DNA of 64,000 nt, taken from IMG/VR virus record IMGVR_UViG_3300023240_001391, positions 1 to 64,000 of that record; one strand, given 5' to 3'. Positions 1 through 64,000 of this stretch are shown here, piece by piece. The first letter of the stretch is position 1. Each line of letters starts with the position of its first letter. Made by a program: the position numbers and the translations under genes. The notes beneath the pieces are model-generated. The model made no database searches. It had not been told where the DNA came from and was given only the letters and a program-made list of their open reading frames with translations. This DNA comes from a virus.

Positions 1-2331
1 ATTACTCAAAAGATAAAAGACCGAGGAATGATTCCTGTTCCAGGATCAGCATTTAGAATATCAACACATATATCTAATATTATAGTTAAAGAGGCCATAA
101 CAGTACCAATTGAAATTGGTGATACTGTTCTTGGTGGTAAGTTCAAAAATAAGAAAATTGTGGTTAAGACTATAGATACGAATGAAAAAGGTGATATCAC
201 TATAAATGGTAAGCCATTTATGAAATTCAGAATCCTAAAGGAAAGTAGTGGTGAATCAATTCAATGTCAAAGTTGTGATCATAACTGGGAACTTGAATTT
301 GATGATGATAGACCTTATCTATGTCACTCTTGTGGGTATGATCAATCAATGCAAAAAATAGATATTGTAGCATTTGAAGATTGGAAATCTCAAAACAAAC
401 AGATATCAGAATTAAACGAAGTTCAATCAAAATTAAAATTGAGTATTCCAAAGAACGTATTAGATATACACAAGGCATTCAAAAAGGAAGGTAGGAAGTT
501 ATACATTGTGGGTGGTGCAGTAAGGGATGCGATTCTAAAGCAGACCCCTAAAGATTTTGATTTAGCAACTGATGCTAAACCTGATGATGTTTTAGATATC
601 GCTAAGAAGTATGGATTTAAAACAGCAGAAGTTGGTAAACAATTTGGTGTTGTCATAGTAAATGGTGAAGAGATCGCCACATTTCGAAAAGATATCGGTA
701 AAGGTAGGCGGCCTGATGCAGTAGATTACACTGATATATATGGTGATGTTAAACGTAGAGATCTAACTATAAATGCACTATTCTATGATATAGATAGAAA
801 GCAAATAGTTGATTTGGTAGGTGGTATCGCTGACTTAAAGAATAAATCGATTAAAACTGTCGGTGATGCAAAGGATAGATTTGATGAAGATCCATTACGA
901 AAGTTAAGGGCTTTACGTTTTACTGCAAGAATTGGTGGTAGAATGGAAAAAGACACGGTTAATGCTATAAAAGATAACCCCGATATTAGTGGTGTCTCAG
1001 CCGAACGTATCCGTGATGAGTTTATTAAATCAATTAAGACTGCTAAATCATCTAAATCTTACCTAAAGATGGTAGATTCATTTAAAATGCTGAAACAGAT
1101 ACTACCAAATGTCCGATATAATACGGACTTTATAGAAAATGGCAACTATAAATTAGTAATAGCAAATTTACTAAGAAAGAACACCGATGATTTGGTGTAT
1201 AAAGTACTTAAAAAGTTAAAATACACAGATAAAGAATCATTAGATATCGCATTCTTAATAAAATTAGTGGGATTAAAATCCGATGATGTGTATAAGATGA
1301 AAAGGGCTCAGGTTAAAACAACATTAGAAATTGGCGAAATTATAGAATGGGGTAACATCATAGGAAGTGATTTGAAAAAGTTCGCTAATTTTAAATTAAG
1401 TTATGGTGGTAACGATGTTAAATCACTTGGATTGAAAGGAAAGGATATTGGTGATAAAATTGAACAAATGGAAATTGAAAAGTACATAAATGAATCACTT
1501 AAATCAGCAGGTATTAAAAACTTTAAAGATTTATTCAAAAAGATGCCATCTGATTTACAAAAGAGAGTTTATAACTTAAAGAATAGTGATCAGAGACGTG
1601 ACTTTCATCCCGAAGGTAACGTATTAAAGCATACTATTGTGGTTGTCAATAGAGCAATAAAAGATGATGATATTGATATAGCATTGGCGGCAATGTTCCA
1701 TGATATAGGTAAAGATGAAACTGCATCTTCAAGTCTAAAAACACGTGGTACACAGCACTTAGGGCATGAGGCGGTTTCAGCATCATTGGTTAAGAAACAT
1801 AAGAAATTTATTGAAGATGTTGGTGGGAATGCAGCTAATGTATTCTATATAGTTAAAAATCATATGAGAATAAAGAAAATGCCTGATATGCGAAAGAAAA
1901 AGCAGGATAAATTGAAATCATTTAGAGCATTTGATAAACTAAACAAATTCACTAAACATGATAGGGGTGGTTTCGATGAATCGAATATTAACGAAATGCC
2001 AAAAGCTGATCTAGAGAAAATAGATAAGTTTGCCGATACGCAGTTAAAACCAATTGATGTTGATTTAACAGGTGCACATTTCTTTGCAAGATTGAACGAT
2101 CCTAGAAATAAAAAAGAGATATCCGTTGCGGAGTTAGTACGATTTTTCAAACAATTGGGTAGAAATAAAAAAGAATTCCTATCTCTACTTGATAAATATA
2201 AATCGTTGGTAGCTACTGATGATAAGACCAACATAAACATACCATTTATGAAAAAATCCAACAGAGCTATAGCAAAAACGGTTATGAGGAAGCGGGACTT
2301 TAAATCATCTGATAAGAAGATAACAATTTAA
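1..2331 (+). CDS. cca: CCA-adding enzyme (tRNA nucleotidyltransferase) with N-terminal zinc ribbon and C-terminal HD domain, 5' end outside window
   Basis: Adds or repairs the 3' CCA of tRNAs. The reading frame is open to base 1, so the gene starts upstream; the first in-window ATG is at 28, from which residues are numbered. The N-terminus holds a short phage-type region (1-70), then a CxxC/CxxC zinc ribbon (C80, C83, C99, C102). The class II nucleotidyltransferase head follows: GG at 162-163, DFDLA with metal-binding D176 and D178, the RRD motif near 243-245 and DEDPLRKLRALRF at 286-298. An HD motif lies at 558-559 in a C-terminal HD domain. At over 767 residues it is far longer than a bacterial Cca (about 400), because of the added N-terminal part. 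It matters here because nearly all tRNA genes at 51.6-60.5 kb lack an encoded CCA. The family call is strong; A- versus CCA-addition cannot be told from sequence alone. Confidence 0.93.
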   Translation: MTQKIKDRGMIPVPGSAFRISTHISNIIVKEAITVPIEIGDTVLGGKFKNKKIVVKTIDTNEKGDITINGKPFMKFRILKESSGESIQCQSCDHNWELEFDDDRPYLCHSCGYDQSMQKIDIVAFEDWKSQNKQISELNEVQSKLKLSIPKNVLDIHKAFKKEGRKLYIVGGAVRDAILKQTPKDFDLATDAKPDDVLDIAKKYGFKTAEVGKQFGVVIVNGEEIATFRKDIGKGRRPDAVDYTDIYGDVKRRDLTINALFYDIDRKQIVDLVGGIADLKNKSIKTVGDAKDRFDEDPLRKLRALRFTARIGGRMEKDTVNAIKDNPDISGVSAERIRDEFIKSIKTAKSSKSYLKMVDSFKMLKQILPNVRYNTDFIENGNYKLVIANLLRKNTDDLVYKVLKKLKYTDKESLDIAFLIKLVGLKSDDVYKMKRAQVKTTLEIGEIIEWGNIIGSDLKKFANFKLSYGGNDVKSLGLKGKDIGDKIEQMEIEKYINESLKSAGIKNFKDLFKKMPSDLQKRVYNLKNSDQRRDFHPEGNVLKHTIVVVNRAIKDDDIDIALAAMFHDIGKDETASSSLKTRGTQHLGHEAVSASLVKKHKKFIEDVGGNAANVFYIVKNHMRIKKMPDMRKKKQDKLKSFRAFDKLNKFTKHDRGGFDESNINEMPKADLEKIDKFADTQLKPIDVDLTGAHFFARLNDPRNKKEISVAELVRFFKQLGRNKKEFLSLLDKYKSLVATDDKTNINIPFMKKSNRAIAKTVMRKRDFKSSDKKITI

Positions 2332-2345
2332 TAACATAGTATGGT

Positions 2346-2375
2346 TTGATTTATCAAAATACTTTCGTATATTGT
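2346..2375 (+). promoter_or_regulatory. Bacteroidetes-type promoter
   Basis: TTG at 2346, 19 bases, then TATATTGT at 2368. It serves the HExxH gene that starts 25 bases downstream. Confidence 0.7.
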
Positions 2376-2400
2376 TATTCAAATTGATATATATTTGCAT

Positions 2401-3102
2401 ATGTACGATAAAATTACAGGAGTAATCACAAAATCAGTAATGAGACAGATACGAAGGTGTATAGAACATAAACCAACAAAAATGGGTTGTTATCTTATCA
2501 GAACTGACCCACCGATGGGTAAGGGGATTCATTATCTACTATCACATGATAATGATTCGATACACATAGGTGATTTTAAAGACAAAAAATCGAAGTTATC
2601 ATTATCAAGTTCACTAAAGATTAAAATATCAGATACGGTTCCTTCGGGTGATTTCTATATAAATGCATTCGCTGATGAAGGACTTTGGTGTGATTTGCAA
2701 TTATTAATTGCTGTAAACCCAACCGATGGTCATCAAATTCTAAGTAAAATAAATCCATATATAAGAGAAGCAGTGCGGCATGAAATAGAACATTTCACCC
2801 AACGTGGTGATAATCTTAAAATTTCAAAGAAAATAAGACATAATAATTCCATACGGGCTAAGATCAATTCGGGATTGCTACCAGTGTATAGGTATCTAAT
2901 ACTACCTGATGAGATTGATGCTAATATACATGGGTTATATGCTAAGGCTAAGAGTATTAAAGAACCTTATCAAATTGTAGTTGATAATCATTTAGATTTA
3001 TTTGTAAAGGATGGTGATCTTACAGATCGTGAGAGAAGTATTGTGTATAGATCGTGGAAAAATCGAATTCCAAAAATAGGTGGAATTCCAAAATTGAATT
3101 GA
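2401..3102 (+). CDS. Putative HExxH zinc metallopeptidase-like protein
   Basis: A 233-residue protein with the motif RHEIEHFTQ near residue 130, i.e. an HExxH zinc-binding and catalytic signature preceded by a helix. The residues upstream (LWCDLQLLI, then IREAV) fit the strand and helix that precede HExxH in gluzincin-like folds. I chose ATG 2401; a TTG two codons earlier is possible but unnecessary. It has its own promoter. Substrate unknown; it could process phage structural proteins or act on host protein. Family assignment rests on the motif alone. Confidence 0.6.
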   Translation: MYDKITGVITKSVMRQIRRCIEHKPTKMGCYLIRTDPPMGKGIHYLLSHDNDSIHIGDFKDKKSKLSLSSSLKIKISDTVPSGDFYINAFADEGLWCDLQLLIAVNPTDGHQILSKINPYIREAVRHEIEHFTQRGDNLKISKKIRHNNSIRAKINSGLLPVYRYLILPDEIDANIHGLYAKAKSIKEPYQIVVDNHLDLFVKDGDLTDRERSIVYRSWKNRIPKIGGIPKLN

Positions 3103-3140
3103 TTTAAAATCAGTATTGGTGAGTAATTAAATTTATTAAC

Positions 3141-3150
3141 ATATTTATAG
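3141..3150 (+). promoter_or_regulatory. TATTTATAG element (candidate late promoter)
   Basis: ATATTTATAG 16 bases before the next gene. The same element precedes genes at 12888, 18402, 43524 and 61684. Function inferred from recurrence only. Confidence 0.4.
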
Positions 3151-3165
3151 ACATAAACAAAAACT

Positions 3166-3390
3166 ATGGATTACGAGAATCAAGCAATGTTAGTTACATA
3201 TGGTATTTTGAAATCACCAGATTTTAAATGGGATGGTGATTGGCCTAATGAAATGAAAATAGCTTTACTTAAAATTCTGATTAACTATTTTGAAAAATCA
3301 CAAGAATACGAACGATGTGTTCTTCTTCAAAATATGTTAGTTGATAGGGAGAATGATGGTGAATATAATGATAAAGCAATTGCAGAGTGA
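3166..3390 (+). CDS. Small unknown protein, 74 aa
   Basis: Not recognised. Mostly helical and acidic, with YFEKSQEYERCVLLQNML resembling a short helical hairpin. First of a packed run 3166-5185 in which stops and starts overlap, so it is probably co-transcribed with the ClpS-like gene. Confidence 0.65.
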   Translation: MDYENQAMLVTYGILKSPDFKWDGDWPNEMKIALLKILINYFEKSQEYERCVLLQNMLVDRENDGEYNDKAIAE

Positions 3391-3526
3391 TGTAATTAGA
3401 AATGGTGATGATTTGATAGTATACCTTCGAACTGAAAATGATGTCAATATTGAGGCTCACCTTTGTAATGGGAGTGGGTTAATTGAAATAGTGCAGAAAT
3501 TACGTAAAAAGATACAATCTATATGA
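3368..3526 (+). CDS. Small unknown protein, 52 aa
   Basis: Overlaps the previous gene by 23 bases in another frame and ends four bases into the next. Start taken at ATG 3368; ATG 3353 or 3356 would add a few residues. The sequence alternates beta-like stretches (DDLIVYLRT, VNIEAHLC) and ends in a basic helix. No family recognised. Confidence 0.5.
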   Translation: MIKQLQSDVIRNGDDLIVYLRTENDVNIEAHLCNGSGLIEIVQKLRKKIQSI

Positions 3527-3753
3527 AGTTAATAATGTTAAATGATGATATACATAGTTTCGAAGAGGTGATCTACCTGTTGGGTTCTTATTTAACATAT
3601 CCCAAATCACAACTAATATCAATAGTATCTTTGGTGGATAATGTTGGGTGGTGTTCTGTAATGGAAAGTGAGAATACTGCTAGTATATCAGATGCAATGT
3701 CTTATTTAACTAAACAGGGTTTATCTTTAAAAATAGAGGATTCGGATGTCTAA
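3523..3753 (+). CDS. ClpS-like adaptor protein
   Basis: A 76-residue protein matching the ClpS core: LNDD at 6-9 followed by a phenylalanine-containing helix (SFEEVIYLL), the middle segment ending VDNVGW, and a C-terminal helix-strand (AMSYLTKQGLSLKIED). ClpS binds N-degron substrates and hands them to ClpAP; it acts in the cytoplasm. N7 and D8-D9 match the residues that hold the substrate alpha-amino group, but the conserved His of the VHxxG motif is Asp39 here. It lacks the flexible N-terminal extension that ClpS needs to feed ClpA, so it may be a competitor or a redirected adaptor. Recognition is by pattern; moderate certainty. Confidence 0.6.
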   Translation: MKLIMLNDDIHSFEEVIYLLGSYLTYPKSQLISIVSLVDNVGWCSVMESENTASISDAMSYLTKQGLSLKIEDSDV

Positions 3754-3904
3754 ATCAAAAGGACTAGGTGATGATATTAAAAAGATAACTAAGTTTACTA
3801 AAATAGATAAACTTGCCGAATCAATTGCTAAATATATGGGTAAGGATGATTGTGGTTGTGATGGAAGGGCTGATAAACTAAATACTTGGAAACCATACAA
3901 ATAA
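3746..3904 (+). CDS. Small conserved phage protein with CGC motif, 52 aa
   Basis: Overlaps the end of the ClpS-like gene by eight bases. The sequence pattern GLGDDIKKITKFT...DDCGCDGRADKLN...PYK is of a type I recall as common in large phages, with a helical N-terminal half and a CxC followed by RxDKLN. Function unknown; a virion or assembly role is a guess. Confidence 0.7.
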   Translation: MSKSKGLGDDIKKITKFTKIDKLAESIAKYMGKDDCGCDGRADKLNTWKPYK

Positions 3905-3922
3905 AATTAATTAGGTGTAAAA

Positions 3923-5185
3923 ATGAAAATAAGCGAATATATTGAACGTGGGGTATTATCTAGGATAGTTGAGGAAACTGTATCTGTTAATTATATGAAT
4001 AAGGATAAAGGATTTAAAGCTGATAAGAAAATATTCAAAGGTAAGAATGCATATGATAAAGCAGTGGCTTGGGCAAAAACGAACTTAGAAAAGTTTAATA
4101 TGGATAACATCAAATATGAATCATCAAATGTTGTCGAAGCTAAATCTGATGAGTATGCACTTGATTATAATGATGACAGACGACGATTCGCAGTTTATAA
4201 AGTAAATGGTGGTAAAGTAGTAGAATATTTCAAAAACGAAAAAGATGCTATAGACCATATGGATAAACTAAACTCATCAAAGAATGAATCAAATGATCGT
4301 ATTGATGAAAAGTTAATTACATTTTCTAATAGATCACCGTATGGTCAAATAGTACTCTTAGCAGGTGGGGCTGGAAGTGGTAAGGGATTTGCAAGAGATA
4401 AATTTATTGATTCAACGGGTTTCAAAGTCAGAGATGTTGATGAGATGAAAAAGGCACTTGGTAGGTTAGATAAACTAGGTAAGGTATCAATAGATGCCGT
4501 GTATAAGAAATACGGTGGTAATTTAACACCAAAACAAGACAGACATATTCAAGAATTCGTTTTAAATAAGAACATGTCTATTTCAGATTTAGCTGACAAC
4601 CTGAGCAACCCTGATAATGTAGCATCATTACATGCTATTGTTGATGCAATGGGTCTTAAAGATAAGTGGTTGGTTAATATGTTGAATGGAAAATCGAATA
4701 AAGAAACATTACCTAACTTAATGTTTGACATGACCGCTAAAAAGATAACCTCAGTAACCAATCTGATCAAACCTCTGGTAGATCGGGGTTATGATGCAAA
4801 AAATATTCACTTAATATGGGTTCTATCAAATTACGAATTGGCAGTGGAGCGGAACAAAAAGAGACCTAGAGTAGTGCCAGATGATATGCAATTACAAACA
4901 CATGAAGGTGCAGCTGAAACAATTTGGGGTATATTAACTAAGGCAATACCAAAGGGATTAAATGGTAGAATTGATGTGATATTGGGTAACACCGAACATA
5001 CTATCAGACATAAAGATTCCAACGGTGATGAAATAGAAGATTCTATTAAAGGTTTTCTAGCATTACCAATCAAACCACAAGGAAAATCTATATTCCCTGA
5101 AAAGAATTGGAAGATGAGATTATATAGATGGGTACTTAAAAATGCACCTAAGAGTGTTGATGTACGATCTGATTCAGATAGTTAA
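3923..5185 (+). CDS. P-loop kinase-like protein (zeta-toxin/polynucleotide kinase type), 420 aa
   Basis: The N-terminal 130 residues are lysine-rich and of unknown role, beginning MKISEYIERGVLS. A Walker A motif, GGAGSGKG, starts near residue 148, followed by RDKFIDSTGFKVRDVDEMK, which places an Asp after the second strand as in zeta-toxin and kinase folds. Further on, IHLIWVLSNYELAVERNKKR resembles the lid region of phosphotransferases, with arginines in RPRVVPDD. The C-terminus is basic. Similar genes occur near head or tail genes in T4-like phages of environmental origin. Substrate is unknown: RNA, DNA or a sugar nucleotide are all possible. Confidence 0.7.
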   Translation: MKISEYIERGVLSRIVEETVSVNYMNKDKGFKADKKIFKGKNAYDKAVAWAKTNLEKFNMDNIKYESSNVVEAKSDEYALDYNDDRRRFAVYKVNGGKVVEYFKNEKDAIDHMDKLNSSKNESNDRIDEKLITFSNRSPYGQIVLLAGGAGSGKGFARDKFIDSTGFKVRDVDEMKKALGRLDKLGKVSIDAVYKKYGGNLTPKQDRHIQEFVLNKNMSISDLADNLSNPDNVASLHAIVDAMGLKDKWLVNMLNGKSNKETLPNLMFDMTAKKITSVTNLIKPLVDRGYDAKNIHLIWVLSNYELAVERNKKRPRVVPDDMQLQTHEGAAETIWGILTKAIPKGLNGRIDVILGNTEHTIRHKDSNGDEIEDSIKGFLALPIKPQGKSIFPEKNWKMRLYRWVLKNAPKSVDVRSDSDS

Positions 5186-5205
5186 CAATTCCTTAACATA
5201 CTAAA

Positions 5206-5284
5206 TTAGGATTAATCAAATCAAAACAGTACCTTTATTTTGTTGGGTTGAGGAAGTAACCTCACCAATTTAAAATCCAAAGAT
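5206..5284 (+). promoter_or_regulatory. Promoter plus conserved hairpin leader, copy 1
   Basis: TTAGG at 5206, 21 bases, TACCTTTA at 5230, then the leader TTTTGTTGGGTTGAGG-AAGTAA-CCTCACC, which folds as TGAGG/CCTCA with loop AAGTAA. The upstream TTAACAATTCCTTAACATAC is shared by the other copies. Confidence 0.75.
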
Positions 5285-5500
5285 ATGAATTTGATTAAAA
5301 AAGAAGTTGTTGATTATTTGAAAATGATCGATGTACAACTGTCTAATAGAATGCAAGAATTATCAGAATTGGTTATAGAAAATAACATTGAATATGTTAC
5401 TATCTCCGTACTTCGAAATACACTTCCTATTGATATAGTAAAGGAAATGCAGTGTAACGTAGTTAGTTATCTATTTCAAATAGATAATAGTAATTCTTAA
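5285..5500 (+). CDS. Small unknown protein, 71 aa
   Basis: Amphipathic, mostly helical (VVDYLKMIDVQLSNRMQELSELV). Single gene between two promoters, preceded by the repeated leader. No family recognised. Confidence 0.65.
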   Translation: MNLIKKEVVDYLKMIDVQLSNRMQELSELVIENNIEYVTISVLRNTLPIDIVKEMQCNVVSYLFQIDNSNS

Positions 5501-5521
5501 CAATTCCTTAACATTGAATTT

Positions 5522-5551
5522 TTGATTATTCAGATATATTTCGTATCTTTA
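5522..5551 (+). promoter_or_regulatory. Bacteroidetes-type promoter, second leader class
   Basis: TTG at 5522, 19 bases, TATCTTTA at 5544, followed by TGTAATGATTGATAACC, a leader also seen after the promoters at 24392, 38718 and 47448. Confidence 0.7.
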
Positions 5552-5587
5552 CTATGTAATGATTGATAACCCCCAAATGATAAAAAT

Positions 5588-7702
5588 ATGATGAAAACCG
5601 ATAACAAATATAGTTCCTTTTGGGCTGATTGTTTCAAACGAAATGGCAGTGGATTGGATGATGCCGAATCTAAATCGAATGATTTGATTCAAATGGCATC
5701 TTATAAAAAATCCATTGCGAACTTTGTAGCAATAACAACCAATCAAAATATCCCTGTTGAGTTCAATCTTAGAGGTGATGGTTCTTATACTGATGGTAAG
5801 GTTGTTACTATTTCAGCTAAAATGGATAACAACCATTTTGATTCTACAGTAGGATTGGCATTGCATGAAGGTAGTCATGTTAAATTAACTAATTTCGAAA
5901 TATTAGTAGATCTAAATTGTAGTAGATTTCCATCGAAAATTACCGATGATTTTATTTCTGATTTGCAAGTAAAATATGGACTTGATTTATTTAAAACTAA
6001 CCGTTATATAAAAGGTATTGTAAAGAACCTTTTGAATGTAGTTGAAGATAGGCGTATTGATAATTACATCTACTCTACGGCCCCTGGTTACAAAGGATAC
6101 TACCAAGCAATGTATGATAGGTACTTTAATGACCCACTTATTGATAAGGCACTTCAATCGAATTCGAAACGAGATTTGGATTGGGATTCTTATATGTTCC
6201 ACATCATCAACATTGTTAACAAAAATAGAGATCTAGATGCGTTACCAGTTCTCAGAGATGTTTTTAACTTAATTGATTTGAGAAACATCGATAGATTAAA
6301 ATCCACCACCGATGCCTATGAATTGGCAGGTGAAATCTTTGTGATGATCGAAAATAGTTTACCAACCCCCGATGAAGGTGAAGGTGAAGGTGAAGGTGAA
6401 GGTGAAGGTGAAGGTGAAGGTGAAGGTGAAGGTGAAGGTGACGGTCAAGGTGAAGGTGAGGGTGAAGGTGATGAACTAGACAAATCTACTGGTAACAGTG
6501 GTGGTGGTGGTGGTGCAACTTCCAAAAATGATTCTGATGAATTAGATGATTCTGATGGAGATTCTGATGGGGGTAAAGCTAAAACCGAAACCGAAATTGG
6601 TAACGGTAAATCAGGTGGTTCTGGTTCAGATTTGCGTGATCTAAGTAAAAGGCAAGAATCTCAACTTGAAAAAAAGATAAAGAAGCAACACGAATTTCAG
6701 AACGGTGCTGTTAAAAAAACATCAGTTACTGCGGCTGAGAAAAAACGATTGGATGTGTTATCCGAAGCTGACATTACTCAAAAAATAGCAGGTAAGGATT
6801 ATGATTCTAATCATCCGTCAAGATCCAATTCAACTCCAGTTTTGATTGTTAATAACTTAACTAAATCACTTGTTAATGGTGATGTGATTGGAATGTTATC
6901 AGATGGTTATAAAACACCTGACATGATAGAGGCGGTCAATAAAGGTGTTCAATTGGGTATGGCACTTGGGCGAAGATTGAAAGTTCGATCTGAATCTAAA
7001 AGTTTGTTTACTACTAGATTGAATGCAGGTAAGATTGATAGGCGGTTAATAAATGAAATCGGTATGGGAAATGATAAAATATTCTCTACACTGAAAGTCG
7101 AGAATCGCAAAAAGGCATTCATTCACATTAGTATTGATGCAAGTTCCTCTATGAGTGGCGGGTTGTTTAGATCAGCACAAACGACCGCAGTGGCCATCGC
7201 AAAGGCAGCTTCGATGACTAACAATATGGATGTTGTTATTTCTTATAGAGCAGTTAAGTATAATGGTTCACATGAATATCCATTGGTATTGATGGCATAT
7301 GATTCTAGAAAAGATAAGTTTTCAAAAATCACATCACTTTTTAAATATATTTCACCACATGGTACAACTCCAGAAGGTCTGTGTTTTGAAGCTATTAAAA
7401 AGCAAATAACATCAACTGTTAATCCTGATACTGATAGTTACCTATTGAATATTTCAGATGGTATGCCTGGGTTTTCAAATAAAGATGTTTACTATACAGG
7501 CACCAACGCCATTGCACATACCAGATCTCAAATTAAATCTATTGAAAGAACTGGTGTTAAGATACTATCATACTTTGTTTCCTCTTATGGTAATAATGCT
7601 CAACTTCCCGCATTTCAACAAATGTATGGCAAGGCAGCAGAAGCAATTTCTCTTAATGAACTTCAACCATTAGCACGGTCGCTGAATAAATTGTTTGAGT
7701 AA
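5588..7702 (+). CDS. CobT-like protein: HExxH domain, GE-repeat linker and VWA domain
   Basis: 704 residues. An N-terminal domain carries HEGSH at 93-97 (HExxH). Residues about 263-297 are a glycine-glutamate repeat, followed by a Ser/Gly/Asp-rich linker. The C-terminal von Willebrand A domain has the MIDAS motif DASSS at 517-521 and a second acidic site in NISDGMPG. CobT of cobalt chelatase and many phage 'CobT' proteins share this order and work with a CobS/MoxR AAA+ ATPase; such an ATPase is at 32574. No cobalamin genes are present, so chelatase activity is unlikely; a remodelling or proteolytic machine is more plausible. The 5' of two adjacent ATGs is used. A TTCG terminator follows. Confidence 0.8.
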   Translation: MMKTDNKYSSFWADCFKRNGSGLDDAESKSNDLIQMASYKKSIANFVAITTNQNIPVEFNLRGDGSYTDGKVVTISAKMDNNHFDSTVGLALHEGSHVKLTNFEILVDLNCSRFPSKITDDFISDLQVKYGLDLFKTNRYIKGIVKNLLNVVEDRRIDNYIYSTAPGYKGYYQAMYDRYFNDPLIDKALQSNSKRDLDWDSYMFHIINIVNKNRDLDALPVLRDVFNLIDLRNIDRLKSTTDAYELAGEIFVMIENSLPTPDEGEGEGEGEGEGEGEGEGEGEGDGQGEGEGEGDELDKSTGNSGGGGGATSKNDSDELDDSDGDSDGGKAKTETEIGNGKSGGSGSDLRDLSKRQESQLEKKIKKQHEFQNGAVKKTSVTAAEKKRLDVLSEADITQKIAGKDYDSNHPSRSNSTPVLIVNNLTKSLVNGDVIGMLSDGYKTPDMIEAVNKGVQLGMALGRRLKVRSESKSLFTTRLNAGKIDRRLINEIGMGNDKIFSTLKVENRKKAFIHISIDASSSMSGGLFRSAQTTAVAIAKAASMTNNMDVVISYRAVKYNGSHEYPLVLMAYDSRKDKFSKITSLFKYISPHGTTPEGLCFEAIKKQITSTVNPDTDSYLLNISDGMPGFSNKDVYYTGTNAIAHTRSQIKSIERTGVKILSYFVSSYGNNAQLPAFQQMYGKAAEAISLNELQPLARSLNKLFE
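6373..6474 (+). repeat. GGTGAA hexanucleotide repeat inside the CobT-like gene
   Basis: About 16 tandem GGTGAA-type units encode the Gly-Glu linker. Copy number could vary by slippage without breaking the frame. Confidence 0.9.
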
Positions 7703-7730
7703 TCTGATGGGGGTTAGATTATAAATCAAT

Positions 7731-7757
7731 GAGGACATCTTCGGATGTTCTCATTTT
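7731..7757 (+). terminator. Rho-independent terminator with TTCG loop
   Basis: GAGGACATC-TTCG-GATGTTCTC followed by ATTTTT, just after the CobT-like gene. Confidence 0.9.
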
Positions 7758-7833
7758 TAAAAATCTCTTAGCATTGAAAATTGGGATTAATCAAAGCAAA
7801 CCCGTGAAACGCTTTATTTAAATTAACACTTAG

Positions 7834-9225
<1,392 letters not shown>

Positions 9226-9241
9226 CAATTCCTTAACATTG

Positions 9242-9267
9242 AAAGCTTGGATATCCCAAGCTTTTTT
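9242..9267 (+). terminator. Terminator overlapping the next promoter
   Basis: AAGCTTGG-atatc-CCAAGCTT followed by six T. The TTG of the next promoter lies inside the left arm. Confidence 0.9.
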
Positions 9268-9324
9268 CGTACATTTATTTTGTTGAGTTGGGGAAGTAAC
9301 CTCATCAATTTAAAATTCAAAGAT
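9247..9324 (+). promoter_or_regulatory. Promoter plus conserved hairpin leader, copy 2
   Basis: TTG at 9247 within the terminator stem, 20 bases, TACATTTA at 9270, then the GTTGGGGAAGTAACCTC leader and AAAGATATG start context. Shared with 5206 and 45630. Confidence 0.8.
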
Positions 9325-9537
9325 ATGAAGTGGGTTAAACCAAGTGAACGAAATCCAGATGGTGTTTATTCATTTAAAACTATAAGTGAATGGGTGGCGG
9401 TTAAGTTCTTTAGTGAGTACAATAAAAAAGAGGTTACAGGAAGTGCAAGATACTGCCATGACAGAAATCAGTGGTTTATATCTGGTGGTCACGTCAATGG
9501 TGAGAAAATCGTAATTGAATGGTTAGATGAGGTATAA
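9325..9537 (+). CDS. Small unknown protein, 70 aa
   Basis: Start at ATG 9325 because everything upstream in this frame is the repeated leader. Aromatic-rich beta pattern (EWVAVKFFSEY, RNQWFISGG). No family recognised. Confidence 0.7.
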   Translation: MKWVKPSERNPDGVYSFKTISEWVAVKFFSEYNKKEVTGSARYCHDRNQWFISGGHVNGEKIVIEWLDEV

Positions 9538-9567
9538 GCAATGTTAACGAATTAAAAAATTAATACT

Positions 9568-10134
9568 ATGAAAAAGCACTTTTATTTTATGTTTGATGGG
9601 ATGAAATTCAAACTTGGTACGAAGCACTTAATTCTATCACCAACGAGGTCAATTTGTATTAATCATGTAGCAGCGGCAAGTATCATTAAACAATACGTTA
9701 AGGCGAAGTTCCCTGATGTGTTAGTTTCTACCGCAAGTGAGAGTTATAGTATGGGTTGTTCAGCCAGAGCTTATATTTCTCACAAAGATGGTCGAGGAAT
9801 AAATAAATCTGCTTACGATGATGTTCGTAATTTTGCTAAAAAGTTTCAAATGGGTAATTTCAATGGAATGACCGATTCATATGAGTATAATGCAGATACT
9901 CTAAGCACTGATAGTGGTATGCATATTGATGCTTACACAAAATACATCAGCGTTGAAAATGAACCAAAGTTTGGAACTGTTGCACACATTATGAACTCTA
10001 TAAAAGAACGTACTTCTATTAGTTCACAATATGCAGGTGGTGCTGTTTCTTTAGACCAAGCAATCAAGGATTGTTCTTCATTCGCATCTGATAAAATAAT
10101 TCAAACCGCAGTAGCAGAACTAGAAAAATTATAA
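9568..10134 (+). CDS. LPD29-like unknown protein, 188 aa
   Basis: The pattern RSICINHVAAASIIKQYVK...FPDVLVST...CSARAYISHKDG...FQMGNFNGMTDSYEYN resembles the large polyvalent protein associated domain LPD29 found in phages and mobile elements. In such proteins a helix precedes a strand-rich core with the GxFNGMxDxY segment. Function unknown. Closely followed by a membrane peptide. Confidence 0.7.
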   Translation: MKKHFYFMFDGMKFKLGTKHLILSPTRSICINHVAAASIIKQYVKAKFPDVLVSTASESYSMGCSARAYISHKDGRGINKSAYDDVRNFAKKFQMGNFNGMTDSYEYNADTLSTDSGMHIDAYTKYISVENEPKFGTVAHIMNSIKERTSISSQYAGGAVSLDQAIKDCSSFASDKIIQTAVAELEKL

Positions 10135-10138
10135 AAAT

Positions 10139-10318
10139 ATGATAGAGATAACAATTTTAGCAGCAGTAATTATTGTAGTTGTACTAAACACTATACTAGA
10201 TCACTTATTTAATTGGTGGATACGGGAATGGGACGATGATTCGTGCATCGTAGTAATTAGTGTTTATATGTTTAAATTTGTGATTTTATTTGGAATTCTA
10301 TTCGAAATATTAAAATAG
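10139..10318 (+). CDS. Two-pass membrane peptide, 59 aa
   Basis: Two hydrophobic segments (ITILAAVIIVVVLNTIL and CIVVISVYMFKFVILFGIL) separated by WWIREWDDD. Four bases from the previous stop and two from the next start, so clearly part of the operon. Role unknown. Confidence 0.65.
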   Translation: MIEITILAAVIIVVVLNTILDHLFNWWIREWDDDSCIVVISVYMFKFVILFGILFEILK

Positions 10319-10320
10319 AT

Positions 10321-10773
10321 ATGAATATAGATACATCTGTAGAATTTGAGGTAGCTAAATTAGCAAAAGAACATGGATTTGATTGGAGAACCCGATGGTA
10401 TTATCAGCATGCATTAACAGAACGGATTCATCCCGAAGATGGTGCAGCAGGGCCATTTGGATGGAAACTTGGTGAAACTAGCCTACAGATTGGGCATTTT
10501 ATTAATTTCTGTAAACTTAGTGATTTAACTAATGAAAGTTGGTTTCAATGTTCAGCACCATATAGGCATGAAATTGAAAATTGGCTTAGAGTAGAATGTG
10601 GTATTCACTTGATGCATCGACCATTTTTTGATTCCATAGATGGTGATAAATATGTATGTGATGTTATCAGACGATGTGATGGTAGGGTAATAAAATCAAG
10701 TCGATATGGTGATTATGTAGATGCATTTGATGAGGGATTGTTGAATTCATTCAAGCTGATTGCATTAAAATAA
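10321..10773 (+). CDS. Phage unknown protein (family shared with 28241), 150 aa
   Basis: Begins VEFEVAKLAKEHGFDW, has QCSAPYRHEIENWLRVECGIHL in the middle and ends with a YVDAFDEGLLNSFKLI helix. The gene at 28241 has the same order (EFETARLAKEKGF, TQSLLQKWLRKKY, YEEALEKGLMEALKII), so the two are paralogues. This family is frequent in Bacteroidetes phages and prophages; function unknown. Confidence 0.75.
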   Translation: MNIDTSVEFEVAKLAKEHGFDWRTRWYYQHALTERIHPEDGAAGPFGWKLGETSLQIGHFINFCKLSDLTNESWFQCSAPYRHEIENWLRVECGIHLMHRPFFDSIDGDKYVCDVIRRCDGRVIKSSRYGDYVDAFDEGLLNSFKLIALK

Positions 10774-10782
10774 CATTCTAAA

Positions 10783-10814
10783 TTAGGAATTCTAATCTAT
10801 AATTCGTATATTGT
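10783..10814 (+). promoter_or_regulatory. Bacteroidetes-type promoter
   Basis: TTAGG at 10783, 21 bases, TATATTGT at 10807. Confidence 0.7.
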
Positions 10815-10848
10815 ACTTGTAATAAGTGATGATAACGAAACAAAATAA

Positions 10849-11319
10849 ATGAAAAAAATTGTATATTTCGACATGGATGGCGTACTAGTCGATTTCAAAT
10901 CCGCCATTGATAAACTAAAAATCAGAGATGAACTTATCGTTCAAAAATATGGAGATGATGTTGATAATATACCTGGCATTTTCTCAATGATGGAACCGAT
11001 TGTGGAAATGGTTGATCTATTCAACCGTATGGTATGTGATGATAAATTCGATTGTTATGTACTTTCTACACCACCTTGGGGCAATCCCTCTGCTTGGACT
11101 GACAAACTAATTTGGATTAAAAAATACCTTCCTCTAGCTCACAAACGACTAATACTATCACATAATAAAAACCTATGTGCTGGTGATTATTTGATAGATG
11201 ATCGAACGGCAAATGGGGTAGGTCAATTCAAAGGTAAACTTATTCAGTATGGTGCATCTGATTTCCAAAACGCATCTCACGTCGAAGATTATATATATAG
11301 CAATGAAGAAGCATATTAG
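10849..11319 (+). CDS. HAD-superfamily 5'-nucleotidase-like protein
   Basis: 156 residues with the HAD nucleophile motif FDMDGVLVDF (D8, D10), a Ser/Thr motif in YVLSTPP and an acidic motif in LIDDRTANG. The order and length match phage 5'(3')-deoxyribonucleotidase-like proteins (NT5C family), which remove phosphate from nucleotides. It overlaps the RNA ligase start by 17 bases. Could also act on RNA ends, given that neighbour, but that is inference. Confidence 0.8.
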   Translation: MKKIVYFDMDGVLVDFKSAIDKLKIRDELIVQKYGDDVDNIPGIFSMMEPIVEMVDLFNRMVCDDKFDCYVLSTPPWGNPSAWTDKLIWIKKYLPLAHKRLILSHNKNLCAGDYLIDDRTANGVGQFKGKLIQYGASDFQNASHVEDYIYSNEEAY

Positions 11320-12343
11320 TTACCCAAAAATTCCTCAATTTAGAAACATAGTTTCAAATATTAATAGAGAAGTTGCATTTACTGGCTTAGATGCAAATGG
11401 TGATGCTATTTACGATCCATCAATTAAAAAACCCACTTTAACATTTAAAGGAACCGTTAAATTACATGGAACTAATGCAGGTGTTTGTTTTAATTCTGAA
11501 AATGGATTTTGGATACAATCCAGAGAGAACATAATTACAGTTGAAAAAGATAATGCTGGTTTTGCATTTTTTGCAGAAGGCTATAAAATACAACTATGTT
11601 CTTTATTAGATGATTTAATTGATGAAAACCAAATAGACACTAAAATATATACGGTTTCCATTTATGGTGAGTGGGCAGGAAAGGGTATTCAAAAAGGTGT
11701 GGGTATATCTCAATTAGAGAAAGCATTTTATGTGTTTGGTGTGAAAATATCCAAAACAAATGATCCTAAGTTTAATGCATATTGGATTGATTCAAGTAAT
11801 GTTAGAAATGTAGAATATCGAATATTCAACGTAGAAGATTATGAAACATATTCTGTTGATGTAGACCTTAATATGCCGCAATTGGCTCAAAATAAGTTTG
11901 CTGAGATAACTAATACGGTAGAAGATGAATGTCCAATATCTAAGGCGTTTGGTATTGATAATGGATTAGGTGAGGGTGTCGTATGGAGTACTGAATACAA
12001 AGGAACCGTTCATAGATTTAAAGTAAAGGGTGATAAGCATTCAGTAACAAAAGTTAAAAAGCTTGCCAGCATCGATGTCGAAAAGTTAAACTCAATTCAG
12101 GATTTTGTTGAATATTCTGTTACTGAAAATAGATTTAATCAAGCCATCGAAATCGTTTTTGGTAAGGAACCATTGGATGTAAGAAAAATGGGTGATTTTA
12201 TAAGGTGGGTTGTTAATGATATTTCATCAGAAGAAATGGACACAATGATAAAAAACGGATTAGAGCCGAAAGATGTGAATAAGTACATATCTAATAAAGT
12301 TAGAGAAATGTTCTTTGAAGCACAAAATTCACGTGAATTTTAA
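11303..12343 (+). CDS. Rnl2-like RNA ligase, 346 aa
   Basis: Seals nicked RNA with ATP. Motif I is KLHGTN at 53-58 with Lys53 as the adenylylated residue; SIYGEWAGKGIQKGVG fits motifs III-IIIa (ExxG...), and later GEGVVWSTEYKG and RFKVKGDKHS fit motifs IV and V. The start at ATG 11303 avoids an 18-residue extension that would lie inside the upstream gene. Second RNA ligase in this phage besides RtcB. Confidence 0.88.
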   Translation: MKKHISYPKIPQFRNIVSNINREVAFTGLDANGDAIYDPSIKKPTLTFKGTVKLHGTNAGVCFNSENGFWIQSRENIITVEKDNAGFAFFAEGYKIQLCSLLDDLIDENQIDTKIYTVSIYGEWAGKGIQKGVGISQLEKAFYVFGVKISKTNDPKFNAYWIDSSNVRNVEYRIFNVEDYETYSVDVDLNMPQLAQNKFAEITNTVEDECPISKAFGIDNGLGEGVVWSTEYKGTVHRFKVKGDKHSVTKVKKLASIDVEKLNSIQDFVEYSVTENRFNQAIEIVFGKEPLDVRKMGDFIRWVVNDISSEEMDTMIKNGLEPKDVNKYISNKVREMFFEAQNSREF

Positions 12344-12383
12344 TACTTAACTACATTTTAAATGGCAGTTATAAAATCAAAAA

Positions 12384-12863
12384 ATGAAAGTAGTTAGGAA
12401 TGTAAATAAAGGTAAACGTAGGACACGTAAGCACCATTACACCATTGGCACCGCAGTTGTTTTCAAATGGGATGGGTTTAGGGATTATGGGTACATCGGT
12501 GATCTAACTAATACCAACGATGGTTATTCGACATACACAATTAGATCAACTGGTTCAATTGGTTGCATATACCATGAAATGGAAATGGATGATGCGAGTG
12601 ATCCATATAGCTATCTATCATCAATTTTAACTAAATCAATATCGCAGAGGGAATTGGATAATATATCCAAACATAAACAAAATCGAATAGAACTCACAAA
12701 ATCTGGTACTCCAGGTGAAATATTCACAAGATTTAAAGTTAAAAAGAACTCAACTACTAAAAAGAAAAAAACTATTAAAAAGAGCACCAAATCGGAGTTA
12801 GATGCGGCCATTCAAAAGCAGAAAGATTTTATTGATGGTAGTGTCAATAAGTTTTGGAATTGA
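12384..12863 (+). CDS. Basic unknown protein, 159 aa
   Basis: N-terminus NKGKRRTRKHHYTIGTAVVFKWDGFRDYGYIGDLT looks like a small beta-barrel (Tudor/SH3-like) with basic surface; the C-terminal third is Lys-rich (KKNSTTKKKKTIKKS). Nucleic-acid binding is plausible from charge, not shown. Confidence 0.65.
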   Translation: MKVVRNVNKGKRRTRKHHYTIGTAVVFKWDGFRDYGYIGDLTNTNDGYSTYTIRSTGSIGCIYHEMEMDDASDPYSYLSSILTKSISQRELDNISKHKQNRIELTKSGTPGEIFTRFKVKKNSTTKKKKTIKKSTKSELDAAIQKQKDFIDGSVNKFWN

Positions 12864-12874
12864 TTTAATTTTGA

Positions 12875-12883
12875 TATTTATAG
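12875..12883 (+). promoter_or_regulatory. TATTTATAG element (candidate late promoter)
   Basis: TATTTATAG ends five bases before the ATG at 12888. Confidence 0.45.
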
Positions 12884-12887
12884 GTAT

Positions 12888-13493
12888 ATGAGTGAATGGA
12901 AAAAAGGACAAATACTATCTAATGGGTATGTTATAGGTAAAGGTAGGACACCACTGAACCTAACAGAAGCTCAAATTAGATATGCTATGAAGAATAGTAA
13001 ATCAAACTCAGAGGCAGCTAGGTTTCTTAATGTATCGACATCTACGTATTGGAAATATTCAAGACAATATACAGATGAAGAAAGTGGAGAAACTTTATGG
13101 GCAGTCCATAGTAATAAGACAGGTAAGGGTGTAAAACGAACGTATATCAATTCTAAATACAACTTGAATGATATATTAGAAGGTAAGCATCCAAATTACC
13201 CTGTTTATAAATTGAAACAACGGTTAATAAAGAATTCCCATGTTATAAACTTCCCATATGAGTGCCATAATTGTAGGTATAATGAAAAAAGAATCATAGA
13301 TGATAAAATGCCATTGGTGTTAGATCATTTAGATGATGATTGGCATAATCATAGAAGAGAAAACATCAGATTTCTATGTTACAATTGCTATCATAATTTA
13401 AAAGGTAATTTGCGTGGAAGTCAACCACAATGGAGAATCGCGCAAATCACACAAGCAAAGAAAACATCAGAAAACAAAAATAAAAAAAGTTAA
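12888..13493 (+). CDS. HNH endonuclease-like protein, 201 aa
   Basis: A helix-turn-helix-like N-terminal part (SNSEAARFLNVSTSTYWKYSR, as in DNA-binding adaptors) precedes a zinc-bound HNH fold: ECHNC, LVLDHLDDDWHNHRRENIRFLCYNCY. All HNH residues (H of LDH, N of RENIRF, two CxxC pairs) are present. It may be a homing endonuclease or a nicking enzyme for packaging or replication. The late-type element upstream suggests late use. Confidence 0.75.
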   Translation: MSEWKKGQILSNGYVIGKGRTPLNLTEAQIRYAMKNSKSNSEAARFLNVSTSTYWKYSRQYTDEESGETLWAVHSNKTGKGVKRTYINSKYNLNDILEGKHPNYPVYKLKQRLIKNSHVINFPYECHNCRYNEKRIIDDKMPLVLDHLDDDWHNHRRENIRFLCYNCYHNLKGNLRGSQPQWRIAQITQAKKTSENKNKKS

Positions 13494-13500
13494 AATAAAT

Positions 13501-13531
13501 TTGGAAAATCGGAATAGATTCCGTATATTGT
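13501..13531 (+). promoter_or_regulatory. Promoter of groEL
   Basis: TTG at 13501, 20 bases, TATATTGT at 13524; untranslated leader of about 40 bases. Confidence 0.75.
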
Positions 13532-13577
13532 GAGAAGAATTTAATACTTATTAATAAACAACAAAAAAAGAAGTTAT

Positions 13578-15206
13578 ATGCATAAACAAGTTATATCAGG
13601 AGATTCAGCGAGAGCTAAGCTATTAGAGGGTGTTAATGATTTAGCAAATACCGTAGGTGGTACATTAGGGCCCAGAGGGCGAAATGTTATTATACAAAAG
13701 AAAAACGGAAGTCCGTATATCACCAAAGATGGTGTAACTGTAGCTAAAGAAATATCATTCGAAGATGCAGCTAAGAACTTAGGTTCTGAGGCGATTAAGG
13801 AAGCTGCACAACAAACCGCAGATGCAGCGGGGGATGGAACTACAACCTCAACTGTTTTGGCTCAAGCAATATTCAAAAATGGTTTTGAACTGGTTGAAGC
13901 TGGTGCAAACCCAATTGAACTTAAACGTGGTATGGATATCGCAGTATCTCATATTGTTAGAGAATTGAAGTCGATGTCTAAGAAAATTGATTCAAATGAT
14001 TTCTTACAATCAATCGCTACTATTTCAGCAAATAATGATTCTGCAATTGGAGAAATGATCGCAGAAGCACTTAGTGAAGTTGGAAGGGATGGTATCATAT
14101 CAGTACAAGAGGGTTCTTCTAATGAAACTGAGTTAGAAATCGTAGAGGGGCTTGAATTTGATAGGGGATATCTTTCACACTTTTTTATGAATGATAAAGA
14201 TAAGTTGGCTTGTATACTATCCAATGTTAAGGTATTGTTATTTGATGGATCTATATCAAATATGGATGATGTTATACCATTATTAGAAACATGCCACGGT
14301 AAGGGTGATGCAATTGCAATAATTGCACATAATGTGGAAGGGCAGGCACTCGCTACTATGGTAGTAAATGCAGCAAGGGCTGGATTGCAAGTTGTAGCCG
14401 TAAAAGCTCCTGGCTTCGGATCAGATAGAACTGAGATTCTAAAGGATATGGCGGCTCTCACAGGTGCTACTTTAATATCAAAGGAAATTGGTATAGGGAT
14501 GGATGAGGTAACGTATGACCACTTAGGGCAATGTGATAGAATTGTATCACAAAAAACTAAGACTGCTCTTATCGGTGGTAAAGGTACTGCCGATTCTATT
14601 AATGATAGAGTTGAATTTATTAAGAAACAAAAAGATAAATCAGATTCAGATTTCGAAAAAGGTAAGTTGGAGAGTAGATTATCTAAGTTAGTTGGTGGTG
14701 TTGCTATAATTAAAGTCGGTGCTCAATCTGAAATTGAAATGAAGGAGAAGAAAGATAGAACTGATGATGCTGTTTTAGCAATCAAAGCTGCTATCGAAGA
14801 AGGAATTGTGCCAGGTGGTGGATCTGCCTTACTTCATTGTATGCAGTGTGCAGATGGGAGTTTATTAACACGAGATAAATTAAAGGGATATGATATCGTA
14901 TTCGAAGCATGTAAGGCTCCATTTAAGAGAATAATGGAGAACGCTGGGTTAGACTCTTCCCAATTACTCAATGAATTTGATTTAATTAATCGAAGTCTTG
15001 ATAGTACTAATTCAATGGGTTATGATGTTGTATCTGAAAAGTTTACCGATTTAGTGGTATTAGGTATAATCGATCCAACTAAAGTGACTCGTACTGCACT
15101 TGAGAAAGCAGTGTCGGTTGCAGGTACATTGCTAACTACCGAATCGATGGTAATATTCGATAAAGAATCAGAAGAAAAAACAAATAACAATTCAATAGAT
15201 CAATAA
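13578..15206 (+). CDS. groEL: Chaperonin GroEL (phage-encoded)
   Basis: 542 residues, full bacterial length, with the conserved N-terminal LGPRGRNVIIQKKNG, TKDGVTVAKEI, the ATP-binding AAGDGTTT near residues 83-90 and VPGGGSALL near 412. The C-terminus is EEKTNNNSIDQ rather than the GGM tail. Folds proteins in an ATP-driven cage; phage versions are thought to fold phage virion or replication proteins. No groES-like gene is seen in the window, so it would use the host co-chaperonin or none, as reported for some phage chaperonins. Strong own promoter. Confidence 0.97.
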   Translation: MHKQVISGDSARAKLLEGVNDLANTVGGTLGPRGRNVIIQKKNGSPYITKDGVTVAKEISFEDAAKNLGSEAIKEAAQQTADAAGDGTTTSTVLAQAIFKNGFELVEAGANPIELKRGMDIAVSHIVRELKSMSKKIDSNDFLQSIATISANNDSAIGEMIAEALSEVGRDGIISVQEGSSNETELEIVEGLEFDRGYLSHFFMNDKDKLACILSNVKVLLFDGSISNMDDVIPLLETCHGKGDAIAIIAHNVEGQALATMVVNAARAGLQVVAVKAPGFGSDRTEILKDMAALTGATLISKEIGIGMDEVTYDHLGQCDRIVSQKTKTALIGGKGTADSINDRVEFIKKQKDKSDSDFEKGKLESRLSKLVGGVAIIKVGAQSEIEMKEKKDRTDDAVLAIKAAIEEGIVPGGGSALLHCMQCADGSLLTRDKLKGYDIVFEACKAPFKRIMENAGLDSSQLLNEFDLINRSLDSTNSMGYDVVSEKFTDLVVLGIIDPTKVTRTALEKAVSVAGTLLTTESMVIFDKESEEKTNNNSIDQ

Positions 15207-15219
15207 TTAAACAAAACAC

Positions 15220-15813
15220 ATGAAAGCTTTAAAACAAATAGTATCTTACATTAATTGGCAACAATTCGCAATGTCTGACTCACACTATAAATTACCTAAA
15301 ACACTATGTTCAACCTTTTGGTTAACATTGATTGGGGTAATTACAATACCACTAACTTGGATAGGTAATTTTTGGAATCTCATACGATGTAGATTCAGAA
15401 TCGGATACCAAGATAACGACAAAATTAATTTTGTGGCAGGGGCTGGTATTAATCTTGTATTAGTCGCGTTTGGAAAACTTTTAGATATTCTAGCATATCC
15501 CGCCTATAATATAATCACAGAGGTTGAGTTTTTGGCGAGCCCATTGTTAGGTTACTTTAAATTAATTGGAAGTGGTCTTTTATTTTGTATTCCATTTGGT
15601 ATTACTATACTATTACTTTATCTTTTTATTGCAGGTATAATATCTATTGCAAGCTGGATATCTAATTTCTTTGAAGATAAGAATATCGGTTCCAAATCAG
15701 ATAAAGATAGTAATCTAATTGCATCTACTTTAAAAGGAATGCATTCCATTAAGAATAAATATTGTCCAATTATTGAATGGGATGATGTTATAAAGAGTGA
15801 TAAATACAAATGA
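15220..15813 (+). CDS. Membrane protein, 197 aa
   Basis: Hydrophobic segments near residues 31-50 (FWLTLIGVITIPLTWIGNFW), 72-90 and 110-145 give three or four membrane spans; the C-terminal 50 residues are soluble and charged. Lies between groEL and thyA, overlapping thyA by four bases. Function unknown. Confidence 0.7.
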   Translation: MKALKQIVSYINWQQFAMSDSHYKLPKTLCSTFWLTLIGVITIPLTWIGNFWNLIRCRFRIGYQDNDKINFVAGAGINLVLVAFGKLLDILAYPAYNIITEVEFLASPLLGYFKLIGSGLLFCIPFGITILLLYLFIAGIISIASWISNFFEDKNIGSKSDKDSNLIASTLKGMHSIKNKYCPIIEWDDVIKSDKYK

Positions 15814-16871
15814 ACAATTTAGATGAAACATATCAAATCCTATTAACTGACATCTTAGAACATGGTGTTACTAAAGAAGATAGGACTGGTACAGGAACTC
15901 TTAGTGTATTTGGAAGGCAAATCAGACATAAAATGTCTGATGGCTTTCCATTACTTACTACTAAGAAAATGGCTTGGAAACAAATCGTAACTGAATTGCT
16001 ATGGTTTTTAAGAGGTGATACAAATATTCAATCTTTACTGAAAGATGGTAATAATATTTGGGTAGGTGATGCTTATAAGAAATACCAAGGAAATCAATTA
16101 AAAGGTAAGAATGTAGATAAAGTATTATCAAAAGAAGAATTCATTAACAAAATCAAAACAGATGATGAATTTGCAAAAATGTGGGGTGAATTGGGCCCTA
16201 TCTATGGTAAGCAGTGGAGAGATTGGGGAAGTGGGATTGACCAAATTCAAAATCTAATCAATGATCTAAACAACAATCCTGATAGTAGAAGAATGGTGGT
16301 TAATGCTTGGAACGTATCTGATATCGATAAAATGACATTACCACCATGTCACTATGGTTTTCAAGTTTATACAAGGGAATTAAGTACTCAAGAAAGATGG
16401 GATTATTATAGAAATGGAGCTCATGGTAGACCTATTAAAATGGTTAATTTCATTATCAACAGAGATGAAAAAGATAATTCCCACATTCGTGTTTGGTTAG
16501 ATAGATATGCTGACTTTGCCCCAACAAGAGCAATATCCTTAATGTGGAATCAACGGTCAGTTGATACATTCTTAGGTTTACCATTTAATATAGCATCTTA
16601 TGGGTTGTTATTAGAGATTTTGGCTAAAATGGTGAATATGGTACCCGAAGAATTAATTGGTAACTTAGGTGACACGCATCTCTATTCAAATCACATAGAT
16701 GCTGCAACAGAATTACTTTCTAGAAAGAATAAATATAAATTACCTAAGTTAGATATTAAACTTCATATGCTAAATGTTCCCTCATTCAAACCTGAGTGGT
16801 GGGTGTATGATGATTTTGAAATCCAAGGTTATGAATCATATCCGTCTATTAAAGCAAAGTTATCTAACTGA
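15810..16871 (+). CDS. thyA: Thymidylate synthase ThyA
   Basis: Converts dUMP to dTMP with methylene-tetrahydrofolate. Motifs: EDRTGTGTLSVFG at the N-terminus, LPPCHYGFQ with catalytic Cys180, and FNIASYGLLLEILAKM. 353 residues, about 90 more than E. coli ThyA; the extra is mainly an insert around residues 85-130 and another near 190-215 (RELSTQERWDYYRNGAHG), as in some bifunctional-family and phage enzymes. ATGA overlap with the upstream membrane protein. Confidence 0.97.
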   Translation: MNNLDETYQILLTDILEHGVTKEDRTGTGTLSVFGRQIRHKMSDGFPLLTTKKMAWKQIVTELLWFLRGDTNIQSLLKDGNNIWVGDAYKKYQGNQLKGKNVDKVLSKEEFINKIKTDDEFAKMWGELGPIYGKQWRDWGSGIDQIQNLINDLNNNPDSRRMVVNAWNVSDIDKMTLPPCHYGFQVYTRELSTQERWDYYRNGAHGRPIKMVNFIINRDEKDNSHIRVWLDRYADFAPTRAISLMWNQRSVDTFLGLPFNIASYGLLLEILAKMVNMVPEELIGNLGDTHLYSNHIDAATELLSRKNKYKLPKLDIKLHMLNVPSFKPEWWVYDDFEIQGYESYPSIKAKLSN

Positions 16872-16875
16872 TATA

Positions 16876-17328
16876 ATGAGAAATATATTATTAGTTATTT
16901 TAATGGCATTTAATGTGACATTAGTTCAATCACAGAACACAAGTGTAATACATCTTCCACAAATTGGAACAGTGTATAGTGAAACCAATGGGGAACTTAC
17001 TAAAATTCTCACATCAGATATATTGAAGTTAGAATACCAATGGTGGGTATTGAATGAATTTGATTTGACTTTATTTGTCGCCTACGATTCAAGTAAATAT
17101 CAATTATTGAGGTTAAAATCAGATTACAACCTCAATAATTATGAGGGATATCCTGATAGCATATCCATTGAACCAATCGATACCATATACCTTGCTAAAA
17201 CATATCCATACATCTCATTAACATATAATACATTTTATGAAGTTTGGTTATTTACGAGAGAAACTAAAGTTGATTCAATTAAGAGATGGTGGTTTATTAC
17301 CGAATCAAATAAAAATAAATTAAGATGA
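16876..17328 (+). CDS. Secreted unknown protein with signal peptide, 150 aa
   Basis: Starts MRNILLVILMAFNVTLVQSQN, a clear signal peptide with likely cleavage near residue 18-19. The mature part is beta-rich with many aromatics. The frame is open further upstream but that part lies inside thyA. Relatives by style are the exported proteins at 48692 and 62955. Exported phage proteins often alter the envelope or block superinfection; that role is inferred. Confidence 0.7.
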   Translation: MRNILLVILMAFNVTLVQSQNTSVIHLPQIGTVYSETNGELTKILTSDILKLEYQWWVLNEFDLTLFVAYDSSKYQLLRLKSDYNLNNYEGYPDSISIEPIDTIYLAKTYPYISLTYNTFYEVWLFTRETKVDSIKRWWFITESNKNKLR

Positions 17329-17567
17329 AAATAGAAACACTTAGATTACAAATAGAGAAAATAAAGATTACATCAATAGACCAAAAGCGAATTCAATCTG
17401 AAGTCTTAGGTCTATTGGATATGTATGAACTTGATAATAGAGAGGCCATTGGGCCAGAAAAAGTAAATCCATTTAATTTTATAGATACCACCGATGATGG
17501 GAATCGTGATTGTACTATGGATAATTACTTAGTTTTAGAATATAAATTAGAAGATTATAAAAAATAA
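17325..17567 (+). CDS. Small acidic unknown protein, 80 aa
   Basis: ATGA overlap with the secreted protein. N-terminal half is a charged helix, C-terminal half acidic (FIDTTDDGNRDCTMDNY). No family recognised. Confidence 0.6.
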   Translation: MKIETLRLQIEKIKITSIDQKRIQSEVLGLLDMYELDNREAIGPEKVNPFNFIDTTDDGNRDCTMDNYLVLEYKLEDYKK

Positions 17568-17571
17568 TAAT

Positions 17572-17862
17572 ATGAGATCAGAAATAGAAGTTCACAATAT
17601 ATTCGGGAAGAGTATAACACATCAATTAGTTGATAATGCAGCTTGGTTGGTTGTAAGTGAGGGTAGGTCTACATGGGCTTACACTAATGATAAGAGAAAA
17701 TGTCTAGGTATTATGAAAAATGGAATGCCTGATATTGCCACTTCGGTGAACGTAGAATCCGTATCAAACCATGATATGATAACATTACTCAATCACTTTC
17801 ATTGCTCTGTTAATAACACTAAAAAATTCAAAGAGAATGTTTTTCGATTACACAATATTTGA
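17572..17862 (+). CDS. Small unknown protein, 96 aa
   Basis: Contains LVDNAAWLV...STWAYTND and a C-terminal HFHCSVNNTKKFKENVFRLHN. No family recognised. Overlaps the next small ORF by 26 bases. Confidence 0.6.
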   Translation: MRSEIEVHNIFGKSITHQLVDNAAWLVVSEGRSTWAYTNDKRKCLGIMKNGMPDIATSVNVESVSNHDMITLLNHFHCSVNNTKKFKENVFRLHNI

Positions 17863-17983
17863 TAACCGATATGTAGCAAGGCCGCATGATTTCTTTGAGT
17901 ATATAACTATCATAGGTGCATTGACATTTTACACCGATGTGACTGTTGAATCATGGGCGAATTTAATTGAATCTGTATCTTAA
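17837..17983 (+). CDS. Short ORF, 48 aa
   Basis: MFFDYTIFDNRYVARPHDF then a hydrophobic stretch (YITIIGALTFYTDV). Fills the gap exactly between its neighbours, which supports it being real. Function unknown. Confidence 0.5.
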   Translation: MFFDYTIFDNRYVARPHDFFEYITIIGALTFYTDVTVESWANLIESVS

Positions 17984-17989
17984 TTTGAT

Positions 17990-18367
17990 ATGAATGCTAC
18001 TTGTGGTATTTTAATAAACGGAGATCGAATATTGATAGTTAAATTATCGGAGCAAACTGATTGGTTATTACCATGTGGTGAAATCACCAATGGTGTTGAT
18101 GATTCTATAAAAAAGTTAATGTTAGATAAATTAAACATATCAGTCCGACCACTTCATGCCATTAGACCACATGAGAAAAATAATCTAATAACTCACCCGA
18201 TGGTATTGGAGTATATTGAGGGGGCTCCTGAGTTTAAGGGGTACACTCATTTGAAATTTGTGAATAAATCAGAATCAAAGAAAGTGCGAATTGATATCCT
18301 ACACAGGAGTATTGTTGCAACTTTCTTTGATTCATATAGTATCTTTCTAAGAAAGGATAGAAACTAA
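17990..18367 (+). CDS. Degenerate NUDIX-like protein, 125 aa
   Basis: The start CGILINGDRILIVKLSEQTDWLLPCGEITNGVDD follows the NUDIX fold entry (GxxxxxxxxLLVKR...W.LPGGxxExGE). The Nudix box itself is broken: the REUXEE acids are replaced by KLMLDKLN, so hydrolysis is unlikely. May bind a nucleotide or serve another purpose. Confidence 0.5.
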   Translation: MNATCGILINGDRILIVKLSEQTDWLLPCGEITNGVDDSIKKLMLDKLNISVRPLHAIRPHEKNNLITHPMVLEYIEGAPEFKGYTHLKFVNKSESKKVRIDILHRSIVATFFDSYSIFLRKDRN

Positions 18368-18376
18368 TAATTTTAA

Positions 18377-18384
18377 TATTTATA
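18377..18384 (+). promoter_or_regulatory. TATTTATA element (candidate late promoter)
   Basis: TATTTATATAAAAG 18 bases before ATG 18402; lacks the final G of the other copies. Confidence 0.35.
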
Positions 18385-18401
18385 TAAAAGGACATATCAT
18401 T

Positions 18402-18725
18402 ATGGCAGAAATAACATTAACAATATATCAAGCACAAATATTCAATATGGTTGAAGGGTACTTTTCTTCAAAGGGGTATCTTGGTGAAGATTTGTTTGAG
18501 GATACCTATGTATTACAAAAACGACTTGCCGATTATATAACAAATAACGTATCGCTAAATAGTGGTAATGATGATTCTGAGATTGTAGCTAATAGAGTAT
18601 ACAATGCGGTATTAAACATTCAGTTTGATAGGCCAAATGCAGGTGGTGGTGTGGATGATCGTATAAATCCAAATCCAACGGGTAATGATAATCCAACCGA
18701 AGAATCATCAACGAATCGAAACTAA
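18402..18725 (+). CDS. Unknown protein with low-complexity tail, 107 aa
   Basis: Folded N-terminal 75 residues (ITLTIYQAQIFNMVEGYFSSKGYLGEDLFEDTY) and an Asn/Pro/Gly tail (PNAGGGVDDRINPNPTGND). The late-type element upstream hints at a virion or late role. Confidence 0.6.
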   Translation: MAEITLTIYQAQIFNMVEGYFSSKGYLGEDLFEDTYVLQKRLADYITNNVSLNSGNDDSEIVANRVYNAVLNIQFDRPNAGGGVDDRINPNPTGNDNPTEESSTNRN

Positions 18726-18743
18726 CTTAAAAAGAAACTTGCA

Positions 18744-19334
18744 ATGTCAACTCACCATATTGCTACACCGCAGGTTAAATACACCTATGGGTGTATAATG
18801 TTATATGTAAAGTATTATAACCTACAGTTCACTCACACATGGATACCTGAAAAGCACATATTTAATGATACTTCTAATATGTATGGGCTTGAATCATACC
18901 CACACATTACACTTCTAAGTAATGTTTTGGCTGGGGTTAGTAGAAGTACAGTAGAGAATGTCTTAAATAAGATTAACCTACCACCGAATCTCAAACTTGA
19001 AACAAAATTGAGCAGGTTCGATGCAAACTCAAAGGGGGCAGTTCCGCTGAAATTTGATGTAATCGAATCAGATACCACTAATCAGTTGAATGATATTCAT
19101 AAACTCTTAAAAGAGGAAATTCCAAATGAGTGTGAATATGATGAGTATCACCCACATATGACAATTGGATATGTAAAGGATAGGCATAGTAATCATTATG
19201 GTAATAATTCAGATGGTAAAAATATCATATCCCATACACTCAAAGCAAAGAACAAAAAGTATCAAATATTAGATACCATATACCCAGTCTATTCGACACC
19301 CAATGGTGATGTTTGGATAATTAATAACAATTAA
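18744..19334 (+). CDS. 2H phosphoesterase family protein
   Basis: 196 residues with two HxT motifs, HIT at 54-56 (YPHITLL) and HMT at 138-140 (HPHMTIGYV), spaced as in the LigT/2'-5' RNA ligase-like (2H) fold. Members open 2',5' or 2',3'-cyclic phosphodiesters. Two phage-relevant roles are known for the superfamily: tRNA end processing, and cleavage of CBASS cyclic nucleotide signals by Acb1 (T4 gp57B). The sequence does not decide between them; no close Acb1 signature is evident by eye. Confidence 0.8.
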   Translation: MSTHHIATPQVKYTYGCIMLYVKYYNLQFTHTWIPEKHIFNDTSNMYGLESYPHITLLSNVLAGVSRSTVENVLNKINLPPNLKLETKLSRFDANSKGAVPLKFDVIESDTTNQLNDIHKLLKEEIPNECEYDEYHPHMTIGYVKDRHSNHYGNNSDGKNIISHTLKAKNKKYQILDTIYPVYSTPNGDVWIINNN

Positions 19335-19348
19335 TTAACATTAGACAC

Positions 19349-19379
19349 TTGGAAATTTCATTCTTTTTTCGTATATTGT
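19349..19379 (+). promoter_or_regulatory. Bacteroidetes-type promoter
   Basis: TTG at 19349, 20 bases, TATATTGT at 19372. Confidence 0.7.
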
Positions 19380-19428
19380 TACTGTAATAAAAGATAGGAT
19401 ATAAAGAAACAACGAGAATAATAAAGTG

Positions 19429-19932
19429 ATGACAAACAAAGAAAGAGCATTAATGGTGGCAGAAGTAGCACACCGCAATCAAACCTATGATATATACCCA
19501 TACACATATCATGTTAAACGAGTTGCAAATCGAGCTGAATCTTTAGGGTATGATGAGGCTATTGTGATTTCATGTATATTACATGACACATTAGAAGATA
19601 CTGATCTTTCGTATAAAGATCTTAGAAAGGCATTTGGTGTGGAAGTGGCGGAGATTGTATATTGTGTTACTGATGAACTAGGCCGTAATCGTATTGAAAA
19701 GAAACAAAAGACATTTCCGAAAATAAAATCTAATTGGAAGGCCACAGTTGTTAAGATATGTGATCGAATTGAAAATGTAACTCAATCACTGCAATATAAT
19801 GAAGCAAAGCTTAAAATGTATAAAAGTGAGCATAAATATTTTGTTGAGGCAATATCCAATCCACATCACCCACAAGATGAGGTGGGTAAGGCTTGGGGAG
19901 TGTTAAATGATTTAATGAATACAAATAAATAA
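19429..19932 (+). CDS. RelA/SpoT-type HD hydrolase (MESH1-like)
   Basis: 168 residues, start at ATG 19429. It has every residue expected for the (p)ppGpp hydrolase HD fold: H28 in YTYH, H52-D53 in LHDTLED with E56 and D57, and D112/N116 in KICDRIENV, equivalent to the DRxxN motif of SpoT. There is no synthetase domain. Such stand-alone enzymes remove the 3' pyrophosphate of ppGpp; relatives can also act on other 3'-phosphorylated nucleotides. In a phage it could keep host transcription active under starvation or counter alarmone-based defence. Confidence 0.85.
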   Translation: MTNKERALMVAEVAHRNQTYDIYPYTYHVKRVANRAESLGYDEAIVISCILHDTLEDTDLSYKDLRKAFGVEVAEIVYCVTDELGRNRIEKKQKTFPKIKSNWKATVVKICDRIENVTQSLQYNEAKLKMYKSEHKYFVEAISNPHHPQDEVGKAWGVLNDLMNTNK

Positions 19933-19948
19933 TAAAAATAATAAAAAT

Positions 19949-20221
19949 ATGAAAAAGGTAGTATTGTTTGCAATGGTCGTAGCAATGACCGTATTGGGAT
20001 CATCTTGTACGGAGAATACAAGAGCACGTTCATTTGGTGGAACTCAGGAAATTGAACTAAAAGAAAATGAACGATTTGTGAATATAACTTGGAAAGATTC
20101 TGATTTGTGGGTGGTGACCGAAGACACTTTAACTGGTATTGGATATGCTAGAGAGAGATCAAGGTATGGTGTGTTAGAAGGCACGGTTATTATAAAAAGA
20201 AAAGGTACTACAGGCCTATAA
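19949..20221 (+). CDS. Putative lipoprotein, 90 aa
   Basis: MKKVVLFAMVVAMTVLGSSC is a signal peptide with a lipobox ending at C20, so the protein should be lipidated on the cell envelope. The rest is a short beta-rich domain. A superinfection-exclusion role is possible but unproven. Confidence 0.75.
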   Translation: MKKVVLFAMVVAMTVLGSSCTENTRARSFGGTQEIELKENERFVNITWKDSDLWVVTEDTLTGIGYARERSRYGVLEGTVIIKRKGTTGL

Positions 20222-20239
20222 CTAAAATGATTGAAACTG

Positions 20240-20416
20240 ATGTTTAACGAAAACCCGTGGCACGAGCACCCCACTACGATACCATACCTAATAGATAGAC
20301 AGTATGAAGTGATGTTAAAGGGTGGGGAAATTGAAGAAGACACCTTTACAGGATTTAATTGGTACAATTATGATTGGACTGATATAATCGCATGGCGATA
20401 CTTAACAAATTCTTAA
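20240..20416 (+). CDS. Short unknown protein, 58 aa
   Basis: Start at ATG 20240. Rich in Trp, His and Asp/Glu (NENPWHEHPTTIPYL, GFNWYNYDWTDIIAW). Overlaps the next gene by 25 bases. Confidence 0.55.
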   Translation: MFNENPWHEHPTTIPYLIDRQYEVMLKGGEIEEDTFTGFNWYNYDWTDIIAWRYLTNS

Positions 20417-20661
20417 TAATGATAATAATGAGAGGACTTATAATGGCATTTATCATCACATTTTTTGAAATCATAATTGTAATTATGATCACCTTAATTA
20501 TATTAATGATTATCTGTTTTGTGGAATGGAATACTGATTCAGTCGATTGGGTTATTAATTGGTTAACCGAACCGTGGGGTAGGGGTGCTAGAATTAGTAT
20601 CTGTATTCTATTTGCATTTAATTGGTTTATCGGATTTGTCAGTGCAGCATTTGTGGATTAA
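20392..20661 (+). CDS. Two-pass membrane protein, 89 aa
   Basis: Very hydrophobic N-terminal span (residues 8-48) and a C-terminal span (ISICILFAFNWFIGFVSAAF) around a soluble loop. ATGs at 20419 and 20428 are alternative starts. Confidence 0.6.
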   Translation: MAILNKFLIMIIMRGLIMAFIITFFEIIIVIMITLIILMIICFVEWNTDSVDWVINWLTEPWGRGARISICILFAFNWFIGFVSAAFVD

Positions 20662-20686
20662 AATAATATTAACATAAATAAAAAAT

Positions 20687-21226
20687 ATGAATAAGTATAA
20701 GAAGTTTGTTAAGGAGTTATTTAATAGCTCAACTGAGTTGAGAAATAGTATTAATGATAAATTTCCAGGGGAATTTTCATCTAATGGTTTGATATCAAAT
20801 AAGTGGCATGAAATACTACACTCTGGTGGTGCATTGTTTTATTATAATGGTGATTCAACCAATTACGGTTTCAGATCTAATGGTGCTTGGACATCATACG
20901 TTGTTGATCTTGGTGATCGGGTAGAGGCTAATGTAGTTTCAACTGATATAGTATTACCCAAACTAATAAAATTGGCAACTCGATTGGGGTATGTAGAGGG
21001 GGCTAACGTAGATCTATTTGAACTTACTGGTGATACACTGTTAAGAAATTGTCGCATCACATCAAATGAAGTAAACTATGATGAAGATAAGGATATACTT
21101 GTGATTGGTGGTTCGACGGTTTACCGACAAGGTAGATGGATGCCAAAAATAATGACAGATATTAGAATGTCAGAAATATCAGAGAAGTTTAAGGTTCCCG
21201 TTTTATCTATAAACATCATACCTTAG
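20687..21226 (+). CDS. Unknown protein, 179 aa
   Basis: Helical start (YKKFVKELFNSSTELRNSI) followed by beta-rich sequence. No family recognised. Five bases separate it from the next gene. Confidence 0.65.
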   Translation: MNKYKKFVKELFNSSTELRNSINDKFPGEFSSNGLISNKWHEILHSGGALFYYNGDSTNYGFRSNGAWTSYVVDLGDRVEANVVSTDIVLPKLIKLATRLGYVEGANVDLFELTGDTLLRNCRITSNEVNYDEDKDILVIGGSTVYRQGRWMPKIMTDIRMSEISEKFKVPVLSINIIP

Positions 21227-21231
21227 TAACA

Positions 21232-21618
21232 ATGAGAATATTAGCAAATTTAATTATGTGCCCCGATGGAACCATACTCCAGTCACACCATCGGCATGAT
21301 TTTAAATCACATATAGATGAAAATGGTCGATATAGTATGGTCGATGGTGGAATTGATTATCTTAAACGTGGTGGTGAGTTTATTGAGATGTCGATACATG
21401 AAGGTGACCCTTTCATATTAATACGTAGGTATATTTGTAGAATAAATAAAGACAAAGACGGTCTAGGTATACCAGTACATACCCCACTTTTCCAAATGGA
21501 TATTGAGTGGTTAAAAACCCTAGTCGATTGGTTAGAGAGAAATCAACCCGACAATCCTTATAGAGAATATTACATAAAGGAGATTGAATGGCGGGAAAAT
21601 GAACCTACATCTAAATAA
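21232..21618 (+). CDS. Phage unknown protein, 128 aa
   Basis: Contains MCPDGTILQSHHRHDFKSHIDENGRYSMVDGG, a pattern I recall as widespread in phage genomes without known function, and MDIEWLKTLVDWLE near the C-terminus. Confidence 0.7.
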   Translation: MRILANLIMCPDGTILQSHHRHDFKSHIDENGRYSMVDGGIDYLKRGGEFIEMSIHEGDPFILIRRYICRINKDKDGLGIPVHTPLFQMDIEWLKTLVDWLERNQPDNPYREYYIKEIEWRENEPTSK

Positions 21619-21640
21619 AAATAACGAGCAATTTTAAATA

Positions 21641-21961
21641 ATGAAACGATTCAATAACCTATTTGCCAACACATCTATTGTTAGGGAATACAAAGCTGAA
21701 CCAAAGAGTTCATTATACACATCTATGTTAGAAAACTTTGTATACGGATTACTAGGTTCTATATTGGTGGTGTTTATATCACAGAAGCAAGATATGATGG
21801 TTCTGATTGGATATATGATGTATTATTTCTACGTTGGTAAGGTCATCAATCGACCGAAGTACGTAACATCACTTGGTAAGTTCATAGTATTTCCAATACC
21901 AACTACATTAGGAGCCTTCATAGGGTATAAATTAGCTTATTTACTAACAGATTTTATATAA
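21641..21961 (+). CDS. Membrane protein, 106 aa
   Basis: Three probable spans (NFVYGLLGSILVVFIS, MVLIGYMMYYFYVG, FPIPTTLGAFIGYKLAYLL) after a soluble 35-residue N-terminus. One-base overlap with the next gene. Confidence 0.65.
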   Translation: MKRFNNLFANTSIVREYKAEPKSSLYTSMLENFVYGLLGSILVVFISQKQDMMVLIGYMMYYFYVGKVINRPKYVTSLGKFIVFPIPTTLGAFIGYKLAYLLTDFI

Positions 21962-22128
21962 TGAAAAAGATAATAATTTACGAATATCAGTTAAAACTAA
22001 TTGAACATGCATTAAGAATGACATCTAATATTCATAAGAGTTCGGATGGGATTACATCATTTGATAGGGTAGTACGAAACGCATGGGGATTTTCCCAAAA
22101 TGCATTGGCAGAATCGGATACGGAATAA
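21961..22128 (+). CDS. Short unknown protein, 55 aa
   Basis: MKKIIIYEYQLKLIEHALRMTSN, helical, ends before a terminator-promoter. Start overlaps the previous stop by one base. Confidence 0.6.
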   Translation: MKKIIIYEYQLKLIEHALRMTSNIHKSSDGITSFDRVVRNAWGFSQNALAESDTE

Positions 22129-22164
22129 GTAAGATTCATCTAAATTTAACAATTCCTTAACATT

Positions 22165-22188
22165 AAAAGATTGATATATCAGTCTTTT
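22165..22188 (+). terminator. Terminator fused to the next promoter
   Basis: AAAAGATTGATATATCAGTCTTTTTT forms a stem of about 9 pairs with one G-T. The TTG of the following promoter (22171) is inside it. Confidence 0.8.
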
Positions 22189-22200
22189 TTCTTATATTGT
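22171..22200 (+). promoter_or_regulatory. Promoter giving a nearly leaderless mRNA
   Basis: TTG at 22171, 19 bases, TATATTGT at 22193, and the ATG only four bases later at 22204, so transcription should begin at or next to the start codon. Confidence 0.7.
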
Positions 22201-22203
22201 AGT

Positions 22204-22536
22204 ATGGATTTAATAACAAAAACTCAGTATGATTACTTATATAAACTAGCAACAAAAGGCAAACGTAGGCGGAATCGGTATTATTTGAATGTGCTTTCAA
22301 AAGTTAATCCTCAATCCATTATGTTTGAAATAACGGATGTAGATGCTCATATAACGGATGCAGATGCTCATATACGTGATACTGGAATCAATGTAGTATT
22401 CGAATCGGATGTGTGTATTAATTCAAGGTGGCTTTTCAGATTAACTGACGTTGGAAAACGAACTTTGCCATTAGAATGTCGAAATGCACTTCGTGAAGTA
22501 TTTGATAGTGAAGAACATAACAGATGTGGATTTTAA
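22204..22536 (+). CDS. QWDF-family small protein 1, 110 aa
   Basis: First of eight paralogues at 22.2-25.7 kb that share an N-terminal LTKxQYD/WDF motif and a C-terminal xALRxxWD motif. Here they read LITKTQYDYLYKL and CRNALREVFD. It contains a short internal repeat, DVDAHITDADAHI. Function unknown. Confidence 0.7.
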   Translation: MDLITKTQYDYLYKLATKGKRRRNRYYLNVLSKVNPQSIMFEITDVDAHITDADAHIRDTGINVVFESDVCINSRWLFRLTDVGKRTLPLECRNALREVFDSEEHNRCGF

Positions 22537-22560
22537 ATTTACTTTAAATAAGGAAATATA

Positions 22561-22962
22561 ATGACATTACTTTGGCTTGATGATATGAGAAACCCATTCA
22601 TTGATAACTGGTTGCGAGATTACGCACCACGATTTATTGATGAAGAAGTGATTTGGGTTAGGAGTTACTTAGAATTCACCGATTGGATCAATACTAATGG
22701 ATTGCCTGATATGATATGTTTTGATCACGATTTAGGTGAGGACGTTGCTAGAGATAAAGTATCCAATGGACTGAGTAAACGACAAGCTAGGATTCAAAAA
22801 CGTGAAACAATTAGTGGATTTGAGTGTGCCAAATGGTTAGTTGATTATTGTATTGATAATAATGATGAATTACCACAATGGTCTGTGCAAAGTGCAAACC
22901 CCGTAGGAAGGGATAATATAAATGGGTTGCTTAACAATTACCGTAACCATTGTAGTGAATGA
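22561..22962 (+). CDS. Cyclic-phosphate processing receiver-like protein (cREC), 133 aa
   Basis: LLWLDDMRNPF, MICFDHDLGED and SGFECAKWLVDYC follow the pattern of the receiver-like domain named for a proposed role in cyclic phosphate processing (PF20274). The acidic D-D pair and HD motif are intact. In phages it is often found with RNA repair genes, which fits RtcB and the ligase here. Biochemistry is not established. Confidence 0.7.
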   Translation: MTLLWLDDMRNPFIDNWLRDYAPRFIDEEVIWVRSYLEFTDWINTNGLPDMICFDHDLGEDVARDKVSNGLSKRQARIQKRETISGFECAKWLVDYCIDNNDELPQWSVQSANPVGRDNINGLLNNYRNHCSE

Positions 22963-22968
22963 TACGAT

Positions 22969-23280
22969 ATGATAAACCATAGCAAAAATATACTCTTAGA
23001 TAATACACAGTGGGAATTTCTATATGGTCTAGTAGAACATAGCGGGCCCACTTATGTAAAAGATCTCACAGGTAATTCTTCAATTAAATTTAATTATCAC
23101 GGTTTTGGTGTAGATAGTATCATAAAACCTTATATATGGATGTATGTGTACAAGCACGGTCAGTCATATCAGTATAAAATTAAACAAAACCATGCCCAAC
23201 GCCATATAAATGGATCTCAAATCCCACTTTTACTTAAATACACATTAAGAAGTCTATGGAACAAAAAACATTTAAATTAA
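22969..23280 (+). CDS. QWDF-family small protein 2, 103 aa
   Basis: LLDNTQWEFLYGLVEHSG near the N-terminus and LKYTLRSLWNKK at the end align with the family motifs. Six bases after the receiver-like gene. Confidence 0.7.
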   Translation: MINHSKNILLDNTQWEFLYGLVEHSGPTYVKDLTGNSSIKFNYHGFGVDSIIKPYIWMYVYKHGQSYQYKIKQNHAQRHINGSQIPLLLKYTLRSLWNKKHLN

Positions 23281-23320
23281 CTGAGGAACAATTTCTAAAT
23301 AAGGTATAATAATTACAGAT

Positions 23321-23587
23321 ATGCTCACACAAATCCAATGGGATTATATGGAAAGTTTAAGTAAATCAGATGGTCGAAGTCATGCTTATATATTATCAAA
23401 TAATAAACGTGTCTATTTAATACAATCCACTAATGAACCCCATCGATTAACGTTTTATATTGATCAAGGAGCCGTAACTGGACCATCATACTCAGTTGTA
23501 AGTAGATCGGTGAATCACCACGCCCTCACACGGGAAGTTAGAGAAATAATGCATGAAATTTGGGAACTTAACAATAAAGATGAATAA
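23321..23587 (+). CDS. QWDF-family small protein 3, 88 aa
   Basis: LTQIQWDYMESLSKSDG at the N-terminus and EVREIMHEIWELNN at the end. Overlaps the next gene by eight bases. Confidence 0.7.
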   Translation: MLTQIQWDYMESLSKSDGRSHAYILSNNKRVYLIQSTNEPHRLTFYIDQGAVTGPSYSVVSRSVNHHALTREVREIMHEIWELNNKDE

Positions 23588-23873
23588 TTCAACATTATTA
23601 ACAAAAAAACAATATGATTGGATGTCTCAGATGTCTAAAGTGTATAATGTAGAACCACCACTTATCCAATTCAGCTCTTTCAAATTGGGTATATTTACTG
23701 GATTATCGGGTCGTATTTACGTTAGAATCGAAAAAGCTGATCATCAGATGTTGTTATATTCATTCGAAGAAGATCAAATTGGAGACCGTAGAATGCCACC
23801 AATCGTGAAATCGTGTTTAAATGAATATTGGACTCGTTGGAAATTTAAATTAAAATTAAAACAAATATTATGA
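23580..23873 (+). CDS. QWDF-family small protein 4, 97 aa
   Basis: Start at ATG 23580, where the previous gene's stop overlaps. LLTKKQYDWMSQMSKVY and VKSCLNEYWTRW are the family ends; the centre is the most divergent. Confidence 0.7.
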   Translation: MNNSTLLTKKQYDWMSQMSKVYNVEPPLIQFSSFKLGIFTGLSGRIYVRIEKADHQMLLYSFEEDQIGDRRMPPIVKSCLNEYWTRWKFKLKLKQIL

Positions 23874-24211
23874 AAATTGTAACAACAGATTACCCCTGTG
23901 GAATCAACACAGATGGTCAGAATTTTTATGTAGAGACTGAAATGGTTCGGGATTTAGATGGTGGCTTTAATGCATGGAAGATGAGGAAAGAACGATTTAT
24001 AGATGCAAATGAAACTGTAGACGGAATTATATTGTATGATATTACACCTATTACGATAGATCATTACAATTACAATACGGGTCTTCAAATTAGATATGCG
24101 TACAGTGTAGTTGATGTTAAAGATAAAGTGGTAACGGAAACAATTACAGAAACAACGACCGTGACTGAAATCACATATGAATCTAAACCTTCAATAGTGA
24201 GCCTCAGATAA
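23870..24211 (+). CDS. Unknown protein, 113 aa, possibly frameshifted
   Basis: Overlaps the previous gene by four bases. Ends in a Thr-rich segment (VVTETITETTTVTEITYES). An open frame without an ATG continues right after its stop (24241-24381), so the pair could be one protein joined by frameshifting or one broken gene. Confidence 0.65.
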   Translation: MKIVTTDYPCGINTDGQNFYVETEMVRDLDGGFNAWKMRKERFIDANETVDGIILYDITPITIDHYNYNTGLQIRYAYSVVDVKDKVVTETITETTTVTEITYESKPSIVSLR

Positions 24212-24240
24212 AAACTAAGGTAAATAATCCAATCAAACCT

Positions 24241-24381
24241 GTGTGGGATGAAGATGAAGTATATACATTATGCTTAAAGTCATATCTACGGGGTCTTTCA
24301 GATGCATCATCACATTTCTTTAAAGAAACATTTAGTAAACTTATAGAAGTTCTTATGTCGAAGAAGTTAACAAAATCTTAA
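24241..24381 (+). CDS. Short ORF without ATG, 46 aa
   Basis: Open frame from 24211 onward; the only usable start is GTG 24241. VWDEDEVYTLCLKSYLRGLSDASSHFFKETF looks like real protein. It may be the C-terminus of the preceding gene. Confidence 0.4.
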   Translation: MWDEDEVYTLCLKSYLRGLSDASSHFFKETFSKLIEVLMSKKLTKS

Positions 24382-24391
24382 CATAGGAGAT

Positions 24392-24422
24392 TTGGATACC
24401 TCATTTAAGTTCCGTACATTGC
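24392..24422 (+). promoter_or_regulatory. Bacteroidetes-type promoter, second leader class
   Basis: TTG at 24392, 20 bases, TACATTGC at 24415, then TGTAATGATTAATAA as in the promoters at 5522 and 47448. Confidence 0.7.
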
Positions 24423-24458
24423 CTCTGTAATGATTAATAATCATCTAATAATAAAGAT

Positions 24459-24764
24459 ATGGTATTAAATGATATGGTGAATACGATTTTAACAAAACGA
24501 CAATGGGATTTTATAAAATGGGCCGCTGATAACGATCACAATCAATTCTATAGTGGTGATTTCAGAGTAGAACTGAAAAACACACCCATCTTTCTACCAA
24601 CCGAAGTCATAGAAATTAGATTAATATCTGGTTCTGGAGAAAAAGAACGTAGTTATACCTTTTACGCTCGTGATACAGAGTATATCGATTCTCTCATTAG
24701 ATCTGACATGATATTCGCACTAAAAAGAATGTGGAATTATCATCGAAGAAATGGAAACATATAA
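24459..24764 (+). CDS. QWDF-family small protein 5, 101 aa
   Basis: ILTKRQWDFIKWAADNDH and IFALKRMWNYHRRNGNI. ATG 24474 is an alternative start. Very close to members 6 and 7. Confidence 0.75.
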   Translation: MVLNDMVNTILTKRQWDFIKWAADNDHNQFYSGDFRVELKNTPIFLPTEVIEIRLISGSGEKERSYTFYARDTEYIDSLIRSDMIFALKRMWNYHRRNGNI

Positions 24765-24775
24765 TTAATTATATA

Positions 24776-25072
24776 ATGACGGTAATGCCTGATTTAACAA
24801 AACGACAGTGGGATTTTATAAATAGCAACCACCCAATGTGCTTGCCACCTTACTTTGGCCGTGATTTCGATTTGATCTCCAAGATTAAATATTTATCACC
24901 CTTAAACATAAGGGTTATAGAACTTGAATTAAGAATTGGCACGGGGGAATATGAATCTAGTAGAACACTCATTACTGCCGATCCAGTAGATGGAACCACT
25001 CATATTCCAGATAATTTCAAAACAGCACTAAGAGAAATGTGGGATTTTCACAACCTATATGGTAACATATAA
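24776..25072 (+). CDS. QWDF-family small protein 6, 98 aa
   Basis: Start at ATG 24776 because the frame upstream lies in member 5. DLTKRQWDFINSNHPM and HIPDNFKTALREMWDFHN. Confidence 0.75.
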   Translation: MTVMPDLTKRQWDFINSNHPMCLPPYFGRDFDLISKIKYLSPLNIRVIELELRIGTGEYESSRTLITADPVDGTTHIPDNFKTALREMWDFHNLYGNI

Positions 25073-25079
25073 TAATTTT

Positions 25080-25388
25080 ATGAGCATGGTAATGAGTACT
25101 CCTTTAACAAAACGACAGTGGGATTTTATAAAGAACTATCATAAAGCGACACATAATAGTGGTGTTTACTATGGTGTTGAGTTCACTCTAATCTTTAGGA
25201 TTTCACATACACCAACCAATTATAGCTATATGGTGGAAGTTGAATTAATAACTGATGGTAATGGTAGTAAATTCAGTAAAAGACTGAGTTTTTGCGATCC
25301 CACTCAAGGAACCACTCATATTCCAGATGATATGAAATCCGCCCTAAGAAAAATGTGGGATTATCTTAACCCAATTTTCGATAAATAA
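25080..25388 (+). CDS. QWDF-family small protein 7, 102 aa
   Basis: Start at ATG 25080. PLTKRQWDFIKNYHKAT and HIPDDMKSALRKMWDYLN. The DNA around both ends is nearly the same as in member 6, pointing to recent tandem duplication. Confidence 0.75.
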   Translation: MSMVMSTPLTKRQWDFIKNYHKATHNSGVYYGVEFTLIFRISHTPTNYSYMVEVELITDGNGSKFSKRLSFCDPTQGTTHIPDDMKSALRKMWDYLNPIFDK

Positions 25389-25398
25389 TAGTTTTCTT

Positions 25399-25692
25399 AT
25401 GAATGATAGAGCAACAGCTGAATATTTAACCTCAACACAGTGGGATTTCTTAGAGATGTTGATGAAGAGTGGTTGGAATTTCCTTCCTCTAAATGGTAAT
25501 GAATATATTAAAATAGAATGGGTCGATTTCCCCCCAACTGAAATGATGTTAGATATTATTTTATTAATTGATGGTGTAGTTAAATATCAATGGAGAATAG
25601 GCCGATATTTGGCCAATTCTAATCAATATCTGGAGCATAATTTGAGAATGACACTTAGAGACTTATGGGATGAAGTTAATGGTAATAAATAA
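25399..25692 (+). CDS. QWDF-family small protein 8, 97 aa
   Basis: YLTSTQWDFLEMLMKSG and RMTLRDLWDEVNGNK. Last member of the run. Confidence 0.75.
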   Translation: MNDRATAEYLTSTQWDFLEMLMKSGWNFLPLNGNEYIKIEWVDFPPTEMMLDIILLIDGVVKYQWRIGRYLANSNQYLEHNLRMTLRDLWDEVNGNK

Positions 25693-25709
25693 ATGAAAAC
25701 AAAGTTAAA

Positions 25710-25952
25710 ATGGAAATAATAGCAGAATTAATGGGAATTGGTATTGGGGCAATTTTAGTTGGGGTGGTATTTCTAATATTCATCCCATATCGAGTGGGTG
25801 AATTTTTAGTATATAATTATATTGGTAAACCGCATGGTGCAAGCGATAATATGAAGTGGATATATAAATACTTAATAGGATTGGTCGCGGTTGTGATTTT
25901 AACATCAGTTTGTTTGGGTGTTGGGTATGGATTAATAGAATTAATAAAATGA
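25710..25952 (+). CDS. Two-pass membrane protein, 80 aa
   Basis: N-terminal span IAELMGIGIGAILVGVVFLIFI and C-terminal span LIGLVAVVILTSVCLGVGYGLI. ATGA overlap with the next gene. Confidence 0.65.
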   Translation: MEIIAELMGIGIGAILVGVVFLIFIPYRVGEFLVYNYIGKPHGASDNMKWIYKYLIGLVAVVILTSVCLGVGYGLIELIK

Positions 25953-26242
25953 GCGGATTAAAAGAAAAAATAGAAAGGCACCTTGAGTGGGCAAATAAAA
26001 GGCTTAAACTTCAAGGAAAAGAGTTAGATGAAACTCAGATTGAGATATTGCAGTTTGCTATAGTAAGTGGGTTCACATGCTTAACAGATAAGCAATTCAG
26101 TGAGGATATTGAAGAAGCAATTCGAGATGGTGAGATGGTTTCTTACGGGCCCGAAGGGGCCTACGACTATTTTAGTCAAGAAATTGCATTGGATAATGTT
26201 ATGGGAGCGATCAATGATCGGTTAAGTGGTACAAATGAATAA
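25949..26242 (+). CDS. Unknown helical protein, 97 aa
   Basis: Start at ATG 25949 overlapping the previous stop. MSGLKEKIERHLEWANKRLK and ETQIEILQFAIVSGFTCL. Acidic overall, no family recognised. Confidence 0.65.
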   Translation: MSGLKEKIERHLEWANKRLKLQGKELDETQIEILQFAIVSGFTCLTDKQFSEDIEEAIRDGEMVSYGPEGAYDYFSQEIALDNVMGAINDRLSGTNE

Positions 26243-26260
26243 ATTTAAAAAGAGTCAGAA

Positions 26261-26470
26261 ATGAAAAAGTATTATTTCATAAATTATGCAATTGATATAC
26301 CAGGTCAACGTATTTACTATGGTAGGGATTTGGTAGATCAAACCCCATTCCAATATGCGATGCATTATACAGAGCTCAATGGTCTTTCTAAAAAAAGAAT
26401 CATCCTATCCTCTTATGAGATAGAACCTAGTGAATATAGAATGTATAAAGAATTAATAAACGATGAGTAA
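26261..26470 (+). CDS. Small unknown protein, 69 aa
   Basis: MKKYYFINYAIDIPGQRIYYG, Tyr-rich, overlapping the next gene by eight bases. Confidence 0.6.
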   Translation: MKKYYFINYAIDIPGQRIYYGRDLVDQTPFQYAMHYTELNGLSKKRIILSSYEIEPSEYRMYKELINDE

Positions 26471-26642
26471 AATGGAGAAAGTAATAGAACTTAAAGAGAC
26501 CCATCTAAGACGAATTAGAACAGTTAACAAAATGATAGATAACCCATTGACTCCAAAAGAACGTAGAGATAGATTGGAAGCAAAACTACACACTTACAAA
26601 TGCTTTATAGTAGAACTAGAGGATATATGTGGGGATCAATAA
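26463..26642 (+). CDS. Small basic helical protein, 59 aa
   Basis: ATGAGTAA overlap with the previous stop. MSKMEKVIELKETHLRRIRTV then LTPKERRDRLEAKLHTY: two amphipathic helices around a Pro. Unknown function. Confidence 0.6.
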   Translation: MSKMEKVIELKETHLRRIRTVNKMIDNPLTPKERRDRLEAKLHTYKCFIVELEDICGDQ

Positions 26643-26675
26643 GAAGATTCCTTAACATAACCTTAACATTGAAAA

Positions 26676-26751
26676 TTAGGCTTAGTGTACTCAATTTCGT
26701 ATTTTTGTCTTGTTGGGTTGATAACGAAGTCAGCTCGTTAATTTAAGAATT
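26676..26751 (+). promoter_or_regulatory. Promoter plus hairpin leader, variant copy
   Basis: TTAGG at 26676, 21 bases, TATTTTTG at 26700 (exact TAnnTTTG). The leader hairpin is AACGA-agtcagc-TCGTT here, different bases from other copies but the same shape. Confidence 0.75.
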
Positions 26752-26958
26752 ATGATAGTAGATCAAAAGCAAAGTGCCATTAAAGAAATTAGAAGTAAAT
26801 CAATTCAGACGGAGGCGGTTGTAGAATCTATACATCCTGAACGTTATACTCATGAAGATGAGGAACTAAACGAAATATACGATGATGTCATCATATACGA
26901 TGACTTTCCTGAACTCTACGAAGATGATGGGTATCTAGGATTGGATACCGATTACTAA
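26752..26958 (+). CDS. Acidic unknown protein, 68 aa
   Basis: Strongly acidic C-terminus (YDDVIIYDDFPELYEDDGY). DNA-mimic proteins look like this, but charge alone is not proof. Confidence 0.6.
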   Translation: MIVDQKQSAIKEIRSKSIQTEAVVESIHPERYTHEDEELNEIYDDVIIYDDFPELYEDDGYLGLDTDY

Positions 26959-26984
26959 TATTAGTAACCCAATAAAAAGAAATT

Positions 26985-27497
26985 ATGAAAGCTAATAAAA
27001 TAAAAAAAGACGTAAACTCATTTCGATTGAAAGCAATCAATGTGGCTTGTGCTACTTCGGGATATCAACCATCGTGTGTTGAATATGTATCACTCGATGA
27101 AGATGGTATTCGTGTGGTTTTCGACAACCCATTTGGTTTTGGTGATGATGACTACGATACAGATACTATCGGTGTTTTATATGAAGATTTAGATAGAGAT
27201 ATCTTCGAACTTATTATAGAACGTATCAAAAATGAGGAAGAAACAAAAGAGCTTGCTAAAGAAGCAGAAGTGAGTACAAAGATGAATACTAAAGAGAATG
27301 AAATAATGCTTCTTAAAGAAGATTTAGAATGTGTTCATATGTACTTAGATGATATGGACACACCGAGGAAGGATGTTAATGGTAATGTGTATAGTATCGT
27401 TGGTAGAATTGAATGTAATAGGAGTGAGCAAATATCAAAAGATAATTTTATAAAGGCGGTACATACCCTAGGTTTATTTTCATATAAAACGAAATGA
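26985..27497 (+). CDS. Acidic unknown protein, 170 aa
   Basis: Acidic core (NPFGFGDDDYDTDTIGVLYEDLDRD), a Glu/Lys helix and a C-terminal SIVGRIECNRSEQISKDNFIKAVHTLGLF segment. No family recognised. Confidence 0.65.
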   Translation: MKANKIKKDVNSFRLKAINVACATSGYQPSCVEYVSLDEDGIRVVFDNPFGFGDDDYDTDTIGVLYEDLDRDIFELIIERIKNEEETKELAKEAEVSTKMNTKENEIMLLKEDLECVHMYLDDMDTPRKDVNGNVYSIVGRIECNRSEQISKDNFIKAVHTLGLFSYKTK

Positions 27498-27498
27498 T

Positions 27499-27759
27499 AT
27501 GACACCATTAGAAAAAGCAAAAGAGCTAATAGAGCACTATAAGCAGATACATGATACTGATTATGAAATGGAAGCTTATGGAATGATCCCTTTAATGAAG
27601 AAACATGAACTTAGTGAATGTGCTAATATATGTGTGGATATGATAATAAAGACATTAAATGGGCCACAGTTCCAATATAAAGTGAAATCCGAGATAGATT
27701 ATTGGAATGAGGTGAAGGTGGAGATATCAACTTTTGAAGACCGTTTTACATCATTGTGA
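27499..27759 (+). CDS. Small helical protein, 86 aa
   Basis: LEKAKELIEHYKQIHDTDYEMEAY with later KHELSECANICVDMIIKTL: all-helical. One base after the previous stop. Confidence 0.65.
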   Translation: MTPLEKAKELIEHYKQIHDTDYEMEAYGMIPLMKKHELSECANICVDMIIKTLNGPQFQYKVKSEIDYWNEVKVEISTFEDRFTSL

Positions 27760-27770
27760 AATTGCAGGGA

Positions 27771-27965
27771 ATGATAAAAAGAATAAATTGTAAACACAAT
27801 GACAATGGGGCTTGGTGTACTAACATCAATGTTAAACGATCATTATTTGGTATTGGAGCAAGATGTTGTTCAGAGTATAATGATAAAGAATGTAATCTAA
27901 AGGAGTTAAGAGCAAAGAAAGGAAACCCACCACCAAGACCGACATCAATTAAAATAGATAAATAA
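27771..27965 (+). CDS. Small Cys/His-rich protein, 64 aa
   Basis: Start at ATG 27771 or GTG 27756, which overlaps the previous stop. NCKHNDNGAWCTNINVKRSLFG, ARCCSEYNDKECNL: C-x-H and Cys pairs suggest a small zinc-binding fold. Confidence 0.6.
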   Translation: MIKRINCKHNDNGAWCTNINVKRSLFGIGARCCSEYNDKECNLKELRAKKGNPPPRPTSIKIDK

Positions 27966-27997
27966 AAGAATAAAAACTAACATAAAAACAAAGACAA

Positions 27998-28228
27998 ATG
28001 GGAAAAGTTATTTTTATAGGTGAAGGGCCTACAGGTGAAAAGCCAGTTGAGTTTACGCATCGTTCAAATGGAACGACGGGTTGGGTTAAATTGAGTACCA
28101 CACCAATAATTCGTGGGCAAGTAATATACCTTGGCGCGTGTGATTATGATGGTGATATGTTTGCGGTGAAATGGGATTCAGGGTCTATTGACATTTATAA
28201 AGGACACCTCAATTCAGGAAATTTCTAA
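27998..28228 (+). CDS. Small beta-rich protein, 76 aa
   Basis: Strand-turn pattern (GKVIFIGEG, GWVKLSTTPIIRGQVIYLGACDYDGDMFAVKWD), compatible with an SH3-like barrel. Unknown role. Confidence 0.6.
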   Translation: MGKVIFIGEGPTGEKPVEFTHRSNGTTGWVKLSTTPIIRGQVIYLGACDYDGDMFAVKWDSGSIDIYKGHLNSGNF

Positions 28229-28240
28229 GCAAAAGATAAA

Positions 28241-28648
28241 ATGAAAGATACACTTATAGAATTTGAAACCGCAAGGTTAGCTAAAGAAAAAGGGTTTAAA
28301 AATAAAAGTAATTATTACAATGGTGCTGGAGAGTTAATAATTCCTAATCATAACCATTCTAATAATATGATGCAAAGATTTAGATTTGAAGCACCAACTC
28401 AATCATTATTACAGAAATGGTTAAGAAAAAAATATGATATTTATGTTGAAGTAGCTCTAGATTATGGATACTATAACGATGCCGATGTAAAAGAAACCTA
28501 TGGCATTCATGGATTTGTGTTTGAAATAGTAAATAAAGGCAAGGAAAAAACCGAGGATTCTCAGCTTTATAAAACATACGAAGAAGCATTAGAGAAAGGA
28601 TTAATGGAAGCATTAAAAATAATAGATATTCAAACAAATAACAACTAA
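28241..28648 (+). CDS. Phage unknown protein (paralogue of 10321), 135 aa
   Basis: EFETARLAKEKGF, FEAPTQSLLQKWLRKKYDIYVEV and KTYEEALEKGLMEALKIID match the 10321 gene in order. Common in Bacteroidetes phages; function unknown. Confidence 0.75.
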   Translation: MKDTLIEFETARLAKEKGFKNKSNYYNGAGELIIPNHNHSNNMMQRFRFEAPTQSLLQKWLRKKYDIYVEVALDYGYYNDADVKETYGIHGFVFEIVNKGKEKTEDSQLYKTYEEALEKGLMEALKIIDIQTNNN

Positions 28649-28659
28649 CAACTAACAGT

Positions 28660-28872
28660 ATGGACAAGTTCAATCAGTTAACAGATGAATGTATATCAAG
28701 ATCCCTTAATTGTTCAATAACTTATCAAAGGATAAACGACTTCTCAGTTGAAATATACAAGGGTTATGGATCTAACTATGGAATAGTATTTTACACCGAT
28801 GGTCATATTAATCCAAAAAAGGCTATTAAAAAAGCATTACAATTTCTTTCGAAGCGAACAGGAGTAGAGTAG
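28660..28872 (+). CDS. Small unknown protein, 70 aa
   Basis: MDKFNQLTDECISRSLNCSIT, then YGSNYGIVFYTDGHINPKKAIKKAL. Last gene before the 1.5-kb non-coding block. Confidence 0.6.
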   Translation: MDKFNQLTDECISRSLNCSITYQRINDFSVEIYKGYGSNYGIVFYTDGHINPKKAIKKALQFLSKRTGVE

Positions 28873-29174
28873 AGAGTGCATCGGAATTAGCAGATGGGGA
28901 CATAGTTGTAGCATAAATCAACGATATCTATCAGAATACATACATATACCACTCATAAAGAGATATTACGAAAACGAGTCATATATGTGTGTTTACGTTA
29001 TTCATAATTTTAGGGGATTGTTATTATCAGACTAATAATATATCAGTACATTCATTGCGGATATGACAATCTCCATTAAAAAACAACAAAGGGTATGGTA
29101 AGGGTGGGAACACTAAACCATTCAGGAATAGGGTAGCATACTACACATTCTTTTCGATTTGGCAAAAAAAATCC

Positions 29175-29258
29175 AATAGAAAAACTCTATTAGCTGATAG
29201 ACACCCTCTATCACGTCAATTTACATAGATATTATCTATCACATAGACAGCCTCTATG
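29175..29258 (+). repeat. Three mini-hairpins with covarying closing pair
   Basis: AATAGA-aaaac-TCTATT (29175), GATAGA-caccc-TCTATC (29196) and CATAGA-cagcc-TCTATG (29242). The outer pair changes A-T, G-C, C-G while pairing is kept and the last loop base is always C. Confidence 0.7.
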
Positions 29259-29318
29259 GATATTCCCGTGCCGCAAATCCTGTATTGATAGTATGTAACT
29301 GCTGATTATCAGTGAGTT

Positions 29319-29340
29319 AGACTACTTTGATGGCTTATAG
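29319..29340 (+). repeat. 22-base direct repeat, copy 1
   Basis: Copy 1 of ACTACTTTGATGGCTTATAG with flanking bases; copy 2 is at 29652-29673. Confidence 0.8.
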
Positions 29341-29467
29341 GGATAGAATCAAAATCGCAATTAGGGCCATCCAGTGGGGTTTCGGTGCATAATTCACTAT
29401 TTTGGGGTGATTCATATAGATAAATAGTATGAGAATCTGAGCCATCAAAAGAAAATGGCTTAATAAT

Positions 29468-30246
29468 TTGGCTATTTCAATTATTATTCGTACCTTTGTA
29501 GGGAATTTGGTGTTAATTTTCGAAAATCGGTAGGAATCCAATAATGACTAAAGATTAATTTGGCCATTTCAACTATTATTCGTATCTTTAGAGGGGGGCT
29601 TGATGCTAAATTTATTATAAAACAACCAATACAGGCGATCTATTGGGGTGGAGACTACTTTGATGGCTTATAGAGACGAGGAAATTGTTTAGAAATCCAA
29701 AATGGCTATATATCACCCTCTGACTATGCTGCGACATCAATAAAATCTATTAGAAATCCAATAGAGTGGTGTGATTATCAGTATATTACAGTAATCAGAA
29801 TGGCATAAGAATCCAATAGTATCTCAGTGCGCCGTAGGAATCCAATAATGACTAATTATTGATTTGGATATCTCAATTATTTTTCGTAACTTAGGATGGG
29901 ATGGTCATGCGACTGAATTATTAATATGGCATGGGAATCCAATAATGACTAAAGATTAATTTGGCCATTTCAATTATTTTTCGTAACTTAGGATGGGATG
30001 GTCATGCGACTTAATTTGTGATCTGCCGTAGGAATCCAATAATGGCTAAAGATTGATAGGAATCCAATAGTGGTTATCTATTAATAGGAATCCAATAATG
30101 GCTAAAAATTGATTTGGCCATCTCGATTATTTTTCGTAACTTTGGATGGGACGGTCACCTCACGTGTCCAGTTGGGAATCCAATAATGGCTAAAAATTGA
30201 TTTGGTTAATTCAATTATTTTTCGTAACTTTGGATGGGACGGTCAC
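29468..30246 (+). repeat. Tandem promoter-repeat array with variable inserts
   Basis: Six promoters, each TTG, exactly 20 bases, then TACCTTTG (29491), TATCTTTA (29583), TAACTTAG (29887 and 29984) or TAACTTTG (30137 and 30225). Five lie in a repeat of about 75 bases beginning GGAATCCAATAATG and, in the last four, ending GGATGGGAYGGTCA. Between repeat ends and the next GGAATCC are unrelated inserts of roughly 16-26 bases. Two extra GGAATCCAATA half-copies are at 30031 and 30059. No gene follows any of the promoters directly. Confidence 0.85.
29652..29673 (+). repeat. 22-base direct repeat, copy 2
   Basis: Second copy of the ACTACTTTGATGGCTTATAG segment. Confidence 0.8.
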
Positions 30247-30331
30247 TACCCGTATCCCGACCGATCGATACATAACAAATTATAATATTATATAACATGA
30301 ATATATCGATATCATCTATTCGCATTATAAA

Positions 30332-30363
30332 TTAGGTAATTATTGATATTATCCGTATATTGC
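30332..30363 (+). promoter_or_regulatory. Bacteroidetes-type promoter
   Basis: TTAGG at 30332, 21 bases, TATATTGC at 30356. The leader to 30449 repeats GTTAAGAGAG twice. Confidence 0.7.
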
Positions 30364-30448
30364 AATGTAAGATTGAGAAATCGTTAAGAGAGAAAGTTAA
30401 GAGAGTGTTATTAAGTTTATAAACCACACTAACTAAATTGATTAAACT

Positions 30449-30625
30449 ATGAGAGTAACAATATCAATCGGAGATCGAATTTATGAGCAAGGAACTCATC
30501 GATCAGCACTCATATATGAAGTGATTAGTCCAACTCATAGTGTGCCAGTCTTTGATCCTACAGTGGAGCAACGAAGATTATTAAGAATTGAAGTATTGAA
30601 TTTAGAAACTAATCCAAAACGATAA
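30449..30625 (+). CDS. Small unknown protein, 58 aa
   Basis: MRVTISIGDRIYEQGTHRSALIYEVI, beta-rich. TAATG overlap with the next gene supports it. Confidence 0.65.
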   Translation: MRVTISIGDRIYEQGTHRSALIYEVISPTHSVPVFDPTVEQRRLLRIEVLNLETNPKR

Positions 30626-30807
30626 TGAACACTCCAAAACTTTCATTAAACCAACTCAAGTCTAATTACCTTTTGTTACGAGGTCAATACCTTTCCACTG
30701 CACCAATGAATGAAATCGAAATTGACACTCTATGGTCAACATGGGCAGAACTTCAAAAGTTAGGTTGGAATTGGGCTAAGATCGAAGATAGCCAACTAAG
30801 AGATTAA
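30625..30807 (+). CDS. Small unknown protein, 60 aa
   Basis: LSLNQLKSNYLLLRGQYLSTA then EIDTLWSTWAELQKLGWNW: helical, Trp-rich. Coupled to the gene before. Confidence 0.65.
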   Translation: MNTPKLSLNQLKSNYLLLRGQYLSTAPMNEIEIDTLWSTWAELQKLGWNWAKIEDSQLRD

Positions 30808-30831
30808 TTAACAATTTGGTAACATACTAAA

Positions 30832-30913
30832 TTAGGATATCATATCATCTATTATTACCTTAGTGGTGTTGGGTTGAGAGAGTAATCCTTCCCAATTAAA
30901 AATCATCAGAATT
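30832..30913 (+). promoter_or_regulatory. Promoter plus hairpin leader, copy
   Basis: TTAGG at 30832, 21 bases, TACCTTAG at 30856, then GTGTTGGGTTGAGAGAGTAA and TCCTTCCC. Upstream word TTAACAATTTGGTAACATAC is shared with 31441 and 32063. Confidence 0.75.
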
Positions 30914-31234
30914 ATGGAAAAGCTAATGAGATCATCAAATGGAGATTACAACTATCACTTTCGATGGTGTAACGAAGAAGGTTTCTACGTTGGATTTAAT
31001 GATGTATGGGCACCTAATAAAAAAGTGGCTGTGAAATTAGCGAGGGCTATGGAAACCAAAGCACATTGGGCAGCATGGGATGGGATGAAATACATTACAG
31101 TTCCAAATGAAATTGTGAATGGTGAGCATTGCTTCCGTATGAAAGGGATGTATGTAGTGACTAGCTCGATGAAGCGAGCAACACACAAACATTCAAAATT
31201 GATGACTCGAATAGGTAATATGTTAACTTATTAA
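30914..31234 (+). CDS. Unknown protein, 106 aa
   Basis: YHFRWCNEEGFYVGFNDVWAPNKKVAVKLARAME is a compact alpha/beta pattern; basic His-rich end (SMKRATHKHSKLM). No family recognised. Confidence 0.65.
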   Translation: MEKLMRSSNGDYNYHFRWCNEEGFYVGFNDVWAPNKKVAVKLARAMETKAHWAAWDGMKYITVPNEIVNGEHCFRMKGMYVVTSSMKRATHKHSKLMTRIGNMLTY

Positions 31235-31241
31235 AACAACT

Positions 31242-31430
31242 ATGATAAGATATATAGTAAAGGACGTTGAAAAAAACAAGTATTACGCTGGGGATAGTTA
31301 CGGCTGTGGTTGGTGTGATAGGCAGAGAATGGCTGACACATTTGAAACTAAAGAACTTGCAATGATTTTTTTAGATGGAGAGCCTTACTCATGGTATGCA
31401 ATTGAAGAAATTTACATAGTATGTCGTTAG
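31242..31430 (+). CDS. Small unknown protein, 62 aa
   Basis: IRYIVKDVEKNKYYAGDSYGCGWC then ETKELAMIFLDGEPYSWYAIEEI. Seven bases after the previous gene. Family unknown. Confidence 0.65.
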   Translation: MIRYIVKDVEKNKYYAGDSYGCGWCDRQRMADTFETKELAMIFLDGEPYSWYAIEEIYIVCR

Positions 31431-31462
31431 TATTAAACTTAACAATTTGGTAACATACTAAA

Positions 31463-31541
31463 TTAGGATATGATAACAGCTACCCGTACCTTAGTGGTGT
31501 TGGGTTGGGGAAGTAACCCCCTCATTTAAAAACTATCAGAT
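31463..31541 (+). promoter_or_regulatory. Promoter plus hairpin leader, copy
   Basis: TTAGG at 31463, 21 bases, TACCTTAG at 31487; leader GGGTT-ggggaagt-AACCC. Confidence 0.75.
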
Positions 31542-31781
31542 ATGAATTTTAAACCACTATATCAATTTTGCGACAAGTACGATATTCCACTATCCGAAGC
31601 GACTTCTATTACCAACTTGACACTTATCGTAAATAACCGAGTGATGTCAAATCTAAGTGATATGCACGGTCTTATACCAACACACAGTAAGCTAAATGCA
31701 ATGAAGGATTTTATTTCAGCATTTAACACAGCAATCAAAGTAGCAACGTGTACCAACATATACCAACGTTCACATAATTAA
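31542..31781 (+). CDS. Small unknown protein, 79 aa
   Basis: LYQFCDKYDIPLSEATSITNLTLIVNN, then a helix LNAMKDFISAFNTAIKVA. Family unknown. Confidence 0.6.
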   Translation: MNFKPLYQFCDKYDIPLSEATSITNLTLIVNNRVMSNLSDMHGLIPTHSKLNAMKDFISAFNTAIKVATCTNIYQRSHN

Positions 31782-31793
31782 AAATTCAAAAAT

Positions 31794-32066
31794 ATGACAT
31801 TTAAAGACTTTTTAAAAAAGCATGATTTTACTCCAATGGATTTAGTAAATCCTGAGTTGATGGATATCATAGTAAACAGTTACGGTGCTGAGTGTAAAAA
31901 TGAAGGCATGGTGGCGATATTAGATATTGTAGAGGAAAAGCAAACAGAAGTAGAGGCGGTATTAGATATTGTAGAGGGAAAGCAAAACGACCTAAAGGAA
32001 ATCGAGGATACTGAGATATTCGATGATGATGCGGATTCAGCAATGTATAATCACTACGTCAGTTAA
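31794..32066 (+). CDS. Acidic protein with internal repeat, 90 aa
   Basis: MTFKDFLKKHDFTPMDLVNPEL then a duplicated unit (AILDIVEEKQTEVEAV / AVLDIVEGKQNDLKEI), and an acidic end. Unknown role. Confidence 0.65.
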   Translation: MTFKDFLKKHDFTPMDLVNPELMDIIVNSYGAECKNEGMVAILDIVEEKQTEVEAVLDIVEGKQNDLKEIEDTEIFDDDADSAMYNHYVS

Positions 32067-32085
32067 CAATTTGGTAACATACTAA

Positions 32086-32165
32086 ATTAGGATATATCGA
32101 ATATATTCATTATCTTTATTTTGTTGGGTTGAGAGAGTAATCCTTCCCATTTAAAAACCCCCATT
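32086..32165 (+). promoter_or_regulatory. Promoter plus hairpin leader, copy
   Basis: TTAGG at 32087, 21 bases, TATCTTTA at 32111, leader TTTTGTTGGGTTGAGAGAG. Confidence 0.75.
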
Positions 32166-32336
32166 ATGAAAGAAGTTATCAATAACATTGAAGTTGAGTT
32201 AAGTGGTTCGATAGTTTACATCAACAATCTCAATGGTGATTTGCTCAGAGCAATCGATGTTAATCCCAATTCAGCGGTCACTGATTATAAGAACTTGGTA
32301 ATTCGATTAAAGAAAGCTAACAAGCATTACATTTAA
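32166..32336 (+). CDS. Small unknown protein, 56 aa
   Basis: VINNIEVELSGSIVYINNLNGDLLRAIDV, beta-rich with basic C-terminus. Own promoter before and after. Confidence 0.65.
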   Translation: MKEVINNIEVELSGSIVYINNLNGDLLRAIDVNPNSAVTDYKNLVIRLKKANKHYI

Positions 32337-32356
32337 CAATCTATTAACATTGGAAA

Positions 32357-32428
32357 TTAGGATATGATAGTAATTATGCGTATCTTAGTGGTGTTGAGTG
32401 AGTGACTAACCCTTTAAAGATATTAATT
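32357..32428 (+). promoter_or_regulatory. Promoter with shortened leader
   Basis: TTAGG at 32357, 21 bases, TATCTTAG at 32381, divergent leader GTGTTGAGTGAGTGACTAACCC. Confidence 0.7.
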
Positions 32429-32554
32429 ATGATAGACTATAATTTACTAAATGATGAAGATGATGATTTAACAATCAGTAAGTTTGAAGCGGCCACCGCA
32501 ATTGGATTGGTGGTATTTTTTGTAGTAACGACAATATTAAATAACATAACATAA
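32429..32554 (+). CDS. Single-pass membrane peptide, 41 aa
   Basis: Acidic N-terminus (NLLNDEDDDLT) and one span AATAIGLVVFFVVTTIL. Directly before the CobS-like ATPase and probably co-transcribed with it. Confidence 0.6.
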   Translation: MIDYNLLNDEDDDLTISKFEAATAIGLVVFFVVTTILNNIT

Positions 32555-32573
32555 CCCAATTAAAAATTTAATT

Positions 32574-33899
32574 ATGAAATCACAAAGATTTGTTTATTTA
32601 AAAGCAGTACGTGAAAATGATATCATCTATTTGGTAGATGAGGTCGGTCACCAATACAACGTTCCTATTATCAATGAATTTGGTAGTAAGGAATATAAAC
32701 GTGCAGTAGCAGCTGTTAATTCTCCTGATCGGTTCTGTATTAAGGCCCGATGTAAAGGTACACTATCCAGCGGCGAATTGACATTTGGTAAATTTCCAGC
32801 AGCCAAGTATACTGAGTGTAATGTAGTTTCCAATTTTGATTTACCAGCAGGTGGACTTGATCAATATTTGGTTGGTGAAAAGGTAGTTGAAACCGATGAA
32901 GTGGAAACACCAACAGAACCAATAGTAACTACAGCAGTAGGTGTTGGTGAAGATGTATTAGGATTCATTCATAATGAAGCTAGCAAATTGAAACCCGAAA
33001 TGCTTTTCATCGATGAACTGAAATGGAAATACCTGATAAGAAATATTATCAGAGGTAAGAACATTATGATGACTGGCCCCGCAGGTAGTGGTAAGACAAT
33101 GGCAGCAAAGGCAGCGGCATCAGCAATCGAGGGGTATAACACTGAAATCTTTAACTTAGGTTCGACACAAGACCCACGAGCGACTCTAATTGGTAATACC
33201 CAATTTGAAGCTAAGACAGGAACCGTCTTTAACCAATCACCATTTGTTAAAGCAATTCAACGACCTAATACAGTAATCGTATTGGATGAGTTGAGTAGAG
33301 CACATCCAGAAGCTCACAATATTCTGATGACAGTATTGGATCAAGAACAAAGATACCTTCGATTGGATGAGGCACCTGATGCACCAATCATCAATGTAGC
33401 AGATGGTGTATCATTCATCGCATCAGCAAACATTGGTAATGAGTATACTGCCACTCGACAAATCGATGCAGCACTACGAGATCGTTTCACAGTAATCGAA
33501 ATGGAAACGTTGACCGCAGCAGAGGAAACGGCACTACTCAAAATGATCTACCCTGATGTTAGAGTTAAGACATTAGAATCGATTGGTGAGATAACCAGTA
33601 TGACTAGAGCAGAGGTTAAAAAAGAATCAGCTAAGTTATCATCAGGTCTATCAACTAGAACAGCAGTAGAGATAGGTAGTCTAATCTCAGATGGGTTTAC
33701 TTTAGAAGAAGCAGCAACCATCACAATATATCCAGAGTACGAAGATGTAGGTGGGGCAGAGATGAGTGAGCGAGTATACATTAAGCAATATGTTCAAAAG
33801 TTTATTGAGGCAGATGAAGAAGATCTATTCGCAATAGGTGAGGGGTATGCAGTTAAATCACCATCAGTAGATGCGGGTAATCTTAATAATCCTTTTTAA
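32574..33899 (+). CDS. CobS/MoxR-type AAA+ ATPase
   Basis: 441 residues. An N-terminal 110-residue domain of unknown fold precedes an AAA+ core: Walker A GPAGSGKT near 168-175, Walker B VIVLDEL near 236-242, sensor SANIGNEYTATRQIDAALRDRF with the arginine finger region. The sequence type is MoxR/CobS (AAA_5). The usual partner is a VWA protein; the CobT-like gene at 5588 fits, although it lies 25 kb away. Together they may remodel or extract a target using ATP. Confidence 0.85.
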   Translation: MKSQRFVYLKAVRENDIIYLVDEVGHQYNVPIINEFGSKEYKRAVAAVNSPDRFCIKARCKGTLSSGELTFGKFPAAKYTECNVVSNFDLPAGGLDQYLVGEKVVETDEVETPTEPIVTTAVGVGEDVLGFIHNEASKLKPEMLFIDELKWKYLIRNIIRGKNIMMTGPAGSGKTMAAKAAASAIEGYNTEIFNLGSTQDPRATLIGNTQFEAKTGTVFNQSPFVKAIQRPNTVIVLDELSRAHPEAHNILMTVLDQEQRYLRLDEAPDAPIINVADGVSFIASANIGNEYTATRQIDAALRDRFTVIEMETLTAAEETALLKMIYPDVRVKTLESIGEITSMTRAEVKKESAKLSSGLSTRTAVEIGSLISDGFTLEEAATITIYPEYEDVGGAEMSERVYIKQYVQKFIEADEEDLFAIGEGYAVKSPSVDAGNLNNPF

Positions 33900-33939
33900 T
33901 TATTATAATATTACAATTGGGTTGTGATAAATAACGTAG

Positions 33940-34140
33940 GTGCCACTCCCCCCAGTAAGTAAGGGGGGGGCGGCATTAACGTGTAACCAAAGAAAAAAAG
34001 ACGCGAACCAAATCGGGCATTATCGACCCCCGTTGTGAGGCTACTTTTTCTCCCTAGGTAAAACCCTTCTGTAAAGCTTGTGTATCACACAAGCAGTATT
34101 TAATTAACAAGCAGAAGCCTTAAAAATAGCCTAAACTAGC
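33940..34140 (+). other. Structured non-coding stretch at island boundary
   Basis: TGCCACTCCCCCC pairs with GGGGGGGGCGGCA (33943-33976), and CTTGTGT-atc-ACACAAG (34077-34093) sits inside CTTCTG/CAGAAG (34069, 34118). GC-rich for this genome. May be a terminator or RNA element between the ATPase and the cassette island. Confidence 0.45.
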
Positions 34141-34157
34141 TTTTGTTTTTATATTTT

Positions 34158-34338
34158 GTTAGGCACAGTTTATTATGGACTACGAAGAAAGAGCAGAACA
34201 CGAAATTGAACTGATAGAACAAGACGAAACATTAAGTGAAAAGAAAAAGTCTCAAGCAATAGAAGATGTTATACAAGAACTCCGAGAAGAACTCGAAGAC
34301 CATAAAAACGGTAGGTAATAATTTTTATTGTGCCTAAC
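34158..34338 (+). repeat. Inverted repeat around a one-gene cassette
   Basis: GTTAGGCACA at 34158-34167 and TGTGCCTAAC at 34329-34338 flank the 47-residue gene. GTTAGGC matches the core form of integron recombination sites. Confidence 0.5.
34175..34318 (+). CDS. Small helical protein, 47 aa
   Basis: MDYEERAEHEIELIEQDETLS then KKSQAIEDVIQELREELEDH: charged helices. The gene is bracketed by GTTAGGCACA (34158) and its complement TGTGCCTAAC (34329). Confidence 0.6.
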   Translation: MDYEERAEHEIELIEQDETLSEKKKSQAIEDVIQELREELEDHKNGR

Positions 34339-34352
34339 ATAAAATAACAGAT

Positions 34353-34637
34353 ATGAAAAATAGTAATTTAGCATTATACGGAATACAGTCAAATATGGTA
34401 GGAGCAGAAACCTACGCACAAGCTGGCGACTTTGAGTTGTCTACGAAAATACATATCGTTGATGTCTTATTAGCCAACGGAAGTCATTTACATATAGAAT
34501 GTAATACTGAGGCACAAGCTAGAAGTATCTTGTCGACTTTATACTACTACTCTGTTAACGGTAATGATAACAACGTTGTAGAATTTGACTTTGACTTTAC
34601 ATTAAACTACTTGCCGATTGAACTTGCACTCAAATAA
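34353..34637 (+). CDS. Unknown protein, 94 aa
   Basis: ALYGIQSNMVGAETYAQAGDFELSTKIHIVDVLLANGSHLHIECN: beta-rich. Family unknown. First larger gene of the island. Confidence 0.6.
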   Translation: MKNSNLALYGIQSNMVGAETYAQAGDFELSTKIHIVDVLLANGSHLHIECNTEAQARSILSTLYYYSVNGNDNNVVEFDFDFTLNYLPIELALK

Positions 34638-34665
34638 ACAAATAAACACAATAAATTTTTAAGAT

Positions 34666-34803
34666 ATGGAAGAATTGCTATTAAAGAATCAATTAGTTAT
34701 AATGGAAGCTATGGTTAAGAATAGATTCAATCAAGACAAAGATGGATTGATAAAACAGATTAAAATAATAAAAGAATTCTTAATTAATATTGAACAAATT
34801 TGA
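34666..34803 (+). CDS. Small helical peptide, 45 aa
   Basis: MEELLLKNQLVIMEAMVKN then IKQIKIIKEFLINIEQI. Two helices; spacing to neighbours is 3-28 bases, so it looks operonic. Confidence 0.5.
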   Translation: MEELLLKNQLVIMEAMVKNRFNQDKDGLIKQIKIIKEFLINIEQI

Positions 34804-34806
34804 ATT

Positions 34807-34974
34807 ATGGGTAAAATGACAAAAATGACAAAAATTGATGCGGCAATAAGAGATACCACATTATATTTTAGGAGAGCAGAAGAGAGTATAATGTTGCTAA
34901 TGAGAGAGAAGAAAGTTTTACAAGAAAGGCTTAGTGCTCTTGAAGAGATAAAAGATAGCGACCAATATGAATAA
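34807..34974 (+). CDS. Small coiled-coil protein, 55 aa
   Basis: MGKMTKMTKIDAAIRDTTLYF then EESIMLLMREKKVLQERLSAL, a heptad-like coiled coil. Confidence 0.55.
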   Translation: MGKMTKMTKIDAAIRDTTLYFRRAEESIMLLMREKKVLQERLSALEEIKDSDQYE

Positions 34975-35018
34975 TTTTTTTGTAACTTTAACGGATTGAA
35001 TAATAACAAAACTTAATT

Positions 35019-35426
35019 ATGAAATTACACGAAATTATTGAAGTACACGACAAACCTTATTTTAGAAAAATGAGAGTAGAGAGTGGATTTATGTACAATT
35101 TTTGGGATGTAGAAAAGGATGACTACCAACAAGAATGGACTTTTGTGCCATACTCAAGCGAACTGGTTAAAAATTTCGAACACCGCATAGATACAACGGT
35201 AGGACTTTGGGCAACCGATGGGCCTGATTTAATCACAACTAAAAATACGAGAGAAGAATCAATAAAATGGTGGGATAGTTTAGGTTCAAACCCATTACTA
35301 GGGTTAATTGAAAAAGGTGAATTAACTACTAAGTATTTTGGCCCTGATAGAATCCCTGAATTATTAACTGGAAGAGAAATTGAAAAAATGTACGTATCTG
35401 AAAATGAAGATGACGTATATGTGTAG
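35019..35426 (+). CDS. Unknown protein, 135 aa
   Basis: Trp-rich N-terminal half (YNFWDVEKDDYQQEWTFVPY), then LIEKGELTTKYFGPDRIPELLTGREIEKM. No family recognised. Confidence 0.65.
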   Translation: MKLHEIIEVHDKPYFRKMRVESGFMYNFWDVEKDDYQQEWTFVPYSSELVKNFEHRIDTTVGLWATDGPDLITTKNTREESIKWWDSLGSNPLLGLIEKGELTTKYFGPDRIPELLTGREIEKMYVSENEDDVYV

Positions 35427-35454
35427 TTTTTACCCGACTAAATAAAACCGAATT

Positions 35455-35763
35455 ATGGAAGAATTATTAAAAAAAATAGGGCAGTTGCAGTATGAAATCA
35501 GTATATTAGATATTGATGAAGAGACATTAACAGGTGTTGATATTAGAACAGAAGAATTAAAAGAGATGATAATCCAAGGGCAAGCATTACCTATAGATAG
35601 TGTTAACGTTTCGTTTGAATACGAAATGTTTATAAATGATAAAGGAACACCATTTGAAATGAACACTTGGATACCAATATCCAACGATAGAATTAAGGAT
35701 GTTAGCAGGATAGATGAATACATTGAAAACGGTTTATTAAGAAAAATAGTTAATAAACGCTAA
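35455..35763 (+). CDS. Unknown acidic protein, 102 aa
   Basis: N-terminal helix, then SVNVSFEYEMFINDKGTPFEM and a NDRIKDVSRIDEYIENG helix. The stop is followed by the AACGATTGGGCTATG element (35762). Confidence 0.6.
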   Translation: MEELLKKIGQLQYEISILDIDEETLTGVDIRTEELKEMIIQGQALPIDSVNVSFEYEMFINDKGTPFEMNTWIPISNDRIKDVSRIDEYIENGLLRKIVNKR

Positions 35764-35776
35764 CGATTGGGCTATG
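35762..35776 (+). repeat. AACGTTnnGGCTATG element 1
   Basis: AACGATTGGGCTATG straight after a stop codon. Other copies at 36222, 37312, 37590, 37931, 38251 and 40417. Confidence 0.6.
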
Positions 35777-35795
35777 AATTTTAAAAAATACGGTT

Positions 35796-35918
35796 ATGGA
35801 AACTAAATATTATATAGCGATTGGACTTTTATTAATATCGATGGTGCTAACTTTTTTTGTACCGCTTTGGTTTGAATTAAGAGAGCACAAAAAGTGGATG
35901 AAAAGGAACGATTTTTAA
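35796..35918 (+). CDS. Single-pass membrane peptide, 40 aa
   Basis: Span YYIAIGLLLISMVLTFFVPLWF with a basic C-terminus (EHKKWMKRNDF). Confidence 0.55.
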   Translation: METKYYIAIGLLLISMVLTFFVPLWFELREHKKWMKRNDF

Positions 35919-35949
35919 TTTTTACCCGACTAAATAAATAACTAAACAA

Positions 35950-36222
35950 ATGGTAGCAATAGAGTATTTTGATAGATATAGTAGCACAGCAAATGAGCCC
36001 GATATAATGGGTAGATGGGCAAGAACGGCCATCTATAAAAACATCAGAATAGCTTGGATAAGTAGAATAGAAAATAAAGATGAAATTATTTTTAGTGTTT
36101 CTTGCCATTTCCCAACAATGCAGAACGATACAGCAAACGAACATAAACTATGTTTTAGTTTGGATGAAGCAAAAGAGTTTGTACAAGATCGCTGGGAATG
36201 GTTCTTAAATGAGGTTTCTTAA
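35950..36222 (+). CDS. Unknown protein, 90 aa
   Basis: VAIEYFDRYSSTANEPD, then IRIAWISRIENKDEIIFSVSCHFP and a C-terminal helix DEAKEFVQDRWEWFLNEV. Possibly a small alpha/beta domain. Confidence 0.65.
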   Translation: MVAIEYFDRYSSTANEPDIMGRWARTAIYKNIRIAWISRIENKDEIIFSVSCHFPTMQNDTANEHKLCFSLDEAKEFVQDRWEWFLNEVS

Positions 36223-36236
36223 ACGTTAAGGCTATG
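36222..36236 (+). repeat. AACGTTnnGGCTATG element 2
   Basis: AACGTTAAGGCTATG starting at the last base of the stop codon. Confidence 0.65.
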
Positions 36237-36262
36237 TGTAGTGCCAAAATTTTAAAATAAAA

Positions 36263-36294
36263 TTAGGTAGTTCAACATATTATTCGTATATTTA
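36263..36294 (+). promoter_or_regulatory. Promoter of a structured RNA
   Basis: TTAGG at 36263, 21 bases, TATATTTA at 36287. Confidence 0.7.
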
Positions 36295-36299
36295 CAAGA

Positions 36300-36665
36300 T
36301 GTATAGAAGTCGGCAGCGAATCGACTAATACATTACAGACATTCTTGTACGTCCAATAGCCTTTGTGCTGTATCGCTCGGAATGTTTAATTGAAAGCCGC
36401 TAGAGAGGGTTCTTAGAAAGCGGCACGGGTTTGCGAAAGGAACGCCCACTAAGAAGGTTTATTACACAACCTATAGAGTTCTGAGCATCGGATTGTAATT
36501 AAACGAAGCACCTAATAACGAAGGCTCAATGAAGGTTAAGCATATCGTTTAAAGGTATCGCCCTACGTAGTTTCGCAACGAACTTCTTAGGGATTGCTAT
36601 ACCTTTAACTCAGGTCTAAATCAGGTATAGCATAGTATTTAAAGTGTACACTAACTAGTTTTTCT
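36300..36665 (+). ncRNA. Candidate structured RNA, about 370 nt
   Basis: No protein frame. Hairpins in order: AGTCG/CGACT (36308-36326), ACATTC/GAATGT, GCCGCT/AGCGGC, AGGTT/AACCT, and a long nested stem TAAAGGTAT/ATACCTTTA around CCCTA/TAGGG and AGTT/AACT (about 36550-36610). The palindrome AGTGTACACT near 36650 could mark its end. It has its own promoter. It does not read as RNase P, 6S or tmRNA. Confidence 0.55.
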
Positions 36666-36898
36666 TTAGATTGGGTGGTAATTGTAAAAAATTACAACAA
36701 TAAACTTGTGTAGTATAATTTAATTGATTACATTGGTCAAAGATAAGGGGGAAACTTAACCCAATAGTGAATTAAATTAAATAAAACGGTTTGGCTATGA
36801 TGTCGGTTTTTATTTTTCTTAAAAACTGCATTATAGGTGGTGTTATACCCTGTTTTTGAGCGTTGGATAAAATAATTTACAGAAAAGTGTATTTTTAT
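36666..36898 (+). other. Gap without clear content
   Basis: AT-rich, with no frame over 30 codons that looks real and no strong hairpin except weak complementarity near the ends. Confidence 0.5.
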
Positions 36899-36929
36899 TT
36901 GGTGGTTAATACAGAATGCTGTATATTTG
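36899..36929 (+). promoter_or_regulatory. Perfect consensus promoter
   Basis: TTG at 36899, 20 bases, TATATTTG at 36922: an exact match to the host consensus. Confidence 0.8.
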
Positions 36930-36957
36930 TAGTATAATAATTAAAACAAAAGAAATT

Positions 36958-37155
36958 ATGACAACCCAAGAAATGAACAACAAGGTAATAGTAAGAGCAA
37001 AAGAACTTTTAACAATACCACAAGTGCAAAAAGAATACCAATCAAAAGAAAATGAAGCAGAAGCAAAAGATTGGATTTTACACCAAGCACTAATAACTCT
37101 TATGTATTCTCACGAAGAAAGAATGGAGATGCTAAAGAAAAAACAAGCAGCATAA
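36958..37155 (+). CDS. Small helical protein, 65 aa
   Basis: Start at ATG 36958, since the frame upstream overlaps the promoter. MTTQEMNNKVIVRAKELLTI...WILHQALITLMYSHEERMEML. Its stop overlaps the next start. Confidence 0.6.
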   Translation: MTTQEMNNKVIVRAKELLTIPQVQKEYQSKENEAEAKDWILHQALITLMYSHEERMEMLKKKQAA

Positions 37156-37313
37156 TGAGCAAAGACCTAATAAAATGGAGTGAACTGAGCCGCAAATTAA
37201 GCGGTTCAGACAACTCTATACGACATAATAAAATACCTAAAAAGTATGAACGCAAAGTAAATCGTTTACTGTGGATTCTCGATTTGTGGGAGCGTTGGGC
37301 AAATAGGGTATAA
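37155..37313 (+). CDS. Small basic protein, possible DNA-binding, 52 aa
   Basis: WSELSRKLSGSDNSIRHNKIPKKYERKVNRLL resembles a short helix-turn-helix (ELSRKLSGSDNSIR) seen in small proteins of Bacteroidetes mobile elements. Start at ATG 37155 in the TAATG overlap. Confidence 0.6.
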   Translation: MSKDLIKWSELSRKLSGSDNSIRHNKIPKKYERKVNRLLWILDLWERWANRV

Positions 37314-37420
37314 CGTTTAGTATATGGTTTTGTAAGCCATAGCAGAAATTTACAATTGAAAAAGAATATTAATTGGCTTATAAACTATATACAGTGTTAT
37401 AGTGAGTTTTTAAGTCATAA
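37312..37420 (+). repeat. attC-like hairpin after gene
   Basis: AACGTTTAGTATATGG starts it; GTATATGGTTTTGTAAGCCAT (37320) pairs imperfectly over about 20 bases with ATTGGCTTATAAACTATATAC, followed by AGTGTTATAGT. Shape and the AACGTT/GTTA ends recall integron attC sites. Confidence 0.5.
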
Positions 37421-37432
37421 AATAACACAATA

Positions 37433-37591
37433 ATGAAAACACATAAAGTAATTGACGTAACAACAATAAATGAAAACTCCTTATTTTACGGAACGATAGG
37501 GGAGTGTTATGAATGGAAAGTTGAGCAAGGATTTGGGTACAAAGTATTGCCATTATCAAAAGAGGAGAAATCTTTAGCTAATTCACTATAA
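37433..37591 (+). CDS. Small unknown protein, 52 aa
   Basis: MKTHKVIDVTTINENSLFYG...CYEWKVEQGFGYKVLPL. Lies alone between two cassette-type elements. Confidence 0.55.
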   Translation: MKTHKVIDVTTINENSLFYGTIGECYEWKVEQGFGYKVLPLSKEEKSLANSL

Positions 37592-37603
37592 CGTTTGGCT
37601 ATG
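37590..37603 (+). repeat. AACGTTnnGGCTATG element
   Basis: AACGTTTGGCTATG directly at the stop codon of the previous gene. Confidence 0.65.
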
Positions 37604-37657
37604 TGTGGAAACTATATCTTAATTATTGCTAATGCTAAGTATAAAACCAGTAACGAC

Positions 37658-37933
37658 ATGAAGGAAAAAATTGATGAATTAATGGATAGGTTTGATGAAG
37701 GGAATATGTGTATAGATGACTTACACGGTGAGTTATTGGATTTATACAATGTTACCCCTCGTTTTTTTGTGGCTTTGGTGTACCAAAATGTAGGGGCTAC
37801 AATGTTAAGAACCTTAGTTACAAAATGTGACAACAAAGATGAGGCGTTAGGCAAAGCCATAAAATACTTTGCAGAAGAAACAAAAGGTTATGGCTTAGTA
37901 ATGAAAACAGTTACTTCTCCAAATGGGGGGTAA
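37658..37933 (+). CDS. Unknown protein, 91 aa
   Basis: Start at ATG 37658; the frame is open from 37595 but those bases are the cassette element. MKEKIDELMDRFDEGNMCIDD then ATMLRTLVTKCDNKDEALGKA, helical. Family unknown. Confidence 0.55.
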   Translation: MKEKIDELMDRFDEGNMCIDDLHGELLDLYNVTPRFFVALVYQNVGATMLRTLVTKCDNKDEALGKAIKYFAEETKGYGLVMKTVTSPNGG

Positions 37934-37945
37934 TGGTTTGGCTAT
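37931..37945 (+). repeat. AACGTTnnGGCTATG element, diverged
   Basis: AATGGTTTGGCTATG after the stop; a complementary TTCATAGGC follows at about 37988. Confidence 0.5.
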
Positions 37946-38030
37946 GAATTGAAGCCAAGTAAAAATGTTCAATTCAATTACAAATCTTCATAGGCTTTTA
38001 TTTATAGTCTGTGTTATAAAACGTTTTATT

Positions 38031-38252
38031 ATGATTGCAAAAATTAAAAAGGACTTAAAAAATAAAGGGTACAAGACACCTAAAGTAAAGTACAATAGAT
38101 TGAATACTCATTCAATTTCTTATGAAGTTGCACTGAATGAAGCAGACAAATCAAGTGCTTGGGACGGACATTATTTTGTAGGAGAAGAGGGAACAGGAAA
38201 TTCCAAAGAAGCAATGATTGAGGATTGGAACTCTTTTGTAAATGATTTATAA
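38031..38252 (+). CDS. Small unknown protein, 73 aa
   Basis: Start at ATG 38031, because the upstream open frame is cassette-site DNA. KIKKDLKNKGYKTPKVKYNR...AWDGHYFVGEEGTGNS. Family unknown. Confidence 0.55.
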   Translation: MIAKIKKDLKNKGYKTPKVKYNRLNTHSISYEVALNEADKSSAWDGHYFVGEEGTGNSKEAMIEDWNSFVNDL

Positions 38253-38262
38253 CGTTTAGGCT
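38251..38262 (+). repeat. AACGTTnnGGCTA element
   Basis: AACGTTTAGGCT at the stop codon of the 73-residue gene. Confidence 0.6.
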
Positions 38263-38275
38263 AAAAACAGTAAAG

Positions 38276-38596
38276 ATGAAGAACGAAATAAAAAACTTGA
38301 TATATAAACACTTTGAACCTAAAGATGTGGGAATGGGAATTATAAATTGTATACACGAAGATAAAGACGTTGATAAATTAGCAGAAAGCTTAGTTGATTT
38401 ATTTTCTATACCCGTTGTTAGTAATTGGGTTGCGATCGAAAGTGATGAAAAACCCAAAAGATTTACAGAAGTTATGGTTAAGTACACAAACGGAATAACG
38501 GCAATTGCCGTGTTTGATGGTGATGGGCGGTTTTATATCGAAAAAGATGACAGGGATATAACAGATATAGTTTTTGAATGGCATAATCTACCATAA
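38276..38596 (+). CDS. DUF551-like protein, 106 aa
   Basis: The second half, WVAIESDEKPKRFTEVMVKYTNG...AVFDGDGRF...VFEWHNLP, matches the DUF551 layout (W, PxxxxxVLV, YxxG, WxPLP) common in phages. The N-terminal 45 residues are helical. Function unknown. Confidence 0.7.
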   Translation: MKNEIKNLIYKHFEPKDVGMGIINCIHEDKDVDKLAESLVDLFSIPVVSNWVAIESDEKPKRFTEVMVKYTNGITAIAVFDGDGRFYIEKDDRDITDIVFEWHNLP

Positions 38597-38655
38597 TTAC
38601 GGGTAATGGTTAAACTATGTTATAGGAATAATTTTACGGATTAAAAACTAAAACA

Positions 38656-38724
38656 ATGGAAAGACTAATGATGATAATAGCAACACTTTGGCAGGAATTA
38701 AAAAAAGATTGGAAACGTTGGTAG
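38656..38724 (+). CDS. Very short ORF, 22 aa
   Basis: MERLMMIIATLWQELKKDWKR. Plausible only by spacing; too short to be certain. Confidence 0.25.
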   Translation: MERLMMIIATLWQELKKDWKRW

Positions 38725-38748
38725 CGTATGGGTTTATCCGTATATTAC
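38718..38748 (+). promoter_or_regulatory. Bacteroidetes-type promoter, second leader class
   Basis: TTG at 38718, 20 bases, TATATTAC at 38741, then ATAATGATTGATAACCACC. Confidence 0.65.
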
Positions 38749-38786
38749 CTCTATAATGATTGATAACCACCTAACAATAAAAATAT

Positions 38787-38930
38787 ATGGATTTTAGAGT
38801 AGAATATAGACATAGAGGAATACTTGAATATGTACATTTATCTAGCTGTGAAAATATAATGGATGCACTGCATAAATTCTATGAAGCACATGGAATAAGC
38901 ACAGAGATTAATAAAATAGAACGTTGGTAA
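38787..38930 (+). CDS. Small unknown protein, 47 aa
   Basis: MDFRVEYRHRGILEYVHLSS then ALHKFYEAHGISTEINKIE; small alpha/beta fold. Has promoter and terminator of its own. Confidence 0.6.
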   Translation: MDFRVEYRHRGILEYVHLSSCENIMDALHKFYEAHGISTEINKIERW

Positions 38931-38946
38931 AAATTTATTAACAGTG

Positions 38947-38970
38947 AAGGTTGGTTTATCCAACTTTTTT
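38947..38970 (+). terminator. Terminator overlapping next promoter
   Basis: AAGGTTGG-tttat-CCAACTT followed by T-run. The promoter TTG is at 38951. Confidence 0.8.
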
Positions 38971-38981
38971 TTGTATATTAC
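38951..38981 (+). promoter_or_regulatory. Bacteroidetes-type promoter
   Basis: TTG in the terminator stem, 20 bases, TATATTAC at 38974. Confidence 0.65.
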
Positions 38982-39006
38982 AACATAGAAAAAACACAAT
39001 ATCGAT

Positions 39007-39345
39007 ATGAAAGCAGAAATGTACCAAATACTATTTGATGTAGAAAATAAAAACCTCACATCTGAACAAGCTCAAGTTCAGTTATGTGAGTTATTAAGTT
39101 TACTTAATACCGCCCATCTAAATTCCTATGACACTTATTCAGGCGATGCTTTACATAAAATCCCGTTTGGACTTTATGAGATATTTTGGAAATCAGGGGG
39201 GTCATCCCTTGCAAGTGTTGGTAATATGCACGATGGTGTGAGGTGGATCGCACCTAGTAACTGGACATCAGCGACTTCACCAACGGGTAGAATGGATAAA
39301 CACGCAGATTCAATCGAGCGAATGGTTCTTTTGTATGGTACGTAA
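39007..39345 (+). CDS. Unknown protein, 112 aa
   Basis: EMYQILFDVENKNLTSEQAQVQLCELL then FWKSGGSSLASVGNMHDGVRWIAPSNW. One-base overlap with the next gene. Family unknown. Confidence 0.65.
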   Translation: MKAEMYQILFDVENKNLTSEQAQVQLCELLSLLNTAHLNSYDTYSGDALHKIPFGLYEIFWKSGGSSLASVGNMHDGVRWIAPSNWTSATSPTGRMDKHADSIERMVLLYGT

Positions 39346-39479
39346 TGGTAATAGATAAAAACAAAGTAATAATAACACAACCAAGAATGTTATGTACGTG
39401 TTGCTATACAGAAAACTGCAAAGGTGAGTGCTGGATAACAATTAGATTTTATAGATGGATAATGCGGGTATTAAATTAA
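39345..39479 (+). CDS. Small Cys-rich protein, 44 aa
   Basis: PRMLCTCCYTENCKGECW has five Cys in 14 residues, a likely small zinc site, then a Trp/Arg-rich tail. Confidence 0.55.
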   Translation: MVIDKNKVIITQPRMLCTCCYTENCKGECWITIRFYRWIMRVLN

Positions 39480-39489
39480 AATATATAAA

Positions 39490-39654
39490 ATGGAATTAGA
39501 AGAACAACTTCAAATAGTAAAGGAATTACTTGAAGCAACACAAGAACTTCAGGGAGAGTACCAAGATGGTTGGGATAACAGTATTGAAGGGGGTGAAAGG
39601 CTTTTGGAGTACCTACAACACAAATTTGATTATGAAAACAATTGTTTAACATGA
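39490..39654 (+). CDS. Small acidic helical protein, 54 aa
   Basis: MELEEQLQIVKELLEATQEL then GGERLLEYLQHKFDY. ATGA overlap with the next gene. Confidence 0.6.
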   Translation: MELEEQLQIVKELLEATQELQGEYQDGWDNSIEGGERLLEYLQHKFDYENNCLT

Positions 39655-39845
39655 GACACCAAATAGAATTACAAAGATTAGAAGTGTGGGCAAATAAACA
39701 AGAGATACTATATGCTTCATGTACTAAATCTAAAAAGAAACTGTACGTTTTAATGAGTAATAAATTTAAAGTGTATAGTAAAGGTAAATTAGTATATGAA
39801 ACAATAATCGCATCAGCAGCAGTAGAGGCTTACAACGAACTTTAA
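39651..39845 (+). CDS. Small basic protein, 64 aa
   Basis: MRHQIELQRLEVWANKQEIL then KSKKKLYVLMSNKFKVYSKG. Start at ATG 39651. Family unknown. Confidence 0.6.
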   Translation: MRHQIELQRLEVWANKQEILYASCTKSKKKLYVLMSNKFKVYSKGKLVYETIIASAAVEAYNEL

Positions 39846-39874
39846 TTATACCCAACCCCGCAAAAACCCAAACA

Positions 39875-40063
39875 ATGATAGACATCGACTTAATATCAAA
39901 CATAGTAATAGGTGGCATAGACCAAGAAGACTTTCCTGACTTCTGCGATTCCTACATAGAATCAGGAACCTACAAAAGCAGAGATCTAACAGATATCGAG
40001 TTAGATGAGATAAACGAAGACTCGGCTTTTGTTTACGAGAAAACTATTGAATCTATGTATTAG
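39875..40063 (+). CDS. Small acidic protein, 62 aa
   Basis: MIDIDLISNIVIGGIDQEDFP, DLTDIELDEINEDSAFVYE: very acidic. Ends at the next cassette-type hairpin. Confidence 0.6.
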   Translation: MIDIDLISNIVIGGIDQEDFPDFCDSYIESGTYKSRDLTDIELDEINEDSAFVYEKTIESMY

Positions 40064-40138
40064 CTAATGACTAAACTATGTTTTGGTTGTTTTTACAACT
40101 TAAATATAGATTTTGTTAGCATTAGTACGGATTATTAA
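40064..40138 (+). repeat. attC-like hairpin, followed by shared 16-base tail
   Basis: CTAATG (40064) pairs with CATTAG (40120), AAACTATGTTTTGGTTG with CAACTTAAATATAG, loop of T. It ends TAGTACGGATTATTAA, which recurs exactly at 40477. Confidence 0.6.
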
Positions 40139-40155
40139 CTAAAAAAATAAATAGA

Positions 40156-40407
40156 ATGAAAAAATTCAACATTAATGATTATATCTATATCCAGATAACA
40201 GAATTAGGATGGAAACACTTAGAGAAAACAGTAGGTAGTGAATACATAAAACATTGTATTAACGCTGACGGGTATAAAAAAGAGATAGATAACGAAACGT
40301 GGCATAGACTACAAGCGCATGACGTGTTTAGTTTATTACCTATGGGAACAGGATTTAATTTATTATACAATCCAAACGTAATGTTTGATGGGGATGCGTT
40401 AAAGTAG
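40156..40407 (+). CDS. Unknown protein, 83 aa
   Basis: FNINDYIYIQITELGWKHLEKTVGSEYIKHCIN then THWHRLQAHDVF-type segment (ETWHRLQAHDVFSLLPMG). A pattern I recall as frequent in phage accessory genes. Function unknown. Confidence 0.65.
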   Translation: MKKFNINDYIYIQITELGWKHLEKTVGSEYIKHCINADGYKKEIDNETWHRLQAHDVFSLLPMGTGFNLLYNPNVMFDGDALK

Positions 40408-40414
40408 TATTAAT

Positions 40415-40492
40415 GCTAACGTTAAGGGTATGGTGTCGTTTGCTTTTCGCAAATGCACTATAACCAGTGTTGTGCATAGTACGGATTATTAA
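40415..40492 (+). repeat. attC-like hairpin with shared tail
   Basis: GCTAACGTTAAGGGTATGGTG pairs with CACTATAACCAGTGTTGTGC over the CGTTTGC-ttttc-GCAAATG inner stem, then TAGTACGGATTATTAA as at 40123. Confidence 0.6.
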
Positions 40493-40510
40493 AAACTAAA
40501 ATTAAATAGA

Positions 40511-41254
40511 ATGGAAATAAACAAAATATATAATGAAAATTGCCTTGATACAATGGCGAAAATGGAAGATAACTTTATTGACTTAATAGTTACATCACCA
40601 CCTTATTTTAATGCTAAAGAATATTCACAATATGATAGCGTTTCAGAATATATGAGACAAATGAAAGATATTTTCTTAGAAACTGAAAGGGTGATTAAAG
40701 AGGGTAGGATGTGTGTTATAAATATTAGCCCTGTACTTGTTGCTAGGGAAAAAAGAAGTAAACAAAGCTATAGAATACCATTACCTTATTATTTTGTGCC
40801 TATGATGGAGGAAATAGGCTTTGAGTTTTTAGAGGACATTATATGGGAAAAGCCAGAAGGTGCTGCTGCAAATAGAAACGGTGGTTTTTTTAGGAGTAGA
40901 AAACCATTAGCATACAAGCCTAATATAGTTACAGAATATATATTAGTATTTAAGAAAAAGTCAAATTTATTAATAGATAAGTATTTAAAAAACAATAGCC
41001 TTGTTAGTGATGGTTATGAAAGGAGTAATATTTGGAAAATACAACCACAAACGAAAAGTAAGCGCCCAGCACCTTTCCCTGATGAAATTGCTGACAAATT
41101 AATAAAATACTATTCGTATGAAAATGATTTAGTTTATGACCCGTTTATGGGAAGTGGAACAACTGCAAAGATGGCTAAACTAAATAATAGAGATTTCATA
41201 GGTAGTGAAATGGTTGAGGATTACTGTGTAATTGCAAATGAACGATTAAAATAG
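40511..41254 (+). CDS. DNA methyltransferase (beta class, N4-cytosine or N6-adenine)
   Basis: 247 residues. Catalytic motif IV TSPPY at 28-32 comes before motif I DPFMGSGTT near residue 215, the beta-class order. TSPPY is most often N4-cytosine, though adenine enzymes also use it. No restriction partner is adjacent, so it is a solitary methyltransferase, probably protecting phage DNA from host restriction. It lies between two cassette-type hairpins. Confidence 0.9.
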   Translation: MEINKIYNENCLDTMAKMEDNFIDLIVTSPPYFNAKEYSQYDSVSEYMRQMKDIFLETERVIKEGRMCVINISPVLVAREKRSKQSYRIPLPYYFVPMMEEIGFEFLEDIIWEKPEGAAANRNGGFFRSRKPLAYKPNIVTEYILVFKKKSNLLIDKYLKNNSLVSDGYERSNIWKIQPQTKSKRPAPFPDEIADKLIKYYSYENDLVYDPFMGSGTTAKMAKLNNRDFIGSEMVEDYCVIANERLK

Positions 41255-41273
41255 TATTATGCACAACACAAGG

Positions 41274-41301
41274 CTAAACTGTCGTTTTCAATACAGTTTA
41301 G
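41274..41301 (+). repeat. Hairpin after methyltransferase
   Basis: CTAAACTGT-cgttttcaat-ACAGTTTAG, nine perfect pairs, preceded by GCACAACACAAGG. Could be a terminator or cassette site. Confidence 0.6.
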
Positions 41302-41338
41302 TTAATGTTATCTTTTGTTAATAAGTAAACTAAAAATT

Positions 41339-41695
41339 ATGAAAACAATTAATTTATTTGGCAAAGAAATGCCAATTGAGAAAGAATACGAAGCAGCAGT
41401 TTGTGTATGGGAAACGATTGGTTCAAGTATTGATGATTATGAAGATGTTAAAATAAAACTAGGACAGAAAATATATAATATTAAAATATTGGAAACTGGT
41501 AGTATTATTTTTACAACATCACCAGATAGTAAAATTAATATGGTGACAATGTTTCCTCAAATGTTTGGATTTCCAAGCGATGAGCAACTAATTGAAGTTA
41601 AAAATTTAGAAGATATTATAAGCAAATCACATGATAAAATAAATGATATTTATAATAGTATTGAACGAACTGGTTATACTGATATACCGTTTTAA
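41339..41695 (+). CDS. Unknown protein, 118 aa
   Basis: Start at ATG 41339 (MKTINLFGKEMPIEKEYEAAVC). Beta-rich N-terminal region and a helical end. Family unknown. Confidence 0.65.
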   Translation: MKTINLFGKEMPIEKEYEAAVCVWETIGSSIDDYEDVKIKLGQKIYNIKILETGSIIFTTSPDSKINMVTMFPQMFGFPSDEQLIEVKNLEDIISKSHDKINDIYNSIERTGYTDIPF

Positions 41696-41706
41696 AACTA
41701 AATATT

Positions 41707-41907
41707 ATGAATGAAGATATTATAAAATTAAAAAACTTGATTGAAGAGTATGAAGAACTTTGTGAAGAATCTGAACAAATGAGCAAAGATTGGGAAAGTG
41801 GTTCTGAATGTGAATCGGCAATGGCAGACCCTAGCGACAAATATATGAAGGGTATGCAGATTGAAGAAAAGCGCAATGAAATTAAGAGTGTCTTAAATAC
41901 ACTCTAA
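41707..41907 (+). CDS. Small acidic helical protein, 66 aa
   Basis: IIKLKNLIEEYEELCEESEQM then EEKRNEIKSVL; a likely coiled coil. Stop overlaps a CTCTAACGTTGAG element. Confidence 0.6.
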   Translation: MNEDIIKLKNLIEEYEELCEESEQMSKDWESGSECESAMADPSDKYMKGMQIEEKRNEIKSVLNTL

Positions 41908-41939
41908 CGTTGAGTATAACAATTAAAAATAGATAAATT

Positions 41940-42881
41940 ATGAGTGTAAATTTTTTAAGTAAGGCTAACAGACAATTAATAATCGACCAATACTCAAGTA
42001 ATAAACCACGTAAACAAGTTCAAGATGAACTAAGTGTATTTCTTAAAGTAACTCGTAGAACTATTAGGAGATACGCTAAAGAATTAAACTTAGGAATTAA
42101 AGCATCTCAATTAGTAGATGATAAAATTATGGTTTACGATATTGAGACAAGTCGAACAGAGGCAACCGTTTGGTGGACTGGTAAACAGTACATAAACCAT
42201 AAGCAATTAAGAACAGAACCTAAAATGATTAGTGTTGCTTGGAAGTGGCTAGGTCAAGACGAAGTGCATTATCTAACTTGGGATAAAAACCATTGCGACA
42301 AGAAAATGTTAGAATCGTTTTTAAAGCATTATAATAAGGCATCTATGGTAATAGGTCAGAACAATAATTCATTTGATAATAAGTGGGTTAATACACGTGC
42401 AGCAAAGCATAAGTTACGAGTTGATAGATATGTAAAGTCCTTTGATATTTACAGAATGGCAAAACGATATTTTAGATTACCAAGTTTCTCAATGGCTTAT
42501 ATGGCTAAGTACTTTGGATTAACATTAAAGCAATCTCACGAAGGTACACATATGTGGGATATGATTGAGTACGGTAGTAAAGCCGAACAAGCTGAGTACT
42601 TAGGTAAAATGGTGGATTATAACAAAGGGGATATTGTAACTACTGAGGAATTGTATATGACTTTAAAACCTTATTTTGGTAGTGTAACTAATAATGCAGT
42701 TAAGCGAGGTTTACCTAAATGGGCGTGTCCTGTGAGTGGTTGTGTAGAAGTTAGGTTATTAAAAACTATTTTTACAGAGCAAGGAACAGTACAAAGGATT
42801 TTGTTTTGTGATGAGAGCCAACACCAATATAAGGTAAGTAATAAGTCTTATATGGATTTCTTACAACGTAAAATGATATAA
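41940..42881 (+). CDS. DEDD-type 3'-5' exonuclease with N-terminal HTH, 313 aa
   Basis: Residues 1-50 look like a helix-turn-helix of a transposase type (RQLIIDQYSSNKPRKQVQDELSVF...RRTIRRYAKELN). Then an RNase H-like exonuclease: VYDIETS with D67 and E69, GQNNNSFDNKW, and YNKGDIVTTEELY. The DNA-binding fusion is unusual. May process DNA ends in recombination; target unknown. Followed by a strong terminator. Confidence 0.75.
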   Translation: MSVNFLSKANRQLIIDQYSSNKPRKQVQDELSVFLKVTRRTIRRYAKELNLGIKASQLVDDKIMVYDIETSRTEATVWWTGKQYINHKQLRTEPKMISVAWKWLGQDEVHYLTWDKNHCDKKMLESFLKHYNKASMVIGQNNNSFDNKWVNTRAAKHKLRVDRYVKSFDIYRMAKRYFRLPSFSMAYMAKYFGLTLKQSHEGTHMWDMIEYGSKAEQAEYLGKMVDYNKGDIVTTEELYMTLKPYFGSVTNNAVKRGLPKWACPVSGCVEVRLLKTIFTEQGTVQRILFCDESQHQYKVSNKSYMDFLQRKMI

Positions 42882-42899
42882 AATAATATAGTATTAAAA

Positions 42900-42926
42900 C
42901 CCGATAATTAACAATATCGGGTTTTT
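42900..42926 (+). terminator. Rho-independent terminator
   Basis: CCCGATA-attaacaa-TATCGGG followed by TTTTT; closes the cassette island. Confidence 0.9.
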
Positions 42927-42937
42927 AAATGTTAAAT

Positions 42938-42968
42938 TTGTTTATATGGTTTATTTGTTGTAAATTTG
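42938..42968 (+). promoter_or_regulatory. Bacteroidetes-type promoter
   Basis: TTG at 42938, 20 bases, TAAATTTG at 42961. Confidence 0.7.
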
Positions 42969-43006
42969 AGATAAAGAACACAGAACGAATGTGAATAATC
43001 AAAATG

Positions 43007-43294
43007 ATGAAGTGGATAAAAATAAATAAAGACACTAAGATAAAACCATATGTTAAGATAGCATTTTTAACAAACCACATTATGTTTCCAGATAATGCTT
43101 ATTTTGGAATATATAGTGATGTAACAAAAGAATATCATACTGATGGCAAAACCTTCGAAAGAGATGAAGTTACTCACTTCTTCTATGTGGAGAAGGTTGG
43201 TGTGTTGGACTTGAGTATTATGCAAAAGCAGTTTAATGAAATACTAGATAATCTTAGCCAAAAAGACATTAAAGATGGGGCTGATGGGGGTTAA
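43007..43294 (+). CDS. Unknown protein, 95 aa
   Basis: Start at ATG 43007 or the adjacent 43004. IKINKDTKIKPYVKIAFLTNHIMF...EVTHFFYVEKVG. Family unknown. Confidence 0.65.
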   Translation: MKWIKINKDTKIKPYVKIAFLTNHIMFPDNAYFGIYSDVTKEYHTDGKTFERDEVTHFFYVEKVGVLDLSIMQKQFNEILDNLSQKDIKDGADGG

Positions 43295-43309
43295 TAAAAC
43301 TAATTAATT

Positions 43310-43453
43310 ATGGGAATGGATATAGACTTTATAGCAGCCGACCAAGCAATAGATAAGTTGAAAAAGAAACTTAGTAGTATTGACCACGGAGAAAGAGAAA
43401 AGATAGCAGACGAGATAATACTTGCAGTAGATAAAATATGTAAAGAAAACTAA
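43310..43453 (+). CDS. Small helical protein, 47 aa
   Basis: MGMDIDFIAADQAIDKLKKKL then EREKIADEIILAVDKI. No family recognised. Confidence 0.55.
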   Translation: MGMDIDFIAADQAIDKLKKKLSSIDHGEREKIADEIILAVDKICKEN

Positions 43454-43472
43454 TGAATAATTAATAAATATG

Positions 43473-43481
43473 TATTTATAG
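43473..43481 (+). promoter_or_regulatory. TATTTATAG element (candidate late promoter)
   Basis: TATTTATAGG 42 bases before the hydrolase gene. Confidence 0.45.
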
Positions 43482-43523
43482 GTAGATGTTAATAAACAAT
43501 CTGATAACCTAAAACCCTATACT

Positions 43524-44477
43524 ATGATAACTCAACTACCTGATGAATCAAAAATTCCCAACATTCCAAACAAATATCAAAAAGCAGTAGACTTTTATAT
43601 GGATGTAATCTATGATGATCGTGGGGATGGGAGAGGAAAGCTCGACCTATATCGACCCGCTAATGTAACAGGTGTAACCCCCTGTCTTATTTATATTCAC
43701 GGTGGTGGTTTTGTTAGTGGTGATAAAAGTGCAATTATCCGATCAGCATTCAATGACTTACTTAAAAAATGCATTATGAGTGGTATCTCCATTATCTCAA
43801 TAAACTACACCCTCACTAACAAATTATCAGATTCTCAGGGAATTGGTAGAGCTATAGACTCGATTGGTGAGGCATTAAAAGAAATTAAACTTAGTACTGA
43901 TATATTACAGATTGACCCAGACAATATAGGATATTGGGGATCGAGTGCTGGTGGATATGCCGCAATGTGGTATTCTATGAAAGAATTTGGAACCATTGAA
44001 AACCCAATCAAAGGTAAGTTCGCCATTTCGTTCAAACCAAATGCTACAATGAATTTATTCAAAATTGAAGAATTGGGATTACTGGGGCCTGATGTGACAT
44101 TAAATAGTGTATTACAAGATGCTGAATTAGCAGAGGCGTGTGTTCCTTGGTTTGGATTAAACGCAATTCCACAATCGGTAACGGATTTACAACCAGGTTT
44201 GGGGATTATGGAAAAGTACGATCCATATTTTCAAGAAATGTTCACATCAACGGCAAGTCCATTCTATTGTGTTATTGATGCTCCTGATGAGTTACCTGCT
44301 GAAAAAGTAGAGTACGTTCATAACCCAGCTAATGGTGCTGCATTAGAAAAAGCATATCGTGAAGCTGGAGCCACTGCATATGTATGGGGTACTAATAATA
44401 TAAATCCAGTAGATTCATTACCACCAACAGGAAGACCTGGATTAGTAGAATGGATGTTGGGGCAGTTTAACATATAA
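43524..44477 (+). CDS. Alpha/beta hydrolase (esterase/lipase type), 317 aa
   Basis: Oxyanion-hole HGGG in LIYIHGGGFVSGD and nucleophile elbow GSSAG in YWGSSAGGYAAMW mark a carboxylesterase of the hormone-sensitive-lipase or acetyl-esterase type. No signal peptide. Followed by a glycosidase-like gene and preceded by a late-type element, so the pair may be virion enzymes that deacetylate and cut a surface polysaccharide. That pairing is inference; the catalytic class is clear. Confidence 0.85.
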   Translation: MITQLPDESKIPNIPNKYQKAVDFYMDVIYDDRGDGRGKLDLYRPANVTGVTPCLIYIHGGGFVSGDKSAIIRSAFNDLLKKCIMSGISIISINYTLTNKLSDSQGIGRAIDSIGEALKEIKLSTDILQIDPDNIGYWGSSAGGYAAMWYSMKEFGTIENPIKGKFAISFKPNATMNLFKIEELGLLGPDVTLNSVLQDAELAEACVPWFGLNAIPQSVTDLQPGLGIMEKYDPYFQEMFTSTASPFYCVIDAPDELPAEKVEYVHNPANGAALEKAYREAGATAYVWGTNNINPVDSLPPTGRPGLVEWMLGQFNI

Positions 44478-44496
44478 TATAAAACACAAAAATAAA

Positions 44497-45597
44497 ATGG
44501 CAAAATTCGGTTGGAATACAAAGGGAACTCTAGGAGTTCCAAAATTGAAATCTTTTAGTGATTTTCTTAAAGATAATGATATAAAAGATATATGGTTACG
44601 AATACAAGGTGGTACTATATCTCAAAAAGAATATAACGTAGATTGGAAAGATTCAGATATTCAAGCATGGGGGGATTTATATAAAGCAAATCCAACAGTT
44701 AATCTAGTGTTTGTTATTAATATGAATGAACTTCCTGAGAACATAAAATTACTTTTTAATAGATTTTTAGCAGTAGGATGTAAGTTTGCTTTTATTGAAT
44801 TTGGAAATGAGCAGTATCAACATAAATATAGACTTTCTAAAGACAAACCCGAAGTGACACCCCGTACAAAAGCAATGACTCCTGAAAAGTATTTAAATTT
44901 ATGCGATCAATACCTTGCACAATTCATTGGATATGATTTAGCGTTTCAACTCGCACCAAACAAAGGTACAAACATAGATCAGTTTTACAATAACTGGAAT
45001 GATGTAGTTCTTAATTACACAAAGAATATGCCTACAGTAAATTATACGATGCACGTGTATGCAAATGCTGGCTTTCGTTGGGAATTAATTTCTGAAATAC
45101 AAGAAAAAATTAAAAATAAGTTCTTAGCTATTACTGAATTTGGTGCAGCCGATGCTGCTGATGGTGAGCAAAATGATCTATCAGAAGAAGAAGTTTTTAA
45201 AATGATTCAAGATGTTGCTAATATTCTAAGCGAAGAATTAAGAATTCAAGACATTGCATTTGATCAAGTACTATGGGTTCCTTGGGAAACTACTGCAATT
45301 GCTTTTAAAGATGGACAACTTACACCTAAAGGACAATTAGTTTTAGATGCATTTACACCAGAAGTTGTTGATGTAGAGGAACCAGTAGAACCAACTATTA
45401 TTGTATTAACTTCATATTGGTCAACTTATCAAAGAACTTTTTGGGGTAGATTAAAAGTATATCAAGAATTAAGCTTTTCAGATGATTCCGTTATCCATAA
45501 CGTTGTTAAATTTAATAGAAGAAAGGGTAACGGTAAAGTAATAACTAATAAGCATTTAGGGAAAACATTTGAAGAAATAGAAAAATTAATATCGTAA
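44497..45597 (+). CDS. Glycoside hydrolase-like TIM-barrel protein, 366 aa
   Basis: FIEFGNEQYQ (strand 4 with N-E acid/base pair) and FLAITEFGAAD (strand 7 Glu nucleophile) are the clan-A glycosidase pattern (GH5/GH39-like). The first 290 residues form the barrel; the last 60 after PEVVDVEEPVEPT are a small C-terminal domain with a GKVITNKHLGKTFEEIEKLI tail. Probably a polysaccharide-degrading tail enzyme. Exact family not assignable by eye. Confidence 0.7.
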   Translation: MAKFGWNTKGTLGVPKLKSFSDFLKDNDIKDIWLRIQGGTISQKEYNVDWKDSDIQAWGDLYKANPTVNLVFVINMNELPENIKLLFNRFLAVGCKFAFIEFGNEQYQHKYRLSKDKPEVTPRTKAMTPEKYLNLCDQYLAQFIGYDLAFQLAPNKGTNIDQFYNNWNDVVLNYTKNMPTVNYTMHVYANAGFRWELISEIQEKIKNKFLAITEFGAADAADGEQNDLSEEEVFKMIQDVANILSEELRIQDIAFDQVLWVPWETTAIAFKDGQLTPKGQLVLDAFTPEVVDVEEPVEPTIIVLTSYWSTYQRTFWGRLKVYQELSFSDDSVIHNVVKFNRRKGNGKVITNKHLGKTFEEIEKLIS

Positions 45598-45623
45598 ATA
45601 AACCTTAACAATTCCTTAACATT

Positions 45624-45650
45624 AAAAGCTTGGACATCCCAAGCTTTTTT
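45624..45650 (+). terminator. Terminator fused to next promoter
   Basis: AAGCTTGG-acatc-CCAAGCTT plus T-run, nearly identical to 9242-9267. Confidence 0.9.
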
Positions 45651-45707
45651 CGTATCTTTATTTTGTTGGGTTGGGGAAGTAACCTCACCAATTTAAAATT
45701 CAAAGAT
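45630..45707 (+). promoter_or_regulatory. Promoter plus conserved hairpin leader, copy
   Basis: TTG at 45630 inside the terminator stem, 20 bases, TATCTTTA at 45653, leader GTTGGGGAAGTAACCTCACC, AAAGATATG. Confidence 0.8.
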
Positions 45708-45875
45708 ATGACATTTTATTTAGCTAATTATGATGGTAAATCGTACTTGAAGCGTGGTAAACGTGGGGTTATAACTGAGGTAACTACTGGAAAAGAGTTC
45801 ACCAGTTTAGGTGAAAATCCAATTTCATATGGAATGGCAATGGCATTTGAAACAGCAGTAAAACTTAAAATATAA
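45708..45875 (+). CDS. Small basic protein, 55 aa
   Basis: Start at ATG 45708 after the leader. MTFYLANYDGKSYLKRGKRG then EFTSLGENPISYGMAMAF. Family unknown. Confidence 0.65.
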   Translation: MTFYLANYDGKSYLKRGKRGVITEVTTGKEFTSLGENPISYGMAMAFETAVKLKI

Positions 45876-45879
45876 TATT

Positions 45880-46275
45880 ATGAGAACGATAGTAACTAAC
45901 AAAATTCAATCAGTGGATACCAGACCACCAAGATTAATTTATTCTTTATTGGAGTGTGAAACTGTTTTTCGTGAGTATAAGAAAACCGCATGGTATCGAT
46001 CTGACATCAAAGAGGGGTTTTACAAAGTAGAGATATTTCACAGTGGGCAATCTTATTTAGGAATCGAAAATCCGCTCGGGGAAAACGAATCTGTTTATTT
46101 TGATAAAATCAAAAGAAAAGTTATGAGAAAACCAACTACTATTGTTACTATGGTATCAGGCAAATCTTATACTTTTTCGTTTTTGACGGAAACCGATGCA
46201 AAGGATTACTCAGATTTTGTAAAAAAATCCATCTCCAATGGAGATATTACGTTTTTGGAATTACCTAAAAGATAA
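45880..46275 (+). CDS. Unknown protein, 131 aa
   Basis: Beta-rich, basic (TAWYRSDIKEGFYKVEIFHSG, RKPTTIVTMVSGKSYTFSF). Family unknown. Confidence 0.65.
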   Translation: MRTIVTNKIQSVDTRPPRLIYSLLECETVFREYKKTAWYRSDIKEGFYKVEIFHSGQSYLGIENPLGENESVYFDKIKRKVMRKPTTIVTMVSGKSYTFSFLTETDAKDYSDFVKKSISNGDITFLELPKR

Positions 46276-46281
46276 TGTGTT

Positions 46282-46563
46282 ATGAAAAATCAAACAAATA
46301 AAATAGATTTAAGAAACTGTGAGACTGGGGATTTGTTATTTAGCTCATTAGGTGCTAGATTGGTGTATATTCGACCTACTAATGATGATGAGTACTTAGA
46401 TCACTTAGTTAAGTATATCAATATTCCAAATGTGAAATGTGGTTATAACTGTTTTGGAACTAGAACACATGATGGATTCACTTTCGCAAAGAATAGAAAG
46501 CCCGAAACTGATCACGATATTATTGAAGTAATTAAAGTAAAGGACTTATTTGGTAAAAATTAA
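46282..46563 (+). CDS. Unknown protein, 93 aa
   Basis: LRNCETGDLLFSSLGARLVYIRP and GYNCFGTRTHDGFTF. SH3-like strand pattern. Family unknown. Six bases after the previous gene. Confidence 0.65.
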   Translation: MKNQTNKIDLRNCETGDLLFSSLGARLVYIRPTNDDEYLDHLVKYINIPNVKCGYNCFGTRTHDGFTFAKNRKPETDHDIIEVIKVKDLFGKN

Positions 46564-46568
46564 AATAT

Positions 46569-47096
46569 ATGAAAAAATTAAGAAAATTAAAAGTGGGTAT
46601 GTTAGTAGCATCAACTAGACCACTTAGGGAATGTGGGGATCGGTATTGCATTGGAACTGTTTTTAGTATAACATCCAATTTTATTATGATAGATGATGTT
46701 TCATCTGGAGAATCAATATGCCGTAGATTGCCCATAGTTTATACGCGTGTATTGAAGAAACTCAGTACTAAGAAATTCGCACGACGATTGTGTGATTCTT
46801 TGGTTGATAATCAACCGATTGGGGTAGATTTGGGTGAACTTACTGTAATTGAAGATGAAATTCCTAAATTACAATCAACTTTAGCGGATTCATTTCAAAA
46901 GTATACTGATCGGAATATTGGAGTCTCTATGGACTCAGATAGACTTGGTGATGGTAGTGGTGGGTGGATTGAGATTAAAAAAGATGATATTACATTTGTC
47001 ATCAGTTTTGATGGTGATGGTAAAGAAGTGGATGGAATGGCAGTTTTTAAGGATACTGTCGAAAGTGTTAGTACTGATGTAGTTTATAAAATGTAA
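46569..47096 (+). CDS. Unknown protein, 175 aa
   Basis: N-terminal beta part (KLKVGMLVASTRPLREC) and a longer region with IGVSMDSDRLGDGSGGWIEIKKDD. Family unknown. Confidence 0.65.
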   Translation: MKKLRKLKVGMLVASTRPLRECGDRYCIGTVFSITSNFIMIDDVSSGESICRRLPIVYTRVLKKLSTKKFARRLCDSLVDNQPIGVDLGELTVIEDEIPKLQSTLADSFQKYTDRNIGVSMDSDRLGDGSGGWIEIKKDDITFVISFDGDGKEVDGMAVFKDTVESVSTDVVYKM

Positions 47097-47106
47097 AAAT
47101 AGCAAA

Positions 47107-47421
47107 ATGAAAAAACGTAAATTAATTGAAGTAGATCAAGAATGTGGTGTTGTTTGTGATAATCCTGTTTGTGATTTTGAAATCAAAAACGAAACTGGAG
47201 ACCCGAATGTCGATATAGATATGTATCTAAATGTACCTTGCCCTCGATGTGGTGATAACTTACTAACAGAGGGTGATCTATACCGATACAAGAAATTTTT
47301 GAGAGTTATTAATTTTATAAACAAATGGTTCAGTTGGTTGGTAATATTCTCAAGTGGTAAAAATTATAAAGAAGTTAAGGTGTCGGTGCATAATGAAATA
47401 AAATTAGAAATCGAGAAGTAA
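47107..47421 (+). CDS. Zinc-ribbon protein, 104 aa
   Basis: CGVVCDNPVCDFEI and VPCPRCGDNLLT give CxxxC and CxxC pairs of a zinc ribbon; a hydrophobic helix follows (FINKWFSWLVIFS). Could bind RNA or protein. Confidence 0.65.
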   Translation: MKKRKLIEVDQECGVVCDNPVCDFEIKNETGDPNVDIDMYLNVPCPRCGDNLLTEGDLYRYKKFLRVINFINKWFSWLVIFSSGKNYKEVKVSVHNEIKLEIEK

Positions 47422-47447
47422 TTTAACAATTTATTAACATATCATAT

Positions 47448-47478
47448 TTGGATATTACAACTATTGTTCTTATATTGT
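47448..47478 (+). promoter_or_regulatory. Bacteroidetes-type promoter, second leader class
   Basis: TTG at 47448, 20 bases, TATATTGT at 47471, then TGTAATGATTAATAACC. Confidence 0.7.
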
Positions 47479-47514
47479 TTATGTAATGATTAATAACCCT
47501 CTAAAGATAAATAA

Positions 47515-47772
47515 ATGACCACAGTAAAAGAAATGAGTAAATGGTTAAAACAATTCCCTGATGAAACTGAGGTTAAAGTTGGGATTCAAACCAATGGTGG
47601 GAATTGGGAACCCTTCGGCCCCGTTAGTTTTGAGGATATAAATATCACATCTGAGGAAAATAACTCAGATGGTACTGGTTGGGAATTTTTTGATTCGACT
47701 CAAAATAGGTTCATAAAAAACGACCATCCATTATTTGGTAAAAAAATACTATTCATTGGTGAATCTTGTTAA
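47515..47772 (+). CDS. Unknown protein, 85 aa
   Basis: VKEMSKWLKQFPDETEVKVGI...GWEFFDSTQNRF. Resembles the 'W-x-x-F-P-D' opening of small phage proteins of unknown function. Confidence 0.65.
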   Translation: MTTVKEMSKWLKQFPDETEVKVGIQTNGGNWEPFGPVSFEDINITSEENNSDGTGWEFFDSTQNRFIKNDHPLFGKKILFIGESC

Positions 47773-47789
47773 ATAAAAAATAAATTAAT

Positions 47790-47942
47790 ATGGTAGATCA
47801 AAAAGATTTTGAAGCATTAATAATTGTGGTATCATTTGTATGTACAATTATGTATGTTATAGCGTCGGCATACTTACTAGGACTTGCTATTAAGTACATT
47901 CCACAGTTGGGTGATATTAAGAAAAAAGAAGATGATATTTAA
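47790..47942 (+). CDS. Single-pass membrane peptide, 50 aa
   Basis: Span LIIVVSFVCTIMYVIASAYLLG then an IKYIPQLGDIKKKEDD tail. Confidence 0.6.
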   Translation: MVDQKDFEALIIVVSFVCTIMYVIASAYLLGLAIKYIPQLGDIKKKEDDI

Positions 47943-47956
47943 AATATAAATATATT

Positions 47957-48097
47957 ATGAAGGGATTAAATTTAATTGATGTAATTGGAACGTGTGGTTT
48001 AATCGCAATCACAATGGCATTGATTTATTTCGATAAATCAGGGGCTTGGTTCCCTATTGCAATATTAGGAATCGTAACAATTTTTAATAAAGAATAA
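47957..48097 (+). CDS. Two-pass membrane peptide, 46 aa
   Basis: DVIGTCGLIAITMALIYF and AWFPIAILGIVTIF around a KSG turn. Three bases from the next gene. Confidence 0.6.
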   Translation: MKGLNLIDVIGTCGLIAITMALIYFDKSGAWFPIAILGIVTIFNKE

Positions 48098-48099
48098 AT

Positions 48100-48351
48100 A
48101 TGAGTCCAATTGCTGTATTTGTATATCGAATGAAGCGAGTTGGTATTGATGTTAAACTTATAGGGAATCTCCCTTGGATCTACATCAACGAAATTAATGG
48201 AAAGATTGTAACTGAAAAGTATCAAGGTGATCATGGATTTACTTTAGCCCTTGGATCAATCAGAGAAGCGGGGAAAACTAAATTCACAAATATATCCAAA
48301 ATTTTCAATCTAATTAGAAAATATCGTAAGTATGAAAAATGTAAGAGTTAA
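48100..48351 (+). CDS. Unknown protein, 83 aa
   Basis: VFVYRMKRVGIDVKLIGNLPWIYINEINGKI, basic C-terminus. This 'NLPWIYL' pattern is common in phage unknowns. Overlaps the next gene by 20 bases. Confidence 0.65.
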   Translation: MSPIAVFVYRMKRVGIDVKLIGNLPWIYINEINGKIVTEKYQGDHGFTLALGSIREAGKTKFTNISKIFNLIRKYRKYEKCKS

Positions 48352-48673
48352 TGTGGTAACACAAGCCTATGAAAATTACAATCCAGATCACTCAGATGAA
48401 TTTCCGAATGATGTGTGGAAACCTAAAGGTTTTCAAACATTCCAAGTTGATTTAGATAATGATGATGTGTTATTCACTGGCATTAATGTACTTATAAGTG
48501 CAATTAAAGATTCTATCAAAGATAAATCTGATGAGCATTGGAGATATACGTATATCAAACATGAAGTTCAGTGGACATCTGCTATAGAACTATCATCTGA
48601 GGTAATTACTGAAAAATTACGTGAACATTATGAATTAGAGCGATCCATTGCGAATTCATCAGAAAATAATTAA
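48332..48673 (+). CDS. Unknown protein, 113 aa
   Basis: VRVNVVTQAYENYNPDHSDEFPNDVWKPKG, then TYIKHEVQWTSAIELSSE. Family unknown. Confidence 0.65.
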   Translation: MKNVRVNVVTQAYENYNPDHSDEFPNDVWKPKGFQTFQVDLDNDDVLFTGINVLISAIKDSIKDKSDEHWRYTYIKHEVQWTSAIELSSEVITEKLREHYELERSIANSSENN

Positions 48674-48691
48674 AATAAACTATACATAATA

Positions 48692-49066
48692 ATGAAAAAT
48701 TTAATATTAATTGCAAGTATTTTACTAATAAGTACCATCTCACCTGCCCAATCATTTCAAAATTTATGTGAGAAGAATAAGACCAAGTACACTTTAATTA
48801 TTCCAGATTCAACATTTCAATTATCCCTTTTGAGGGATACGATAGATAGCCCTAGTGGGTTTTTCAAAGAAAAAGGTAAAATTGAAGTAAGTTATTGTAG
48901 AAACTCTATGGATTTGATTATTGCATTTGAGTTTAATAGAATGTACATAACATTACCATATAAATACCAATCAAAGAAATTGAAGTTGATATTGTTAAAT
49001 GGTGATATAGTTCAAAAAAATGACACTACAATATCATATAGAACCCCACCAAAGGGAAAATTTTAA
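48692..49066 (+). CDS. Secreted unknown protein, 124 aa
   Basis: Signal peptide MKNLILIASILLISTISPAQ with likely cleavage near residue 20. Mature part beta-rich. Same style as 16876 and 62955. Confidence 0.7.
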   Translation: MKNLILIASILLISTISPAQSFQNLCEKNKTKYTLIIPDSTFQLSLLRDTIDSPSGFFKEKGKIEVSYCRNSMDLIIAFEFNRMYITLPYKYQSKKLKLILLNGDIVQKNDTTISYRTPPKGKF

Positions 49067-49071
49067 ATTAA

Positions 49072-49665
49072 ATGGAAATAAATAATATCGAAGTTGCGAA
49101 TCACTTTCTAAAATTCAGATCGGATGATGATTTTTATTATCTACAGATTCTACAGAGGAAAAAAGAAAACCCTGAATTGGGATCTAATAGTAGAGTGATT
49201 AAAAACTACTATATCAATAGTTTAGATTATCTTAACCGAAGGTATGATAGTGAGATTATCCCACTATGTAAGCATTTTAATGCTAGAGCAATGCTACGTC
49301 TAAACGTTCGTAGTTATCGCAAAGTTGCATATAAATCTATGCAAAATATTGCTAACTCAATGGCTAATGGTGAATATGAGTTTATTAAAAAATCATATGA
49401 TCGGGCGGTTGGAAACGGCCACAATGATGATGTGAAGAAATGGATTTTGGATATTGATGGTAATATTGATTCTGATTACATAAACCAACTACGTAAATAT
49501 CTCATAGATCAAAAGCCGTGGGATGATGATAAGGTTTTGTATCAAATGCCTACAAAAAATGGCATTCATTTAATTACAACACCATTTGATTTACGAAACT
49601 TTGGTGTGATTTATCCAGATATCGAAATCCATAAAGATAACCCAATTAATTTGTATATTCCTTAG
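49072..49665 (+). CDS. Phage unknown protein, 197 aa
   Basis: NHFLKFRSDDDFYYLQILQRKKENPEL...RSYRKVAYKSM...KKWILDIDG...MPTKNGIHLITTPFDL. I recall this as a widespread phage protein resembling a primase-polymerase-like fold (D-x-D and H-x-I motifs), but I cannot prove an enzyme function. Confidence 0.7.
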   Translation: MEINNIEVANHFLKFRSDDDFYYLQILQRKKENPELGSNSRVIKNYYINSLDYLNRRYDSEIIPLCKHFNARAMLRLNVRSYRKVAYKSMQNIANSMANGEYEFIKKSYDRAVGNGHNDDVKKWILDIDGNIDSDYINQLRKYLIDQKPWDDDKVLYQMPTKNGIHLITTPFDLRNFGVIYPDIEIHKDNPINLYIP

Positions 49666-49721
49666 ATATAAAGATCATACAGTTAAATTACGAATACAAT
49701 ACACATTAAAGAAAATAAAAT

Positions 49722-50006
49722 ATGAACGTACATGAATACCTGCTAACGACAGTTGGTGAAGAATGCTCAGAAACACACCACAGATGTAGTAAAGCTCTAA
49801 AATTCGGTTGGGATGAAGTTCAGATAGGTCAAACTAAGGCAAATAAGGATCGAATCCTTTATGAGTTTAATGATCTATTAGCTTCGATGGAAATGTTATA
49901 CGAAACTGATATTGAAGAATTGATAAACCGTGATCAGATGGATAAGAAGGCGAAAAAGATAAAACAATATATGAGATATTCAAGAAAACAAGGAACCTTA
50001 ACATAA
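49722..50006 (+). CDS. MazG-like NTP pyrophosphohydrolase-type protein, 94 aa
   Basis: VGEECSETHHRCSKALKFGWDEV with the ExxE pair (E17, E18, E21), and ILYEFNDLLASMEML with ExxD, match the all-alpha MazG-like fold. Such proteins hydrolyse NTPs or ppGpp-like molecules. Acts with Mg2+ in the cytoplasm. Confidence 0.75.
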   Translation: MNVHEYLLTTVGEECSETHHRCSKALKFGWDEVQIGQTKANKDRILYEFNDLLASMEMLYETDIEELINRDQMDKKAKKIKQYMRYSRKQGTLT

Positions 50007-50021
50007 GGTTAACGTTGAAAA

Positions 50022-50102
50022 TTAGGGTTAACCAAACTAAATTAGTATCTTTATTTTGTTGGGTTGGGGAAGTAACCTCACCAATTTAAAATTCAAGGTG
50101 AT
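50022..50102 (+). promoter_or_regulatory. Promoter plus conserved hairpin leader, copy
   Basis: TTAGG at 50022, 21 bases, TATCTTTA at 50046, leader GTTGGGGAAGTAACCTCACC. Confidence 0.8.
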
Positions 50103-50363
50103 ATGATTAGTTTTCAAGAATACCAAACATTGTTTCCAATTATCAATAATATCGAAACCCAATTAGTAGATGCAGAGGTAAGGTTTGATAGAAACCCATG
50201 TAAGAGAACCGCAACTAAGTTTTCTAACTTAAAACATACCTTAAAGATCGAAGTAGTTAAAGCTCTTAAAGAATATAGGGCAACTGATGAGTATGTGGTT
50301 GATGTGATTGAAAATGAGAAACAACTGATGATAGAGTTGAATAACATTGTAAAGGGTATCTAG
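50103..50363 (+). CDS. Small unknown protein, 86 aa
   Basis: Helical: EYQTLFPIINNIETQLVDAEV, ATKFSNLKHTLKIEVVKALK. Family unknown. Confidence 0.65.
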   Translation: MISFQEYQTLFPIINNIETQLVDAEVRFDRNPCKRTATKFSNLKHTLKIEVVKALKEYRATDEYVVDVIENEKQLMIELNNIVKGI

Positions 50364-50394
50364 AATTGAACGAACATAAATAAAATATACAACT

Positions 50395-50664
50395 ATGAAT
50401 TTTTTCAATAATCTTTTTCATATCAACCGTAAATACCATTGGTATTCTGTTAAATTCATCTATGAAACAAAAAATACCAATCATGTTGTTCTTGATTACC
50501 ATAATCAGGTTGGATTTAAAGATCAATCTTCTATTCTAGATTTTAGAAAGGTAAAGAAAGCAATGGGCCCGATTTATGGGATAGATTCAACTAGATCTCA
50601 CCTTTGTAATAGAAACCTTAACGTTGAACTAGTATGTTACTTAGGATATTTTTCAAAAAAATAA
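50395..50664 (+). CDS. Unknown protein, 89 aa
   Basis: RKYHWYSVKFIYETKNTNHVV then KVKKAMGPIYGIDSTRSHLCN. Family unknown. Confidence 0.65.
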   Translation: MNFFNNLFHINRKYHWYSVKFIYETKNTNHVVLDYHNQVGFKDQSSILDFRKVKKAMGPIYGIDSTRSHLCNRNLNVELVCYLGYFSKK

Positions 50665-50669
50665 TTTAA

Positions 50670-50897
50670 ATGGATGAAACCGAAATTTTGTTACTGATAC
50701 TATGTATAATTTCTATTATAGTATCAGTTATTTCCTTAATATGGAATTTTGTACTAAATAAGTGGATAACGGTTGTTAAATCAACTCAAATTGAATTTGC
50801 TAATAAATTAAATTCAGTGCATGGTAATACTGTGAATCTCGCTGCATTAGCTAGGGCTAATAAAATGAAAGTGAATAGATTAAAATCTAAAAAGTGA
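50670..50897 (+). CDS. Single-pass membrane protein, 75 aa
   Basis: Span ILLLILCIISIIVSVISLIWNFV at the N-terminus, then a basic helical tail. TGATG overlap with the next gene. Confidence 0.65.
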   Translation: MDETEILLLILCIISIIVSVISLIWNFVLNKWITVVKSTQIEFANKLNSVHGNTVNLAALARANKMKVNRLKSKK

Positions 50898-51280
50898 TGG
50901 CAGCAGATATCCCATTTAGGGTAATAATAGCAGGTGGTCGTGATTACACTGATTATCTAAAAGTATGGAATTGTTGTGATTTTTACTTATCAAATAAAGT
51001 CAATGGTGTTGAAGTATTAACAGGTGGTGCGGGTGGTGCAGATGCATTAGGTAAGCAATATGCAGATTTACGTAATTATTCAAATACAATATACTTAGCA
51101 AATTGGAAATCGTATGGTAAAACAGCAGGGCCTATTAGAAATGAAAGAATGGTAAAAAATGCCGATGCATTAATAGCATTTTGGGATGGTCTAAGTAAAG
51201 GAACTGGTAATATTATTAAATTAGCGAAAAGAGCTGGTTTATTAATTAGAGTGATATCATATGATCCAATAAAAAAATAA
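50897..51280 (+). CDS. SLOG-family (DUF2493/YspA-like) protein, 127 aa
   Basis: FRVIIAGGRDYTDY, LTGGAGGADALGKQYA, SYGKTAGPIRNERMVKNADALIAFWDG and SKGTGNIIKLAKRAG are the SLOG/YspA signature, a Rossmann-like fold that binds nucleotide ligands such as ADP-ribose derivatives. Phage members could sense or bind a nucleotide signal; activity unknown. Confidence 0.85.
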   Translation: MAADIPFRVIIAGGRDYTDYLKVWNCCDFYLSNKVNGVEVLTGGAGGADALGKQYADLRNYSNTIYLANWKSYGKTAGPIRNERMVKNADALIAFWDGLSKGTGNIIKLAKRAGLLIRVISYDPIKK

Positions 51281-51330
51281 AACTCAAATTTCGATGGTTA
51301 TTTAAATAACTATCATACTTATAGATAATA

Positions 51331-51471
51331 ATGAAACACATTAACCTACATATAAATTATTCGTCGCCGGCCTTAAAAAGCCTGAATGATATTATTGCGT
51401 TCGGCCAGGAAACGGTCGTTAGGGCATTTCAACTATGTAGACGAGTTTCGAACAGTTGGGATGCCAGATAA
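51331..51471 (+). CDS. Doubtful short ORF, 46 aa
   Basis: ATG 51331 after a CTTATAG sequence similar to the late-type element; reads MKHINLHINYSSPALKSLND and ends in VRAFQLCRRVSNSWDAR. Base composition is more GC-rich than neighbours, so this may be RNA rather than protein. Confidence 0.3.
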   Translation: MKHINLHINYSSPALKSLNDIIAFGQETVVRAFQLCRRVSNSWDAR

Positions 51472-51520
51472 CCCAATTACCTAGTTCGGAATTAACTTCA
51501 ACAAATTTTAACATTTTATA

Positions 51521-51552
51521 TTAGATTTAATCAATAACTTTGATTATATTTG
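51521..51552 (+). promoter_or_regulatory. Promoter at head of tRNA array
   Basis: TTAGA at 51521, 21 bases, TATATTTG at 51545 (exact consensus). Confidence 0.75.
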
Positions 51553-51591
51553 CAATGTAAGTTACGAATCTCAAACGTGGGATTTATAATC

Positions 51592-51675
51592 GGAAGGTTG
51601 ACAGAATGGTATTGTAGCGGATTGCTAATCCGTGGTCGTTAGTTCGGCTTGTGAGTTCGAATCTCACATCTTCCA
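51592..51675 (+). tRNA. tRNA-Ser (GCT)
   Basis: Acceptor GGAAGGT/ATCTTCC, long variable arm, T-loop TTCGAAT, anticodon GCT at 51624-51626. Followed by CCA (51676-51678), the only clean case here of an encoded CCA end, possibly by chance. Confidence 0.95.
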
Positions 51676-51710
51676 CCAAAAATTAATTAACAATTCCTTA
51701 ACATACTAAA

Positions 51711-51790
51711 TTAGGATTAATCAAATCAAATTCGTATCTTTGTTTTGTTGGGTTAGGGAAGAAACGTTTTCTTTAATCATTAGAGTTTGA
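51711..51790 (+). promoter_or_regulatory. Promoter plus leader inside tRNA array
   Basis: TTAGG at 51711, 21 bases, TATCTTTG at 51735, with the TTTTGTTGGGTTAGGGAAG leader although no protein gene follows. Confidence 0.75.
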
Positions 51791-51800
51791 AATATTAATA

Positions 51801-51828
51801 TCGTTACTGTGGATCGATAGTAACGATT
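51801..51828 (+). repeat. Hairpin before tRNA-Asp
   Basis: ATCGTTACT-gtggatcgat-AGTAACGAT, nine perfect pairs. Confidence 0.75.
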
Positions 51829-51839
51829 ATAAAATAAAT

Positions 51840-51913
51840 GGTACTGCATCATATCGGTGTATGCTGCTTCCCTGTCACGGAAGAGATTGTGGGTTCGAAT
51901 CCCATCAGTACCG
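51840..51913 (+). tRNA. tRNA-Asp (GTC)
   Basis: Acceptor GGTACTG/CAGTACC, anticodon GTC at 51874-51876, discriminator G as usual for Asp. Confidence 0.96.
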
Positions 51914-51958
51914 CTTTAGAGTTTTTATAAGTTTCTCTTTTAAAGAACTTTGTTTTTC

Positions 51959-52030
51959 CGCCCATTCGTCTAACGGCTAGGACTTTAGGTTTTCGACCTG
52001 AGAATGAGAGTTCGATTCTCTCATGGGTGA
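51959..52030 (+). tRNA. tRNA-Glu (TTC)
   Basis: Acceptor CGCCCAT/ATGGGTG, anticodon TTC at 51992-51994, Glu-like D-arm CGTCTAACGGCTAGGAC. Confidence 0.93.
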
Positions 52031-52031
52031 C

Positions 52032-52184
52032 AAATTGGTATAGTTTAGCACATCCCCATAAGGATGTTAAAACGACTTTCAAGGATAAGGTAAGAAAGAT
52101 GAATTAACATCTACCGTGCATATTAATAGTTTAGTTCATTGACGTATTGGGAATTATGAAGTGGTTTAAATTCCACTTCAATTT
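52032..52184 (+). ncRNA. Spacer RNA candidate with paired ends
   Basis: AAATTG at the left end pairs with CAATTT at the right end, flush with tRNA-Glu and tRNA-Ser. Internal hairpins ACATCC/GGATGT and GAAGTGG/CCACTTC. Confidence 0.4.
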
Positions 52185-52273
52185 GGAAGGGCGTATGGCT
52201 GGCGTACTTATCAGTCTTGAAAACTGTGATGTCGGGTAAAACTGGCGTGTGGGTTCGATCCCCACTCTTTCCA
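52185..52273 (+). tRNA. tRNA-Ser (TGA)
   Basis: Acceptor GGAAGGG/TCTTTCC with G-T pairs, long variable arm, anticodon TGA at 52218-52220. Confidence 0.92.
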
Positions 52274-52393
52274 CAACAGCATAGGAACGTGAATACTCAT
52301 CATTGAAACAAGTACTATACTCTAAGTGAAATTAATATTTAGTAAGTGTTGGTGATGCTTCAACGAACGATTGATAAAGTAACTTAAAAAATT

Positions 52394-52455
52394 ATCATTT
52401 ATGGTAGTGATTGGGAATAGCCAATTAATGCATGAAAACAGCTACCATAAATGAT
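52394..52455 (+). ncRNA. Long spacer hairpin
   Basis: ATCATTTATGGTAG and CTACCATAAATGAT, 14 perfect pairs, enclosing ATTGG/CCAAT. Too long a loop for a simple terminator. Confidence 0.55.
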
Positions 52456-52462
52456 TTTACAA

Positions 52463-52536
52463 TGGCTCGTAACTCAGCTGGTTAGAGTACTCGACTTTTA
52501 ATCGAGGTGTCGTGAGTTCGATCCTCACCGGGCCAA
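52463..52536 (+). tRNA. tRNA-Lys (TTT)
   Basis: Acceptor TGGCTCG/CGGGCCA, anticodon TTT at 52497-52499. Confidence 0.95.
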
Positions 52537-52730
52537 CAAATTTCGTTAGTTTAATCTTCGTGTTTAACAACACTGAAAAACGCCCTACGTGTGGGTACTG
52601 ATAGTATGAAATCTATCACGAGATTACTTTATTAAAAAATAACCCAAATGATGTATTAGTTCCCATGCACAATGGATCTGATGTGATCATAACGGTATCA
52701 TATTTCTAGAGTGTGGTATTTAGGGTTTAT

Positions 52731-52815
52731 ACCTTTGTGGCGAAATGGTTAATACGCGCTAGCCTTAGAAGCTAGTATCAGAAATGGTGTATGGGTTCGA
52801 CTCCCATCAGGGGTA
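52731..52815 (+). tRNA. tRNA-Leu (TAG)
   Basis: Acceptor ACCTTTG/CAGGGGT, long variable arm, anticodon TAG at 52766-52768. Confidence 0.93.
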
Positions 52816-52820
52816 CACAT

Positions 52821-52903
52821 GCTGGAATGGCGGAATGGTAGACGCGCAGGTTTCAAAAACCTGTATCCGAAAGGGTGTGTGGGTTCAACTCCCACTTTCA
52901 GTA
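52821..52903 (+). tRNA. tRNA-Leu (CAA)
   Basis: Acceptor GCTGGAA/TTTCAGT, anticodon CAA at 52854-52856; T-loop TTCAACT. Confidence 0.92.
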
Positions 52904-52928
52904 CAAACAACTTCTAACGTGGAAGTTG

Positions 52929-53080
52929 GGTAACGTGGTGAAACTGGAAAACACGCTGTTTGTCTGCATCTGCCTTTGGAATTGGCAATAGTTAAAAGAG
53001 GGAAAAGTCATAATCCCGAAACTAGAAACAACTAGGCGAGGCGGGTGACTTAAGTATGGGTTCGAATCCCATCGTTACTA
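52929..53080 (+). tRNA. Interrupted or expanded tRNA-like gene (Leu-type arms), 152 nt
   Basis: Acceptor GGTAACG/CGTTACT and T-arm ATGGG-TTCGAAT-CCCAT are perfect, and the D-arm GTGAAACTGGAAAACAC is Leu-like. The middle is about 65 bases too long: CTGTT at 52956 can pair with AATAG at 52987 around a 26-base loop, and further hairpins (GGG/CCC, CTAG/CTAG) follow before the T-arm. Anticodon not assignable. Too small for a normal group I intron. Confidence 0.55.
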
Positions 53081-53082
53081 CT

Positions 53083-53178
53083 AAGAGAGAAGGAAGCGGC
53101 GCATCACTAATCGATGAAAATACGCTGTTGAGGGGGCTGATTAGATGCCATGCGGATGTGACGTGAAATTCTCTTTTT
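53083..53178 (+). ncRNA. Spacer RNA candidate A
   Basis: AAGAGAGAA pairs with TTCTCTTTT at the far end; inside, GCAT-C-A-CTAATC pairs with GATTAG-ATGC. Its loop holds TGAAAATACGCTGTTGAG, nearly the same as in the RNA at 56168. Confidence 0.5.
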
Positions 53179-53182
53179 AAAT

Positions 53183-53268
53183 GCTCCTGTGGCGAAATGG
53201 TTATACGCGCTGGGTTTAAATTCCAGTATCTGAAACATGGTGTGTGGGTTCGAATCTCTCTAGAGGTA
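53183..53268 (+). tRNA. tRNA-Leu (TAA), degenerate
   Basis: Anticodon TAA at 53217-53219 and Leu-type arms, but the acceptor and T-stem each carry a mismatch. A second, intact Leu TAA gene is at 56975. Confidence 0.7.
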
Positions 53269-53280
53269 CTATTAAAATAT

Positions 53281-53434
53281 ATGGGGGTGTGTAAGTAGCA
53301 CTTACAGGTAGGTAGCATGAGAAGCTTGAAGAATCGGATAGAATTACGTAATATATCTGGGAGATAGTTGATAGCTAGAATAAAACCTACTGGCCCACCC
53401 TCACCAATTAAATGTTCCTTAATTAAGGAACATT
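53281..53434 (+). ncRNA. Spacer RNA candidate with terminator
   Basis: GGGTG/CACCC closes it, with GTAAGT/ACTTAC and AGGTAGG/CCTACT inside; the perfect hairpin AATGTTCC-ttaattaa-GGAACATT (53411-53434) follows. Confidence 0.45.
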
Positions 53435-53439
53435 ATTAA

Positions 53440-53721
53440 AATACGGGCCAACTAAGATTGTAAATTTAGTTAACTACTAGGCTAGTGTGTCACACATGAT
53501 GAGAAATAGGGTAGTTCCTTATAGTGAAAAGTGGTTGGATGAATTGCCACCAGATTGATCATCTGTCTAAGAATTAAGAGATAAATTATAGGCTTCTCAC
53601 TGATCTATTCCTAACTTTTTACAAATAGGCTGAGTCGGCTCCTTTTTGGATAGACACGATAGTAATTTGTATTGAGGACAACAATGAACATCTCAGCTGG
53701 ATAATACATGGTGTTCAACTT
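53440..53721 (+). other. Spacer of uncertain content
   Basis: Contains CTAAG-ATTGTAAAT-TTAG like a Tyr anticodon arm without the rest of a tRNA, GTGTGTCACAC, and GAGTCGGCTCCTTTTT near 53630 that could be a terminator. No gene found. Confidence 0.4.
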
Positions 53722-53795
53722 ACTTCTATAGCTCAGTTGGTTAGAGCAATTCTTTTACATGGAATAGGCCATTGGTTCGAATCCAGTTAGGAGTA
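53722..53795 (+). tRNA. tRNA-Val (TAC)
   Basis: Acceptor ACTTCTA/TAGGAGT, anticodon TAC at 53756-53758. Confidence 0.94.
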
Positions 53796-53811
53796 CAATT
53801 ATTAAAAATAT

Positions 53812-53894
53812 GGGCATCGAAAGTTGATTGGATTCAGCAGCCAGACTGTAAATCTGGTCCTTTACGGGGAGTGGTTCGAATCCACCGAGGCCCA
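53812..53894 (+). tRNA. tRNA-Tyr (GTA)
   Basis: Long variable arm as in bacterial tRNA-Tyr, anticodon GTA at 53848-53850, acceptor GGGCATC/GAGGCCC with one mismatch. Confidence 0.92.
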
Positions 53895-53895
53895 C

Positions 53896-54090
53896 AATAA
53901 AACAAAATCCCACTTGAAGATAAACAACACTTACGTTTGAGACCTTAACATTAAGTTGGTAGGAGAGGGGTATAAACTGTATCAGCAGTTGTGTTTATTG
54001 TAGAGGTAGGCGTAAGATGTTTTGTGGTATAAGTACCCGCCAATCCCTTACAAGTATTCCACTGAAATTTGGATGGGGGTTTGTTTTATT
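53896..54090 (+). ncRNA. Spacer RNA candidate with 17-bp closing stem, 195 nt
   Basis: AATAAAACAAAATCCCA (53896-53912) pairs with TGGGGGTTTGTTTTATT (54074-54090), one mismatch. Fills the space between tRNA-Tyr and tRNA-Pro. Confidence 0.6.
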
Positions 54091-54097
54091 TTGATAT

Positions 54098-54168
54098 CGG
54101 GTTGACGAATGGGGTATCGGCTATGATTTGGAGTCATGGCGTAGTGAGTTCGACTCTCACCAACCCGA
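54098..54168 (+). tRNA. tRNA-Pro (TGG)
   Basis: Acceptor CGGGTTG/CAACCCG, anticodon TGG at 54129-54131. Very short D-arm region. Confidence 0.88.
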
Positions 54169-54182
54169 CGATATTAGTAAAC

Positions 54183-54256
54183 GCATCTGTAACTCAATTG
54201 GATAGAGTGTCTGCCTTCGAAGCAGAGAGTTGGGAGTTCGAGTCTCTCCAGGTGTG
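54183..54256 (+). tRNA. tRNA-Arg (TCG)
   Basis: Acceptor GCATCTG/CAGGTGT, anticodon TCG at 54217-54219. Confidence 0.94.
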
Positions 54257-54287
54257 CAATTGTAATATAATATTACTTCATAAAAAC

Positions 54288-54467
54288 TTGAAATAGATGT
54301 GGTAAAACACTACGTATCGGGTAGAATGGATAGGCAAAATAGGTTGGGGTTATACACAAGTCATGTAAATAGGAAGCTACCCATCACTATCCAATAAGAT
54401 TGATGAAAATATTAACGATTATCCTTTAGAGTGGTGACTAACATCAATTATAATTTATCTATTTCAA
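54288..54467 (+). ncRNA. Spacer RNA candidate with 11-bp closing stem, 180 nt
   Basis: TTGAAATAGAT (54288) and ATCTATTTCAA (54457) are perfectly complementary. Inner pairs GGGTAG/CTACCC and GGATAG/CTATCC. Confidence 0.6.
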
Positions 54468-54470
54468 TAT

Positions 54471-54542
54471 TGCCCCCTCATCTAATTGGCAGGATGCCTG
54501 GTTTTGAGCCAGAGAATTGAGGTTCGAATCCTTGGGGGGCAA
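54471..54542 (+). tRNA. tRNA-Gln (TTG)
   Basis: Acceptor TGCCCCC/GGGGGCA with the U1 start typical of Gln, anticodon TTG at 54504-54506. Confidence 0.93.
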
Positions 54543-54556
54543 CTATATTTAAAATC

Positions 54557-54630
54557 GGTTCCATAGTTTAGAAGGCATAAAATAAATCTCTTGTAAAGAT
54601 TAGAAATCAGTTCGATCCTGATTGGAACCT
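54557..54630 (+). tRNA. tRNA-Thr (TGT)
   Basis: Acceptor GGTTCCA/TGGAACC, anticodon TGT at 54592-54594; A-rich D-loop. Confidence 0.92.
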
Positions 54631-54634
54631 CTAA

Positions 54635-54706
54635 GGTGTTGTAACTCAGCGGTAGAGTGCTAGATTGAAGATCTAGTGGTCGGTGGTTCGATCCCACCCA
54701 GCACCA
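54635..54706 (+). tRNA. tRNA-Phe (GAA)
   Basis: Acceptor GGTGTTG/CAGCACC, anticodon GAA at 54667-54669. Confidence 0.95.
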
Positions 54707-54719
54707 CAATATAAAATAC

Positions 54720-54791
54720 ACAAGTGTCGTCTAATGGCTAAGATTACGGATTCCAAACCCGTAGATGGGGGTTCGATACCTTTCACTTGTG
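54720..54791 (+). tRNA. tRNA-Trp (CCA)
   Basis: Acceptor ACAAGTG/CACTTGT, anticodon CCA at 54753-54755, discriminator G as usual for Trp. Confidence 0.93.
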
Positions 54792-54821
54792 CAATTATTA
54801 ACAATTTGGTAACATAGAAAA

Positions 54822-54853
54822 TTAGGATATGATATCAAATAACCGTATCTTTA
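54822..54853 (+). promoter_or_regulatory. Promoter inside tRNA array
   Basis: TTAGG at 54822, 21 bases, TATCTTTA at 54846. Confidence 0.7.
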
Positions 54854-54883
54854 TTTCATTCTGTTGATTCAGAACTATAACAT

Positions 54884-54957
54884 TCCCCCGTAGCTCAGTT
54901 GGTTAGAGCGGCACCCTGTTAAGGTGAGGGTCATAGGTTCGAATCCTATTGGGGGAG
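54884..54957 (+). tRNA. tRNA-Asn (GTT)
   Basis: Acceptor TCCCCCG/TGGGGGA, anticodon GTT at 54918-54920. Confidence 0.96.
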
Positions 54958-55004
54958 CAACATAAATTAAATAACATATAAAATCTTAGAAGTTTGATAA
55001 GTAT

Positions 55005-55078
55005 GGGTATATAGCTCAATTGGTTAGAGCATCACCCTGATACGGTGAAGGTTATGAGTTCGAGTCTCATTATACCCA
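55005..55078 (+). tRNA. tRNA-Ile (GAT)
   Basis: Acceptor GGGTATA/TATACCC, anticodon GAT at 55039-55041. Confidence 0.96.
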
Positions 55079-55101
55079 CTTAATTTTAATACGGAGATGT
55101 A

Positions 55102-55194
55102 ATGAAGAAATTAATAAAAGAGAACTTAGATACTATAGGTATACTTGTATTTTTAACAATTTATACGTTAATTGTAATAAGTTATATGTACTAA
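55102..55194 (+). CDS. Membrane micro-protein, 30 aa
   Basis: MKKLIKENLDTIGILVFLTI then YTLIVISYMY: one membrane span with a basic N-terminus, between tRNA-Ile and tRNA-His. Confidence 0.5.
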   Translation: MKKLIKENLDTIGILVFLTIYTLIVISYMY

Positions 55195-55202
55195 GTAATT
55201 AT

Positions 55203-55277
55203 GGTGATTATAGCTCAGTTGGTTAGAGTGCTTGACTGTGAATCAAGAGGTCGTCAGTTCGAGTCTGACTTTTCACC
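55203..55277 (+). tRNA. tRNA-His (GTG)
   Basis: Extra G(-1) opposite C73 as in His tRNAs; anticodon GTG at 55238-55240. Two T-T mismatches in the acceptor. Confidence 0.9.
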
Positions 55278-55283
55278 CAAAAT

Positions 55284-55355
55284 GCCGTAACTTTTGGAAG
55301 GGTAAGGTGTAAGCGCTTATGCTAGTTGCTTGGGGTTCGAATCCCCGTTACGGCT
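55284..55355 (+). tRNA. Abnormal tRNA-like gene, anticodon unclear
   Basis: Perfect acceptor GCCGTAA/TTACGGC and T-arm GGGG-TTCGAAT-CCCC, total 72 nt. No canonical anticodon arm: GCGCT/GTTGC around TATGCTA would give TGC (Ala) but leaves almost no variable loop and an A at position 33. Confidence 0.55.
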
Positions 55356-55361
55356 CAAATA

Positions 55362-55423
55362 TTTAAATCAAAGCGGAAGATTGTACATTAAATTGTCCGA
55401 AGTACTTAACAGATTGATTTAAA
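55362..55423 (+). ncRNA. Spacer RNA candidate with 10-bp closing stem
   Basis: TTTAAATCAA and TTGATTTAAA are perfectly complementary and lie flush between two tRNA genes. Confidence 0.5.
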
Positions 55424-55428
55424 ATTAT

Positions 55429-55502
55429 GGTATAGTACCCAAGTGGTCTAAAGGGGCGGGTTGCAACCCCGTTATTCATTGGTTCGAATCCAATCTATAC
55501 CT
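55429..55502 (+). tRNA. tRNA-Cys (GCA)
   Basis: Acceptor GGTATAG/CTATACC, anticodon GCA at 55463-55465, discriminator T as usual for Cys. Confidence 0.95.
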
Positions 55503-55530
55503 CTAATATAAACAAGTAATATATGTAATA

Positions 55531-55983
55531 ATGAAAGTTTTCAAAAAAGTAAACGGTGAAAAAGTAGATGTAATTAAACACACTTTGGATGTAATCAAAA
55601 AAAACCCTGATGTAGAAATACATATCGGTACAGATTCACAAAGCAGTGGACATCTAACCACATACGTTACTGTGATTGCTTACAGATATTCCACACGTGG
55701 AGTTCATTACATATTTTGGAAAGAAAAAGTACCTAGAATTAAAGATAAGTTTACTAAATTATACAAAGAAACTGTATTGACTATTGAAGTAGCTGAATGG
55801 TTTACTTCTCAAATCAAAAGTGTAAAGGTTGAATTGGATTTCGATTACAATGGTGATAAAAAGCACTTCTCTCAAAGATTAGTTCCAGCAACGAAAGGTT
55901 GGGCAGAAGGTTTGGGATATAAGGTGAATATTAAACCAGTAAAGCAAATCGCTACTCATGCAGCGGATTACCACTGTAGATAA
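55531..55983 (+). CDS. RNase H-like protein (DUF458/YkuK family), 150 aa
   Basis: IHIGTDSQ gives the first Asp of an RNase H-like fold, VELDFDYN the second acidic strand, and ATHAADYHCR the C-terminal signature of the YkuK/DUF458 family. Placed inside the tRNA array, so an RNA-related nuclease role is reasonable but unproven. Confidence 0.8.
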   Translation: MKVFKKVNGEKVDVIKHTLDVIKKNPDVEIHIGTDSQSSGHLTTYVTVIAYRYSTRGVHYIFWKEKVPRIKDKFTKLYKETVLTIEVAEWFTSQIKSVKVELDFDYNGDKKHFSQRLVPATKGWAEGLGYKVNIKPVKQIATHAADYHCR

Positions 55984-56107
55984 CTTCACAATTTAATATT
56001 GTAGAAATTCCAGCTGGGAAGTGGAAGTTAACACATAAATATGGTATATCAGAAAAAGGATATCACGAGAATTTACCATACGCTACGATGGAATTATTGA
56101 AATAAAT

Positions 56108-56139
56108 TAGGATTATCGAAATATTATCCGTATATTGTA
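56108..56139 (+). promoter_or_regulatory. Promoter of small RNA
   Basis: TTAGG at 56108, 21 bases, TATATTGT at 56132. Confidence 0.7.
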
Positions 56140-56145
56140 AGAGCA

Positions 56146-56286
56146 GATTAAGAGTGAGAGCAAAAGAAACACATCATGCGAAAACCCTTCGTTTGAAAAT
56201 GAGCTGTTGAGTTTGGGAATCGGGAGATAAAACGATGAATATACAGCATTGAGATAGGGCCCAAAAGCCTCTGATGTGTTTTTTTA
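56146..56286 (+). ncRNA. Stand-alone small RNA candidate B, about 140 nt
   Basis: Own promoter, and AACACATCA (56168) pairs with TGATGTGTT (56272) followed by seven T, forming the terminator. The loop holds TGAAAATGAGCTGTTGAG, 16 of 18 bases as in spacer RNA A (53083), and GCTGT/ACAGC pair inside. Confidence 0.65.
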
Positions 56287-56303
56287 TATTAATGATTACA
56301 TAT

Positions 56304-56377
56304 GCGCCCATAGTTCAACTGGATAGAGCATTGTTTTTCTAAAGCAATAGTTGTGAGTTCGAGTCTCGCTGGGCGTA
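56304..56377 (+). tRNA. tRNA-Arg (TCT)
   Basis: Acceptor GCGCCCA/TGGGCGT, anticodon TCT at 56338-56340. Confidence 0.95.
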
Positions 56378-56394
56378 CTAAAATACAATAAAAT

Positions 56395-56468
56395 TGCGGG
56401 GTGGACTGGAGAGGCTCCAGCTCGGTCTCATAAGCCGAATGACGTAGGTTCGAATCCTATCCCCGCAA
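56395..56468 (+). tRNA. tRNA-Met (CAT), initiator-like
   Basis: Acceptor TGCGGGG/CCCCGCA as in initiator tRNAs apart from a T1-A72 pair; CAT at 56429-56431; strong D-arm CTGGAG/CTCCAG. Initiator assignment tentative. Confidence 0.85.
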
Positions 56469-56479
56469 CTAAACTTATA

Positions 56480-56581
56480 ATGACTATAAGTGAAGCTAAA
56501 AGAAGTTGGAATTTGATAAGGGTTTATCACCAACACCAGTTATTTTTAGAAACCCCGAAAGACCCGAAGTGGTCGTTGTAA
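56480..56581 (+). CDS. Short ORF, 33 aa
   Basis: MTISEAKRSWNLIRVYHQHQ then LETPKDPKWSL. Begins 11 bases after the tRNA. Could be real or chance. Confidence 0.35.
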   Translation: MTISEAKRSWNLIRVYHQHQLFLETPKDPKWSL

Positions 56582-56734
56582 GTTTTTTATAAAAATTAAT
56601 TCAACAATTATGATATTTAATTAAAGGTTAAACCTATGACCTTGTGGAGTATTAAGCACGTTCGAGTAATGTAAGAGCTTAATAACACTAAATAAAGATA
56701 GAATATAAATTGTTAGTATTAGGCTTCCTACCAT

Positions 56735-56811
56735 AGTATAAGATTCCTAATAGACATATTATATCTATTATACTACACTCAATAGGTTGAAAAATGAGTG
56801 TATACTTTTAT
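56735..56811 (+). repeat. Nested hairpins in spacer
   Basis: TAGTATAA/TTATACTA encloses TAATAGA/TCTATTA, then ACACTCA/TGAGTGT. Structured spacer RNA. Confidence 0.5.
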
Positions 56812-56817
56812 AAAACT

Positions 56818-56962
56818 ATGGAAGAATGGAGAATAATTAGAGATTACGTGGATTATAGTGTTTCTAATAAATCAACGATTACTATACTATGATACCGATG
56901 GTAGTTTAGATGAAATAATGCATGAGAATGGTAAATTTATAAGATTTGCACCATTCCGTTAA
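56818..56962 (+). pseudogene. Remnant of a NUMOD4/HNH homing endonuclease
   Basis: MEEWRIIRDYVDYSVSN matches the NUMOD4 opening of homing endonucleases (EEWxxIxxYEGxYxVSN). It stops after 24 codons; a second frame continues YYDTDGSLDEIMHENGKF and ends at 56962. The HNH core is missing, so this is a decayed end of a mobile gene. Confidence 0.55.
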
Positions 56963-56974
56963 GTATGATTAAAT

Positions 56975-57060
56975 GCCTCGATGGTGAAATTGGTAGACAC
57001 GCTGGACTTAAAATTCAGTCCTCAGTGATGGGGGTACGGGTTCGAATCCCGTTCGGGGCA
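56975..57060 (+). tRNA. tRNA-Leu (TAA)
   Basis: Acceptor GCCTCGA/TCGGGGC, canonical Leu arms, anticodon TAA at 57009-57011. Confidence 0.96.
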
Positions 57061-57295
57061 CTACAAAAATAATGATAAGGTTTTTAACGGTGTTAAGAAT
57101 CAACTATAATTAACAACATAGATAACCTATATAATATATAATCTTATATAGTTAATAATATGATGGGTATACATATGAAAGGAATAATCCACATATATGC
57201 AATCTGAATAAGTAGTTATAGAAGATTCACCTGATTCAGATTCATTTTACCGATTCGCTGGTATTATGATATAACGCGAAATGAAACCGTTTAAT

Positions 57296-57369
57296 GGGGT
57301 CTTAGCTCAGTTGGCCAGAGCACTGGATTTGCAATTCAGATGTCAGGGGTTCGAATCCCCTAGGCTCCA
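57296..57369 (+). tRNA. tRNA-Ala (TGC)
   Basis: Acceptor GGGGTCT/AGGCTCC, anticodon TGC at 57330-57332. Confidence 0.95.
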
Positions 57370-57388
57370 CTTTTTTAAATTAATAGAT

Positions 57389-57877
57389 ATGAAGATAATA
57401 TTTTTAGATATTGATGGTGTTATGGTTCCCGATTACCAAAAGGTAAATGATCAAGCATTTCCTAAAGATAATGATTGGGATGCAAAACCATTTTCTCAAA
57501 AAGGAATGATAACGTTAAATAATGCAATTTTATCAACTGATGCTAGAGTAGTTATTAGTTCAGATTGGAGAAAGCATTATTCGTTACAGGTTATGAGAGA
57601 TATTTTTGTAGCAGCTGGAATTCTTTATGGTGAAGATACTATTATTGGATATACTAAAATAATAGGATATGGTGATTATAAATCTAATAGAGCACAAGAA
57701 ATTCTAGAATGGGTTAGTCTACATAGACCAGATCAATGGGTTGCTATTGATGATTTAGATTTATCACCATACTTATCAGAGGATAACTTTGTCCACTGTA
57801 AATACCCAATTGAGGGTATTAAACAACTCGGCAAACGAGCAGAGATTGAAATAAAATTAGGAAGAATTAAACAATAA
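57389..57877 (+). CDS. HAD-like hydrolase, 162 aa
   Basis: MKIIFLDIDGVMVPD has the DxD nucleophile motif, VVISSDWRKHYS the second HAD motif, and WVAIDDLDLSPYL the acidic pair. The type ('ISSDWR', HAD-like domain) is common in phages and bacteria; substrate unknown. Start at ATG 57389, because the longer frame runs through the tRNA-Ala gene. Confidence 0.8.
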   Translation: MKIIFLDIDGVMVPDYQKVNDQAFPKDNDWDAKPFSQKGMITLNNAILSTDARVVISSDWRKHYSLQVMRDIFVAAGILYGEDTIIGYTKIIGYGDYKSNRAQEILEWVSLHRPDQWVAIDDLDLSPYLSEDNFVHCKYPIEGIKQLGKRAEIEIKLGRIKQ

Positions 57878-57895
57878 CGATTGTTTATAATAATT

Positions 57896-58290
57896 GGGGC
57901 TGACTTGGAATTGATTAGCAGATCTAGTTTATGTGAGTGCAATCAGAGAAATGTCATCTATCTCTATAATCTATGGTGATAATAGTTAAACGACGAAAAG
58001 TCAGATTTTACCTTCGAAGATGCAATGTCTTTCGTAGGTGGTGAGTTCGCTCTAGCAGCGTAGCCGATGGGTGATAACTACCTAGAAACAGAAAGTTATA
58101 AGTGGGTGCTAACTACCTTAAAGTGTAGTAGGATAGTGGAAATCCGTTATGAGAATGTTTTTACAAAGTTGACATTATAAACCACATCAATAATTTTGGT
58201 ATTTTGTTTATTTAGAAAAATGAACTATGATTGTGAATGAATTTGTATGACGTGCTGAATAAGACGAGGGTTCGAATCCCTCCAGCTCCA
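57896..58290 (+). ncRNA. ssrA: Transfer-messenger RNA (tmRNA)
   Basis: 5' end GGGGCTGACTTGGAATTGAT and 3' end GAGGG-TTCGAAT-CCCTC-CAGCTCCA are the tmRNA halves, pairing as GGGGCTG/CAGCTCC. The tag frame after AATAGTT reads from AAC 57989 to the stop at 58061, beginning NDEKSD and ending GGEFALAA: 24 residues rather than the usual 9-11, but with the ALAA end recognised by Clp proteases. The exact resume codon is uncertain by one or two codons. It rescues stalled ribosomes and marks proteins for degradation. No CCA is encoded. Confidence 0.92.
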
Positions 58291-58369
58291 GATAACCGAA
58301 ATTAACACACCTGCACGTGGTGGTTATCGCATATTCCGATTTGGAATAACTAAGATGTTAATAATATAA
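58291..58369 (+). repeat. Hairpins after tmRNA
   Basis: GATAACC/GGTTATC (58291-58328) and TATTCC-gatt-TGGAATA; possible processing or termination signals. Confidence 0.5.
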
Positions 58370-58443
58370 GCGTGAGTAGCTCAGTTGGTCAGAGCGTTTG
58401 GTTTCCAACCAAAGGGTCGTGGGTTCGAATCCCACCTTGCGCT
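58370..58443 (+). tRNA. tRNA-Gly (TCC)
   Basis: Acceptor GCGTGAG/CTTGCGC, anticodon TCC at 58404-58406, discriminator T. Confidence 0.95.
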
Positions 58444-58463
58444 CAAATAAACATTAAATTAAA

Positions 58464-58495
58464 TTAGGATATATAAAATAGAATTCGTATATTGT
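58464..58495 (+). promoter_or_regulatory. Promoter before tRNA-Met
   Basis: TTAGG at 58464, 21 bases, TATATTGT at 58488. Confidence 0.7.
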
Positions 58496-58516
58496 ATTTA
58501 TATAATATATATTATC

Positions 58517-58591
58517 GGGCCTTTAGCTCAGTTGGTTAGTAGCAGTACGCTCATAACGTAAAGGTCGGGGGTTCGAGTCCCTCAAGGCCCA
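58517..58591 (+). tRNA. tRNA-Met (CAT), elongator-like
   Basis: Acceptor GGGCCTT/AAGGCCC, anticodon CAT at 58552-58554. Could also be a lysidine-modified Ile tRNA. Confidence 0.9.
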
Positions 58592-58617
58592 CTCAAATTA
58601 AATAATAAGGATGATAA

Positions 58618-59214
58618 ATGAAAGTAGTAACATTAGAGAACCTAGCATACGCTATTAAATACGGTAACAAATCATCAGTTAATGAGGCCTCATTAAATAG
58701 GGTATATCAACATACTCAAAAAGAAGCATCTGATAGCTTTTCTATAATCACCGCATATCGTGGTGGTAATAGTAAATCAGATAACACAAAAAGAAATAAA
58801 CGATTGGAATCTGATGTTAGATCATTAGGATTGGGTTTCTTTAAAGTTAAAGGTTATTGGATGGAATGTAAGAGTGCTGATATTGATTACTCTAAATGTC
58901 CTGATGATATGAAGATACCAGTAGTTGAAGAATCGTTATTCATTCCCAATATAACTAAATCAAATGCAGTTAGGTTAGCAAAGAAATACGATCAAGATGC
59001 TATCATCTATCAAGGTAAAGAAACCAACGATACTGTTGAATTGATTTCAAAATCAGGTGGTTCTATTGATAAAATTGGTAAGTTTTCAGCTGGGAAAATA
59101 GCAAGAGCATATACTAAGGTTAAAGGTAAATCATTTACGTTTGAAGGATTTGAGTATAAACCAAATGGGATGTTAACTAGAATGGCATTTGAATCGATAA
59201 TGAAGAAAGTATGA
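58618..59214 (+). CDS. Phage unknown protein (DUF3293-like), 198 aa
   Basis: FSIITAYRGGNSKSDNTKRNKRLESDVRSLGLGFFKVKGYW...EESLFIPN...AVRLAKKYDQDAIIYQG follows the DUF3293 layout. Known only as a conserved phage and bacterial protein. Four-base overlap with the next gene. Confidence 0.65.
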   Translation: MKVVTLENLAYAIKYGNKSSVNEASLNRVYQHTQKEASDSFSIITAYRGGNSKSDNTKRNKRLESDVRSLGLGFFKVKGYWMECKSADIDYSKCPDDMKIPVVEESLFIPNITKSNAVRLAKKYDQDAIIYQGKETNDTVELISKSGGSIDKIGKFSAGKIARAYTKVKGKSFTFEGFEYKPNGMLTRMAFESIMKKV

Positions 59215-59474
59215 GGTGGGAGAATGTAAGTTTACCTAATAAGATACAATATCTTAAACAATTAATGAATAATTCTACAGTAGATGTAAGTAGAGATGTC
59301 GATGTCATAGATGCATTAATCACAGGTTCAACGACACCATTTTATATGGATGATGAACTTCAATTTAAAATGCAAGATTCACATATTACATACATGAAAA
59401 ATTTATGGAATGTAGTTGTAGGTTTACAAAAAAATCAATCAATAATTGATTTAATTAAAAGTGAAGTAAAATAA
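59211..59474 (+). CDS. Small unknown protein, 87 aa
   Basis: ATGA overlap with the previous gene. LPNKIQYLKQLMNNSTVDVS, helical with DDELQFKMQDSHITYMKNLW. Family unknown. Confidence 0.65.
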   Translation: MRWENVSLPNKIQYLKQLMNNSTVDVSRDVDVIDALITGSTTPFYMDDELQFKMQDSHITYMKNLWNVVVGLQKNQSIIDLIKSEVK

Positions 59475-59503
59475 TATTTAACATTAATTTAACATCAAAA
59501 GTT

Positions 59504-59533
59504 TTGTTAAGTTAATTTTAATACTTATATTAG
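59504..59533 (+). promoter_or_regulatory. Promoter before second tRNA-Gly
   Basis: TTG at 59504, 19 bases, TATATTAG at 59526. Confidence 0.6.
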
Positions 59534-59570
59534 CACGGTTGAAACGATAATGATTGTGGAAACTATAAAT

Positions 59571-59643
59571 GCGGGTGAGGGGTTAAGGGAATACCCGTTT
59601 AACTTCCAGTTAGAAGAAGGTGGGTCAGTTCCATCCACCCGCT
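59571..59643 (+). tRNA. tRNA-Gly (TCC), aberrant T-arm
   Basis: Acceptor GCGGGTG/CACCCGC, D-stem GGGT/ACCC, anticodon TCC at 59605-59607, discriminator T. The T-arm GGTGG-GTCAGTT-CCATC lacks the universal TTC loop, so elongation-factor binding may differ from the 58370 gene. Confidence 0.8.
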
Positions 59644-59677
59644 CAAAAAGATTTAACATTAATTTAACATATTAAAT

Positions 59678-59708
59678 TTGGATATCTTATTTAAGTTTCG
59701 TATATTGT
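59678..59708 (+). promoter_or_regulatory. Promoter of the large structured RNA
   Basis: TTG at 59678, 20 bases, TATATTGT at 59701; then CGTTCTTTGAAAGTATTG, which resembles a boxA-like antitermination leader of rRNA operons. Confidence 0.7.
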
Positions 59709-59714
59709 GGGTGT

Positions 59715-60848
59715 TAAATAAGTAAAGAAATCGTTCTTTGAAAGTATTGAAAGTATTAAACTAAATACATGATTAATCCTACTTCGGTAGTAGGCACCGA
59801 TTTGGCATCGGGGTTGAAGATAATCTACGTATTACCACTGTCCAATGGGAGTTTAATAATATTGGGTAGTTTGATATCCAATTAAAGTATCATCGATGTG
59901 TAACAGCCAGGCTGACAATAAGTTGATAGTTTAATAAAGAATAGAAATCCGTAAGGATTTTGAAAGGTGATATATCACATCTCATCGCTAATTCGTTAGT
60001 TCATTTAAACAAGCAACATCTTACCTGATACTCAAATCAGGCCATCATTACCAAATGGTGGATATAGCAGTAAGTTGATGTAATCGGGCCCTTGAGAAAG
60101 GATACGTTCAGAGCCATTCGGTGAGAACTAATAAGTGTAGTAACTTACCCCATTACAAACTAAATCAATGTAGTTAGAATAGGATAAGTTGTAGAGTGTG
60201 AGTTTGATTCCTTGCTAGGGATAAGGCGAACATTCAGTATGAAAGGTAAAAGGATTCGTATAGAATTCGTAGTAATCTTAAAATACCGCACAGTAGGATT
60301 TGCAATCCGAAACGTATGAGGTGTGTTGTATTTTGTATCTCAAAAGGGTATGAAGCAACTGTTGAAGCACACCTTCGTGAATTTAAACTTTGTAAGTTAG
60401 CTCAGTTGGTAGAGCATTTGCCTCAGAAGCAGATTGTCGGTGGTTCAAATCCATCACTTACTATCATATAGATAGAAAAAAGCAAAGACTTCAACAGTTA
60501 TGGAAAACAAATCACCTAATCCTACACTCTTAGGAGAATGTAGGTTCGTAGAAGCTCGCAAGGCAGAAATGAATTGATTGAATTCTGCACTTAATCACTT
60601 CGCGGTGATGAATGGCTCGCAAGGTCAGAGGAAAGATGAAAGTTGAGTAGTTCCATAATGATATGAGTATAGCCACTCATTAAAAAAGGCGGTGATGTTG
60701 TCATACATTCGTGTTGAATGTGGATACGTTATTAACAATAGAGGTCGCACTTTATTGGCACGGTAACAAAAGTGATAACATAAGAGGTTTAATCTCAACC
60801 TACCAATTAAATTCTCAATACATACGTTATTAACGTTCTGTTAATAAT
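59715..60848 (+). ncRNA. Candidate large ornate RNA, about 1.1 kb, with embedded tRNA-like gene
   Basis: No coding frame. Dense hairpins: CCTAC/GTAGG (59779), CCGAT/ATCGG, AATCC/GGATT, a three-way junction ACATCTTAC/GTAAG..GATGT (60018-60081), AGGTGTG/CACACCT, CCTACA/TGTAGG, ATCAC/GTGAT, ACATTC/GAATGT, CACTTT/AAAGTG and TTATTAAC/GTTAATAA (60827-60847). AACTGTTGAAG (60357) and CTTCAACAGTT (60489) pair around the tRNA-like gene at 60391. The word GCTCGCAAGG occurs twice. Size, tRNA-cluster location, own promoter and embedded tRNA recall GOLLD or ROOL RNAs of phages; membership is not proven. Confidence 0.6.
60391..60463 (+). tRNA. tRNA with CAG anticodon on a class I body
   Basis: Acceptor TGTAAGT/ACTTACT with a T1-T72 mismatch, normal D- and T-arms, anticodon CAG at 60424-60426. 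CAG reads the Leu codon CTG, but Leu tRNAs have a long variable arm and this one does not. Confidence 0.75.
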
Positions 60849-60859
60849 TCACAAATGGC

Positions 60860-60890
60860 TTGTTTATTCAAGTATTTTTTCATATATTAC
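60860..60890 (+). promoter_or_regulatory. Promoter giving a nearly leaderless mRNA
   Basis: TTG at 60860, 20 bases, TATATTAC at 60883, ATG at 60894: the same tight spacing as at 22200. Confidence 0.7.
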
Positions 60891-60893
60891 ATC

Positions 60894-61163
60894 ATGTCGA
60901 ACTTAAAAGATCATTGGAAACATAAGATAGGAAATAAACCTGTCCATCACTTTACCTCAGAACATTTTCCAGTAGAATTGATTATATTATCTGCTGGAAT
61001 GATGTGTGATTCCCGTGGTGAATACGTAGAACATTATCATGTAATTGATTGTTCATCTGATTCTCCACCAAATATCACACCACCATCATTGGGATTATCA
61101 ACCGAAAAAGAATTAGAATTCAGATTTAATATAAATTTTAAACAAATAACAAATAACAAATAA
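60894..61163 (+). CDS. Unknown protein, 89 aa
   Basis: Start at ATG 60894, after the promoter. LKDHWKHKIGNKPVHHFTSEHFPVELIILSAG, His-rich start. Family unknown. Confidence 0.65.
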   Translation: MSNLKDHWKHKIGNKPVHHFTSEHFPVELIILSAGMMCDSRGEYVEHYHVIDCSSDSPPNITPPSLGLSTEKELEFRFNINFKQITNNK

Positions 61164-61164
61164 T

Positions 61165-61362
61165 ATGAATTGGTATTCAGTAAAAGTAAAAGTAATTACC
61201 GATAACGGTAAGACAACAAAAAAAGTAACAGAGCAATATTTAGTTAATGCGGTATCAGTATCAGATGGAGAAGTTAAGATACATGAGTTGTTCAAAAGTT
61301 CAGGGTTGGAATATGAAGTTTCCTCAGTGACTGCAACTAAAATTCTTGAGGTAATTAATTAA
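61165..61362 (+). CDS. Small unknown protein, 65 aa
   Basis: MNWYSVKVKVITDNGKTTKK then YLVNAVSVSDGEVKIHELF; matches the layout of the DUF4494-type small proteins of Bacteroidetes mobile elements. Function unknown. Confidence 0.7.
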   Translation: MNWYSVKVKVITDNGKTTKKVTEQYLVNAVSVSDGEVKIHELFKSSGLEYEVSSVTATKILEVIN

Positions 61363-61363
61363 T

Positions 61364-61660
61364 ATGAAAAGCCCAACATTTGATAAAATAAAGAAATTTG
61401 TTAAGTCGGAATATCCTACAGCTAAAACTGCTGCTGATAATAACGGCAAATACTTTGTATCTGATGATAACGGTAAACTAATGAAAGCATATTTCATACC
61501 CAATCAGACCAAAGTATTTGCCGCTTGGCATGCTGTGTATGATATTATTAAAATCGATCAGAACATACAACGAACTCACCCAAATAAAATGGATTTAGCA
61601 TCCGATGCGAAAAAAGCAATGAAAATAGAAAAAAGATTATTGAAAAGAAGATTTAGATAG
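61364..61660 (+). CDS. Small basic protein, 98 aa
   Basis: KIKKFVKSEYPTAKTAADNNGKYFVSDDNG then AYFIPNQTKVFAAWHAVY, and a Lys/Arg-rich end. One base after the previous gene. Confidence 0.65.
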   Translation: MKSPTFDKIKKFVKSEYPTAKTAADNNGKYFVSDDNGKLMKAYFIPNQTKVFAAWHAVYDIIKIDQNIQRTHPNKMDLASDAKKAMKIEKRLLKRRFR

Positions 61661-61667
61661 TTTCACA

Positions 61668-61676
61668 TATTTATAG
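61668..61676 (+). promoter_or_regulatory. TATTTATAG element (candidate late promoter)
   Basis: CATATTTATAG seven bases before ATG 61684. Confidence 0.45.
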
Positions 61677-61683
61677 ATGAGGT

Positions 61684-62322
61684 ATGGAAGATGAAGAAAC
61701 ACAAAAAAATAAAGAAACTTATTTTAAATCAGCAGTGGATGAATTGCCCCGAAACTGGTACAGTGATCGGAGTTGGCAGGATGAATATGAGGTCGATATG
61801 GGGGAGATAGATAAAACGAACCCACTATTTCAATCCATATATAATACAGATGCAGACTTTAACTCAGTTATAGATGAAATAAAATCAAATAATAAAGATC
61901 ATCTAACAACTTTATCTCTACTGCCAGAACCAAAGTCTTTCGATTGGGATTTAGTAACCAAGAGTAACAGCATTATTACTTATGTAAATGAAGTTTGTGA
62001 TACCACCGTACATAATGTAGTTGAAGAACCATTATTAGATGATTACTTTAACATAACATCTAATGACATATTATCTAATATTCTTTTCAGTAGAGGGGAT
62101 AATGGGTATATTATCACTGGTACATCAAATACATGGAAGTTATTAGAGAAATTATCCATTAGAATGCATTCAAAAGTATTTGATATGCCGATGAAAGTAG
62201 GGATGTCTGAAACGGAAATAGCATTTGTGGGCAATTTAATGCGATATTATATTGTTCATCATTATCAATTAAATAATGATGTGATGTTATACCTAAACGA
62301 GTTATATAAAAAATATAGATAG
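61684..62322 (+). CDS. Unknown protein, 212 aa
   Basis: WYSDRSWQDEYEVDMGEIDKTNPLF...GYIITGTSNTWKLLEKLS...MPMKVGMSETEIAFVGNLMRYY. Style suggests a phage structural or assembly protein, as does the late-type element; unproven. Confidence 0.65.
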   Translation: MEDEETQKNKETYFKSAVDELPRNWYSDRSWQDEYEVDMGEIDKTNPLFQSIYNTDADFNSVIDEIKSNNKDHLTTLSLLPEPKSFDWDLVTKSNSIITYVNEVCDTTVHNVVEEPLLDDYFNITSNDILSNILFSRGDNGYIITGTSNTWKLLEKLSIRMHSKVFDMPMKVGMSETEIAFVGNLMRYYIVHHYQLNNDVMLYLNELYKKYR

Positions 62323-62329
62323 GAGAGAT

Positions 62330-62704
62330 ATGAATGATGTAAGTGATTGGTGGGATGATGATGAAATCGATATATTTTCGACATTATCTAATGAAGATAA
62401 AATATCGTATATGTATGATTTATATTGTGATCCTGATGGTAATAAAATCATGTATGATGATAAGTTTGATGATGAAGTTGATGATGATAGTGAATTTTTA
62501 GATAGTGAAGAATCAATCGGTGTTACTGAAAATAAAAATGAAATAGTAATATTTGGCACTAATAAAAGTTCAATCGATGTTGTCGCGAGTAGAATATTTA
62601 TGAATGGTATTATATTAAAATTACAATCCATTGATACCGCTAACTCTAAATGTAAAGTAACCTATAAAATAATTGGTGTAGTAAATTCAATATCTGTAAA
62701 CTAA
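62330..62704 (+). CDS. Acidic unknown protein, 124 aa
   Basis: Very acidic first half (DWWDDDEIDIF, YDDKFDDEVDDDSEFLDSEE), then a beta-rich part. Two bases before the next gene. Confidence 0.65.
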   Translation: MNDVSDWWDDDEIDIFSTLSNEDKISYMYDLYCDPDGNKIMYDDKFDDEVDDDSEFLDSEESIGVTENKNEIVIFGTNKSSIDVVASRIFMNGIILKLQSIDTANSKCKVTYKIIGVVNSISVN

Positions 62705-62705
62705 T

Positions 62706-62939
62706 ATGAATAATATAAATCAAATGATAAGTATAAACGACAACTTATATAGTATCATCAGACGAATTAAAATTAATAATAAACCAATACTTGCATACTG
62801 GAAGGTTGCAAATAAATGCGATAGTGTGTTTAAGAAGGATGGGTATTATTATTTATGTAGGAAAATTGAAGAGATTGAGTTTAAAGAAATATCTTATGTA
62901 AATAAGTATCTACCTGTTGTAATAAAACAGGGGGAATAA
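62706..62939 (+). CDS. Small unknown protein, 77 aa
   Basis: MISINDNLYSIIRRIKINNKPIL then YYLCRKIEEIEFKEISYV. Ends facing the convergent minus-strand gene 15 bases away. Confidence 0.65.
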   Translation: MNNINQMISINDNLYSIIRRIKINNKPILAYWKVANKCDSVFKKDGYYYLCRKIEEIEFKEISYVNKYLPVVIKQGE

Positions 62940-62954
62940 TCCCACTGTTATTCG

Positions 62955-63461
62955 TTAAAAGCTAGCTTTATGTAATACATTAACTAACTTTCGTTTTTCA
63001 TCATCCCATACAAGTTTAGTATCCCTATATGTGAACTTATAAACGATACGCCTAGTTACACTTTCTTCTGGTTTCGAAATTTCTAATATAAAGCATTCTT
63101 TTTGAGTGCATATTAAAAACCGTTCATTGTTTAGATTAATTTCAATCTTACAATAACCATGTCTATGAATATTACCAGTCCACCAAAATTCACCAAATAA
63201 CTCACATTCCATTTCAGGGGGCAATGGTAAATAATGCGATCCATCTGATTCAATAAGTGCAAAAAGAACTACAGTCTGTGGGAATATAATATCCACTTTA
63301 AGACCACTTTTTTGATCGTAGGTATCTAATCCCGTTTTAAATACCTGATGATCACCTATTCGACCACGTCGTTCTTTATAGGGATCAATCACTTTATTTT
63401 GAGCATTTACGTTAAATCCCATCAAAACTAATATTACTAAACTCATTATTATTCTTAGCAT
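62955..63461 (-). CDS. Secreted unknown protein, the only minus-strand gene
   Basis: Signal peptide MLRIIMSLVILVLMGFNVNAQ, cleavage near residue 20; mature part beta-rich with CEL and CKIE cysteines. ATG 63461 preferred; 63479 would add six residues. Resembles the secreted proteins at 16876 and 48692 in length and signal. Opposite strand suggests later acquisition or separate regulation. Confidence 0.7.
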   Translation of the reverse strand: MLRIIMSLVILVLMGFNVNAQNKVIDPYKERRGRIGDHQVFKTGLDTYDQKSGLKVDIIFPQTVVLFALIESDGSHYLPLPPEMECELFGEFWWTGNIHRHGYCKIEINLNNERFLICTQKECFILEISKPEESVTRRIVYKFTYRDTKLVWDDEKRKLVNVLHKASF

Positions 63462-63481
63462 ATATCCCCCTGCCCACATAG

Positions 63482-63530
63482 ATGGTAACTTGTTCTGCTC
63501 ACTATATATATATTCAATAATCTAAGTTAC
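63482..63530. terminator. Hairpin upstream of the minus-strand gene
   Basis: GGTAACTT (63482) and AAGTTACC (63523) are complementary around an AT-rich loop with TATATATATA, which may hold the promoter of the minus-strand gene. Confidence 0.4.
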
Positions 63531-63564
63531 CGAATAAACTTAACATAAATTTAATGTAGAAAGT

Positions 63565-63595
63565 TTGGTGTCTCCAAATTAAATGATTACTTTTG
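63565..63595 (+). promoter_or_regulatory. Bacteroidetes-type promoter
   Basis: TTG at 63565, 20 bases, TACTTTTG at 63588. Confidence 0.75.
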
Positions 63596-63610
63596 ATTAA
63601 AATAAAAAAT

Positions 63611-63925
63611 ATGGGATTTACTATAAACGAGAAGTTTGAAACTGAACTTCATTACCAAGATGTGGCATTAATTTCGGTTGCATTTTCTGAGAAAATTGAG
63701 AGACACGAACATACAATGAATCAAGATCAACTAAAACGGATGAATCGATTAGTTGATAGATTGGGGGTTGAAATGTATGATCATCCAGATAATGATATTG
63801 ATATATCATCTGAGTTTGAAAGGAAGTTGTTTAAATTAATAAACAAATATACCTCAGCGGGCCTTAAAAAACCTGAATTAGTTAAAAAAATGGAATGGGT
63901 AACTGATAGTTGTAAAACGAGTTAA
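63611..63925 (+). CDS. Unknown helical protein, 104 aa
   Basis: Start at ATG 63611 after the promoter. MGFTINEKFETELHYQDVAL...MNQDQLKRMNRLVDRLG...KLFKLINKYTSAGL. Family unknown. Confidence 0.65.
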   Translation: MGFTINEKFETELHYQDVALISVAFSEKIERHEHTMNQDQLKRMNRLVDRLGVEMYDHPDNDIDISSEFERKLFKLINKYTSAGLKKPELVKKMEWVTDSCKTS

Positions 63926-63938
63926 ATGAAAAATAAAT

Positions 63939-64000
63939 ATGAATGAGTTGAATGAGTTCAGTAAATCTACGATCAGTGATATGGATGAGTTGATTGGGTG
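63939..64000 (+). CDS. Start of an ORF cut by the window end
   Basis: ATG 63939 reads MNELNEFSKSTISDMDELIG to the edge. Identity not determinable. Confidence 0.5.
   Translation, partial: MNELNEFSKSTISDMDELIG

What the first reader, a model, noticed from the sequence alone, without database searches (positions are those of the whole stretch)
59678..60848. About 1.1-kb ornate RNA with its own promoter and an embedded tRNA-like gene
No protein frame, more than ten hairpins, a three-way junction, a boxA-like leader, and an 11-bp perfect stem (60357/60489) that encloses a tRNA-like gene. Large phage RNAs such as GOLLD and ROOL are known near tRNA genes; this could be a new class or a divergent member.
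Basis: partly seen in the sequence, partly recalled or inferred. Interest (0 to 1): 0.9.

Follow-up and report, generated by a model that had tools for sequence, protein, structure and literature searches.

The report
Phage GOLLD RNA holding tRNA-like domain
The stretch is a viral gene for a known giant RNA (GOLLD, a relative of which builds a hollow RNA cage); comparison with relatives suggests that the tRNA inside it is usually kept for its shape rather than for making protein, and that a good part of these RNAs begin with the signal that bacteria use to transcribe ribosomal RNA.

Summary
60318-60801 is a full-length match to Rfam GOLLD (RF02032, 184.7 bits, gathering 150), so it is not a new class; ROOL did not match. 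On 32 GOLLD cores the structure covaries strongly (77.8% of cells paired, 58.6% in shuffles). The tRNA sits in that linker, as the 2025 GOLLD cryo-EM paper says tRNAs sometimes do.

Two results go beyond what my literature searches found. (1) Linker tRNAs occur in 44 of 55 loci. In the 36 that ARAGORN parses, D, anticodon and T arms are intact but 35 have a mispaired acceptor stem (30 of 177 other tRNAs do), and anticodons change freely among close relatives: a tRNA-shaped domain more than a decoding tRNA. The window's copy is a mild case. (2) The RNA has its own promoter and a boxA (59733-59743) like that of Bacteroidota rRNA leaders; 9 of 32 GOLLD clusters have one near the expected 5' end (1.8% of control tiles).

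New member of a known kind; function unproven.

The parts
59678..59708 (+). promoter TTGG-N19-TATATTGT of the GOLLD gene (transcription start inferred near 59713)
59733..59743 (+). boxA-like antitermination element GTTCTTTGAAA
   Evidence: only exact match in the window; same motif in 9 of 32 GOLLD clusters and in 9 of 13 Bacteroidota 16S rRNA leaders with at least 436 nt upstream
59713..60317 (+). 5' region of the RNA (the part that forms the cap domain in the solved GOLLD), boundaries inferred
   Evidence: ORF-free, folds with z -2.83; no blastn similarity to the other GOLLD loci before about 60223, in line with the published variable 5' region
60318..60801 (+). conserved GOLLD 3' domain, Rfam RF02032 positions 1-416
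   Evidence: 184.7 bits, E 2.3e-50; covariation
60357..60367 (+). 5' strand of the helix that closes the linker (7-bp covarying core 60361-60367)
   Evidence: (48 of 55 loci perfect as aligned, 3 more when shifted one column), helix 3
60489..60499 (+). 3' strand of the helix that closes the linker (core 60489-60495)
60390..60465 (+). tRNA-like domain in the linker: anticodon CAG on a short (class I) body, U-U at the first acceptor pair, no encoded CCA
60599..60604 (+). hairpin loop TTCGCG at the place of TTAGCG in most relatives; candidate for the self-complementary kissing loop L21a
   Evidence: alignment; mapping to the published L21a is inferred from the distance along the model
60554..60564 (+). 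conserved GCTCGCAAGGC hairpin (used as search pattern)
60615..60624 (+). second conserved GCTCGCAAGG hairpin (used as search pattern)

Best explanation
A GOLLD RNA gene of a tailed phage whose host is probably a Bacteroidota bacterium. Steps: (a) shown: the 3' domain is GOLLD; its pairs, and the helix that clamps the linker, are conserved by compensatory change. (b) well supported by sequence, not by experiment: the RNA is made from its own promoter and carries at its 5' end the boxA of its host's rRNA operons, so that NusB/S10 (NusE) and partners join the polymerase and carry it through more than 1 kb of untranslated RNA without Rho termination. (c) by homology: the RNA assembles into a closed multimeric cage (14-mer in the solved relative) with the linker inside. 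(d) supported at family level, weaker for this copy: the linker shows inside the cage a tRNA-shaped domain that is held, not released or charged; its fold is under selection, its acceptor end and anticodon are not. (e) inference: the domain acts by shape, as a tRNA mimic that holds or sequesters something that grips the tRNA elbow and anticodon arm (ribosome, or a tRNA-directed nuclease), late in infection.
For: Rfam 184.7 bits, full length. Covariation: 77.8% of cells paired against 58.6% shuffled and 34.7-42.1% slid; linker helix 93.8%, 6 of 7 pairs changed on both sides. Promoter family 26 against 1.9. boxA: 25 of 50 upstream kilobases hold YTCTTTRA against 2.7 expected; 9 of 32 clusters against 1.8% of 4,924 tiles, p 4e-9; head of the tRNA-GOLLD stretch in 3 of 4 named phages checked; GTTCTTTRA 81-216 nt before 16S in 9 of 13 Bacteroidota leaders; published boxA consensus GYTCTTTAANA (PMC5725501, passage). 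Linker tRNA in 44 of 55 loci, 25 of 33 clusters; acceptor perfect in 1 of 36 against 147 of 177; in 16 loci with related bodies acceptor pair 2 is made in 1 of 16, while acceptor pairs 4-7, D and T stems are made in all and the anticodon stem in 79 of 80 cells; 13 anticodon loops among 17 tRNAs of one cluster at >= 80% identity. Cage, linker inside, ribosome pull-down: PMC12286853.
Against: The window's own tRNA is good (64.8 bits, 6 of 7 acceptor pairs); 3 of its 26 other tRNAs also have a mismatch. ARAGORN needs intact T and anticodon arms, so the all-linker comparison is biased towards them. 11 of 55 linkers have no tRNA by Rfam, so it is not needed for GOLLD; one is a permuted tRNA with a perfect acceptor (L160) and one encodes CCA (L163), which points to repeated capture of real tRNAs. 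boxA is missing at the expected place in 23 of 32 clusters and wholly in phage Phosso; the window's version has G for A at one place of the published consensus; alphaproteobacterial 16S leaders gave the motif in 1 of 9. No transcript, cage or binding data for this RNA. Steps (c)-(e) untested here.
Confidence: 0.72

Rival explanations
1. The linker tRNA is a working tRNA: RNase P and the 3' processing enzymes cut it out, the phage's own CCA-adding enzyme finishes it, and the two GOLLD halves stay joined by the clamp helix. GOLLD then doubles as a tRNA precursor.
For: Window copy scores 64.8 bits and keeps 6 of 7 acceptor pairs; its anticodon CAG is not among the window's 26 other tRNAs; the window encodes a protein like phage tRNA nucleotidyltransferases (28-2331) and an RtcB-type ligase (7840-9225); the clamp helix would hold a cut RNA together; L163 and L132 end in CCA.
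Against: Acceptor mispaired in 35 of 36 parsed linker tRNAs; 12 of 44 Rfam matches stop short of both acceptor ends; all 11 with Leu or Ser anticodons are 71-77 nt, without the long variable arm (24 of 32 Leu/Ser controls are 83-92 nt); 6 of 36 have 6- or 8-nt anticodon loops (2 of 177 controls). No expression of the pseudo-tRNA was detected in a mycobacterial GOLLD (PMC6582537, passage).
Confidence: 0.2
2. Neutral landing pad: the linker points into empty space and tolerates insertions; tRNAs from the neighbouring array fall in by recombination and decay there, without function.
For: 8 of the 55 linkers are short or degenerate without any tRNA reading that I could see and 3 more (L147, L153, L160) hold broken or permuted tRNA pieces; the linker is disordered in the solved structure (PMC12286853); tRNA arrays lie next to GOLLD.
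Against: In the 16-locus group D, T and inner acceptor stems are paired in every cell while their bases change (for example T pairs 1-2: 5 and 4 pair types, 16 of 16 paired; shuffle expectation 0.49-0.51); free decay would break them. The outer acceptor strand pairs better with the linker's own 3' end: 19 of 20 loci with TTCGC have GCGAA, 8 of 8 with TTGC have GCAA.
Confidence: 0.2
3. The boxA is not for antitermination of GOLLD but is a bait: an abundant RNA with boxA titrates NusB/S10 from rRNA operons and so shuts host ribosome synthesis.
For: boxA is necessary and sufficient for NusB/S10 loading (PMC10250234, passages); the boxA lies in the RNA itself, about 20 nt from its inferred start.
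Against: In MD18, DSS3P8 and DSS3_MAL1 the boxA heads a stretch with tRNAs before GOLLD, where it would be cut away; only 9 of 32 clusters have it near the 5' end.
Confidence: 0.08
4. A new RNA class that only resembles GOLLD.
For: The 5' half has no detectable blastn similarity to the other loci.
Against: Full-length hit 34.7 bits over the gathering score, all 416 model positions; covariation with 31 other GOLLD cores.
Confidence: 0.01

Closest known systems
GOLLD RNA (Rfam RF02032)
   Same: 3' domain sequence and pairs, linker position, phage and tRNA-array setting, about 1.1 kb with a variable 5' region, tRNA in the linker (reported as sometimes present, PMC12286853 section 9)
   Different: No difference in kind. 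Features that I did not find in print for GOLLD: boxA leader; the tRNA's degenerate acceptor and drifting anticodon as a family trait
ROOL RNA
   Same: Large phage RNA near tRNA islands, cage-forming, unresolved linker inside (PMC12286853)
   Different: No match of the window to ROOL at E <= 1; sequence and structure unrelated according to the same paper
rRNA operon leaders (boxB-boxA; rrnTAC)
   Same: boxA motif soon after the promoter of a long untranslated RNA; small hairpin just before it in some loci (4 of 9 representatives with z below -1, the window not among them)
   Different: No boxC or processing helix looked for; antitermination not shown
tRNA-like pieces of tmRNA, viral tRNA-like structures and bacterial Y RNAs (recalled)
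   Same: tRNA fold used without decoding
   Different: Here inside the linker of a cage-forming RNA, with an open acceptor end rather than a charged one

Membership tests
GOLLD (RF02032) | covariance-model score above the curated gathering score | tested here: met
   184.7 against 150 bits, positions 1-416
GOLLD (RF02032) | conserved 3' domain secondary structure with compensatory changes | tested here: met
   helices 5, 6, 15 and 16 are poorly paired in the MAFFT alignment (32-47%)
GOLLD (RF02032) | variable linker in the 3' domain, sometimes with a tRNA | tested here: met
   tRNA inserted at model position about 66-108
GOLLD (RF02032) | phage or prophage location near tRNA genes | tested here: met
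   virus record G000, 27 tRNAs and a tmRNA in the window
GOLLD (RF02032) | less conserved 5' region forming the cap domain | tested here: inconclusive
   about 600 nt of ORF-free, folded RNA upstream; no model of the 5' domain to test against
GOLLD (RF02032) | self-complementary kissing loop L21a (GC or CG in the loop) | tested here: inconclusive
   GC kept at 60602-60603; that this loop is L21a is inferred
GOLLD (RF02032) | 14-subunit RNA cage | not testable with these tools
   published for the env-38 GOLLD (PMC12286853)
ROOL | match to the Rfam model | tested here: not met
   no ROOL match at E <= 1 over 59200-61200
functional tRNA-Leu | long variable arm (class II) | tested here: not met
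   76 nt; the window's other four Leu tRNAs are 84-87 nt
functional tRNA-Leu | fully paired acceptor stem | tested here: not met
   6 of 7, U-U at pair 1; 23 of the window's 26 other tRNAs have 7 of 7
boxA element | published consensus GYTCTTTAANA (gammaproteobacteria) | tested here: inconclusive
   GTTCTTTGAAA: G at the place of the first A after TTT; the same G is usual in Bacteroidota 16S leaders (8 of the 9 loci with the motif near 16S differ from A there or not: GTTCTTTGA in 7, GTTCTTTAA in 2)
boxA element | NusB/S10 binding and antitermination | not testable with these tools
   needs experiment

The most novel reading that the evidence does not exclude
GOLLD genes are built like miniature rRNA operons: a host-matched boxA loads the rRNA antitermination complex onto the polymerase, and the finished cage displays in its lumen many copies of a tRNA-shaped, non-decoding domain whose elbow and stems are under selection while its anticodon is free to change, as expected of a tRNA decoy or ribosome trap made by the phage.
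Probability: 0.35. Interest if true: 0.8.

Novelty: new member of a known kind. Interest (0 to 1): 0.52.

Why it matters
GOLLD has a solved structure but no known function (PMC12286853). If its linker tRNAs are selected for shape, the cage has a cargo that can be tested; if its leader is a boxA, the phage uses the host's rRNA transcription machinery to make it, which would explain how a kilobase of untranslated RNA is made in bulk. Cultured phages of harmless marine bacteria carry both versions (with and without the linker tRNA), so both ideas can be tested directly.

Tried and rejected
A new class or ROOL: rejected. Host range from cellular genomes: the search pattern gave 116 stretches in genome contigs (80 listed); 36 of the 80 listed loci, in 31 genomes, were searched with RF02032 and none matched, and the control genomes did not ring either, so this says nothing on absence. 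Phages holding DNA like the window's GOLLD: only tRNA-sized or 46-nt matches. Synteny: relatives of the upstream gene (L006-L008) share none of the six further neighbouring proteins tested and L006-L008 have no GOLLD match. A first regular-expression count of the clamp helix picked wrong 3' strands in many loci (own 4.5 of 7, swapped 3.9) and was replaced by the alignment-based count. E. coli-type promoter scan: not above shuffles (12 found, mean 7.8). Bacteroidota promoter pattern TTTG-N19-TANNTTTG: 24 found, 16.8 expected, 7 of 100 shuffles reach it, not convincing; the TTGG form is. boxA test choices: the 350-800 nt range and the leading G were fixed after seeing the hits; the control uses the same pattern. 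With the same pattern up to 6 kb upstream, 13 of 27 clusters had a sense hit and 3 an antisense hit. A profile built without the tested cluster beat all 40 shuffles in 9 of 31 clusters, on the antisense strand in 0 of 31, downstream in 2 of 31. A hairpin before boxA is clear in only 4 of 9 representatives and absent in the window.

Rows dropped: loci L191-L193 (fragments or 17 bits); identical cores (64 loci to 56); L190 (cut in the linker) from linker and helix counts; L189 from the 32-row alignment (one row per cluster otherwise). L154 is misparsed by ARAGORN (91 nt); without it the count is 1 perfect acceptor of 35. The sample is biased: relatives were found with an exact pattern of two GOLLD hairpins, so their invariance means nothing. 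Loci within a cluster are related; by cluster, 1 of 20 has only perfect acceptors.

Full report
What it is. cmscan of the whole window finds one GOLLD RNA, 60318-60801 on the + strand, 184.7 bits against a gathering score of 150, all 416 model positions. The same calls find the tRNA 60391-60463 (64.8 bits), which ARAGORN gives as Leu(CAG), 60390-60465. The record is a virus record of 80,553 bases; its GOLLD stretch is identical in three other contigs, one of 174,750 bases. Window proteins include matches to phage tRNA nucleotidyltransferase, RtcB ligase, GroEL and thymidylate synthase and, just upstream of GOLLD, an S-adenosylmethionine lyase-like protein. The thymidylate synthase is closest to that of Flavobacterium phage immuto (59%); GroEL gives Bacteroides and Flavobacterium phages among others. 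With the boxA form below this makes a Bacteroidota host likely, not certain.

Relatives. An exact pattern of two GOLLD hairpins gave 119 stretches in viral contigs (capped). RF02032 was found in 65 of 121 viral records searched, over the cut-off in 58. The window plus loci L128-L190 make 64 loci, 56 with different cores, 33 clusters at 80% identity.

Structure test. On 32 cores (window and 31 others) the Rfam structure plus the linker helix has 77.8% of cells paired (58.6% shuffled; 34.7-42.1% slid), 666 cells changed on both sides (221 shuffled), covariation score 0.542 (0.176), 0 of 500 shuffles as high for any measure. Helices 5, 6, 15 and 16 pair in fewer than half of the cells in this MAFFT alignment. 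The structure was read from the Rfam fit to the window, which favours it over the slid versions.

The 11-bp stem. Its core, 60361-60367 with 60489-60495, is not in the pairing line of the Rfam model because it crosses the first stem. It is perfect in 48 of 55 loci as aligned and in 3 more when the alignment is shifted by one column; positions 3 to 6 use three or four Watson-Crick types. In one search it pairs in 93.8% of cells, with changes on both sides in 6 of 7 pairs. I could not check whether it is one of the numbered stems P1-P27 of the cryo-EM paper.

The linker tRNA. Rfam finds a tRNA of at least 29 bits in the linker of 44 of 55 loci, 25 of 33 clusters. In 12 of the 44 the match stops short at both acceptor ends (model 3-68 or less); among the other tRNA rows of those calls that are not cut by a locus end I saw one such case (L128:2580-2648). 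ARAGORN parses 36 linker tRNAs. Against 177 other tRNAs of the same loci: acceptor perfect 1 of 36 against 147 of 177; anticodon loop not 7 nt 6 of 36 against 2 of 177; T loop beginning TTC 36 of 36 against 152 of 177. ARAGORN favours intact T and anticodon arms in both sets. The 11 with Leu or Ser anticodons are all 71-77 nt; 24 of 32 Leu/Ser controls are 83-92 nt, 8 are 71-79. In 16 loci with related bodies the outer acceptor pairs fail (pair 2 made in 1 of 16) while inner acceptor, D and T pairs are made in every cell and the anticodon stem in 79 of 80, with base changes. In the largest cluster 17 tRNAs have 13 different anticodon loops. The outer acceptor strand seems to pair with the linker's own 3' end instead (TTCGC with GCGAA in 19 of 20 loci, TTGC with GCAA in 8 of 8). 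My reading: a tRNA-shaped domain fused to GOLLD. For the window copy the case is weak: 6 of 7 acceptor pairs, U-U at the first; 23 of its 26 other tRNAs have 7 of 7; the stronger oddity is a CAG anticodon on a short body while the four other Leu tRNAs have 84-87 nt.

Three named phages confirm the pattern: MD18, DSS3_MAL1 and Sinorhizobium phage Phosso have a linker tRNA (47.2, 46.2 and 54.1 bits), DSS3P8 and vB_RpoS-V10 have GOLLD without one. In MD18 and DSS3_MAL1 it is annotated as tRNA-Arg.

Leader. The promoter at 59678-59708 belongs to a family of 26 sites against 1.9 expected. About 25 nt after it lies GTTCTTTGAAA (59733-59743), unique in the window as an exact match. YTCTTTRA occurs in 25 of 50 kilobases upstream of GOLLD 3' domains, 2.7 expected, mostly 350-650 nt upstream, where the RNA should begin; downstream there are 3 hits in 71,688 bases. 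By cluster, 9 of 32 have GYTCTTTRA 350-800 nt upstream, against 89 of 4,924 tiles of 450 nt. In Bacteroidota, GTTCTTTRA lies 81-216 nt before 16S in 9 of 13 leaders with enough upstream sequence, one of them reading GTTCTTTGAAAGTTTGGAAG against GTTCTTTGAAAGTATTGAAAG in the window. In 9 alphaproteobacterial leaders only 1 had the motif, although the roseophage form GCTCTTTGACAATTTGG resembles it. In MD18, DSS3P8 and DSS3_MAL1 the only sense hit in 5.5-6.4 kb heads the tRNA-GOLLD stretch, with none antisense; Phosso has none. The published boxA consensus is GYTCTTTAANA, and boxA recruits NusB and S10 (PMC5725501 and PMC10250234, passages). That GOLLD is antiterminated is inference.

Function. 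The cryo-EM paper (abstract, sections 7-9 and 19 read) gives a 14-mer cage, linker inside, expression rising in lysis, ribosome pull-down and no known function. A GOLLD-sized RNA is the most abundant ICP1 transcript (PMC7567579, passages). I commit to a boxA-driven, cage-forming RNA that holds a tRNA mimic; what the mimic binds is open.

Literature. GOLLD with boxA gave 4 papers that by title have nothing to do with RNA cages, GOLLD with 'antiterminat' one, whose passages concern phage P4 Psu. Other searches. Weinberg 2009 and Morgado 2020 are not held, so earlier remarks on either point may exist.

Noticed in passing
L160:1569-1665: The GOLLD linker holds a circularly permuted tRNA: T arm, acceptor 3' strand and CCA first, then acceptor 5' strand, D arm and anticodon arm. 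Put in ordinary order ARAGORN reads a complete cloverleaf, Ile(GAT), with a fully paired acceptor.
   Followed up: partly
59571-59642: A 72-nt cloverleaf with a possible TCC anticodon and an odd T loop (GTCAGTT), missed by ARAGORN and Rfam, between two copies of TTAACATTAATTTAACAT and after a promoter-like site at 59503-59533. Poorly alike to the tRNA-Gly at 58370.
   Followed up: partly
28-2331, 7840-9225, 57344-57877, 58618-59214: RNA-repair and counter-defence genes near a full tRNA set: tRNA nucleotidyltransferase, RtcB ligase, HAD of RNA-repair proteins, S-adenosylmethionine lyase family.
   Followed up: no
57896-58290: Phage-encoded tmRNA with its own tag peptide.
   Followed up: no
29468-30232: Six near-identical promoter sites of the same family within 0.8 kb.
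   Followed up: no
60843-60888: 46 nt just after GOLLD 89% identical to an intergenic stretch of Flavobacterium phage immuto; perhaps a shared promoter.
   Followed up: no
L140:1564-1638: Linker tRNA with anticodon CTA (would read the stop codon UAG).
   Followed up: no
L310, L311, L313, L314: Roseophage GOLLD is followed by a permuted tmRNA; in KT870145 and MH015255 neither has an annotated feature in the stretch shown.
   Followed up: no
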